Shown one piece after another: positions 1 through 38,061 of a stretch of DNA of 38,061 nt. The notes beneath the pieces are model-generated. The model was not told the origin of the DNA and made no database searches. It worked only from the letters and a program-made list of their open reading frames with translations. The stretch is from Candidatus Woesearchaeota archaeon. GTDB lineage: Archaea > Nanobdellota > Nanobdellia > Woesearchaeales > DSVV01. Positions within the stretch are counted from its first letter, which is position 1, and the number at the start of each line of letters is the position of its first letter. The stretch is taken from positions 1 to 38,061 of the forward strand of contig JAGVYW010000040.1 in NCBI GenBank assembly GCA_018303075.1, given 5' to 3'. The position numbers were made by a program, and so were the translations under genes.

Positions 1-1239
1 GAAATCAATACCGGTATCACAAGGGAAAGCTATTCTGAGAGAATTGAGAAATATGTAAAAACAGAACAGATTATAGTGATCAGCGGAATAAGAAGATCTG
101 GCAAATCTACAATAATGAAACAATTCATCAAACATAATATCCAAAAAGGAATAGATAAGAAAAACTTTTTATATCTCAATCTGGAAGAGCCACAATTTAC
201 GGGACTGCTTTCGCTTGATTTTCTCCAGCAGATATATGATGCTTATAGAGAGATAATCCAACCTATTGGCAGATATTTTATCCTTCTTGATGAAATCCAA
301 AGAATAAAAGGTTGGGAGAAATTTGCAAGGGCTTTACATGAAAAGAAAGAAGCTCAGATTATCGTGTCAGGTTCGAATGCAGATTTAATCAGCAAAGAAT
401 TCGGAACCCTACTTACAGGAAGATGGTTAGAGATTAAAACATATCCTCTTACATTTAAAGAATTCTTAGAGTTTAAACAAATAAGCATTAAACAAAGATC
501 AGAAATCCTACTTCAGAAGATAAAAATAAAACAATTATTACGCGAATATCTCCAATTTGGAGGATTTCCTCTTGTGGTATTGCAGCGAGAAAAAGAAGAC
601 ATTCTTAAGAGATATTATGATGATATAATTACTAAAGATATCGCTGAAAGAAATAATGTCAGAGAAATAGAGAAATTAAGAAACCTATCTAAATATTATC
701 TTACTACAATTTCATTATTCTTTTCATATAGGAAACTTCTTCCAGTAATTGGAGTTAGCCTTGATACAATTGAACGATTTTCGGAATATCTCAGTGAATG
801 TTATCTCTTATTTTATGTGCGAAAATTTTCTTATTCATTGAAAGAACAAGAGATAAATCAACGAAAAGTGTACACAATTGATCCAGGAATCGCTACAATG
901 ATTAGTTTTTCATTCAGTAGAAATATTGGGAGAATTTATGAAAATGCCGTATTTATTTATCTACATCAGAAACAACATGAGATTTATTATTATAAAACTG
1001 AAAGCTATGAAATAGATTTTGTCATCAAACAAAACACAAAAATTAAATATCTTATCCAAGTATGCTATGATTTAAACGTATCAGAAACAAAAAAAAGAGA
1101 AGTAACTGCTTTAATAAAAGCAAGCAAAGAATTAAAGTGCAATAATCTGATAATAATCACAGAAGATAAAGAAGAAGAAGAAACAATCGAAAATAGAAAA
1201 ATAAAATATATCCCATTATGGAAATGGCTGCTGCAATAA
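1..1239 (+). CDS. AAA ATPase with C-terminal DUF4143 domain, 5' end outside the window
   Basis: The reading frame is open from the first base, so the true start lies upstream; the GTG at 76 is internal. A Walker A loop (GIRRSGKST) lies just after base 85, followed by a Walker B stretch (FILLDEIQ) and a sensor-like VSGSNA. The C-terminal third has the DUF4143 layout with an EIDFVIK segment, related to restriction-endonuclease-like folds, but the usual following E-x-K reads IQV here. Members of this family are common in archaea and many bacteria, often in several copies, and their role is poorly known. The gene faces smc and ends at a hairpin shared by both. Family assignment is firm; cellular function is unknown. 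Confidence 0.85.
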   Translation, partial: EINTGITRESYSERIEKYVKTEQIIVISGIRRSGKSTIMKQFIKHNIQKGIDKKNFLYLNLEEPQFTGLLSLDFLQQIYDAYREIIQPIGRYFILLDEIQRIKGWEKFARALHEKKEAQIIVSGSNADLISKEFGTLLTGRWLEIKTYPLTFKEFLEFKQISIKQRSEILLQKIKIKQLLREYLQFGGFPLVVLQREKEDILKRYYDDIITKDIAERNNVREIEKLRNLSKYYLTTISLFFSYRKLLPVIGVSLDTIERFSEYLSECYLLFYVRKFSYSLKEQEINQRKVYTIDPGIATMISFSFSRNIGRIYENAVFIYLHQKQHEIYYYKTESYEIDFVIKQNTKIKYLIQVCYDLNVSETKKREVTALIKASKELKCNNLIIITEDKEEEETIENRKIKYIPLWKWLLQ

Positions 1240-1260
1240 AAAAGTGATTAAACAAACTAA

Positions 1261-1290
1261 GCACGACATTTTCTTTCAGAAAAGTCGTGC
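1261..1290. terminator. Bidirectional hairpin between convergent genes
   Basis: GCACGAC pairs with GTCGTGC, and after one bulged A the stem continues as TTTTCT with AGAAAA around a TTC loop (13 base pairs in all). It lies between the stop of the DUF4143 ATPase and the stop of smc, so it could end or protect transcripts from both sides. Confidence 0.6.
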
Positions 1291-1292
1291 GA

Positions 1293-4200
1293 CTACACTT
1301 TCAAACTTACAACCTTGCTCATGTTATGCTCATCCATAGATACACCATACAAAGTGTCAGCTTCAGAAATCACACCTTCATTGTGTGAAATTATGACATA
1401 TTGAGCTTTACCTGAATATTTCTTGACTAATTGGGATAATTTTTCTGAGTTATGTTTGTCTAATGCCGCGTCTACTTCGTCGAAGACATAGAATGATGCT
1501 GGCTCGTATTCTTGGATTGCAAAGATAAATGCTAAAGCTGTCAATGTTTTCTCTCCTCCAGACAAACTTCTAATGTCTAAGAATTTCTTGCCAGTGATCC
1601 TTACTTTGATTGCAACACCTTCTGCTAATGGATCTTTTTCATTCTCTAACTGCAAGAATGCAATTCCTTTTGTTGATATTGACTGGAACATCTGCTGGAA
1701 CTGCAGGTTAATTGATTCAAATGCCTTGAGGAACAAATCTTTCTTTTTTGTCTCTATCTCATTCATCATGACAAGAACTTCTTCTTTTTCCTGGCGCAAT
1801 TTATCACGCTTGTCTAATAAACGATTATACTCTTTCTCGATTGTGTCATAGACCTCAAGAGCCTTCATATTAACACTGCCGATGTTCTGGAACATTTTTT
1901 CAAATTCTGTTATATCCTTCTGCAGCTGCTCCTCTGTCTTTGAAGTAAACAACTCTACACCTGAGTATTTTGCATATTCTTCCTGCAAACCAGATAATTC
2001 TGCTTTTACCCGCGCGTTTTCTATTGAGAATATATTGCGTTTCTGCTCATTTGCTCTTGATTTTTGCTCTGTGTTTACTAATTTTGTTTCAATTTTCTGT
2101 ATTTCTCCATATAATTTATCTCGACTTCCAAATAATTCCTTGAACTTACCATAAAATTCTTTCTGCTGTTTTTCTTTTTCATCTAGTTCTTTTGATTGAA
2201 AAGAAATTCTCTCCTTTAAGTCGAGAATTTCTTTCTTAAATATTTCCTCTTCTTTGTCGTGCTGTTTTAATATTTTTGTGACGTTTTCTTTTTCTGGAAG
2301 AATGATATTATTAGTCTGCATCGTAATATTTCTGATAGCTGCCTCGAAATTAAGATTTTCTTCTTTGAGCTGAGATCTTTTCTGTTCAAATGTTGTCAAT
2401 TCTGCAAGCAAAGTCGGATTGCGAAGCTGCATCACTTTTGAACGCAGATCCTGTTTTTTGATTTTTGCATCAGCCAAAATTCGATTAGCCTCGCTGATTG
2501 AGTTCTGTATCTTTGTGATTTTCTGCTCAACTTCCTGCACAGCTGTTTCAAAATCAGATTTTTCTTTTTTTGTTGATGTTAAATCATCTGATTCAAGGTG
2601 CAATGCTTTTTCTTGTTTGATTATTTCGCCATCTAATGCTGCTTTTAATTCTCTTAGACTGGTTATTTTTTCTTCACTTTCTGATTTTCTTTTTTCTAAA
2701 GCTTTTGCAAGCATCTCTGTATCAAGCAGCTCTTTTTCAACACGCTTTAATTCAGCTGCTAATTCTTTCTCTACAAATTTAAGCTCACGGGTCTTTTGGC
2801 GAAATCCACCCTGCATTGCTCCAGAAATATCTGCATAATCACCATCAAGCGTAACCATCTTTATTGTACCTATGCCAATCCTTCTTGCAACGTCAATGTT
2901 ATCAACAACTAATGTTGAACCTAATACATAAGAGAATACACCTTTTAATTTTGGCTCACATTGAATCAGATCCAAAGCAAAACCATGCACGCCATTGCTT
3001 GAAAGCAGTTCTTTTGCATTTGCAGGAGCTGATGAAGACTTTATCTTGTTTAATGGAAGAAATGTAGCTGTGCCTAATCTATTTTCCTTAAGATGTTTAA
3101 TGCAGTTTGCTGCTGTCTTGTCAGAATCCACTACAATACTTTTCATCCTTGCGCCAGCTGCAATTTCCAAAGCGACAGCATATTTTGCATCAACCTGGCC
3201 TAAGCTTGAGACAGTGCCAAGCACTTCTCCAAACTTGTTTTTATTCTCCAGAATTGCTTTTGATGCAATATCCATTGCAGCATTTTCCCTTGCACCGCCT
3301 GATTTTGCCTCTAATTTTGAGAAATCTTCTCTAAGAGAATTTAATCTATTTCTTGCATTTGCCAATTGTACAGTCACTGTTGAATCTTCATTAAGCAATG
3401 TGTTTAACTCAAGCGTTGTTTTCTTGAACTCTACTCTCTTTTGCTTTAATTTCTCAAGTTCATCTTTATTTTCTTTTTCAACAGCCATCACTTTGTTAAT
3501 CTTCTCTTCAAATGAATTTATCTGAAATTCTAATTTATCTTTTTCTCTCAATAAATTTTGCTGCTGCTCACGCTTGGATTGAACATCTTTCTGTGTATCT
3601 TCTATAAGCTTGTCAACTGCTTCTATCTCCTTATCTATGTCACCTGCACCTTCCAACTTATTTTTTTTCCTGAACTCTTCAATCTTCTTCTCAATCTCAT
3701 CAATTAGTTTTCCTGCTGACTGCTTGTTCTTTTCAGCATTACTTTTCTCTTTTTCTAATTCAGTTATCTTTGCATCCAGCTCAGATAATGTTGCAAGAAG
3801 CTGGTTTTTTCTAGTAGATATCCTGAGCAGTTCATTTTCACAGAAACCTATTCTTGCTTTATTTGTTTCAATTGATACTTTTAACTTTTCAGATTCCTTG
3901 AGCATTGCAACCTGCTCTTTTTCTCCCTTTTGTTCCACTTCCTTGTTAATTCTATTTATTTCTTCTTTCATCTCATTTATTTTCTTCTTGCTTCCTTCAA
4001 TCTCTTTGTTTAATTCATTGATTATTGCATCATATTTCTTTATTTCATCATCGAAATTTGTTTTTTCATCTTCTTTCTTTTTAATTTTCATATTGAGCAA
4101 TGTTGCTTTATTTCTAGCAACCTTATCGTTCAAATCTTTGTACTTTGATGCTTGATCTCGTTCTTTTCTTAATTCTTTTAAATAAGTTTCACGTTCTTTG

Positions 4201-4787
4201 AGAATAATCTCTGCTTCATTTATCTTTTCATCAACTTTCTGCAGCTCATTCATCGCTTTATTCTTTTTTTCTTCATAGATTGAGATACCTGCAATCTCCT
4301 CAATAATCTGCCGTCTTTCAACTGTTGACATAACCACTAGACGCACAATATCTCCCTGCAAAATTATATTATAACCATCTGGATCAATATTTGCAGCTGA
4401 TAAAAGATCAAGAACCTGCTGACGTGTCATCCGCTCATCATTAATTTTGTATACACTTACTCCTGCCTGCTTAACGATTCTCGTTATTTTTATCTCAGCA
4501 ACATCCATTGGAAACTTTTTGTCAGTATTATCAAAATAAATCGAAACTTCAGCAAATTTTGCAGGCTCTTTTGTTTTTCCGCCATTGTAAATTAAATTAG
4601 AAGCTTTTTCAACACGCAACTCTTTTGCTGAACCTTTTCCTAGAACAAAACAGAGTGCATCCATAACATTAGATTTTCCTGCACCATTTGGTCCAAGTAT
4701 ACAGTTGTAGCCTGAGCCAAATACCATCTCTACCCTGTTGCCAAAGGATTTGAATCCTTTCATCACCATTCGATTTATCTTTGTCAC
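1293..4787 (-). CDS. smc: Chromosome segregation protein SMC
   Basis: A 1164-residue SMC ATPase, the usual length for a prokaryotic SMC. Walker A is GPNGAGKS at residues 32-39. Long coiled coils flank a hinge at about 510-665, seen as a globular stretch with DGDYADISGAMQGG. The ABC signature LSGGEK is at 1075-1080 and Walker B VFDEVD at 1101-1106, so both halves of the ATPase head are complete. The protein forms a ring that organises and separates chromosomes, normally with ScpA and ScpB; neither partner is seen here. The start is GTG, preceded by a purine run AAGGGG about five bases upstream. A TATA-like box (TTTATATATAAA, about 4832-4843) precedes it. Confidence 0.97.
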   Translation of the reverse strand: MTKINRMVMKGFKSFGNRVEMVFGSGYNCILGPNGAGKSNVMDALCFVLGKGSAKELRVEKASNLIYNGGKTKEPAKFAEVSIYFDNTDKKFPMDVAEIKITRIVKQAGVSVYKINDERMTRQQVLDLLSAANIDPDGYNIILQGDIVRLVVMSTVERRQIIEEIAGISIYEEKKNKAMNELQKVDEKINEAEIILKERETYLKELRKERDQASKYKDLNDKVARNKATLLNMKIKKKEDEKTNFDDEIKKYDAIINELNKEIEGSKKKINEMKEEINRINKEVEQKGEKEQVAMLKESEKLKVSIETNKARIGFCENELLRISTRKNQLLATLSELDAKITELEKEKSNAEKNKQSAGKLIDEIEKKIEEFRKKNKLEGAGDIDKEIEAVDKLIEDTQKDVQSKREQQQNLLREKDKLEFQINSFEEKINKVMAVEKENKDELEKLKQKRVEFKKTTLELNTLLNEDSTVTVQLANARNRLNSLREDFSKLEAKSGGARENAAMDIASKAILENKNKFGEVLGTVSSLGQVDAKYAVALEIAAGARMKSIVVDSDKTAANCIKHLKENRLGTATFLPLNKIKSSSAPANAKELLSSNGVHGFALDLIQCEPKLKGVFSYVLGSTLVVDNIDVARRIGIGTIKMVTLDGDYADISGAMQGGFRQKTRELKFVEKELAAELKRVEKELLDTEMLAKALEKRKSESEEKITSLRELKAALDGEIIKQEKALHLESDDLTSTKKEKSDFETAVQEVEQKITKIQNSISEANRILADAKIKKQDLRSKVMQLRNPTLLAELTTFEQKRSQLKEENLNFEAAIRNITMQTNNIILPEKENVTKILKQHDKEEEIFKKEILDLKERISFQSKELDEKEKQQKEFYGKFKELFGSRDKLYGEIQKIETKLVNTEQKSRANEQKRNIFSIENARVKAELSGLQEEYAKYSGVELFTSKTEEQLQKDITEFEKMFQNIGSVNMKALEVYDTIEKEYNRLLDKRDKLRQEKEEVLVMMNEIETKKKDLFLKAFESINLQFQQMFQSISTKGIAFLQLENEKDPLAEGVAIKVRITGKKFLDIRSLSGGEKTLTALAFIFAIQEYEPASFYVFDEVDAALDKHNSEKLSQLVKKYSGKAQYVIISHNEGVISEADTLYGVSMDEHNMSKVVSLKV

Positions 4788-4855
4788 GATAACCCCTTTT
4801 TTACACTTTTGTAGGATTAATGATTAAGAATTTATATATAAAACTATGTTTTTTA

Positions 4856-5509
4856 TTAAAATAATGTCAATTTCTTCTGTTGTTTACTAATTATTACCTT
4901 TTTATATGTATCCCAAGATTTTCTAAAAAAAGGATAAAGATTATAATTATCTTTAATAAAATTTTGAGTTTTAGGATCACTTGCATAACCTGAGCCAAAG
5001 TCTATATTATATTGCTGCTTAAGCTTTTCAATCTCTCTATCTCTTGTTACTTTTGCAAAAATAGATGCTGCACTGCAGATAAGATGATTTAAATCTGCTT
5101 TGTGCTGCACAAAAAGTTTAGTTTTTTTAGGAGAAGATTTCTTCAGATAATTAGTATATTCTTCAATATTTGTACTAGGGCAATCAATATAGGCTGCATC
5201 AGGTATGAGCTTATTAAGAATGATACTGCACTTTTCTGCTTCAAGCCAGTTGAGATTTAATGCTGATGCTGCTGAAAGAGCATGGTCAATTTCTTCAACA
5301 GAAACAATAACAATCTCATATGCTGCAACTAGCTTAATTATTTCTTGGTAGAGCTCTTCTCTTTTCTGTGCTGAAAGCAGTTTTGAATCAGTCACACCTA
5401 ATGATCTCAATATGTGCTCATCTTCTTTATTGAGAGCAACACCTGCCATCACTAATGGACCAATAACAGGACCACGTCCAGCCTCGTCAATACCACAGAT
5501 TATTGTCAT
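4856..5509 (-). CDS. rnhB: Ribonuclease HII
   Basis: A 217-residue RNase HII that cuts the RNA strand of RNA-DNA hybrids and starts removal of ribonucleotides from DNA. The N-terminal GIDEAGRGPVIGP motif carries the first two catalytic acidic residues (D8, E9); further acidic residues are seen near DCPS and HKADLNHL. The open frame runs 24 codons further upstream, but the start at 5509 is preferred. It puts the motif at the very N terminus as in the family, and a TATA box (ACTATATAAAAC, minus strand, 5532-5543) lies 29 nt away, giving a leaderless message. The gene is divergent from the membrane-protein gene at 5599. Confidence 0.95.
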   Translation of the reverse strand: MTIICGIDEAGRGPVIGPLVMAGVALNKEDEHILRSLGVTDSKLLSAQKREELYQEIIKLVAAYEIVIVSVEEIDHALSAASALNLNWLEAEKCSIILNKLIPDAAYIDCPSTNIEEYTNYLKKSSPKKTKLFVQHKADLNHLICSAASIFAKVTRDREIEKLKQQYNIDFGSGYASDPKTQNFIKDNYNLYPFFRKSWDTYKKVIISKQQKKLTLF

Positions 5510-5563
5510 GATAATAAGGGATTCTATTTTTGTTTTATATAGTTTTAGTATTTTGAAAACGAA

Positions 5564-5577
5564 ATATTTATATATTC
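5564..5577 (+). promoter_or_regulatory. TATA box with upstream BRE for the 5599 gene
   Basis: ATATTTATATATTC is preceded by a BRE-like CGAAA and is centred about 28 nt before the ATG at 5599. That spacing places transcription start at or within a base or two of the ATG. Confidence 0.6.
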
Positions 5578-5598
5578 TCATCGATAGAGAAAAAAAGA

Positions 5599-6207
5599 AT
5601 GGTTCAAGAAACTGTATTTGGCAATGTTATTCAATTCTTAGAAAGACTTGGAGTGTATGATGTAATACTACCATTTATCCTTGTATTTACAATTGTGTTT
5701 GCGATATTTGAAAAAACAAAAATATTTGGTACAGAAGATGTTGAAGGAGTAAAAACTGCAAAAAAAAATCTTAATGCAATGATTGCATTTGTTATTGCAT
5801 TTTTAGTAATAGCTTCAGCACAGCTTGTAGCAATTATTAATAAATCACTGGCAAATATTGTTTTATTACTGCTGATTTCAGTCTGCTTTTTACTATTGAT
5901 TGGATCTTTCTTTTCTGAGAAAGAAGAAGTAAAATTAATTGGAGGATGGAGAACATTTTTTATGATTGTAATGCTTATTGGTGTTGTACTTATATTTTTA
6001 GCAGCTATAACAACTAGCTCTGGAAAAAGCTGGCTGCAAGTGATTATTGATTCTGTTGTCAATAACTTTGATTCAACTGCAGTCAGTTCAATCGTGTTAT
6101 TAATTGTCGTGCTAATATTTATGATGTATATTGTTCGTGAACCAAAACATAGCCATGTTGGAAAAAGTGGACATGGCGAAGACAATAACGACAAAGAACA
6201 TCATTAA
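5599..6207 (+). CDS. Polytopic membrane protein with His-rich tail, paralogue 1 of 3
   Basis: A 202-residue protein with about five hydrophobic segments (roughly 19-37, 57-78, 82-106, 117-140 and 165-186). The C-terminal tail is hydrophilic and His-rich (SHVGKSGHGE...DKEHH). The N-terminal stretch FLERLGVYDVILPFILVF aligns by eye with FLDNYGLSDVIIPFLLVF in the next gene, so the two are paralogues. I recognise no named domain. Similar sequences seem to occur in DPANN genomes as hypothetical proteins, but that is recollection and was not searched. It heads a same-strand run with two related genes and is probably leaderless. Confidence 0.8.
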   Translation: MVQETVFGNVIQFLERLGVYDVILPFILVFTIVFAIFEKTKIFGTEDVEGVKTAKKNLNAMIAFVIAFLVIASAQLVAIINKSLANIVLLLLISVCFLLLIGSFFSEKEEVKLIGGWRTFFMIVMLIGVVLIFLAAITTSSGKSWLQVIIDSVVNNFDSTAVSSIVLLIVVLIFMMYIVREPKHSHVGKSGHGEDNNDKEHH

Positions 6208-6241
6208 TATAAAAAGATTAAATATCTAATAAATACCTAAA

Positions 6242-6253
6242 GATTTATATACA
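6242..6253 (+). promoter_or_regulatory. TATA box for the second membrane-protein gene
   Basis: GATTTATATACA lies 66-77 nt before the ATG at 6319, so it predicts a leader of about 45 nt. This is one of the few genes in the window with a clear leader, and the leader contains the SD at 6306-6313. Confidence 0.5.
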
Positions 6254-6305
6254 AGTAAATAGTAAAAAGTTGATATTTATTATTTGAATATAAATTTATT
6301 AAAAA

Positions 6306-6313
6306 GGAGGGTG
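6306..6313 (+). promoter_or_regulatory. Strong Shine-Dalgarno GGAGGGTG
   Basis: GGAGGGTG ends 5 nt before the ATG at 6319 and matches the archaeal anti-SD (AUCACCUCC) in all but one position. It suggests high or separately controlled translation of the second membrane protein. Confidence 0.7.
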
Positions 6314-6318
6314 TAATT

Positions 6319-6930
6319 ATGCCATTATATGCAGGTGGTAGAGCACAGGATTTATTATACTTTTTAGACAACTATGGTTTGAGTGATGTTATAATCCCAT
6401 TCTTATTAGTATTCTTAATTGTATTTGCGGCATTGCAAAAAACACATATTCTAGGCAAGGATAGAAAACAGTTTAATGTTGCATTATCATTATTACTTGG
6501 TTTAATGGTTGTATTACCTCATGTATTTGGAAAATATCCGCCAAATGCTGATGTTGTTACTATTATGAACAGTGCAATACCAAATGTTTCTATTGTTGCA
6601 GTTGCTATTGTTATGTTATTGTTACTATTAGGAATTTTTGGTGTTGGACCTGATTGGGCAAGTGGAGGAGCATTTTCAAGTTTTATCGCAATTGCTGCAT
6701 TTGGTGCAATAATCTATTTTTTTGGAGCAGCAGCTGGATGGTGGCAAAATATTACCATTTCATGGTGGGGTTCTGATACTACGTCAATAATTATAATCAT
6801 ATTAGTCTTTGGACTGATTATTGGTTATATTACTAAAGATGAAACATCTGCAACAAAAGCAAGTGCATTTAGCAATGTGATGCAAGATGTCAGAAAATTC
6901 TTTGGTGGCGGCGGTGGAGGTCATCATTAG
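6319..6930 (+). CDS. Polytopic membrane protein with Gly6-His2 tail, paralogue 2 of 3
   Basis: A 203-residue protein with about five membrane segments (roughly 19-40, 52-70, 87-113, 118-142 and 155-175). A short cytoplasmic-like stretch follows, then a tail of six glycines and two histidines. It is a paralogue of the gene at 5599: both begin with an amphipathic segment, then [IL]PF[IL]LVF and a K-T-x-I-[FL]-G turn after the first membrane helix. The start is fixed by the strong SD. The next gene begins directly after its stop codon, so the two are surely co-transcribed. Function unknown. Confidence 0.82.
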   Translation: MPLYAGGRAQDLLYFLDNYGLSDVIIPFLLVFLIVFAALQKTHILGKDRKQFNVALSLLLGLMVVLPHVFGKYPPNADVVTIMNSAIPNVSIVAVAIVMLLLLLGIFGVGPDWASGGAFSSFIAIAAFGAIIYFFGAAAGWWQNITISWWGSDTTSIIIIILVFGLIIGYITKDETSATKASAFSNVMQDVRKFFGGGGGGHH

Positions 6931-7563
6931 ATGGCAACGCCTGCAATTGATATAAGTTTACTTGCAAGATTCTCTCCTGTATTTATATTTCTATTATGTT
7001 TAGTACTTGTTTATGCATTATTAGCACATACAAAACCAGTAGGTGACCAAAAATTAATTTATGCATTGGTTGCATTAGGCATATCTATAGGTGTTGTATT
7101 ATCTCCACCAATTATGCGAATGATTGAATTTATGGCACCATGGTTTACAGTGTTATTTATTTTTATGATATTTGGAATTATTGCATATAAGATATTTGGT
7201 GCAACTGATGCAGACATCCATACTGTCATAAAAGAATATGGCGGATTGCAATGGACAATTGCAATTATTGGCATACTTATTGCATTAGGTGCATTATCTG
7301 CTGCATTTGGACAGCAAAGTCTTGAAGGAACCGATGGAACAGCAACAGATACAGGAGATACTATTACTTTTGAAGGAGATGATGGAAATTATGCAGCAGG
7401 AACTGATTCACCTAATTTTAAAAGCAATCTAGAACGAACATTTTATCATCCAAAAACATTAGGAATCTTGTTTGTTCTTGTTCTATCTGCTTTAACAATA
7501 AGTTTATTAACTGGAAAAATGACACCTAGTTTTGGCTCTGGGGGAGGAGGACATGGGCATTAA
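6931..7563 (+). CDS. Polytopic membrane protein with Gly/His tail, paralogue 3 of 3
   Basis: A 210-residue protein with about five hydrophobic segments (roughly 13-32, 41-58, 66-90, 108-130 and 178-198). A polar, acidic Thr/Asp/Gly loop at about 133-170 is probably extracytoplasmic. The tail GSGGGGHGH echoes those of the two preceding proteins. The ATG abuts the upstream stop with no spacer. The only SD candidate (GGAGGT, 6915-6920) lies inside the Gly-His tail codons of the preceding gene. It is more diverged than the first two but has the same size, layout and tail. Function unknown. Confidence 0.82.
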   Translation: MATPAIDISLLARFSPVFIFLLCLVLVYALLAHTKPVGDQKLIYALVALGISIGVVLSPPIMRMIEFMAPWFTVLFIFMIFGIIAYKIFGATDADIHTVIKEYGGLQWTIAIIGILIALGALSAAFGQQSLEGTDGTATDTGDTITFEGDDGNYAAGTDSPNFKSNLERTFYHPKTLGILFVLVLSALTISLLTGKMTPSFGSGGGGHGH

Positions 7564-7633
7564 CTATGGTCTGGGAACCTGGCTCAGTGTTATGTGATTC
7601 GCTCTTGTCGTTCAATCTACAGAATTTCGATTT

Positions 7634-8392
7634 CTACTTTGTCTTCAAATCACGTGTAATCCTTGATAATTCATTTACATTCTCTGTCATCACTGGCAAG
7701 ACTTTAGAGAATACTTTGTCCATTGCTTTAATCTCTGCTGCAATATTTGATAAGTTTTGATCGTATTGACCTATTTTACCTAGAACACCTGTATGCAAGG
7801 TTGTGAAATCTTTTTTCATGTCTTCAATCTCTTGCTCTACTTTTGTTACTCTACTTTCAACACGATCTTTCCATTCAATAATCTTATTGATGCTTCGTAC
7901 AATCTCATTCCATTTTTCATCAATTATTGCTTCTGCTAATTCTTCCATTCGTTCAAGTTCCGGTGATTTTCCTCCAGGATAACTTGGACCTCCAGAATAT
8001 CCACCATCTTGTGCAAAAGATTGCGGTGAATTAGGTACATCGCCTAATCTTGGACCAATAGGAGGAGCTTCTCCAAATGGATCTCCTTGTGAAACTGACG
8101 GAGCCATTTCAGTATTCATTGATTGTAATTGTTGTGCCATTGGTGGTGCCTCTTTTTGCATTGACATATGGTCTGTGTTTAGTTCAACAGTACCTTTAAT
8201 ATCAGCTTGATTCATTGCGTCAAAAATTTGTGTTGATTCATAATCATTCCTTTGCAATAATTGTATAATCTGATTATTACTCAATCCTTGCTGACGCATT
8301 GCTATTACTCTGTCAACAGGAACTCCTTGAGGAGAACCATGATGTGCATGATCTCCATGATCATCGTTTTTTCCAAATCCAAAAAGTCCCAT
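7634..8392 (-). CDS. Coiled-coil protein with His-rich N terminus and UBA-like helical motif
   Basis: A 252-residue soluble protein in four parts. The N terminus is His/Asp/Gly-rich (DDHGDHAHHG, about 10-19). A short helical motif follows at about 25-65 (VIAMRQQGLSNNQIIQLLQR then QIFDAMNQADI), resembling UBA/CUE-like three-helix units. A Pro/Gly/Gln-rich linker spans about 80-145, and a long coiled coil runs from about 150 to the end. No signal peptide or membrane helix is seen. It converges on the three membrane proteins and shares their histidine theme. A TATA box (AAGTTTTATATAAC, minus strand, about 8424-8437) suggests a leader of about 12 nt. The coiled coil loosely recalls archaellum accessory proteins FlaC/D/E, but this is not a firm match. 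Confidence 0.75.
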   Translation of the reverse strand: MGLFGFGKNDDHGDHAHHGSPQGVPVDRVIAMRQQGLSNNQIIQLLQRNDYESTQIFDAMNQADIKGTVELNTDHMSMQKEAPPMAQQLQSMNTEMAPSVSQGDPFGEAPPIGPRLGDVPNSPQSFAQDGGYSGGPSYPGGKSPELERMEELAEAIIDEKWNEIVRSINKIIEWKDRVESRVTKVEQEIEDMKKDFTTLHTGVLGKIGQYDQNLSNIAAEIKAMDKVFSKVLPVMTENVNELSRITRDLKTK

Positions 8393-8440
8393 ATAACTTC
8401 ACTTTCAACTATAGAGCTGTGTTGTTATATAAAACTTTCT

Positions 8441-8473
8441 AAATTATTTTAAAGCTTTGCTTTAAAATAATTT
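8441..8473. terminator. Perfect 15-bp stem, 3-nt loop
   Basis: AAATTATTTTAAAGC and GCTTTAAAATAATTT are perfect complements around TTT. It sits downstream of the 8581-9027 gene and just upstream of the promoter of the 7634-8392 gene, both on the minus strand. It could be a terminator for the first, a regulator of the second, or a small mobile remnant. Confidence 0.5.
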
Positions 8474-8550
8474 AGTAATCTGTGTAACCAGTGAATACTA
8501 GTTATCATTAACCATAACTAACATTAATTACATTTAGTATCCTTATTGTT

Positions 8551-8589
8551 AAACAATAAAAAGCGAATGAAGTGAGTTTTTTATTGTTT
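8551..8589 (-). terminator. Hairpin overlapping the stop of the coiled-coil gene
   Basis: AAACAATAAAAA pairs perfectly with TTTTTATTGTTT (8578-8589) around a 15-nt loop. The right arm includes the stop codon of the 8581-9027 gene. The left arm alone can also fold as TTATTGTT/AACAATAA (8543-8559), so two alternative stems exist. Confidence 0.4.
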
Positions 8590-9027
8590 TTTATCATGCA
8601 TTGCGTTTTCTAATGCTCTTTTGACAATTATATCAACATCCCTTTGTGTGACAAAATTTAACGGTTCCCATAAATTAATATATTTATCTAACATCTCTAC
8701 ATCTTCTTTTTTAGCAGTTGCTTTTAATTCTGAGATTATAAGTTTCATTTCATCTTTTATCTCAGATAATTGTGATTTTAGCTCTGAAACTTCATCTGTC
8801 AATAACTTTACGCTTTCATGCACATCTTTGTTTGTTTTTAGAGCATTTTGCTCTGTTACCTGCAAAATCTTTCTAAGACTAGAATAACGCTCTTCTATAA
8901 CACGCATCCTGCCTGATGTATCTCTGACAACTTCAGAAACTTCCTGCAAATCAGTAGAGAAATCACGCTTTTTTGGCTGCATTGATTGCATCTGCTGCTG
9001 CATTTGAAAATCTGTTGGATCTGCCAT
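8581..9027 (-). CDS. Small coiled-coil protein of unknown function
   Basis: A 148-residue, strongly helical protein. A Gln/Met-rich N terminus is followed by a continuous coiled coil from about 25 to 110 (LQEVSEVVRDTSGRMRVIEE, then LTDEVSELKSQLSEIKDEMK). A distinct C-terminal segment (YINLWEPLNFVTQRDVDIIV) looks conserved rather than coiled. No membrane segment is present. It is transcribed in the same direction as the His-rich coiled-coil gene, 188 bp upstream of it with two hairpins between, so the two are probably separate units. A TATA-like CATTTATTATC near 9053 fits a leaderless start. FlaC/D/E-like archaellum accessory proteins are an alternative I cannot support by motif. Confidence 0.75.
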   Translation of the reverse strand: MADPTDFQMQQQMQSMQPKKRDFSTDLQEVSEVVRDTSGRMRVIEERYSSLRKILQVTEQNALKTNKDVHESVKLLTDEVSELKSQLSEIKDEMKLIISELKATAKKEDVEMLDKYINLWEPLNFVTQRDVDIIVKRALENAMHDKKQ

Positions 9028-9091
9028 ATTTTATAAGAAATGATAATAGATAATAAATGTTTGTAAGTATTTAGGAGTAGTTATCCCCTAT

Positions 9092-9655
9092 TCAATTTTC
9101 CTGATCAATTTTACTTGCGCCAGGACCTTGTTGATTGACATACTTTGATTCTTTTCTGACATTATATGGCTTTTCTGCTGGTGAAGATAATAGCTGGAAA
9201 GCGATTTGGCAGATTTTACTTCCAGGATATAAACAAACCGGTAGTTTTGAGATGTTTGCAATCTCTAAAGTTAATTGACCTGAGAATCCAGGATGCACAT
9301 TTCCAGCAGTTGAATGAACTATAATACCTAAACGTCCCCAAGAACTTCTACCGTCTAACCTACCAACAATATCTGCAGGCAATGTAACTGATTCAATTGT
9401 GTTTGAGAGAATGAATTCTCCTGGATGAATAATGAAAGGATTATTGCCATCTTTTAATACTTCAGACATCAATTCCTCTCGTTTTACATTTCTTGGATCA
9501 ACATGAGTAATATCAGAATGTTTGAAAATAAGAAATTTATTATCTAATCTGAGATCAACTGAACTTGGACCAATGTTTTCCTCGAGAAATGGCTCAATTG
9601 TGATTCTCTTTTGTTGAATATATGATTTGATGTCTTTGTCGCTGAGGATTGTCAT
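9092..9655 (-). CDS. dcd: dCTP deaminase
   Basis: A 187-residue enzyme that deaminates dCTP to dUTP, feeding dUTPase and then thymidylate synthesis. The trimeric dUTPase-like fold is shown by SSVDLRLDN (31-39), GRSSWGRLG (102-110), STAGNVHPGFSG (115-126) and LTLEIAN (128-134), where E131 is the expected catalytic glutamate. Length is normal for the family. Some archaeal members are bifunctional and also hydrolyse dUTP; a separate dUTPase at 34546 makes a pure deaminase more likely here. A TATA-like CTTTAAAAAC about 26 nt upstream of the ATG supports a leaderless start. Confidence 0.95.
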   Translation of the reverse strand: MTILSDKDIKSYIQQKRITIEPFLEENIGPSSVDLRLDNKFLIFKHSDITHVDPRNVKREELMSEVLKDGNNPFIIHPGEFILSNTIESVTLPADIVGRLDGRSSWGRLGIIVHSTAGNVHPGFSGQLTLEIANISKLPVCLYPGSKICQIAFQLLSSPAEKPYNVRKESKYVNQQGPGASKIDQEN

Positions 9656-9743
9656 GAGTTTTGGTGTATGTTTGTGTTTTTAAAGATGATTATTTTGAGA
9701 GTTTATATTATATATTCTTTTTTATTTCCTAAGCAATTGTTTT

Positions 9744-9777
9744 AGAGAACTTTGCAAAGAATTTTGCAAAGTTCTCT
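9744..9777 (-). terminator. Perfect 15-bp hairpin at the end of the 497-residue protein gene
   Basis: AGAGAACTTTGCAAA pairs perfectly with TTTGCAAAGTTCTCT around a GAAT loop. Its right arm touches the stop codon of the gene at 9777-11270. Part of it (AAGAATTTTGCAAA) recurs at two other gene ends in the window. Confidence 0.6.
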
Positions 9778-11270
9778 TAAGAACATTGAATATTCTGAAG
9801 TTCTGGTGGATAATCACCAAGATCTTTAAAGAAGATTGATTTCTTCTGCGTGTCGATTATTAAAATGAATTTAATTCCTTCGTACTCGAATGTTGTTTCT
9901 TTTCCGTCAGTGAATGGGAAAGATTTTTTTTCTTGTGAAACATATTTTGTTTCTTGTTCATTAATCTTTACATATTTATTAACATTAAAGTTAAACTGAA
10001 ATTCAATTGCACCTTGATCCTTCTGTAATGATTTCCAATTAAGTATCTTAACAACATATAATTTATCCAGACTCCCATCAGAGATTACAAAGTAACTATC
10101 TCGGCATGCATCAAATGTAACTTTTTCTTCTTCAGTCTTTTTCTCTTGATAGATACAAGTATCACCTTCAATATAATATTCTTTTTTTACTATCCCAAAA
10201 TTATATGTTTTATAACAAAATAGATCTGTTTTTGCTTTACATATCTGTTTGTATCCATAACATATCTCAGATTCATCACAGTTGATTATTTTATAAGAGG
10301 TGAAATCAGAAGTCGAAGATTTATTGTTATCACAAAAATTCTCATTTAAACCACCACCAAAAAAAATAAAAGTACCAAGAGAACCATAACAATCATCTGC
10401 GAAATCACCATGAATATCACTATCAACACAATTTGCTTTTCCTGTGCATCTTCCATCTTCACATTTTTCATAACCTTTTTTAATACAATCATATTGCTCT
10501 TCTTTGTAACCATTTATTGTACATGCTTGTTCGTATAATATATTCTCTTTGCAATAATCGTCAATTGGCATTTTTTCTTTTTTGTCATTGTTATCAACTT
10601 CGACTGTTGCAAAACCTTTAGTCTCATAATTTAATCCATCTGAATCTTTGCAGAATTGCTGATTAGGACAAGGTTTGCATGATTCTCCGCCGCAGTCAAC
10701 TGCTAGTTCATCGCTATCTTTTACTTTATTATCACAGCTTGGCTGAGTGTTGCATTTTCCAAATTGTTGGCTACAACCATAATCACACTTTACAACTGAA
10801 TATAATTTTTCACTAATCTTGTAAAGTGATTTTGGAACGTAATTGTCACAGCTATATTCAATTAAATATTGAAAATCTTTGCAGTTATCAGAAAGTGTTG
10901 TTGTTATAAATTTTGAAGTTGATTTTTTATCAACCCATTGAGTTTGCTTAACTAGCTCTTGAAAAGTTATCTTTCCATGTATAAATGGCTGAAATCCTGT
11001 TGGAACAATGCCAATATTATCTGTCTCTTTACAAGATGGAGATGTTTGAGTAGAACTCTGCTTTATGTTCTTAATGCTATACATATCTATCTCTTTCATC
11101 TTTGCGGAAGCTTTATATGCTTGGCCAACAAATGAAGAATAACTGTTTGTATTCTGTGTAGTTGCAGTAAATGAGTCAAATGAAATTCCAAAAAAGATGA
11201 TTACTATAATTAAAGAAATGATGATTGTCCACTTTATTATTTTGTTTTTGTTTTTTTTGTTAGGTGTCAT
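9777..11270 (-). CDS. Cys-rich membrane-anchored surface protein (smaller paralogue)
   Basis: A 497-residue protein. A basic N terminus leads into one membrane helix (about 12-30), then a short linker ending FVGQAY (about 47-52), which could be a signal peptidase site (G at -3, A at -1) or a sorting motif. The middle has Cys-rich units: a C...LIEYSC...C-x-x-G-C...C unit, a DCGG-x-x-C-x-x-C element, and units starting C-x-DSD (CKDSDGLNY, CVDSDIHGD). The C-terminal 130 residues are beta-rich and Cys-poor. The likely location is outside the membrane, where the cysteines would form disulfides; DSD clusters might bind calcium. It follows its larger paralogue by 34 bp with GAGG as SD, so the pair is an operon. 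Function unknown. Confidence 0.8.
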   Translation of the reverse strand: MTPNKKNKNKIIKWTIIISLIIVIIFFGISFDSFTATTQNTNSYSSFVGQAYKASAKMKEIDMYSIKNIKQSSTQTSPSCKETDNIGIVPTGFQPFIHGKITFQELVKQTQWVDKKSTSKFITTTLSDNCKDFQYLIEYSCDNYVPKSLYKISEKLYSVVKCDYGCSQQFGKCNTQPSCDNKVKDSDELAVDCGGESCKPCPNQQFCKDSDGLNYETKGFATVEVDNNDKKEKMPIDDYCKENILYEQACTINGYKEEQYDCIKKGYEKCEDGRCTGKANCVDSDIHGDFADDCYGSLGTFIFFGGGLNENFCDNNKSSTSDFTSYKIINCDESEICYGYKQICKAKTDLFCYKTYNFGIVKKEYYIEGDTCIYQEKKTEEEKVTFDACRDSYFVISDGSLDKLYVVKILNWKSLQKDQGAIEFQFNFNVNKYVKINEQETKYVSQEKKSFPFTDGKETTFEYEGIKFILIIDTQKKSIFFKDLGDYPPELQNIQCS

Positions 11271-11304
11271 GTTTTTTCCTCTATAATTTCAATATTAAAT
11301 TTTG

Positions 11305-13350
11305 TCAGTATTCAAAACATTTGCCTTCAAAACAGCCGTTTTCACATTTTTTGTATATAGGAATTCCGTTATCTTTGCATGTCCACTCTTTTACAAAAGT
11401 GTTGTCTGAGGCTAAACATTCATCTTCCATAATCTCTTTTTTTGGAGGATTTCCTTTATGAATTATCTCTATAAAACCCTTGGTATAAATATCATCTTTG
11501 TCACTGTCAATGCATTCTGCAAGCGGATCTTTTATTACAACATCAAAATCACATTTTCCTGCTTTGCACTTGCCTGGACAATGAACCAATTCATATGTTA
11601 CATAGATAGAATCTGAGATTAATTCTGCATCTTGATATGCATAATCCAAATTCTTTGCTCCACATTTATATTCTTTTAACAGATTGCTTTCAATACAAAT
11701 GTCATTGAATGTTTTTAGGATTGGCTGAGAATTCTCAAATCCTATTCCAGCAGCAGAACCTGTTACATATTCTGGGTTTGGCTCTTTTGCATCTGTATCT
11801 AGGCAAGTTAATTCTTTACATTCTCCCTGTAAACATGCTTGCCCATGCGGACAACTAAACCATTGCGATTGTACTGTTGTTCCGTCGCAATAATATTCTT
11901 TAACAATATCACCATAATTGCCATCTTGAGATTCTATTTTCTTGCCTAATCCTGCATTACAATTATAACCATTATCGGTAATGTCAATAATTGATTCATC
12001 TGCAATTGATTCATCTGTTGAACCAGCTAAACAATATGTAACACCACAACTATCTTGTTTATAGACTGATGGATTGCTTGACAAACATATTTTTGGAGAT
12101 TGTGTTATTGATTTCTTGAAAATGTTTTTTCCAGCGTTTGTATCTGCATCACCATCTACACATTTTATTTGATTTGAACAGCATGCACCATTTGCACAAC
12201 CATCAAATAGATCATATCCATATACTTCTTTTGGACAATCAAATTGCTTATAACTTGGGGTATTTCCATTACAGTATGCTTCATTAACTGTATCATCACC
12301 AATACAATCGTCTTGTAATGGACCTGATGTGATTATCTCTTGCGAGTTTTTCTGTTCTGCTGAACCAGGAATTGAATATTTTGTATCATAACTGTATAAA
12401 TCAATTCCTAAAATAGAATCTTCGACTGTTAATACAGGAGCATATGCATCTGAATCAATACATGTTTTTTTATCACAGAATGCACCATCTTCTGTTTCTA
12501 AACAACCATCACTGCAAAACTTAAACTCTGTTGCATCTCCTTCTGTTGTGCAATATTTTTCTTTTAAAATATCACCATTGCAAGAATCAGGTATTTTCTT
12601 TCCTTGAGAGATTACATATCCTGCAACTGCAAAATTAATGCCTTTATTTTTGTTTTCATCTCCAGATAAGTCTTTATCAGAATCATATGAACAATCTTGT
12701 TTTTCGGAACATAATGGACAAGAACCACCACAATCAATACTTTGCTCATCTTGATTCTGAATGCCGTCATTACAGCTGCCATATTGCTGTTCAGTTTCTG
12801 TATAACAACGAGCTTGTTTTCCATTACATCCATATTTGCAAGTAATTGCATCAAAAATATTTAGAGATTTACTCTTTGATTGTAAATAATTATCACAAGA
12901 ATATTCAATTAAGTATTTATTATCCTTACAGCTATCTGTTGCTGTGTAACACTCTTGTGTTTTTGGGTCATAATATAGAATTGTACCTTGTTTTGTTTCA
13001 TCCTTTTCCGCATCAAAATTATCAACACAATTTTGCTTAATTTTACAGGATGCATACTCCTCTTCAGAGTACCATGATATTTGTGCATTGCCAGAACCTG
13101 GTTTGCTTGCAGCCAATCTTTTTGGCTGTGATTTTCTCTTTGCTGTTTCATATGTTTTTTCTTTATATTCAGCACTAAATCTAGAAATATCCTCTGGTGA
13201 GAATTTTGTTTCTATCTGATACTGGCGAAAAGCCTGACCAACATAATCTTTTGTTTGTACTAACATAACTATTGTAAAGATTATTAATAGAAAAAGTACA
13301 GCAATTAAGATAACATATGTATAATTCTTTCCCAACATGCTCTTTTTCAT
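11305..13350 (-). CDS. Cys-rich membrane-anchored surface protein with about six repeats
   Basis: A 681-residue protein with one N-terminal membrane helix (about 11-31) followed by DYVGQAF. The rest is about six diverged repeats. A typical unit opens C-x-D-[ST]-D, then has D-x-C, then [LV]-x-E-x-x-C and closes with C-x-x-G-x-C-x-x-G-x-C (for example CPHGQACLQGEC and CENGCFEGKC). A DCGG-x-C-x-x-C element sits between units one and two, as in the paralogue downstream. It is first in the two-gene operon. A TATA box (AATATATAAACA, about 13390-13401) predicts a leader of about 18 nt holding AAAAAGGGG. It is probably displayed on the cell surface; ligand or partner unknown. Confidence 0.82.
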   Translation of the reverse strand: MKKSMLGKNYTYVILIAVLFLLIIFTIVMLVQTKDYVGQAFRQYQIETKFSPEDISRFSAEYKEKTYETAKRKSQPKRLAASKPGSGNAQISWYSEEEYASCKIKQNCVDNFDAEKDETKQGTILYYDPKTQECYTATDSCKDNKYLIEYSCDNYLQSKSKSLNIFDAITCKYGCNGKQARCYTETEQQYGSCNDGIQNQDEQSIDCGGSCPLCSEKQDCSYDSDKDLSGDENKNKGINFAVAGYVISQGKKIPDSCNGDILKEKYCTTEGDATEFKFCSDGCLETEDGAFCDKKTCIDSDAYAPVLTVEDSILGIDLYSYDTKYSIPGSAEQKNSQEIITSGPLQDDCIGDDTVNEAYCNGNTPSYKQFDCPKEVYGYDLFDGCANGACCSNQIKCVDGDADTNAGKNIFKKSITQSPKICLSSNPSVYKQDSCGVTYCLAGSTDESIADESIIDITDNGYNCNAGLGKKIESQDGNYGDIVKEYYCDGTTVQSQWFSCPHGQACLQGECKELTCLDTDAKEPNPEYVTGSAAGIGFENSQPILKTFNDICIESNLLKEYKCGAKNLDYAYQDAELISDSIYVTYELVHCPGKCKAGKCDFDVVIKDPLAECIDSDKDDIYTKGFIEIIHKGNPPKKEIMEDECLASDNTFVKEWTCKDNGIPIYKKCENGCFEGKCFEY

Positions 13351-13462
13351 ATAAAACCCCTTTTTCTTTAGTTTATAGAGAGAAGTGTTTATATATTTTT
13401 TGGGAATGCTATTGAGTTTTGGAATAATAACATTAATAAATAATGCTCATATCTAATCAAGT

Positions 13463-14089
13463 ATGGCAATCATAAGTATTTTTGAAATTGCAGATATTAT
13501 CATAATGACGCTTGCTGTTGGATTTATCTTTAAAGATGTATTTCAGAAGCATCATCTTGAAAAGTTTGACAAGAGTTATGATCCATTGGACAAATATATA
13601 GAGACTACTGACAATAAAGAAGCTGCTGTAAAGAGGACAAAACAATTCTTGCAGAGTTCTTTTTTTATTGCCTGCCTGGCAACAGCACCAGCGATAATAT
13701 TTCATGAGCTAGCGCATAAGTTCACTGCGCTTGGATTTGGAATTGAAGCTACATTTCATGCTGCTTATTTTTGGCTGATGATAGGTGTTGTGCTAAAATT
13801 ACTTAATTTTGGCTTTATTTTCTTTGTACCTGGATATGTTAGCCATTTTGCTGCAAGTTCTCCATTAATTGACGCAGCAATTGCATTTGCTGGACCATTT
13901 TTGAATTTGGTGTTATGGATTGGAGCATGGCTTATTTTGAAAACTACAATTGTTAAAGGCAAATTACTTGTTGTATTACAATATACTAAGTATATCAATA
14001 TGTTCTTGTTCTTCTTTAATATGATTCCAATTGGACCATTTGACGGAGCAAGTGTGTTTCGAGGATTGTTTGCTGCATTGTTGGGATAA
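13463..14089 (+). CDS. M50-family membrane metalloprotease (site-2-protease-like)
   Basis: A 208-residue multi-spanning protein. The zinc motif HELAH is at about residues 87-91 inside IIFHELAHKFTALGFG. The second family motif, N-x-x-P-[IL]-x-P-x-D-G, is seen as NMIPIGPFDGASVF near the C terminus, with Asp as the third metal ligand. Such proteases cut substrates within or next to the membrane. The protein is short and lacks a PDZ domain, as in simple archaeal members. It is divergent from the Cys-rich protein operon; a functional link is possible but unproven. A TATA-like TTAATAAATAA about 29 nt upstream supports a leaderless start. Confidence 0.88.
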   Translation: MAIISIFEIADIIIMTLAVGFIFKDVFQKHHLEKFDKSYDPLDKYIETTDNKEAAVKRTKQFLQSSFFIACLATAPAIIFHELAHKFTALGFGIEATFHAAYFWLMIGVVLKLLNFGFIFFVPGYVSHFAASSPLIDAAIAFAGPFLNLVLWIGAWLILKTTIVKGKLLVVLQYTKYINMFLFFFNMIPIGPFDGASVFRGLFAALLG

Positions 14090-14140
14090 GATACTTTTTT
14101 ATACTTATTCAACCATAATAATGATAAAAGGTGATTTCCT

Positions 14141-14308
14141 ATGCAAACAAAGTTCAGAAGAACAATTCATCGCTGGGGAAGTTCGTTAGCAATTACAATT
14201 CCAAAAGCTATAGCTAAAAAAGGAAGATTGAAATTGAATGATAATGTTGTTGTTGAGATGAAGAAAGAAGTTACGCTGAAAGATTTCATAGTGAGGAAGA
14301 GAACCTAA
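14141..14308 (+). CDS. AbrB/SpoVT-type small DNA-binding protein
   Basis: A 55-residue protein. The segment RRTIHRWGSSLAITIPKAIA followed by LKLNDNVVVEM is the swapped-hairpin AbrB fold, with the family W-G-S-S-L-x-[IV]-x-I-P core. A TATA box (TTTTTATACTT, about 14094-14104) and an SD (GGTGAT, 14130-14135) five bases before the ATG mark a real start. Proteins of this size act as antitoxins or small transcription factors. No toxin gene lies next to it: upstream is the M50 protease and downstream is pyrG, which has its own TATA box. It may be an orphan antitoxin or a stand-alone regulator. Confidence 0.8.
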   Translation: MQTKFRRTIHRWGSSLAITIPKAIAKKGRLKLNDNVVVEMKKEVTLKDFIVRKRT

Positions 14309-14370
14309 TTACTGTTGTGGAATTATTTCAAAACAATTAACTTTAAAAATTCCAGAGATTTTCTCAAACA

Positions 14371-16116
14371 ATGCAGCCAATAAAACAAGCAGAAATGCAG
14401 GCAAAGACAGGCAAAGATATTTTAGACAGTATTTCTACACTTTCTGATGAACATGAGTTTTATACTCCTATTCCTACTGAATATAAAGTAGGAAATACAA
14501 AATATATCATTGTATTTGGTACAGTTATGAGTGGATTAGGCAAAGGGATATTTGCTTCTTCGCTTTCGTTTCTTCTGCAGAATAAAGGTCTAATAATTGC
14601 GCCGATTAAATTAGAAGGTTATCTTAATATTGATTCAGGAACATTAAATCCATTCCGACATGGGGAAGTGTTTGTTTTAGACGATGGAATGGAAACAGAT
14701 ATGGATTTAGGCACTTATGAACGAATTCTTGACCAAGAACTATTAACTGAAAATTTTACGACAAATGGCCAGATATTAACAAAAGTGCTTGAACAAGAAA
14801 GAAAAGGAAAATATCTAGGAAGAGATGTACAATTTATTCCACATGTTACAGGAGAAATCAAAAAGAAACTGCGAGATTTAGCTGTAGCAAAAAAAGCAGA
14901 TGTTGTTGTCGTTGAAATCGGCGGAACTGCAGGTGATATTGAAAGTATGTATTATATTGAAGCAATGCGGGAGCTTGCATACGAAGAAGGAAAAGAAAAT
15001 GTTTGTTTTGTTGCATTAACTTATATTCTTGAACCACATTTTCTTGGTGAACAAAAAAGCAAAGCTGCACAACTTGGTCTAAGAACATTGATGTCAGCTG
15101 GAATCATGCCGGATATAATTGCATGCAGATCACATCATCCAATTACTGAAAAAATAAAAGAGAAGATCAGCATTTATTCAAATGTTCCAGTAAGCAGAGT
15201 TGTTGGGTTACATGATGAAGATTCTATCTATAAAGTTCCTATGCTGCTGAAGCAAACTAAGATTGACGAAGAAGTTATTTCACTGCTCCATATTGCTAAG
15301 GTAATAGACGCAAAAAAAGAAAAAGAGATGTTAACTAAATTGCAGAATTATATTACTGTTGTTGAAAATCCAAAACATGAGATAACTATAGGAATAACTG
15401 GCAAGTATACAACAATTCGAGATTCATATGCATCAATCTTGAAAGCATTAGAACATTCAGGAGTAGCAAACAACTGCAAAGTAAATGTACAATGGATAGA
15501 AACAACTGAGATTGAAGATGGAAAGATTTCTGTTGAAAAAGCTTTAGCTGGATTAGCTGGAATTATTGTTCCAGGAGGATTTGGAAAAAGAGGAGTTGAA
15601 GGAATGATTACATGTATCAAATATGCTCGTGAAAATAATCTTCCTTATTTTGGACTATGTTATGGATTCCAGATGGCATTGATTGAAATTGCAAGGAATG
15701 TAATTGGACTGAAAGATGCGCATACAACAGAAGTAAATCCAAAAACAAATCACCCTGTCATTGATATTCTTCCTGAACAGAAAAAGATTGAAGGACTTGG
15801 AGGAAATATGCGTCTTGGCGGCAGGGATATAGTTGTCAAAGAAGGAACGCAAGTGTATGAACTTTATGGCAAAAAAACAATGATCCGAGAGAGGTTCAGG
15901 CATAGATTTGAATGCAATCCTGAATATATAGAGCTGTTTGAAAAAGCTGGTGTTATATTTTCAGGGAAAGCGCCACAATATAATATTATGCAGATATTTG
16001 AATTGAAAGATAAATCATTTTTTTGCGGCGTGCAGTACCATCCTGAATTTACATCTAGAACATTTAAACCAAATCCGTTGTTTTATGAATTTGTGAAAGC
16101 TTGTATTGAAAAATAA
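14371..16116 (+). CDS. pyrG: CTP synthase, divergent form with N-terminal extension
   Basis: A 581-residue enzyme making CTP from UTP, ATP and glutamine. The synthetase domain has GTVMSGLGKGIFASS (P-loop), IKLEGYLNIDSGT and NPFRHGEVFVLDDG. The C-terminal class I glutaminase has GGFGKRG, the catalytic cysteine in FGLCYGFQM and the His-Glu pair in QYHPEF. It differs from the common form: GTVMSGLGKGI replaces the usual GGVVSSLGKGI, CYG replaces CLG, and there are about 45 residues before the first strand. A TATA-like ACTTTAAAAAT about 27 nt upstream of the first ATG supports this start, so the extension is probably real. All key catalytic groups appear present. Confidence 0.95.
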   Translation: MQPIKQAEMQAKTGKDILDSISTLSDEHEFYTPIPTEYKVGNTKYIIVFGTVMSGLGKGIFASSLSFLLQNKGLIIAPIKLEGYLNIDSGTLNPFRHGEVFVLDDGMETDMDLGTYERILDQELLTENFTTNGQILTKVLEQERKGKYLGRDVQFIPHVTGEIKKKLRDLAVAKKADVVVVEIGGTAGDIESMYYIEAMRELAYEEGKENVCFVALTYILEPHFLGEQKSKAAQLGLRTLMSAGIMPDIIACRSHHPITEKIKEKISIYSNVPVSRVVGLHDEDSIYKVPMLLKQTKIDEEVISLLHIAKVIDAKKEKEMLTKLQNYITVVENPKHEITIGITGKYTTIRDSYASILKALEHSGVANNCKVNVQWIETTEIEDGKISVEKALAGLAGIIVPGGFGKRGVEGMITCIKYARENNLPYFGLCYGFQMALIEIARNVIGLKDAHTTEVNPKTNHPVIDILPEQKKIEGLGGNMRLGGRDIVVKEGTQVYELYGKKTMIRERFRHRFECNPEYIELFEKAGVIFSGKAPQYNIMQIFELKDKSFFCGVQYHPEFTSRTFKPNPLFYEFVKACIEK

Positions 16117-16330
16117 AAAAAACATTTTCTTGAGCCATGAGTTCCTGGCAAAACTGCTTTTGCATCTCTAAAATGAAAGTCATGCTCTAACTTTACAGAC
16201 TCATGCTGGTAGATGTTTTCATATGCTGTTTATGAAAGTATTGCTATATAAAATTATCTATAGATATTCCTGAGATTTTAACTTTTTTTCAAAGAAAGCT
16301 TTATATATAACTAAAACTAAAAAATATTTA

Positions 16331-16687
16331 ATGGTTAAAAAAGAGCAGAAAAAGAGTTTGAAGCATCGTTTTTTAGAACATCATGCTATACACAAAGAGA
16401 ATCATAGAAAAACAACTGAAGCTGTATTTATGTTTGGATTGCTGTTAGTTGGATTTTTTGCATTTTTGCAGGCCATGCCTTTTTTGACAGGATTTGCTGT
16501 GGCAACTGGAGATGCTGTTGTTACAAGCGCTAGCACAACTGCACATGCTGTAAGTGCAATCAATAATAGTGAGGATAGATTATATTTTAAATTATTCGCA
16601 TATACTGCATGGATAATGTTATTTGGAATAATTTCTGTTGCTGTTATCAATAATAAAAGGAAGAAAGGGCATTATAATAAGAGATAA
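16331..16687 (+). CDS. Small membrane protein with two hydrophobic segments
   Basis: A 118-residue protein. A Lys/His-rich N terminus is followed by a hydrophobic stretch (about 34-56) ending FLTGFAVATGD, a Ser/Thr/Ala-rich loop, a second membrane helix (about 88-107) and a basic tail. A TATA box (TTATATATAA, 16301-16310) lies 26 nt before the ATG, so it is a leaderless single gene. LTGFAV resembles the VGQAF, VGQAY and ITGQAI segments that follow the membrane helix of three other proteins here. Function unknown. Confidence 0.7.
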   Translation: MVKKEQKKSLKHRFLEHHAIHKENHRKTTEAVFMFGLLLVGFFAFLQAMPFLTGFAVATGDAVVTSASTTAHAVSAINNSEDRLYFKLFAYTAWIMLFGIISVAVINNKRKKGHYNKR

Positions 16688-16693
16688 CATCAC

Positions 16694-17434
16694 TTACTTT
16701 TTTGCTAAACTCCATAATAACGTAAAATTAGTATGATACGCTTTTGCTACCTCTTTGCTTCTAATTAATGTTGCAATTGGCTGTTCACTCCAAACAATAA
16801 TCGCAATCTTATCTCCAAATATCCATGTATTAGCAGGCGTTTCAAATTCATCAGGTAAATATCTTATCTCAACATTCTTTAATTCATTATGACGTTCCTG
16901 TTTTCTAATTTTTTCACAATATATTATTTTAATATTCAATTTTTTCTCTAATCTTTTTCTATGAAAATGATGATAATATATTGGAAAGATTTGTTTGAGT
17001 TTACCTTCTGCACCATAAACATACATCTCTTTTCCTGTTCTTAACACATCTTCTGCTATTGTCTTAACAGCTTTTTTCCCTTTAAAGATTGTTGCTTCTT
17101 GGCTTTCTTTTGAAAGCTTTCTTTTCATGCTTAATTCCGGTAATATTTTCTCTATCTCTTTTTTATGATCATCAAGTTCATCTTTCTGATGTTCTATATA
17201 ATCCAATAATTGTCTTGTCTCAACTACCTCAAAATGCTTTATTCTTCCAATAATTACATAAGTAACTAAACCCTTCTCAATAAGTCTTTCCAGAATATCA
17301 TAAACTGCTGTTCTATGCAACTCTACTTTTTTAATTAAATCACCTGCAGATGTAGACCCCATACCTAACAAATCCAAATATACTTTAACTTCGTTATTTG
17401 TTAAACCAATTTTGGTCAGCACTTCTGTATTCAT
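16694..17434 (-). CDS. TrmB-family transcriptional regulator
   Basis: A 246-residue protein. The N-terminal winged helix (about 1-75) includes LGMGSTSAGDLIKKVELHRT and the recognition-wing region. A short coiled coil (about 76-100) follows, then a TrmB-like effector domain with GKEMYVYGAEG. Members control sugar or other transport and metabolic genes in response to bound ligand. It is divergent from an SsuABC-like transporter, with only 57 bp between the two ATGs, so it is probably the transporter's regulator. Because both genes share one palindromic TATA box, binding there would also control its own gene. The ligand cannot be told from sequence. Confidence 0.88.
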   Translation of the reverse strand: MNTEVLTKIGLTNNEVKVYLDLLGMGSTSAGDLIKKVELHRTAVYDILERLIEKGLVTYVIIGRIKHFEVVETRQLLDYIEHQKDELDDHKKEIEKILPELSMKRKLSKESQEATIFKGKKAVKTIAEDVLRTGKEMYVYGAEGKLKQIFPIYYHHFHRKRLEKKLNIKIIYCEKIRKQERHNELKNVEIRYLPDEFETPANTWIFGDKIAIIVWSEQPIATLIRSKEVAKAYHTNFTLLWSLAKK

Positions 17435-17458
17435 TCAATATGCAGATAGTTATTATAG

Positions 17459-17468
17459 ATTTATAAAT
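17459..17468. promoter_or_regulatory. Palindromic TATA box serving two divergent genes
   Basis: ATTTATAAAT is a perfect palindrome whose centre is 29 nt from the TrmB ATG on one side and 29 nt from the first transporter ATG on the other. One TBP site could therefore start two leaderless transcripts in opposite directions. Confidence 0.6.
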
Positions 17469-17491
17469 ATTTCTGTTTGTTATAAAGTTAT

Positions 17492-18544
17492 ATGACAACA
17501 AATCTTAATATACTAATTGAAAACTACCATCATCTGATAAAGATGAAAAAAATTAATATGTTGTTGATTGTAATATTCTCTTTGATTATTATAATCGGAA
17601 TGGTAATTGTATCTTCTTTATATTTATCGAATGAATCAAGCCAACCAATTACTGGCCAAGCTATTCTTAAGGATGATGTAAAAGTAAAAATAGGTTATCG
17701 TGAACATTTACTTTATCTTCCTGCTTATGTTGCACAGAAAAATAATTATTATGCTGAAGAAGGGTTAGAAGCAGAATTAATTAATTTTGATTCTACAAAC
17801 CAATTAGTTGAAGCTGTTTTATCAGGAAATGTTGATGCTGCAATAGGTGGGGTGAATGCTGTAGTTCCACTAACAATTGAAGGTAAAACTCCAGGATTAT
17901 TAAGAATCTTCAATTTAGGTATTCTTACTGATGACTTTGATGCATTAGTTGTTGCAAAAAACTCTAATATCAAAACAATTCAAGATTTAGAGGGAAAAAT
18001 AATCTCTTCATTGCCTGGAACAGCAGCAAAGATCTGGATGGATAGGATGCTAGATCAAGAAAAACTTAATGGAAAAATAACTATTATCCAAACTGCTGAT
18101 TCTCAGCAACTCAATGCTTTAGTTTCAGGAAGTGTTGATGCTATTTTTGTTTTGGAGCCTTTAGCAACAATCGCTGAAGAAAAAAATATTGGCAGAATAT
18201 TAATAAAAAGTCCAATTTCAAAATATTTTAGAACAGATTTACTATTTGAAACTAGTATTATGTCTAATGATTTTATCAATAAGAATCCAACAACAGCAAA
18301 GAAAATAATAAGAGCAATTGATAAAGCAATAGTTTTTATTAACAATAATCCTGATTTAGTAAGAACTTATTATTCAGAATTTACTCCTGTAGAAGAAGAT
18401 TCATTTGAAAATAAACTTCCTGTTTCACGTTATATCCCTTCATATGAGATGGATATTAACAAATTCCAAGAAACTACTAATTTATTTGCCACTTCTGGTT
18501 TGATTGAAGAAGAGGTTAATGTTTCAAAGATTTTGATACAATAA
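17492..18544 (+). CDS. ABC transporter substrate-binding protein, SsuA/NMT1 family
   Basis: A 350-residue exported binding protein. The membrane helix is at about 23-45, followed by ITGQAI and then the mature fold starting KVKIGYREHLLYLPAYVAQ. The family features VEAVLSGNVDAAIGGVNA and VSGSVDAIFVLEPLATIAEE are clear. Members bind sulfonates, taurine, nitrate, riboflavin or pyrimidine precursors; the ligand here cannot be told. The ATG at 17492 fits the palindromic TATA box. A second ATG at 17543 gives a more typical signal peptide (MKKINMLLIVIF), so the start is uncertain. First gene of the transporter operon. Confidence 0.92.
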   Translation: MTTNLNILIENYHHLIKMKKINMLLIVIFSLIIIIGMVIVSSLYLSNESSQPITGQAILKDDVKVKIGYREHLLYLPAYVAQKNNYYAEEGLEAELINFDSTNQLVEAVLSGNVDAAIGGVNAVVPLTIEGKTPGLLRIFNLGILTDDFDALVVAKNSNIKTIQDLEGKIISSLPGTAAKIWMDRMLDQEKLNGKITIIQTADSQQLNALVSGSVDAIFVLEPLATIAEEKNIGRILIKSPISKYFRTDLLFETSIMSNDFINKNPTTAKKIIRAIDKAIVFINNNPDLVRTYYSEFTPVEEDSFENKLPVSRYIPSYEMDINKFQETTNLFATSGLIEEEVNVSKILIQ

Positions 18545-18556
18545 TGAGGCTATCAA

Positions 18557-19288
18557 ATGACATTTCTTACTGTTTCTGAGCTGAATAAAGAGTATCCTAA
18601 CGTTCATGTCTTGGATAAAATCTGCTTTGAGATTCAAAGAGGAGAATTTGTCTCAGTTTTTGGACCAAATGGCTGCGGAAAAACAACACTTCTAAATATC
18701 CTCTCGGGAATGGACAATAGTTATACAGGTTCTGTAAAATTTACTGATAATAGTATAAGAAAAGCATTCATCTTCCAGAATTCAAACGATTCTATACTGC
18801 CATGGAAAAATGTACTTGATAATCTTAGATTAGATAATCAAAATATAGATGAGAGCAGGATTAAAGATGTTTTGGATGAATTAAAATTATCGAACTTCAA
18901 GAACAGATTTCCTTATCAACTATCTGGGGGGATGAAACAGCTTCTTGCAATTGCGAGATCATTTGTTTTTGAGTGTGATATCATATTTTTGGATGAACCT
19001 TTTTCTTCTCTTGACTATAATATGGCTCAAACTGTAAGAGAAAAATTTTTAGGATTATGGCAAAAAGATAAACCTACGATATTTTTTGTTTCCCATGATA
19101 TTAAGGAAACAATATTACTCTCGGACAAAATCATCTTACTAAGCAAAAGACCTGCCAAGATCAAAAAAATCATTGAGATAGAATTACCTAGACCTAGAGA
19201 CAGCACAATATTAACATCTAAAAAATTTTTAGAATATGAAAAAATGATTCTATATGAGGTTGAAAATGAAAATAAGATTGAAGATTAA
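18557..19288 (+). CDS. ABC transporter ATPase, SsuB/TauB-like
   Basis: A 243-residue ATPase with Walker A (GPNGCGKTT, about 35-43), Q-loop (FQNSND), signature (LSGGMKQ), Walker B (IIFLDEPF) and the switch histidine in FFVSHDIKET, all intact. It starts 12 nt after the binding-protein stop with GAGG as SD, and overlaps the permease gene. It powers uptake through the permease encoded next. Confidence 0.95.
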   Translation: MTFLTVSELNKEYPNVHVLDKICFEIQRGEFVSVFGPNGCGKTTLLNILSGMDNSYTGSVKFTDNSIRKAFIFQNSNDSILPWKNVLDNLRLDNQNIDESRIKDVLDELKLSNFKNRFPYQLSGGMKQLLAIARSFVFECDIIFLDEPFSSLDYNMAQTVREKFLGLWQKDKPTIFFVSHDIKETILLSDKIILLSKRPAKIKKIIEIELPRPRDSTILTSKKFLEYEKMILYEVENENKIED

Positions 19289-20096
19289 ATATGATTTATT
19301 AAAAGATTACATAGTACCTATTTCAATATTTTTGGCAGCTCTGCTTATTTATTATCTCGGAATCTTTAATAAACTCATGTTTCCAAATCCTTTTAGTATC
19401 ATTAAACAATTTTTTGTGCTAATGATATCAAAAGAGATGTATTCTGAAATTTTCCTAACTCTAAACAGAGTAATTTTAGGAACAATAATCAGCATATTAA
19501 TTGGAGTGCCATTTGGTTTAGTCTTGGGTTATTTCACCAAATTATATGATATGTTTGAATTTATTATTGATTTTTCCAGATCTATACCTGCAACAGCTCT
19601 TTTTCCTCTCTTTATGCTATTCTTCGGTATAGGTAATACTTCAAAGATTATGCTAGGAGCATGGATTGCTACATTGGTGATTATAGTCAATACCTCTTAT
19701 GGGGTAAGACATGCTAACAAAGTATATTTGAAGATGGCTAAAGTTTACAAAACTTCAAAAATGTATATTCTCTTACATATTGTCTTTCCAGGAGCTTTAC
19801 CTAATATTTTCTCTGGTCTAAGAATAGGAGTCTCATTAGTGTTGATTGTTGTCATAGTAACAGAGATGTTTATTGGTTCTGTCGATGGATTAGGACAATC
19901 GATTCTTAATGCCCAGCTTACTTATAATATCCCTAAAATGTATGCTCTGATTATCATTACTGGGATGCTTGGATATTTGTTAAATATATTATTTCTGACT
20001 TTAGAAAGAAGAATAATTCATTGGACAGAAAATAATAATAAGAATAATAATGATGATAAGAATAATGAAGATGATGATAACAACAATAAAAATTAA
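19266..20096 (+). CDS. ABC transporter permease, SsuC/TauC-like, with Asn/Asp/Lys tail
   Basis: A 276-residue permease with about six membrane helices. The BPD_transp_1 coupling loop is seen as the region from KMYILLHIVFPGALPNIFSG, matching the EAA motif that docks on the ATPase. An in-frame ATG lies at 19254, but GAGGT (19257-19261) is a good SD for the ATG at 19266, so that start is preferred; the gene overlaps the ATPase by 23 nt. The last 23 residues are a run of Asn, Asp, Lys and Glu encoded by AAT/GAT-type triplets, unlike the family, and look like microsatellite expansion. The gene ends one base from the convergent aMBF1 gene. Confidence 0.92.
   Translation: MKIRLKIKYDLLKDYIVPISIFLAALLIYYLGIFNKLMFPNPFSIIKQFFVLMISKEMYSEIFLTLNRVILGTIISILIGVPFGLVLGYFTKLYDMFEFIIDFSRSIPATALFPLFMLFFGIGNTSKIMLGAWIATLVIIVNTSYGVRHANKVYLKMAKVYKTSKMYILLHIVFPGALPNIFSGLRIGVSLVLIVVIVTEMFIGSVDGLGQSILNAQLTYNIPKMYALIIITGMLGYLLNILFLTLERRIIHWTENNNKNNNDDKNNEDDDNNNKN
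20035..20093 (+). repeat. AAT/GAT-rich trinucleotide tract
   Basis: Imperfect runs of AAT, GAT and AAC triplets encode the polar C-terminal tail of the permease. The purity suggests slippage. Confidence 0.6.
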
Positions 20097-20097
20097 C

Positions 20098-20565
20098 TTA
20101 TTTCTTTTTCAACTTAATAATATCGCCAAAAGTCATTACTCCTGAGCTTTGCTGTTTTAGATTTCCTTCATGAAGCTCTTTGTGTTCTTCAACTAACAGA
20201 ATTCCAAGTACTTTTTCTAATTTTCTTGATAATTCTAATGAAGGCATGTGCTTGCCAGCTTCAATGCTCTGTAAGAATGAATGCTTTTCATTGAGTTTTT
20301 TTGCAAATTCTTCTTGCGTTAAATTTAACTGCTCTCGCTTTTGTTTTATTATTTGAGCATAATCTTCTCTGACTAATTGTATGGTTTCAACTGCTGGAAC
20401 CTGCGGCTTTTGTTTCTTAGCTTCCTGTATCCGATGCTTTACTTCAGGACGATAATTACCAAGAACTTTGCCGAATCTTGAACAACCTTTACAAACATTT
20501 AGTTCTGTACCTTCTATGATTACTCTCAAAAGATAATCGTCCTTTCCACACATACAGCATTGCAT
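20098..20565 (-). CDS. Multiprotein bridging factor 1 (aMBF1)
   Basis: A 155-residue archaeal MBF1. The N-terminal zinc ribbon has C-x-M-C (CCMCGKD, residues 3-9) and CKGC about 25 residues later; a basic linker leads to a Cro-type helix-turn-helix (QIIKQKREQLNLTQEEFAKK then SFLQSIEAGKHMPSL). It links transcription machinery and also associates with ribosomes in archaea. The frame stays open 13 codons further upstream, but the ATG at 20565 gives the typical MQCCMCGK start. It lies 62 bp after ahcY on the same strand. Confidence 0.92.
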   Translation of the reverse strand: MQCCMCGKDDYLLRVIIEGTELNVCKGCSRFGKVLGNYRPEVKHRIQEAKKQKPQVPAVETIQLVREDYAQIIKQKREQLNLTQEEFAKKLNEKHSFLQSIEAGKHMPSLELSRKLEKVLGILLVEEHKELHEGNLKQQSSGVMTFGDIIKLKKK

Positions 20566-20627
20566 AAATCTAACACCCTTTATTTGATAATAACAATATA
20601 ACAAAAATAATAGTTATTATTTAAAAC

Positions 20628-21887
20628 TTACGTCCCTTCCTGCCATGATGCAAGATATCTTTTTTGTTCTTCTGTCAGTTTGTCGATCCTGACATGTAAT
20701 GCTTCTAATTGAAGTTTTGCAATGTGATCATCAATTTCAGCAGGCAATGTAATAACTTCGTTTTTCATTCTGCCTTTGTTTTTTACTAAATATTCACATG
20801 CTAATGCTTGACCGCAAAAAGATGTTGACATCACTTCGCTTGGATGCCCTTCTGCTGCTCCAAGATTAACCAGTCTTGCTTCTGCTAATACAAAGATCTT
20901 TTTTCCATTTAATATATATTCTTCCATATATTGCCGCATCTGTCTTGAAGTTGTATGTTTTTTTAACTCTGAGATATTTATTTCTGCATCAAAATGACCT
21001 GAGTTTGCCAATATTGCGCCTGATTTCATTTCTTTCATGTGATACAAATCAATAACATTTTTGTTTCCTGTAACTGTTACAAAAATATCTCCTATTTTTG
21101 CTGCTTCCAGCATAGGCATTACTCTGAACCCATCATAGACAGCTTGTAATGCTACAAAATTGTCTACTTCTGCAATAATCACATTTGCACCTAATCCTCG
21201 CGCGCGCGAAGATAAACCTTTACCGCAGCTACCATAGCCTGCTATAACAAAGTTTTTGCCAGCTATTAATGTGTTTGTTGCTCTAAGAATGCCATCAATT
21301 GTTGACTGACCTGTACCAATAATATTATCTAGCAAATGTTTTGTTTTATTATCGTTTACTGCAATAATCGGATAATGTAATGCTTTGTCTTTTTCCATTG
21401 CTTTTAGTCGAATTACACCCGTTGTTGTTTCTTCACAACCACCAATTAATGTTGGAATCAATTGTCTGTGTTTTGTGTGAATCTCAGAAACTAAATCACA
21501 GCCGTCATCGATAGTAATATGTGGTTTTTGTGCAATTACATTGCTTAAATATTTGTAATAATCTTCTTTTGTTTCTCCCTTATATGCCCAGACTTTAATT
21601 CCTTCTGCAGCTAATGCTGCTGCTACATCATCTTGTGTTGATAATGGATTACAACCTGTAATTGCTACTGCTGCCCCTCCTGCTTTTAGCGTTCGCACTA
21701 ATACTGCTGTTTCTTTTGTAACGTGCAATGCTAAGCCAATTGTTAATCCTTTAAACGGCAGTTCTTTTTCAAAGCGTTTTCTTATCTGCAACAATGCCTG
21801 CATATTGTTTTCTGCCAGCTCTATATTTAATGAACCTTGTTTTGCTAGTTTCATGTCTTTTATTTCATAATTAGTTGTTGTATCCAT
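20628..21887 (-). CDS. ahcY: Adenosylhomocysteinase
   Basis: A 419-residue enzyme that splits S-adenosylhomocysteine into adenosine and homocysteine, removing the by-product of methylation. Seen are ITIDDGCDLVSEIHT, GGCEETTTGV, IIAVNDNKTKHLLDN (substrate and NAD contacts) and the NAD-binding GYGSCGKGLSSRARGLGA. Length fits archaeal and thermophile-type enzymes. The open frame begins at a GTG three codons earlier, but that GTG is part of GTGAT, a good SD for the ATG at 21887, so the later start is chosen. No neighbour suggests an operon except possibly aMBF1. Confidence 0.96.
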   Translation of the reverse strand: MDTTTNYEIKDMKLAKQGSLNIELAENNMQALLQIRKRFEKELPFKGLTIGLALHVTKETAVLVRTLKAGGAAVAITGCNPLSTQDDVAAALAAEGIKVWAYKGETKEDYYKYLSNVIAQKPHITIDDGCDLVSEIHTKHRQLIPTLIGGCEETTTGVIRLKAMEKDKALHYPIIAVNDNKTKHLLDNIIGTGQSTIDGILRATNTLIAGKNFVIAGYGSCGKGLSSRARGLGANVIIAEVDNFVALQAVYDGFRVMPMLEAAKIGDIFVTVTGNKNVIDLYHMKEMKSGAILANSGHFDAEINISELKKHTTSRQMRQYMEEYILNGKKIFVLAEARLVNLGAAEGHPSEVMSTSFCGQALACEYLVKNKGRMKNEVITLPAEIDDHIAKLQLEALHVRIDKLTEEQKRYLASWQEGT

Positions 21888-21913
21888 AAGTATCACGTTC
21901 CTTAGTTTTTGTT

Positions 21914-22111
21914 TTATTTACTTAATACTTTTTCAAAAGCTGGAGAATAAATCATTGGTAATATTTTACTTTCTTTAAAAGATAAATATAAATCCAAAAA
22001 AAAAATTTCACCTGTAAAACTTCTGCAAAGTTCATCAATTGAGCTATATTTTTTTTTGCAACCTGTTACTGCAAAAAAAGCTGATAAAATTAGAGGTATT
22101 ATTTTTTTCAT
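21914..22111 (-). CDS. Small putative lipoprotein
   Basis: A 65-residue protein with a basic start, a short hydrophobic stretch and a lipobox-like AVTGC (residues 14-18), followed by KKKYSS and a polar remainder with no recognisable domain. A TATA-like TTTAAATATTAC lies about 25-30 nt upstream. The short length and lack of recognised relatives leave open that it is not expressed, but the signal peptide looks real. Confidence 0.5.
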   Translation of the reverse strand: MKKIIPLILSAFFAVTGCKKKYSSIDELCRSFTGEIFFLDLYLSFKESKILPMIYSPAFEKVLSK

Positions 22112-22172
22112 TTATTTGAAAGAAACTATTAGTAATATTTAAAGTTAATTGTATATTTTTAGTCTTGAAAAT

Positions 22173-22934
22173 TTATACCCCTGCTACCCTAAATAATGTA
22201 CCAACATAATAAGTTATAGCCATTGCTACTCCACCAACAAATATAGATTCTAATCCTAAAACTAATGCATTCTTTTTTGTAATAATTGTTTTTAATGCAC
22301 CTAGAATAAATAAACCAATCAAACTTCCAATAACTGCAATCAATAATGCATTTGAAATTTCAAAGAAAAAAGGGATTATTGGAGGCAATGAACCAACTAA
22401 AAAAGCAGCTCCTGCTAATGTTCCTGCTGCTAATGGATTATTTGGCTCTGTATCCAAACCAAGCTCTTCCCTAACCATCACATCAAGCATAATTTCCTTG
22501 TTTGAACTGATTACTTTAACAACATTATCTAGCTCCTTGCCCTTAAACCCTTTTTTGCTGTAAAAATCATATAACTCTTTTTTCTCTTTTTCAGGATCAT
22601 TATCTATCTCCCATCGTTCTCTTTTTATCTCTGATTGAACATATTCTCGATGGGATTTCGTAGAAATATAAGCGCCTAATGCCATTGATATTGTACCAGC
22701 TATTGTCCCTGCAATACCAGCAAGAAGTATTATCTTATTGTTTGCAACACCGCCTGCAACACCTGCAACTAAGGCTAGAATTGAAACTAAACCATCATTT
22801 GCGCCGAAAACTACGTCGCGAATATATTTACCACTTTTTAAATGAGGTTCTGGAATCTTATCTTCTTCTTTGAACTGAGAATTATCTTGTTTATTGTTTA
22901 TTTCTTTATTTATTTCAGCATTTATCTCAGGCAT
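22173..22934 (-). CDS. VIT1/CCC1-family iron/manganese transporter
   Basis: A 253-residue membrane protein. A Lys/Glu/Asn-rich N terminus is followed by the family hallmark YIRDVVFGANDGLVSILALV (about 38-57). A charged cytoplasmic domain (about 93-155) contains EREIR-like basic/acidic helices and VMVREELGLD, which in plant VIT1 binds metal. Three more membrane helices follow, giving five in total. Members move Fe2+ or Mn2+ out of the cytoplasm. A TATA-like TTTAAATAAG lies about 27 nt upstream of the ATG, divergent from the next gene. Confidence 0.92.
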   Translation of the reverse strand: MPEINAEINKEINNKQDNSQFKEEDKIPEPHLKSGKYIRDVVFGANDGLVSILALVAGVAGGVANNKIILLAGIAGTIAGTISMALGAYISTKSHREYVQSEIKRERWEIDNDPEKEKKELYDFYSKKGFKGKELDNVVKVISSNKEIMLDVMVREELGLDTEPNNPLAAGTLAGAAFLVGSLPPIIPFFFEISNALLIAVIGSLIGLFILGALKTIITKKNALVLGLESIFVGGVAMAITYYVGTLFRVAGV

Positions 22935-22996
22935 CTTAAATATATTGTATGTACTTATTTAAAAAGATTTATATAATCTTGAGAAACTATCTGCTT

Positions 22997-23359
22997 ATGC
23001 CAAGCTTAATTGTAAATGTCTCAACTGGAAAAGGAACTTGGGCTGAAGTAAATAAACTTATTGATGCTTTTGAATGGGAGAAAATTATTATTATTACAAA
23101 TGAATTTGGCAAAGAAAACTTTAAGCCAAGAAAGCCAGTTGAGATAATTTGTTTCAATAGTGATGCGCTTTCTTTGGATAAGCTGACAAAGAAAATAACA
23201 GAAGCATTGAAAGGAAAAATTGCTGACTTTGAAGCTGCGTTGAACATTGCATCAGGTACAGGTAAAGAGCACATGGCAATAATCACTGCACTGATCAAAA
23301 ATGGTTGCGGATTCAAACTTGTTTCTGTCAATGAAAAAAATGAGGTAGTTGATTTATGA
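22997..23359 (+). CDS. CARF-like Rossmann-fold protein
   Basis: A 120-residue protein. It begins LIVNVSTGKGTWAEVNKLI, has alternating strands and helices, then ALNIASGTGKEHMAIITALI and FKLVSVNE. The second motif resembles the GT-containing loop of CARF domains (consensus roughly LNxTGGT), which bind cyclic oligoadenylates in CRISPR ancillary proteins; no CRISPR genes are nearby. The open frame continues upstream, but a TATA box (TTTATATAAT) 24 nt before 22997 and the MPSLIV start argue for this ATG. The stop overlaps the next start (ATGA), so it is translationally coupled to the dehydrogenase. The CARF call is by eye and tentative. Confidence 0.6.
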   Translation: MPSLIVNVSTGKGTWAEVNKLIDAFEWEKIIIITNEFGKENFKPRKPVEIICFNSDALSLDKLTKKITEALKGKIADFEAALNIASGTGKEHMAIITALIKNGCGFKLVSVNEKNEVVDL

Positions 23360-24261
23360 ATGAAAAAAACAAAAGATTAATTGTTATTGATTCTACAATG
23401 CATCCTGAAGCTAAAGAATTGTTTCAGAAACTGGGCAATGTTGTTGTAACAGATACTACAAAACCTGATGAAAAAACAAAACAAGCACAGATTATTGTAA
23501 TAAGAACAAAAACAAAGATTGATAGAGAATATTTAGCTAAAATGAAAAAACTGCAGATAATTGCAACAGCTACATCAGGTGTTGATCATATTGATATGAA
23601 AACTGCTGAACAAAAAGGCATTAAAGTAGTAAGTGCAAGAGGACAAAATGCAGATGCAGTTGCTGATTATGTAATGAGAACACTGCTTTATGCAACTGAT
23701 GATATTCTATACACCTCAGAATTATTGAAAAAAGGAGGAGATTTCACAACTATTAAAAAAAATAATGTAAGAAAAGAACTACGAAGCTTGACACTTGGAA
23801 TTGTTGGTCTTGGAAGAATTGGTCAAGCAGTTGCAGCAAGAGCAAACGCTTTTGGAATGAAGATAAAAGCATTCGACCCTTATAATAAAGATGCAAAAAA
23901 TACAATTGATGAAGCGTTATCATGCGATGTTATAACATTACATTGCGAATTAACTGATGAAACTAAATATATGATTAATGAAAAAAAGCTTGCATTAATG
24001 AAAAAAAATACTATCTTGATTAATGCGTCTAGAGGAGCATTGATAGATGAAGATGCATTATACAATGCATTGCTTCATAAAGAAATAAAAGCAGCAATTC
24101 TTGATGTATTTACTGATGAACCAAAACCTTCAAAATTGTATAAATTAGAAAATACCATATGTACGCCGCATATTGCAGGAAACAGTGAAGAAGGATTGCT
24201 GCAATGCGTGAAAACTGTTTTTGATGAAACAGTGAAGGTTTTAGAAGAAAGAATTAATTAG
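23356..24261 (+). CDS. D-2-hydroxyacid dehydrogenase (phosphoglycerate-dehydrogenase-like)
   Basis: A 301-residue NAD-dependent enzyme. The NAD-binding loop is LGIVGLGRIGQAVAARA; the catalytic Arg is in NASRGALID, the Glu in DVFTDEP and the His in TPHIAGNSEEG. All three catalytic residues are present. It lacks a C-terminal ACT domain, so it is the short form; the substrate could be 3-phosphoglycerate or another 2-hydroxyacid. It overlaps the CARF-like gene by four bases. No other serine-pathway gene is present. Confidence 0.92.
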   Translation: MNEKNKRLIVIDSTMHPEAKELFQKLGNVVVTDTTKPDEKTKQAQIIVIRTKTKIDREYLAKMKKLQIIATATSGVDHIDMKTAEQKGIKVVSARGQNADAVADYVMRTLLYATDDILYTSELLKKGGDFTTIKKNNVRKELRSLTLGIVGLGRIGQAVAARANAFGMKIKAFDPYNKDAKNTIDEALSCDVITLHCELTDETKYMINEKKLALMKKNTILINASRGALIDEDALYNALLHKEIKAAILDVFTDEPKPSKLYKLENTICTPHIAGNSEEGLLQCVKTVFDETVKVLEERIN

Positions 24262-24329
24262 GTTTGATTCTTAGATTTCTTTAAGTGATATTGAAAAGTT
24301 TTATATATTAAATAAGTTATATTTATTAT

Positions 24330-24539
24330 ATGGATGAGATTAAGCTCATTATTACAAGGCATGCTAATAACAAAATGTTATGGTTAGGAATAACTGAAGA
24401 GCAGATCAGAAAAACTATACAACAAGGAGCTAAGTTCAAACAGACTGAAGGATATTTAGCTAAATATGCTTATATTTCAGTTGCTTACAAAAAGATAGGT
24501 GAAAATGAATATAAGATAAAAACGGTATTTGTTGACTAA
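24330..24539 (+). CDS. DUF4258-type putative toxin
   Basis: A 69-residue protein with the DUF4258 layout: ITRHANNKMLWLGITEEQIR (helix with conserved R-H), then short strands AYISVAYKK and YKIKTVFVD. These small proteins are often the toxin half of type II toxin-antitoxin pairs related to RelE/BrnT-like RNases. A TATA box (TTTTATATATTAA) lies about 25 nt before the ATG, so this is the leaderless first gene of the operon; the next gene encodes a matching antitoxin. Confidence 0.75.
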   Translation: MDEIKLIITRHANNKMLWLGITEEQIRKTIQQGAKFKQTEGYLAKYAYISVAYKKIGENEYKIKTVFVD

Positions 24540-24550
24540 TGGTGATTAAT

Positions 24551-24886
24551 ATGAATCGAAAAATATGCGATGAATGCGATGGAAAGATTGTTAAGAAGAA
24601 CATAGACTATATTTTTCTAGGTGAGAATCTTGGCAGTTTTCCTGCTGAAGTCTGTACTAAATGTGGAGAGGAAGTATTTACTGAAGAGATTACTAAAAAG
24701 ATTGCAGCAATTACAAAGCAAAAAGGACTTTGGGGATTAAACGATAGAACTAAAATAAATCAAATAGGCGGAAGTGTTGGTGTAACTATTAACAAGAAAA
24801 TTGCTGAATTTTTACAATTAAGAAAAGGAGAAGAGGTTATTATTTATCCAGAAAATAAAAAAAGATTAGTAATACAGGTATTATAA
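24551..24886 (+). CDS. YgiT-type zinc-finger plus AbrB antitoxin
   Basis: A 111-residue protein. The N-terminal zinc finger has C-x-x-C pairs (CDEC and CTKC) as in YgiT/MqsA antitoxins. The C-terminal AbrB-like domain has KINQIGGSVGVTINKKIAEF and LRKGEEVIIYP. It would bind DNA and silence the DUF4258 protein. An ATG at 24539 is in frame, but GGTGAT (24541-24546) is an SD for the ATG at 24551, which is chosen. The last base of its stop is the first base of the next start. Confidence 0.85.
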   Translation: MNRKICDECDGKIVKKNIDYIFLGENLGSFPAEVCTKCGEEVFTEEITKKIAAITKQKGLWGLNDRTKINQIGGSVGVTINKKIAEFLQLRKGEEVIIYPENKKRLVIQVL

Positions 24887-25464
24887 TGATTGACAAAAAA
24901 AATTTACTTGCGCTCAAAAAAGAGTTTGAAGAGTTTGAAGAAAAACGAGAAGAACTTATTAGAATATCCAGAGATATCCTGAAGTTTTCTAAACATGCAA
25001 TCTACAGTATCCATAGAGATGAGATAAAACAAGCTGAGGAAAATATCGCTGAGGCTGAGAAATTAATCAATAAATGCAACAGTATGTTAGAGAAGAATAA
25101 CAATCTTATTGATGTTTCAAGTTATTTTGCATCTTTAGAGGAGTATGTTGAAGCAAAATGTTTCTATGGAATTGTGAAGCATAAGAAAATACCAACAAAT
25201 AAAGAATTAACTGTTGGCTATGATGAATACTTTTTAGGATTGTGTGATCTAACTGGAGAATTAGCAAGACAAGCTGTGCTGTTAGCAACTAAAAAAGAAT
25301 TTGCAAAAGTAAAAGTGTTAAATGATATTGTCCATGATATTTTTGGATTTTTTTCTTCTTTAGATATCCGCAATGGAGAGCTACGAAAGAAGTTTGATGC
25401 TGTCAAATGGAATCTTCGCAAGATGGAAGATATCCTGTATGATGCGAGTATGAAAGAAAAATAG
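24886..25464 (+). CDS. Archaeal translin-family protein
   Basis: A 192-residue, all-helical protein. REELIRISRDILKFSKHAIY and the downstream YFLGLCDLTGELARQAVLLA match the translin family, RNA- and single-strand-DNA-binding octamers; the eukaryotic partner TRAX has nuclease activity in C3PO. It overlaps the antitoxin stop by one base, so it is translated with the toxin-antitoxin pair. That placement suggests either that the pair inserted upstream of an old gene, or that an RNA-processing protein belongs to the module. Confidence 0.82.
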   Translation: MIDKKNLLALKKEFEEFEEKREELIRISRDILKFSKHAIYSIHRDEIKQAEENIAEAEKLINKCNSMLEKNNNLIDVSSYFASLEEYVEAKCFYGIVKHKKIPTNKELTVGYDEYFLGLCDLTGELARQAVLLATKKEFAKVKVLNDIVHDIFGFFSSLDIRNGELRKKFDAVKWNLRKMEDILYDASMKEK

Positions 25465-25537
25465 AAATAACTTGAAATATATATTTTTATAAAAAAATTC
25501 AGAAATCTTTAAAAGCTATAACAAATATCACTAACTT

Positions 25538-26242
25538 ATGTGCAAAAAAATACTATTCTTGTTGATAATAGCTACTTTTATTTTTATTGCGAGTTGTAAG
25601 AACAATACAACTATTCTTGGAAACACACAAATAGAATATCTTAACGAAGCAGCTGGATTTAAGCTCGTTTCTGAGAATAAAGTTATATATATTGACCCTT
25701 ACAAAATGCCAGAAATAGTCGAACAAAAAGCTGACCAAATATATATAACACATTCACACTTTGACAGCTGCTCTGCAAAAGATATTGCAAAAGTAACAAA
25801 AGCAAGCACATGGATTATTGCACCTCTTGATTGCCTGCAAAAGATTGCAGATATTCAATTTGCAAAAGTTGTCACTTTGGATCCAGGATATACATATAAT
25901 ATTGGTGGTGTAAGTGTTGATACTATTCATGCATATACTGTCAATAATAACTTTCATCCATATAATAACAGCTGGTTTGGATATGTGTTTAATATTGACG
26001 GAAAAAGAATCTATTACTCTGGCTTTACTGATTTTGTGCCTGAAATACAGAAATTATTACCTGTAGATATGGCTATTCTTGTCATCAATGGTATTGATTC
26101 TATGAATAATGAAGATGCTTTGAAGATTGTCAAACAATTGCAGCCAAAGAAAGTTATTGGTGTTGCTTATTCTTCTGCTACTTCGTTTGTAAGTCTTGGT
26201 GGATTTAAGAAAGAATGCGATTGCGATGTTAAAGTTGTTTGA
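25538..26242 (+). CDS. Lipoprotein with degenerate metallo-beta-lactamase fold (UlaG-like)
   Basis: A 234-residue protein. A signal peptide with lipobox I-A-S-C (C20) predicts attachment to the outer face of the membrane. The fold is UlaG-like: IYIDPYKMPE, ITHSHFDSCS, FHPYNNSWFGYVF, YYSGFTDFVPE and GVAYSS. H72, H74 and D76 of the HxHxDH motif are kept, but the sixth position is Ser (S77), the metal-bridging Asp of GDTD is Phe, and the terminal His of MHY is Ala. It therefore probably binds one metal at most, or none. A TATA-like CTTTAAAAGC lies about 27 nt before the ATG. Confidence 0.8.
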   Translation: MCKKILFLLIIATFIFIASCKNNTTILGNTQIEYLNEAAGFKLVSENKVIYIDPYKMPEIVEQKADQIYITHSHFDSCSAKDIAKVTKASTWIIAPLDCLQKIADIQFAKVVTLDPGYTYNIGGVSVDTIHAYTVNNNFHPYNNSWFGYVFNIDGKRIYYSGFTDFVPEIQKLLPVDMAILVINGIDSMNNEDALKIVKQLQPKKVIGVAYSSATSFVSLGGFKKECDCDVKVV

Positions 26243-26557
26243 TTTGAAAAACATTGTTTTTATACTCCGCAGCTCTGCTTAGATTGAGTAGTTCATCTGC
26301 TTGGTTTTGTTATCAAAACTGTTTCATAACTTTTGCAAACTGTTTGCTTTATTTGACTGCTTCTTGCCATGCCTATGCCAGATGTGCATTCAACAGGACA
26401 TTTTGATCCAAAATATCTTTCTATATCGTAAAATACAATTAATCATATAAAAGAAAATCTGAATGAGTTTAAACAAATTGCAATACAAATATCTAAGCAA
26501 GCCTTTTGAATCTTCCTCTTTTCAAATCATCTAAGTATTAATAGTTTACTGTTTTTC
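26243..26557. other. First part of a 536-bp gap: no gene recognised
   Basis: This stretch lacks a convincing gene. The minus strand has a 50-codon open frame (26293-26442) with two cysteines spaced as C-P-V-E-C and no good start, which may be a decayed gene. A TATA-like CATATAAAAG (26444-26453, plus strand) has no gene at the expected distance. Confidence 0.5.
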
Positions 26558-26739
26558 GTATGTGCATAGCTAAATCAAGGAATTGCGCCAGCGTACCGTC
26601 GACTCCATCGAAATCTCACTAGATTAATATATCGAGAGATTTCGATTCCACGAGTCAGCGTCATATTGCAACGTGTCGTCGACAATCATGCGGTACAGCA
26701 AGCGCAATTCCATTCGAAGAGCTATGCACATACTTTTTC
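26552..26739. repeat. 176-bp nested inverted repeat (26558-26733) flanked by TTTTTC direct repeats
   Basis: The outer arms GTATGTGCATAGCT (26558-26571) and AGCTATGCACATAC (26720-26733) are perfect complements. Inside them GGAATTGCGC (26579-26588) pairs with GCGCAATTCC (26702-26711), GTACC (26593-26597) with GGTAC (26692-26696), and GTCGAC (26598-26603) with GTCGAC (26678-26683). An inner hairpin pairs ATCGAAATCTC (26607-26617) with GAGATTTCGAT (26636-26646). TTTTTC abuts both ends exactly. The segment is more GC-rich than its surroundings. It may be a MITE-like insertion with target duplication, or a structured RNA ending in a T-run. It lies 45 bp before aspS. Confidence 0.75.
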
Positions 26740-26778
26740 CCGTAAGATTTAAATAAGACAAGCAAAACTTCTCTATCT

Positions 26779-28557
26779 ATGCTGCGTACACATACTTGTG
26801 GAGAATTGGGTGAGAAAGATCTTAAGAAGAAAGTAGTTCTTGGCGGCTGGGTGCAATCACCTAGAGATCATGGCGGAGTTATCTTTATTGATCTTAGAGA
26901 TAGGTATGGATTAACACAGATTGTATTTGATCCTAGTCATAGTAAAGATGTGCATAAGGTAGGAGAAACTTTTCGGAGAGAAGATGTTATAATTGTCGAA
27001 GGTCATGTAAGACATAGACCAAAAGGTATGACAAATGAAAAACTCAAAACAGGAGCAATTGAAGTGCTTGTTGATAAGATTGCCAGTGTAAATAAAGCAA
27101 TTACTCCTCCATTAGAGGTTGATGATAGAACAGAAGCTTCTGAGGAAATAAGACTAAAATATAGGTATCTTGATCTTCGCAGACCAAAAATGCAGCAACA
27201 ACTTATGTTTAGACATAAGACAATCAGCACAATAAGACAATATTTGAATGAACTACAGTTTGTTGAAATTGAGACACCAATGCTAATCAAAACTACCCCA
27301 GAAGGAGCAAGAGATTATATTGTGCCAAGCAGAGTAAATCCTGGCAGATTTTATGCATTGCCACAGTCACCACAAATATATAAACAAATTCTGATGATAG
27401 CTGGATTTGATAAATATTACCAGATTGCGCGCTGTCTGCGAGATGAAGATCTACGAGCAGACAGGCAGCCAGAACATACACAGCTTGATTTAGAGATGTC
27501 TTTTGCTGAAGTTGAAGATATATTAACTTTAACAGAAGGTTTGCTCAAACACGTGTTTAAAACTATGCTTGATAAAGAGATAAGAATACCATTCAAAAGA
27601 TTCACTTATCAAGAAGCAATGGAAAAGTATTGCATTGACAAGCCAGATATTCGATTTGATTTCTTCTGTACAACTGTAACTGGTATTGTTAAGGATGCAG
27701 AATTTAAGGTATTCAAAGAAGTTATTAACCAAGGAGGCATTGTTAAAGTACTGAATGCTGAGAAATGTGCAGAGAAGTTAAGCAGAAATCAGATTGATGA
27801 GATTATTTCATTTGCACAAAAAGAAGGAGCAAAAGGATTGGCATGGATGAAAGTCACAGCAGAACATAAACTTGAGAGCAATATTGCGAAATTTTTTTCG
27901 AACGATATTCAGAAAAAAATAATTGAGAAGACAGGAGCAAAAGCAGGGGATTTATTGTTTTTCGGAGCTGATAAGGAGAAAGTTGTCAATGATATCTTAT
28001 CAAAAGTGCGGCTTAAACTAGGAAATGATCTTGGACTAATTAAAGAAGAGTTTGCATTTTGTTTTGTTACTGATTTTCCTATGTTTGAATGGAACGACGA
28101 AGAAAACAGATGGGATTTCTGTCATAACCCATTCACAATGCCTAAGAAAGAAGATCTGCACTTTTTAGAAACAAATCCTGGAAAAATCTATACTTATCAA
28201 TATGATTTTGTTGTAAATGGCACAGAATTATTTTCTGGCTCTGTACGAAATACAATCCCTGAATTGCAGGAGAAGATGTTCAGAATTGTGGGATTATCTG
28301 AGCATAAGGTTAAAGAAAGATTTGGATTTCTTTTAGAAGCTTATAAGTACGGAGCTCCACAACATGCAGGATTTGGATTGGGAATTGACAGGCTGACTGC
28401 ATTAATGCAAGGAATTCATGATATTCGAGAAGTAATTGCATTTCCAAAAAATAAAGCAGCAGTTTCTTTAATGGATGAGGCACCAAGTACTGCTGATGAC
28501 AAACAGTTGAAGGAATTACATATTAAGCTGGATGTTGTAAAAGTTGAGAGGAGATAG
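26779..28557 (+). CDS. aspS: Aspartyl-tRNA synthetase, bacterial type
   Basis: A 592-residue class II synthetase charging tRNA-Asp. It has the bacterial architecture: an anticodon-binding OB domain beginning MLRTHTCGELGEKDL, motif 2 CLRDEDLRADRQPEHTQLD, an inserted GAD domain at about 275-415, and motif 3 GFGLGIDRLTALM. Archaeal AspRS is normally about 430 residues without the GAD insert, so this gene was probably acquired from bacteria. The OB loop reads SPRDHGG; His at this place is found in some non-discriminating bacterial enzymes that also make Asp-tRNA-Asn, from memory of the family. A TATA-like GATTTAAATAAG about 28 nt upstream supports a leaderless start. Confidence 0.96.
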   Translation: MLRTHTCGELGEKDLKKKVVLGGWVQSPRDHGGVIFIDLRDRYGLTQIVFDPSHSKDVHKVGETFRREDVIIVEGHVRHRPKGMTNEKLKTGAIEVLVDKIASVNKAITPPLEVDDRTEASEEIRLKYRYLDLRRPKMQQQLMFRHKTISTIRQYLNELQFVEIETPMLIKTTPEGARDYIVPSRVNPGRFYALPQSPQIYKQILMIAGFDKYYQIARCLRDEDLRADRQPEHTQLDLEMSFAEVEDILTLTEGLLKHVFKTMLDKEIRIPFKRFTYQEAMEKYCIDKPDIRFDFFCTTVTGIVKDAEFKVFKEVINQGGIVKVLNAEKCAEKLSRNQIDEIISFAQKEGAKGLAWMKVTAEHKLESNIAKFFSNDIQKKIIEKTGAKAGDLLFFGADKEKVVNDILSKVRLKLGNDLGLIKEEFAFCFVTDFPMFEWNDEENRWDFCHNPFTMPKKEDLHFLETNPGKIYTYQYDFVVNGTELFSGSVRNTIPELQEKMFRIVGLSEHKVKERFGFLLEAYKYGAPQHAGFGLGIDRLTALMQGIHDIREVIAFPKNKAAVSLMDEAPSTADDKQLKELHIKLDVVKVERR

Positions 28558-28618
28558 AAACAGTTTTCTTCTTCAAAAAGAGTAATATTAATAAACCATT
28601 TCTCATTTCTGTTTATCT

Positions 28619-29923
28619 ATGAACAAACAATTTATTTCAATCAAGGAAGCAATTGACAAAGGCAGTGGAGAAATCTCTGTACGGGGATGGATTTATCGAG
28701 AACGTGGATCTGCGAAAGTGAAGTTTGTTGTATTAAGGGATTCTTCTCAGATTGTTCAATGTGTCATCAAAAAGGATGCTGTTGGCGATGAGAAATATTC
28801 TGTTGCTGACAAATTACAAATTGAGACTTCAATGGAGATACATGGAACAATAAAAAAAGAAGAGCGAGCGCCATCAGGATTTGAGATAGCAGTAACTGAT
28901 TTTGCGGTAATTGGACAATGTGATACTTTCCCTATCACTAAAGACCAATCAACTGAATTTCTGCTAGATAATAGACATTTATGGCTTAGATCAAGAAAAA
29001 TGACTGCTGTTATGAAAATACGATCAACTATCTTTGGTGCAGTCAATGATTTTTTCAGAAATAAAGGCTATTATGAGTTTCCTCCACCAATATTTACACC
29101 AAATGCATGCGAAGGCGGGGCAACATTGTTTGCTGTCAATTATTTTTCTGATAAAGAAAAGGTTTATCTGACACAGTCATGGCAGTTGTATGCTGAGGCA
29201 GCTGTATTTTCATTGGAAAAGATATATTGTATAAGTCCATGCTTTAGAGCTGAGCAGTCAAAAACATCTCGACATCTTGCTGAGTTTTGGATGGCAGAGA
29301 TGGAAGCAGCCTGGCTCAATCTCCATGATATTTCAGAAATTGCAAAGGAATTAGTTGCATATATTATTGAAACAGTGCTGAATAAGAATATGGAAGAGTT
29401 GAAGATACTTGAAAGAAATATTGAGAAACTGCAGAAGATAAAATTACCGTTTCAAACAATTACTTATACAGATGCATTAAAGATCCTGAAGGACAAAGAA
29501 AATATGATTGTAGAATTGGGAAAAGATCTTCGTACAATCGAAGAAGACCTTTTGATGAAATATTTTGACAAACCAATTGTTGTCACTAATTATCCTAAAG
29601 AAATAATGGCTTTTTACAAGCCAAGAGATCCAAATGATGCAAAAACTGCATTATGCTTTGATATGCTAGCACCTGATGGATATGGAGAAATAATTGGCGG
29701 TTCACAGCGAGAAACAGAGATAAATGAATTGAACAAATACTTGAAGTTGCAGGGAGAAAAACCTGAGAATTATGCTTGGTATTTAGATCTACGAAAATAT
29801 GGTAGTGTTCCTCATTCAGGATTTGGAATGGGTGTCGAACGAGTTGTGGCATGGATCTGCGGCTTAGACAATATTAAAGATGCAATTCCATTTCCTAGAA
29901 CTATGTTGAGAAAGAGTCCTTGA
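28619..29923 (+). CDS. asnS: Asparaginyl-tRNA synthetase, archaeal type
   Basis: A 434-residue class II synthetase. The N-terminal OB domain starts with ISVRGWIYRERGSAKVKFVV; motif 2 is SPCFRAEQSKTSRHLAEFWM followed by AEMEAAW; motif 3 is GSVPHSGFGMGVERVVAWI. AEFWMAEMEAAW rather than the AspRS-type FWSIDIE points to asparagine specificity. With AsnRS present, direct Asn-tRNA formation does not need an amidotransferase. It lies 61 bp after aspS with its own TATA-like ATATTAATAAACC about 30 nt upstream. Confidence 0.92.
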   Translation: MNKQFISIKEAIDKGSGEISVRGWIYRERGSAKVKFVVLRDSSQIVQCVIKKDAVGDEKYSVADKLQIETSMEIHGTIKKEERAPSGFEIAVTDFAVIGQCDTFPITKDQSTEFLLDNRHLWLRSRKMTAVMKIRSTIFGAVNDFFRNKGYYEFPPPIFTPNACEGGATLFAVNYFSDKEKVYLTQSWQLYAEAAVFSLEKIYCISPCFRAEQSKTSRHLAEFWMAEMEAAWLNLHDISEIAKELVAYIIETVLNKNMEELKILERNIEKLQKIKLPFQTITYTDALKILKDKENMIVELGKDLRTIEEDLLMKYFDKPIVVTNYPKEIMAFYKPRDPNDAKTALCFDMLAPDGYGEIIGGSQRETEINELNKYLKLQGEKPENYAWYLDLRKYGSVPHSGFGMGVERVVAWICGLDNIKDAIPFPRTMLRKSP

Positions 29924-29947
29924 GAAGAATTTTGCAAAAATGCAGAA

Positions 29948-30037
29948 TTATCCACAACAACATGAGCTATTATCTTTCTTTTTCTTATCTTTTTTTTGCA
30001 TGCAGCAACCTTCTTTTTTTTCATCATTTCCGTGCAT
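29948..30037 (-). CDS. 29-residue Cys/Lys-rich microprotein
   Basis: A 30-codon frame encoding a hydrophilic peptide: an N-terminal acidic/His stretch, a Cys-Cys pair (residues 11-12), a Lys/Asp-rich middle and a Cys-Cys-Cys-Gly end. It is supported by GAGGTGAT (30042-30049), a full match to the archaeal anti-SD, four bases before the ATG, and by a TATA box (AACTATATTAAC, about 30072-30083) about 40 nt upstream. Five cysteines in 29 residues suggest metal binding or redox use. It faces asnS tail to tail. No relative is recognised; the expression signals are the main evidence. Confidence 0.6.
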   Translation of the reverse strand: MHGNDEKKEGCCMQKKDKKKKDNSSCCCG

Positions 30038-30041
30038 TGGC

Positions 30042-30049
30042 ATCACCTC
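30042..30049 (-). promoter_or_regulatory. Full-length Shine-Dalgarno GAGGTGAT
   Basis: On the minus strand this octamer is a perfect match to the archaeal 16S 3' tail (AUCACCUC) and lies four bases before the ATG of the microprotein. Confidence 0.65.
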
Positions 30050-30092
30050 AATAGATATTTTAATTGAATTGGTTAATATAGTTTGTGGAATT

Positions 30093-30132
30093 AAATATCT
30101 CCGAGTTCACTTTGTTCACTCAGGAAATATTT
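30093..30132. terminator. Imperfect hairpin downstream of rfcL
   Basis: AAATATCTCCGAGT pairs with ACTCAGGAAATATTT apart from one mismatch and one bulge, around TCACTTTGTTC. It lies 53 bp after the rfcL stop on the minus strand and just upstream of the microprotein promoter. Confidence 0.4.
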
Positions 30133-30184
30133 GATTTAAGCGTGTTTGGATATCTGCAATTAGATTTATTTCTTGTGATATTGC

Positions 30185-31411
30185 TCAACCAATCAAAAAT
30201 CCAACTTCATCATCTGTCAATTCAAACTCATTGATAAAAGCAGATTTCATTGCTTTGTTTTTCTTCATCATTATTGAGACAAATGGCAATGTGTTCTGGA
30301 TTGTTTCTTTTTTTGAAGTGTGTGTCTTTACAGCGATTTTTGCTGCAATCTCTTTGCGCAAGCCATAGCGCATATTTGCACGCCAAATCTTTAATAATCT
30401 TTGCGTTGGAGAATATTTGATAAATTCTCTGTTTTTTTCTGTCTTTGCTGCAGCGATTCCTGCTGTCATCAATGTTGTCTGATAAACTAAAAATCTCCAG
30501 TGTTCTCGTCTTCTGATCCTGCCTTTGTAGACGTTTGCTTTTGATAATACATTGTATGCTGCTGCGAGGTCTGCTGGGTTTGTGTATTCTTTCGGCAGAT
30601 TTTCATCAATCCATAAAACGGATTCATCCAGATCCTCTGCAACATAATCTAATGCTGTGTTTGCAATAGATGCATCTGATGCTTTGAATATCTTAACTAA
30701 TGCATTAAATATTGACTCTACTTTTTCCCTGTCACCTAAATCATCAATTGCCTCTGTCTGCAGAATCTTTTTATCCTGCACCAAGCTTTGCAGATCATTT
30801 ATTGCTCCACGTACATCTCCTGCTGATTTTCTAGCTAATGACTTTAAGTCCATTTCATTGAATAATATCTGTTCTTTTGAACAAATATCTTTTAAGATCT
30901 TGTAGACTGATGTATAAGGTAATGTTTTGAACTCAATAAAACTGCAGATCTTTTTTAATGGCTTTAATTTGTCATCATAGGCATCAGCTGCTGTACAAAT
31001 AATAGGATAATATGATTTTTCGATTAATGATGATAATGCAGATACACCACCTCTATCATTTGTACCAGACAAGCCATCAACTTCATCAACAAGAATTATC
31101 TTTCCTCGCGCGAAAAGAGATAATTGTCTGGATGCATTGCCAACTGTTGCATTAATTCCATCTGCATTTCTAAAATCTGAAGCGTTTACTTCAATTATTT
31201 CATAGTTCAAGTCTTTTGCAATTGCGTAAATTGAACAAGTTTTGCCAGAACCAACACTGCCATGAATAAGTACTGCTTTTTTCTCTTGGTTTTTGTAGTT
31301 TAAAATGAATGTCTTAATGTTTGTTAGAGCTTCGTCATGGCCTTGAACATCTTTTGCAGTTCTTGGCTGATACTTGATTGTCCATGGCTTGTGGTCGAGA
31401 GGAGCTTGCAT
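30185..31411 (-). CDS. rfcL: Replication factor C large subunit
   Basis: A 408-residue clamp-loader subunit that opens the PCNA ring at primer ends with RFC-S. Seen are WTIKYQPRTAKDVQGH near the N terminus, Walker A HGSVGSGKT, Walker B IILVDEVDG and the sensor 2 region SAGDVRGAINDLQSL. It is shorter than many archaeal RFC-L proteins (often 450-500) and ends VGFLIG without a recognisable PCNA-binding QxxLxxFF box. The small subunit is not in the window. A TATA-like TTTAATAAATAC about 27 nt upstream supports a leaderless start. Confidence 0.95.
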   Translation of the reverse strand: MQAPLDHKPWTIKYQPRTAKDVQGHDEALTNIKTFILNYKNQEKKAVLIHGSVGSGKTCSIYAIAKDLNYEIIEVNASDFRNADGINATVGNASRQLSLFARGKIILVDEVDGLSGTNDRGGVSALSSLIEKSYYPIICTAADAYDDKLKPLKKICSFIEFKTLPYTSVYKILKDICSKEQILFNEMDLKSLARKSAGDVRGAINDLQSLVQDKKILQTEAIDDLGDREKVESIFNALVKIFKASDASIANTALDYVAEDLDESVLWIDENLPKEYTNPADLAAAYNVLSKANVYKGRIRRREHWRFLVYQTTLMTAGIAAAKTEKNREFIKYSPTQRLLKIWRANMRYGLRKEIAAKIAVKTHTSKKETIQNTLPFVSIMMKKNKAMKSAFINEFELTDDEVGFLIG

Positions 31412-31457
31412 GAATCTTGGAAAGAATGATGTATTTATTAAAATTGTGTTATTTCTT

Positions 31458-31586
31458 TTAAAAGTCAGTTATTCCAAGACTAATCTTGATCGCTTCATTT
31501 ATCTGCTGGATTAGTTCAGGATTCACTTTACCTATCGTTTGGTCTAAAGTTACAAGCCAGATATCATCGCGTCTAACATCAACTCT
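31458..31586 (-). pseudogene. MazF/PemK toxin remnant, middle deleted
   Basis: The frame reads VDVRRDDIWLVTLDQTIG, which matches the start of MazF/PemK toxins (usual form VKRGDIWLVDLDPTIG). It runs directly into KVNPELIQQINEAIKISLG, which matches their C-terminal helix. About 70 residues between these ends are missing, and no ATG, GTG or TTG opens the frame; a TAG lies just before it. It follows the antitoxin-like remnant with overlapping frames, as intact mazEF pairs do. It is a dead toxin whose reading frame survives by an in-frame deletion. Confidence 0.65.
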
Positions 31587-31728
31587 CTATCAATAATTCT
31601 CTTAATTTTTTCCTTCGTTCAACTTCAAGCAATCTATTGATAGTATTCGCATAACTTTCAGAAATCTTCTTATATTTATCTAAAGCATATTTTGTTTTGT
31701 TATTTGATATAAGAATTTTGCAAATAAT
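31579..31728 (-). pseudogene. Antitoxin-like remnant upstream of the mazF fragment
   Basis: Directly after the purA stop, and in the same frame, 49 codons stay open and end TGA at 31581-31579. The protein is helical and basic: DKYKKISESYANTINRLLEV then ERRKKLRELLIES. It lacks a usable start and any DNA-binding N terminus. By position it is the tail of the antitoxin once paired with the MazF remnant. It may also be read only by chance; its family cannot be fixed. Confidence 0.4.
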
Positions 31729-33027
31729 CTATTTTACACCATTTTCATACAGAATTGTCTGATTTCTTTCTGGTCCTATTGAAACAAAATTTATTGGAAT
31801 ACCTAATCTTCTCTGAATAAAGCGAAGATATTCTACTGCATTTTCTGGAAGAGTTTTACTTGTTATCAATTCAGGTATTAGTTTAAAACCTGGCAAAGTT
31901 TCGTAAACTGGAGTACATTGCTCTAACTGCGCTGCATCATGCGGAAAACTTTCGATAGGCTTGCCCTGAAATAAGTAGGATGTACAAACTTTAATCTCAT
32001 CTAACCCAGATAAAACATCAAGCTTAGTTATTGCTAAAGATGTAAAACCATTTAATCGCAATGCTTCTTTAATCAAAACTAAATCAAACCAGCCGCATCT
32101 TCGCTGGCGTCCTGTTGTTGTACCATATTCTGCGCCTTGCTTACGAAGATAGTCACCAATCAATGCATCATTTGTAGTATTAACTGTATTGTTCTCTGCA
32201 GATAATTCTGTAATAAATGGACCTGAACCAACTCTAGTTGTATAAGCTTTTGCAACGCCAATTATCATTGATTTTTCAGAGGGAATACCAGCCTGGACAA
32301 AAGCATTTGCTGCTAATGTATGTGATGCAGTTACATAAGGGTATGTTCCAAATGCTACATCTAAGAAAGTTCCTTGAGCTCCTTCAAAAAGAATCTTGAG
32401 ATTGCTGTTCTGTGATAGTTCAAGAGAAACATCTGCAAGATATTGTTTTAACTGCCGGCCATATACTGTATATTCAGAAACAATATCTTCTTTTGATGGA
32501 AGCTGGTCTCCATATATTTTCTCAAGCAATGCTTTTTTTTCTGGATAAATGCTGTCTAAACGCTGCTGTAATCTAACTGTGTCAATCAAATCAAAAAAAG
32601 TAACACCTCTTCTTCCAACTTTGTCTTCATAACAAGGGCCTATGCCTCTGCCTGTTGTACCAATTGGCTTGTTTGCAGCTTTTTCCCGTGCAATATCTAA
32701 TAAAATATGATAAGGCATGATTATATTTGCCCGAACATCAATGCCTAGATTTAAGGCATATTGCTGTTCTTTTAATGCAGCTATCTCTTTCAAAATAACT
32801 TTTGGATCAATAACAACTCCTGAAGCGAGCAGAACTCTTTTTCCTTGTATTACACCAGAAGGAAGCAGATGAAACTTATATTCTTTGTCAGCTACAACAA
32901 CAGTATGACCAGCATTATTGCCACCTTGAAAACGTACAATTATATCCTGCTGGTCTGCCAGAAGATCAACAAACTTGCCTTTTCCTTCATCTCCCCACTG
33001 CGCTCCTGTAATGATTGTAAATGGCAT
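31729..33027 (-). CDS. purA: Adenylosuccinate synthetase
   Basis: A 432-residue enzyme joining IMP and aspartate with GTP, the first step from IMP to AMP. The N-terminal GAQWGDEGKGKFVDLLAD contains the catalytic Asp and the P-loop; NNAGHTV carries the catalytic His; GTTGRGIGPCYEDK, RVGSGPF and the C-terminal TTTGRQRRCGWFD are all present. Length is that of the bacterial and common archaeal form. A TATA-like TTTTTAAAATAC about 26 nt upstream supports a leaderless start. The other half of the AMP branch (purB) is not in the window. Confidence 0.97.
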   Translation of the reverse strand: MPFTIITGAQWGDEGKGKFVDLLADQQDIIVRFQGGNNAGHTVVVADKEYKFHLLPSGVIQGKRVLLASGVVIDPKVILKEIAALKEQQYALNLGIDVRANIIMPYHILLDIAREKAANKPIGTTGRGIGPCYEDKVGRRGVTFFDLIDTVRLQQRLDSIYPEKKALLEKIYGDQLPSKEDIVSEYTVYGRQLKQYLADVSLELSQNSNLKILFEGAQGTFLDVAFGTYPYVTASHTLAANAFVQAGIPSEKSMIIGVAKAYTTRVGSGPFITELSAENNTVNTTNDALIGDYLRKQGAEYGTTTGRQRRCGWFDLVLIKEALRLNGFTSLAITKLDVLSGLDEIKVCTSYLFQGKPIESFPHDAAQLEQCTPVYETLPGFKLIPELITSKTLPENAVEYLRFIQRRLGIPINFVSIGPERNQTILYENGVK

Positions 33028-33099
33028 AAATCTTGGAATGAAGAGTATTTTAAAAATGTTACGGAAAGATTTATATACTTCTTTTTTCAGGAAAAAATT

Positions 33100-33402
33100 A
33101 TGGTATTGCTTGGCGGAAACATTGAATTGATTGGATTTGAAAAACTTAGGAATAATGAGCTGGTTGTTATTAAGAAGATGGTTGGCAGTTTTGTGAAATC
33201 TGTTTCTGAAGGAAAAAATTTTAAGAAATGCTGTTTGACATTGTTAAATCCAGACAGAGCAGATAAAGAAATGTATAAACTACAGCTAATGTTTGAATTT
33301 GATACAATATATATTGCTGCTGTTGAAGATACTAATTTATATTTTGGATTGGATAATGTCTGCAAATCAATTGAGAGACAATTAGAGAAACAACTACAAT
33401 GA
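33100..33402 (+). CDS. HPF/RaiA-like small protein (tentative)
   Basis: A 100-residue protein with a strand-helix-strand-strand-helix pattern: IELIGFEKLRNNELVVIKKM, KCCLTLLNP, LQLMFEFDTIYIAAVED, then LYFGLDNVCKSIERQLEKQL. The ending resembles the D-x-x-x-A-[IL]-D-x-[IV]-x-x-K-[IL]-E-x-Q motif of hibernation factors (HPF/RaiA), which bind idle ribosomes. Sequence likeness is weak. The frame is open further upstream, but a TATA box (GATTTATATACTTC) 26 nt before the ATG at 33100 fixes a leaderless start. The next ORF overlaps by four bases. Confidence 0.65.
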   Translation: MVLLGGNIELIGFEKLRNNELVVIKKMVGSFVKSVSEGKNFKKCCLTLLNPDRADKEMYKLQLMFEFDTIYIAAVEDTNLYFGLDNVCKSIERQLEKQLQ

Positions 33403-33566
33403 GCAGCGCAATTACTGCAGAAGAAATAGGAAAGATTATCAAAAATTCTAAAAGAATTGCCATAAAAGTAAAAGCAAATATGCCTGAAACAAGATTATAT
33501 CTTCAAGAAAGAAAAAATAATATTGATGATGACTATTTAAAAAGCTTTCGGGTGAAAACTACTTGA
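33399..33566 (+). CDS. 55-residue protein coupled to the HPF-like gene
   Basis: It begins with an ATGA overlap at the end of the HPF-like gene and its stop overlaps the end of the opposite kinase gene by eight bases. The peptide has a helical N terminus and a segment RIAIKVKANMPETRLYL that loosely resembles the first strand of DUF167 (YggU) proteins, then a basic tail. It could be a truncated member of that family or a new small protein. Coupling is the main support. Confidence 0.5.
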   Translation: MSSAITAEEIGKIIKNSKRIAIKVKANMPETRLYLQERKNNIDDDYLKSFRVKTT

Positions 33567-34113
33567 TTATAGATTTAATATATTCGTGCACTTTCTCACG
33601 CAAATCTATTATTGTTGTTGTATTGATAATCATATAATCAGCATAAGCAATCGGGCCTGCTTTGTTTAAATGCTCGATTTCTGCAATATCACGAGATTCT
33701 GCTTCCTCTTTATCTAATGGACGAAGATGGCGAGTGTTTAAGCGGATATGCCGCAGTTCTGGAGAAACGTAGATTGCTAATAAATGCAGCTGCTCGCCAA
33801 AATAGTGTTTGAGAAATCTATATTCTTCCCAACTGTACAAACCATCAATCACAACATTGTTTACTTCCAAATGCTTTTGAATATTGCCTAGATTTAATTT
33901 TGCATAAGCTGCCATGCCATGTTTTCTTCTTAGAAATTCTCTTGCATTTTTCTCATTGTGTTCATTTACTTCAAGATTATTCTGCTGCAGATATTCCTGA
34001 GTCAAATCACCAAAACGTATCTTAACAAAGCCTGCTAATTCAAAAAAACGAGAAACTTCTGTTTTTCCTGCGCCAGCTAAGCCAACGATTGCGATTAGTT
34101 TGTGTTTGTGCAT
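33559..34113 (-). CDS. P-loop kinase, UPF0200/dephospho-CoA-kinase-like
   Basis: A 184-residue kinase-like protein. Walker A is GLAGAGKTE at about 11-19, followed by a GDLTQEYLQQ region, an arginine pair in REFLRRKHGM and a lid-like segment RHLRPLDKEEAESRD. It resembles archaeal UPF0200 and dephospho-CoA kinases; the phosphate acceptor is not known. It starts two bases after the upstream membrane-protein gene, with GGAGTGA inside that gene's last codons as SD, so the two are translated together. Confidence 0.8.
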   Translation of the reverse strand: MHKHKLIAIVGLAGAGKTEVSRFFELAGFVKIRFGDLTQEYLQQNNLEVNEHNEKNAREFLRRKHGMAAYAKLNLGNIQKHLEVNNVVIDGLYSWEEYRFLKHYFGEQLHLLAIYVSPELRHIRLNTRHLRPLDKEEAESRDIAEIEHLNKAGPIAYADYMIINTTTIIDLREKVHEYIKSIIK

Positions 34114-34115
34114 AG

Positions 34116-34427
34116 TTAGTCACTCCATTTCTGAGGAAAAAACACATATGTTGTCTTAATTTCACTATATAATTTTTTCTTCAAAGCTTTAATTAAGTCT
34201 CTCTTTTTAAGAAGAAAAATGTGATAAAATAATCTATAAATTTGGTGACAGAAATAACCTGAAATAAATGAGACTAAAGTAAAACCAAGAACTGAAACAA
34301 AATTCAAAGAACCAAAAAAACCAGAATTAAACTGTTTAAGAATTAAATACAATGGAAACATAACTATAAAACCAGGCACTATATACCAAACATCTTTGAT
34401 TAAATATTTATCTAATTCTTCTCCCAA
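34116..34427 (-). CDS. Small two-helix membrane protein
   Basis: A 103-residue protein with hydrophobic segments at about 13-28 and 38-56 and a basic C-terminal third. The start is a TTG with GGTG six bases upstream; no ATG is available nearby. It lies two bases before the P-loop kinase gene, so the pair is an operon. No family recognised. Confidence 0.65.
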   Translation of the reverse strand: MGEELDKYLIKDVWYIVPGFIVMFPLYLILKQFNSGFFGSLNFVSVLGFTLVSFISGYFCHQIYRLFYHIFLLKKRDLIKALKKKLYSEIKTTYVFFPQKWSD

Positions 34428-34545
34428 AATGACACCTACTGTATATAATGTTATTCAATATAAAAAGGTAATTGATGTTTTTCTCGCTGAAGCAAAAAAT
34501 AAGAAAGATAAATAATTTTATAAATAGGTCAATATTTACACAAGC

Positions 34546-34998
34546 ATGGAAAACAACGAACAAAACATACAGGTCAAGATTGTTAAGGTTGACAAAGATT
34601 TACCAACACCAAAATATGCACATCATGGCGATGCAGGCATGGATATTTATGCTGCTGAGAATTATATGCTGCAATCAGGTGAACATAAACTGATTTCTGC
34701 TGGAATTAAGTTAGCTATTCCTTATGGTTATGAAGTACAAGTAAGACCAAGAAGCGGGCTGGCTGCAAAGCATGGCATTAGTATTGTAAATACTCCAGGA
34801 ACAATTGACTGTATGTACCGAGGATTAGTTGGCGTTATTCTTATTAATCATGGCAAAAATCCGTATGAAGTAAAACGAGGAGAGAGAATTGCACAGCTTG
34901 TGTTTAATAAAATTGCTTATGCTGCTGTTGAAGAAGTTGCAGAATTAGACGAAACCGCGCGAGGAGAATCTGGATTTGGAAGCACAGGAAAGCATTAA
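34546..34998 (+). CDS. dut: dUTP diphosphatase
   Basis: A 150-residue trimeric dUTPase making dUMP for thymidylate synthesis and keeping uracil out of DNA. The five motifs are present: GDAGMDIYAAE, RPRSGLAAKHG, VNTPGTIDCMYRG, RGERIAQLVF and ARGESGFGSTG. Motif 3 has TIDCMYRG rather than the usual IDADYRG, but the catalytic Asp is kept. A TATA box (TTTATAAATA) about 27 nt before the ATG marks a leaderless start. Works downstream of the dCTP deaminase at 9092. Confidence 0.96.
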   Translation: MENNEQNIQVKIVKVDKDLPTPKYAHHGDAGMDIYAAENYMLQSGEHKLISAGIKLAIPYGYEVQVRPRSGLAAKHGISIVNTPGTIDCMYRGLVGVILINHGKNPYEVKRGERIAQLVFNKIAYAAVEEVAELDETARGESGFGSTGKH

Positions 34999-35032
34999 GA
35001 TAATTTTTTATCAGCAAAAAGGGGGAGATAGT

Positions 35033-35125
35033 TTGAAAGTTAGTTACAATGCAAGCAGAAAAAATAAGAAATTATTGGAGTTTGAAGAAAAAACAGAAGA
35101 ATTAGATAATGAAACTAAAGAATAA
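35033..35125 (+). CDS. 30-codon ORF after dut (doubtful)
   Basis: A TTG follows GGGGGAGA by three or more bases and opens a 30-residue, Lys/Glu-rich frame ending TAA at 35123-35125. It overlaps the start of the U32 fragment in another frame. The purine-rich SD is the only support; it may be part of the decayed region. Confidence 0.3.
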   Translation: MKVSYNASRKNKKLLEFEEKTEELDNETKE

Positions 35126-35207
35126 AATTCAACTATTATCTCCAGCTGGAAGCTTTGATGCATTAGTTGCAGCTGGTGTAAAACTATTATTTCTTTACTT
35201 AGAATAG
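35109..35207 (+). pseudogene. Peptidase U32 N-terminal fragment
   Basis: The 32-codon frame contains KIQLLSPAGSFDALVAAGVK, which matches the N-terminal hallmark of peptidase U32 proteins (ELLSPAG-x-x-E-x-L-x-x-A). A TAG ends it and no U32 catalytic domain follows. Another frame stays open from about 35200 to past 35340 without a recognisable domain. Members of this family modify tRNA or rRNA; this is a remnant only. Confidence 0.55.
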
Positions 35208-35351
35208 GAAAAAAAGTATCAGTCAAAGAATTTCAGAAAGATGCAACTGTCTGGAATCTGATAAATGGTGTAATGTGTTTTATTAATGAAATCCATTTGT
35301 TTCTTAGTTACGAGAAGATCTTATATCACTGCCTTTTTGCTCTTCTTTTCT
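35208..35351 (+). other. Rest of a 353-bp gap: decayed sequence, no gene
   Basis: Between dut and tmk only the doubtful ORF and the U32 fragment can be named. From 35208 on no start codon with an SD or TATA box is seen. Confidence 0.4.
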
Positions 35352-36077
35352 TTATGCAGAACAGAACGTCTTAAACAAATTAACTGCTTTCTCTCTTGTA
35401 TCTTCGACTGTTGCAGGAGCATTTGTGTCAAGATAAACTACTTTTGAGCCTTTTGATTCAAACAATTGTTTTAGCCATGTGCTTTCATATCGTTCTGCTA
35501 ACTTCCTTTGAAAATCTAATGTTTCAAAAATAGCATGATCTTTTTTATCCTGCCTTTGCTTTAAACGCTGTATAACTACCAATGGATCAACTTTTGTGAT
35601 GACCAAAAGCGTTGGAGCATACTTTAGAGTTAACTTGTTTCCTGGCAGATTAAGAATGTCCATCAATGTTATCTTTTCTAATTGAATCGGCTGGTAAACC
35701 AATGAAGTGATTACACCACGCTCTTGAATAACTGTTTTACCTGCTTCTAATGCTGGAATTATTAATTTTCTATAAAGAATTTCCCTGTCTAATGAAAATG
35801 CATGAGCAGTGGTTAATCCTGAATATTTTCTGCCATTATCCCTGATAATCTCTTCCCTAATTACTTTACCAATCATTGAAAAAGTTGGCTCTGAAGAGAT
35901 TATAATATCAGAATCTTTTATCTCTTCAAATTCCGGAATATTATTTGTTTCTTTCCAGTATTCTCTCATGTCAAAGACCTTCTTGTTTTGCGATAATAAG
36001 TATTCTCTTAATGCTGTTGCTACTGTGCCTTTGCCAGAGCCGTCTAAGCCATCTATCATGATAAAAGTGCCTTTCAT
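35352..36077 (-). CDS. tmk: Thymidylate kinase
   Basis: A 241-residue P-loop kinase converting dTMP to dTDP. Walker A is GLDGSGKGT at about 10-18; ISSEPTFSMIGKVIREEI matches the substrate-binding EPT region; SLDREILYRK holds the DR motif; a lid-like RQDKKDHAIFE follows. It is longer than usual (about 200-215), with an insert around REYWKETNNIPEFEE at about 38-52. Its ATG overlaps the stop of the membrane-protein gene upstream (ATGA). Confidence 0.93.
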   Translation of the reverse strand: MKGTFIMIDGLDGSGKGTVATALREYLLSQNKKVFDMREYWKETNNIPEFEEIKDSDIIISSEPTFSMIGKVIREEIIRDNGRKYSGLTTAHAFSLDREILYRKLIIPALEAGKTVIQERGVITSLVYQPIQLEKITLMDILNLPGNKLTLKYAPTLLVITKVDPLVVIQRLKQRQDKKDHAIFETLDFQRKLAERYESTWLKQLFESKGSKVVYLDTNAPATVEDTREKAVNLFKTFCSA

Positions 36078-36394
36078 TTTTCTGCCTCTGATTTATTTTT
36101 TGAATCTTCTGATGGTTTTTCTTCAATTATCTCTGCATCGACTATGTTTTGTTTAGCAGTTTCTTTAGCTTTTGTCTCTATATTTGTTTGATTATAACCC
36201 TGCTGATGATTATAGTGTGCTGATTTAACTCTTCCTGAAAATATAAAGCGAATAATAAATCCAAGAATTGCTATAGCTGTAATAATAACTAAAACAATAA
36301 GAGCAAAAGGCAATGCTAAAAGCAGTATAACTGCAATGATAACTATTGTGATCAGAAAATAAAAAAATCCTCTCCATACTTTTGTTATGCCCAT
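36074..36394 (-). CDS. Small membrane protein coupled to tmk
   Basis: A 106-residue protein with two closely spaced hydrophobic segments (about 7-27 and 29-50) and a polar Gln/Lys/Glu-rich tail of about 55 residues. It overlaps tmk by four bases. A TATA box (TTTATATAATAC) about 24 nt before the ATG marks the operon promoter. Function unknown. Confidence 0.75.
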   Translation of the reverse strand: MGITKVWRGFFYFLITIVIIAVILLLALPFALIVLVIITAIAILGFIIRFIFSGRVKSAHYNHQQGYNQTNIETKAKETAKQNIVDAEIIEEKPSEDSKNKSEAEK

Positions 36395-36443
36395 GTTAAT
36401 AAGGAATGGTTAGTATTATATAAATATTGTGAGATGATTTAGT

Positions 36444-36920
36444 TCAAAATCCAATCAAATTCGTTAAATCATGAGAAAGAACTTGCTTAGTATTTGCATC
36501 GAGCTTAATATTCAATGTTTTAAATGAATGAGTAATAAATGTAACATTAAATATCTGAGCAACATCAAGATGCTGTAAAATGATGATTGTTTCTCGGATC
36601 ATTTCTTTTGGATATTTTTCTTTTTGGATGTTTGAAGCAATCTCTTCTGCTTCTTCTAAAGCAAAAGAAACTTGTGTAATCTCTAATGCTTTTATTGCTT
36701 TTTTATCTGGTTCTCTAAATGGAGCAGATTGTTCTTTCTGCACGCCATTGCTGACATCAAATGTTGTGATCAGCTCTGAATCTTCATCATAATAACCCAG
36801 CTGCAATGGCTGTTTAGTCATAGAGAATATGTGAACAAGATATGCTTTAGGGAATTGTCTTTTGAAATCTTTAAATGTCTGTGTTTGTTCTACTGTCTTG
36901 ACTATCTCTTTTAGGTTCAT
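36444..36920 (-). CDS. Conserved-looking protein of unknown function
   Basis: A 158-residue soluble protein. Mixed helix and strand: FKRQFPKAYLVHIFSM, then LQLGYYDEDSELITTFDV, two helices and a C-terminal LDANTKQVLSHDL. No motif recognised. The open frame runs 17 codons further upstream, but a TATA-like TATATAAATATAAAC about 27 nt from the ATG at 36920 supports the later start. It is a single gene between the tmk operon and the EEP-family gene. Confidence 0.65.
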   Translation of the reverse strand: MNLKEIVKTVEQTQTFKDFKRQFPKAYLVHIFSMTKQPLQLGYYDEDSELITTFDVSNGVQKEQSAPFREPDKKAIKALEITQVSFALEEAEEIASNIQKEKYPKEMIRETIIILQHLDVAQIFNVTFITHSFKTLNIKLDANTKQVLSHDLTNLIGF

Positions 36921-36983
36921 AAAATCTGGGTTTTTGTTTATATTTATATATTTTAGTATTTGCGAATTCACTGTATAATAATA

Positions 36984-37754
36984 TTATCTTAAATCAAACT
37001 CCACAAACACTGGCATATGGTCCGAAAATGGATATTTTAATACTTCATAGTGTTTGACTTTTATTTTCTTTGATGTTAGAACATAATCTAATCTTCTTTT
37101 AGGACGGCAACTTGGTTGTGTTGAACTGATTGTATGATGATGCAACCTTGCACTGTCTTTAAGATTTGTCATCTTTAACAGCTGTTTAATCTCACAACTG
37201 CCATTAAATGTGTTGAAGTCACCCATTAAAATAACATTATTTTTTATGCTGTTAACTATTTTAATTAGTTCTTTTAATTGCTTTTCTCTTGTTTTTCTGC
37301 CTAATGCAAGATGCACAAGAAGCAATGTTACAGCTTTTGGGCAATAAATTGTTGCTTCAATTACTATCCGTTTAGCTCCTTTGTTTAGAGTATGACATTT
37401 AATATTTGATATCTTATACTTAGAAATGATTGCATTAGCTTGTTTTCTAAGTATAGGAATAAAACGAAGAAATTTTAGCCAGCCTTTGAAAGGATATTTT
37501 ATCATCTCAACAAAATCTTTCATTCCTAACTCCTGTTCAAAGAATTGCACTTCATCTTTCTTTCTTGCACGAATTGAACCTGTATCTACTTCAACTAATG
37601 CAAGAATATCAGGCTTGATCTTTCTTAATGCATCTACTATTTTTTGATCTAATCCTTTTGGCGGGAAGAATATTCTCCATAAATTCAGATATTGATACCA
37701 GCGTCCTTGAATTCCTTCACAATATTCTATGTTGTAACAGATTAACTTGACCAT
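36984..37754 (-). CDS. Endonuclease/exonuclease/phosphatase (EEP) family protein
   Basis: A 256-residue enzyme with the EEP fold. It starts VKLICYNIEY; the metal-binding Glu is in ILALVEVD; the catalytic HLALG, GDFNTF, RLDYVLTS and SDHMPVFVEF motifs follow, giving a full metal-dependent active site. Members cut DNA or RNA or remove phosphates from lipids or sugars; the substrate cannot be told. No signal peptide, so cytoplasmic. A TATA-like TTTTTATTATTTT lies about 28 nt upstream. Confidence 0.9.
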   Translation of the reverse strand: MVKLICYNIEYCEGIQGRWYQYLNLWRIFFPPKGLDQKIVDALRKIKPDILALVEVDTGSIRARKKDEVQFFEQELGMKDFVEMIKYPFKGWLKFLRFIPILRKQANAIISKYKISNIKCHTLNKGAKRIVIEATIYCPKAVTLLLVHLALGRKTREKQLKELIKIVNSIKNNVILMGDFNTFNGSCEIKQLLKMTNLKDSARLHHHTISSTQPSCRPKRRLDYVLTSKKIKVKHYEVLKYPFSDHMPVFVEFDLR

Positions 37755-37828
37755 TAATCAGTTTAATAATCAAAAATAATAAAAAGGTTGTGGTTCACTC
37801 AGGAGTAGATTCTAACTATTGATTCTGA

Positions 37829-37969
37829 TTATTGTTTTATCAGCAAGAAAAGAATAATTATACTTAGCAAAGCAGTTATCAATAGATATTTTGGTTTTCT
37901 AATTATGAATGGGATTAGATTTAATACAATTATTTCTGCTCCAGCAACTTGATTTGTTTCAAATACCAT
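37829..37969 (-). CDS. 46-residue membrane-protein ORF
   Basis: This small frame is the only gene-like content of the last 307 bp. It encodes a short polar start, IIVLNLIPFI, a basic turn RKPKYL and a hydrophobic helix LITALLSIIILFLLI ending the protein. AAAGGG lies about nine bases before the ATG. The frame stays open about 16 codons upstream, with no start codon seen there, so it may be the tail of a decayed gene. Confidence 0.35.
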   Translation of the reverse strand: MVFETNQVAGAEIIVLNLIPFIIRKPKYLLITALLSIIILFLLIKQ

Positions 37970-38061
37970 TTTTATAACCCTTTCTGCATCATTATCTTTA
38001 TAGCCTCGATAGACAAGTTAACTATATATATTTTGTTATTTTATATTTTATTATCTTTTAG

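Follow-up and report, generated by a model that had tools for sequence, protein, structure and literature searches.

The five genes between positions 5599 and 9027 of the window, a stretch of 38,061 nucleotides from a 1.24 Mb, 95%-complete Woesearchaeota genome, probably encode the membrane scaffold of a conserved type IV filament-like machine, together with its cytosolic coiled-coil part, in DPANN archaea of the Nanoarchaeota phylum. The best reading of the locus is a pilin-less type IV filament-like locus that has been partly described already, and the block very probably builds part of a machine that works at the cell surface or in secretion. The new element is a near-universal, unnamed membrane triplet without a Pfam, NCBIfam or PDB-fold match. 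The DPANN archaea of this phylum, tiny and mostly symbiotic, are presumed to depend on contact with other cells, and we know of no machine to which this contact has been assigned. The seven-gene block, i.e., the five genes together with those of a secretion ATPase and a platform protein, is a prime candidate for it, its membrane and coiled-coil parts being found in about 95% of the sampled genomes, down to 0.5 Mb. It offers concrete proteins to tag, delete, and image, among them three membrane proteins without a family name, and gives a context to widespread "hypothetical" families.

The membrane triplet and the coiled-coil proteins

An open reading frame check recovered all five genes of 5599–9027. 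The forward strand carries the triplet of five-TM proteins: P1 (5599..6207, 202 aa), which comes first, contains the motif DVILPFILVFTIVFAIFEKTKIFG and ends in the tail HSHVGKSGHGEDNNDKEHH (6148–6204); P2 (6319..6930, 203 aa), with a predicted cytosolic helix at residues 181–196 and the tail GGGGGGHH (6904–6927); and P3 (6931..7563, 210 aa), which abuts P2 and ends in GGGGHGH (7540–7560). The reverse strand carries two soluble coiled-coil proteins, P4 (7634..8392, 252 aa), convergent to the triplet and with the N-terminus MGLFGFGKNDDHGDHAHHG, and P5 (8581..9027, 148 aa). The main features of the original prediction, namely three tandem five-helix membrane proteins with Gly/His tails, a His-rich P4 N-terminus, and coiled-coil genes facing the triplet, are all real in the window. 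Five hydrophobic segments were found in each of P1, P2, and P3, with an extra weak N-terminal one in P3.

Judged by sequence comparison, the three membrane proteins are paralogues. P1 and P2, already taken as clear paralogues, share 30% identity (E 5e-12), and P3 can be added as a distant third member, by profile only. Profile comparison gave E-values of 1e-36 for P1–P2, 3e-18 for P3–P2, and 3e-19 for P3–P1; such values call for caution in membrane proteins, but the motif PFllvFtivFAiLqkTKilG...kNlNa common to the triplet and the tandem position agree with them. Lys and Arg are concentrated in loop 1–2 and at the C-terminus (positive-inside), so that the N-termini are predicted to lie outside and the C-termini in the cytoplasm, clearly for P1 and P2 and more weakly for P3.

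No family above the cut-off was found for P1 in Pfam or NCBIfam. The AlphaFold model of P2, of modest confidence (pLDDT 77.6, pTM 0.51), had no PDB fold match in Foldseek at E<=0.001, nor did the model of P4. Ideas of GPCR, FliP/FliQ, or UBA-like folds were set aside. All Pfam and NCBIfam matches of the five proteins, among them DUF6541, MprF, laminin, SMC, and GldL, fell far below the cut-off and are attributable to hydrophobic or coiled-coil composition; a Cytophagales match (L008) was put down to chance.

Structure prediction divides P4 into a His-rich disordered N-terminus (about 8339–8365), a conserved three-helix domain (residues 26–71, 8180–8317), a disordered Pro-rich linker, and a single 108-residue helix (residues 144–251, 7640–7963). 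Coiled coils are present in P4 and P5, and neither signal nor TM segments were found in them. P5 has the conserved C-terminal motif AKKEDV..L.KY..LW.P.NFVT..EV, for which no support as a link to ArlD/E was found. The families PF05377 and PF04659 of the archaellum accessory proteins ArlC/D/E are absent from the 25 most-matched Pfam families of 49 P5 and 51 P4 members.

Conserved gene order and the linked secretion genes

P1/P2-type proteins occur in 356 of the 371 phylum genomes (237/243 good genomes) and P4 in 351 of the 371, while P2 was found in 185/193 genomes of the order; the near-universality of P1/P2 relatives extends down to genomes of 0.5 Mb. Gene order was read around the matches in about 80 Woesearchaeales genomes and in 20 that belong to other families of the class. 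The same order, P1, P2, and P3 on one strand, P4 and P5 on the other, and then the ATPase and the platform on the strand of the triplet, recurs in dozens of families; it was seen in the majority of the Woesearchaeales loci read and also in further orders of the class. Within the stretches fetched for 80 loci, many of which end at contig ends, P4 was present in 68, P5 in 53, the ATPase in 52, and the platform in 39. The triplet lies on a single strand in all 76 loci with all three genes, with a median gap of 5 bases between P2 and P3, and P4 is on the opposite strand in 64/67. Where P4 and P5 are both present (53 loci), they are linked and share a strand in 52. The arrangement is more than chance, since it recurs in most of the phylum. 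The proposed check of gene order across genomes therefore came out in favor of linkage: the order is maintained across the class and the coiled-coil genes stay with the membrane genes. The idea that triplet and coiled-coil proteins form a single functional unit is supported by this conservation and by the predicted placement of the C-tails and the coiled-coil proteins on the same, cytoplasmic side.

The ATPase linked to the block in relatives matches Pfam T2SSE (E 1.2e-14) and, among PDB structures, archaeal GspE (2oap, E 7e-30), CpaF (E 1e-25), and FlaI (E 2e-17); Walker A is found in 52/52 locus ATPases. By these sequence matches it belongs to the type II/IV secretion ATPases of the GspE/CpaF/FlaI type. 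The platform is assigned more weakly as a putative diverged T2SSF/TadC-like protein: only 7/33 members match Pfam T2SSF at E<=0.1, most being too diverged to reach Pfam, several frames of 706–759 aa give full-domain T2SSF matches (E ~1e-4), and hhalign to the source genome's own T2SSF protein gave E 2e-5 with a probability of 77%. P1–P3 as platform fragments were ruled out (hhalign E 0.35).

In the source genome, the ATPase and the platform lie together on contig C29, away from the five genes, and the pair is also non-adjacent to the block in some relatives (L042, L043, L051, L060, L161, L162, and L174). This unlinked state would suit a separate membrane complex, serving for example division, polarity, or coiled-coil envelope anchoring, that is merely a stable neighbor of the ATPase and platform genes, as would the divergent and convergent orientations, which imply that there is no single operon. 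Such a complex is nevertheless improbable: many families and several orders keep the block linked to the ATPase, beyond the neutral synteny expected in shuffled genomes whose other neighbors (translin, aspartyl-tRNA synthetase, and others) vary freely from one genome to the next.

Several observations concern the ATPase genes themselves. An intein (Intein_splicing E 1e-26, LAGLIDADG_3 E 3e-13) splits the source-genome ATPase (G000 contig C29, L065:6548–10390, +) directly after the Walker B-like motif, and 4/52 ATPases of the order exceed 900 aa and may also carry inteins. A further gene of about 445 aa, encoding a HerA/DUF87-type ATPase, occurs in eight loci, at the P4/P5 position in six (L048, L054, L055, L058, L075, and L089) and nearby in two (L069 and L119). 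Another contig of the source genome (G000 contig C36, L066:7722–9644, +) encodes a further pair of T2SSF platform proteins, a canonical one, and about 7.6 kb upstream of it reads N.

The prepilin peptidase (PF01478) is nearly general, being present in 39/40 genomes of the order, the source genome included. Nine of the 40 are devoid of a canonical T2SSF platform, and all nine keep the peptidase; eight of these nine have a T2SSE ATPase above the cut-off, in five cases (G008, G013, G027, G032, and G035) on the contig of the five-gene locus. The joint presence of peptidase and ATPase in these genomes suggests that the locus likely handles subunits processed by the prepilin peptidase. No pilin or pseudopilin was recognized among the ORFs of 60 aa or more in the locus neighborhoods, which leaves some room for a pilin-independent secretion or membrane-remodeling machine. 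There, the triplet would act as pore or gate and a repurposed type IV pilus-type ATPase and platform would export unfolded or folded proteins without pilin polymerization. The triplet's lack of a known fold, its near-universality even in genomes of 0.5 Mb, and the occasional insertion of a HerA-like ATPase gene into the locus are compatible with such a machine. We consider it rather unlikely, given that none of the nine genomes devoid of a canonical platform lacks the peptidase, which points to the production of pilin-like substrates.

Histidine-rich ends

The Gly/His tails and the His-rich P4 N-terminus had been read as a sign that membrane and soluble parts meet through a metal. His ends are indeed present in all four proteins, P1 to P4, of the window and of a near-identical relative (L007), the two being entered separately in the counts that follow. 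Moreover, tails of the HH/GH type occur in 22/237 triplet proteins versus 1/827 other ORFs, and they co-occur in more genomes than expected (P1/P2 6 vs 1.3, P1/P3 4 vs 0.6, and P2/P3 4 vs 0.5; hypergeometric p ~1e-4, uncorrected for relatedness). An assembly in which a common metal is chelated by the triplet tails and the His-rich P4 N-terminus, joining the membrane and soluble parts, would account for these observations. It is however highly improbable, as the ends are confined to a minority of orthologues: two or more His fall within the C-terminal 25 residues in 12/80 P1, 10/81 P2, and 5/79 P3 proteins, and three or more within the N-terminal 40 residues in 3/69 P4 proteins. On the tree, the tails require at least 10 (P1), 9 (P2), and 4 (P3) changes; they are replaced by Lys/Glu-rich ends in orthologues and are almost absent in other orders. 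Because they are missing in most orthologues, an outcome that the original prediction had itself named as counting against it, a metal link is unsupported as the core mechanism, and as a general mechanism it is refuted.

The companion suggestion, that the tails are placed near one another, fared better in part. The co-occurrence among the paralogues is in its favor, and independent pairs on the tree agree in direction on concerted tails, but these events are too few for significance. We read the His-rich ends as a lineage-specific change, arising repeatedly, in cytosolic tails that are close to one another; they are a variable ornament and not the core of the machine.

Comparison with known systems and a proposed mechanism

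Two type IV pilus-like loci of cluster-2 DPANN are described in the main text of Hamm et al. 2024 (PMC11291902). Their Locus 2, reported in Woesearchaeota, Pacearchaeota, Nanoarchaeota, and other DPANN, consists of CpaF, TadC, and two coiled-coil proteins and has no pilin. The same set, a CpaF-type ATPase, a TadC-type platform, and two coiled-coil proteins without PilA/FlaF, is seen in the gene order of the relatives studied here, whereas the window itself holds the coiled-coil part alone. The five-gene block with its ATPase and platform is thus very probably Locus 2. The original prediction, which knew no named system with this layout, is to be amended for the neighborhood and holds for the triplet, which is still unnamed and finds no mention in the main text of that paper. 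P4 and P5 were compared by description with the Locus 2 coiled-coil proteins NAR1_03220 and NAR1_01690 of Ca. Nanohaloarchaeum antarcticus. That paper compares the latter with viral attachment proteins; for P4 and P5, which have no export signal, a cytosolic location is predicted instead. Weak Nup88/TPR coiled-coil matches fit the "nucleopore domain" note of the same paper, yet they are at chance level.

The archaellum motor (ArlI, ArlJ, ArlCDE/ArlX) is alike in its GspE-family ATPase, platform protein, and cytosolic scaffold proteins, ArlX/ArlCDE being presumed to surround the motor as a cytosolic scaffold (PMC8978795). It differs in that archaellins, ArlF/G, and ArlH were not recognized in the locus, which has the membrane triplet in addition; no homology of P4/P5 to ArlX/ArlCDE was detected. 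Makarova et al. 2016 (PMC4858521) noted nanoarchaeal type IV pilus ATPases without identifiable cognate pilins, as well as coiled-coil intracellular proteins in some archaeal loci. The T2SSE ATPase, the TadC platform, and a prepilin peptidase elsewhere in the genome are common ground with these systems. In contrast, no pilin genes were recognized in the present locus, its platform of 700–760 aa is strongly diverged, and the triplet is unlike any component described there. A 2019 dark-matter survey (PMC6393860) likewise pictured DPANN type IV pilus islands with unrecognizable components.

On the reading preferred here, we infer the contacts, the ring or scaffold roles, the substrate, and the use of the machine as follows. 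P1, P2, and P3 would form a hetero-oligomer in the membrane with their N-termini outside and their C-tails in the cytoplasm. P4, with its small helical domain, flexible linker, and long coiled coil, would together with P5 make up a cytosolic scaffold holding the ATPase, presumably a hexamer, beneath the platform, analogous to ArlX/ArlCDE at the archaellum motor. ATP hydrolysis could then power the insertion or extrusion of subunits that resemble pilins, are processed by the prepilin peptidase, and are encoded elsewhere, yielding a surface filament or a secretion pseudopilus for host attachment or secretion. More tentatively, the triplet could be an undescribed hetero-oligomeric gate, stator, or ring, a core and near-universal part of a DPANN-specific machine derived from type IV filaments, which in some genomes is apparently the sole machine of this kind and might serve as the interaction apparatus of these symbionts.

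Two further gene groups in the window deserve mention. At 9777–11270 and 11305–13350 (reverse strand) lie genes for two large proteins rich in Cys, in which a TM segment at the N-terminus is combined with repeated CxDSD-type motifs; they have no Pfam match, and related genes come after the same block in L007. At 17492–20096 (forward strand), genes for an NMT1/THI5-like substrate-binding protein, an ABC ATPase, and a permease follow in a row, i.e., a small-molecule importer.
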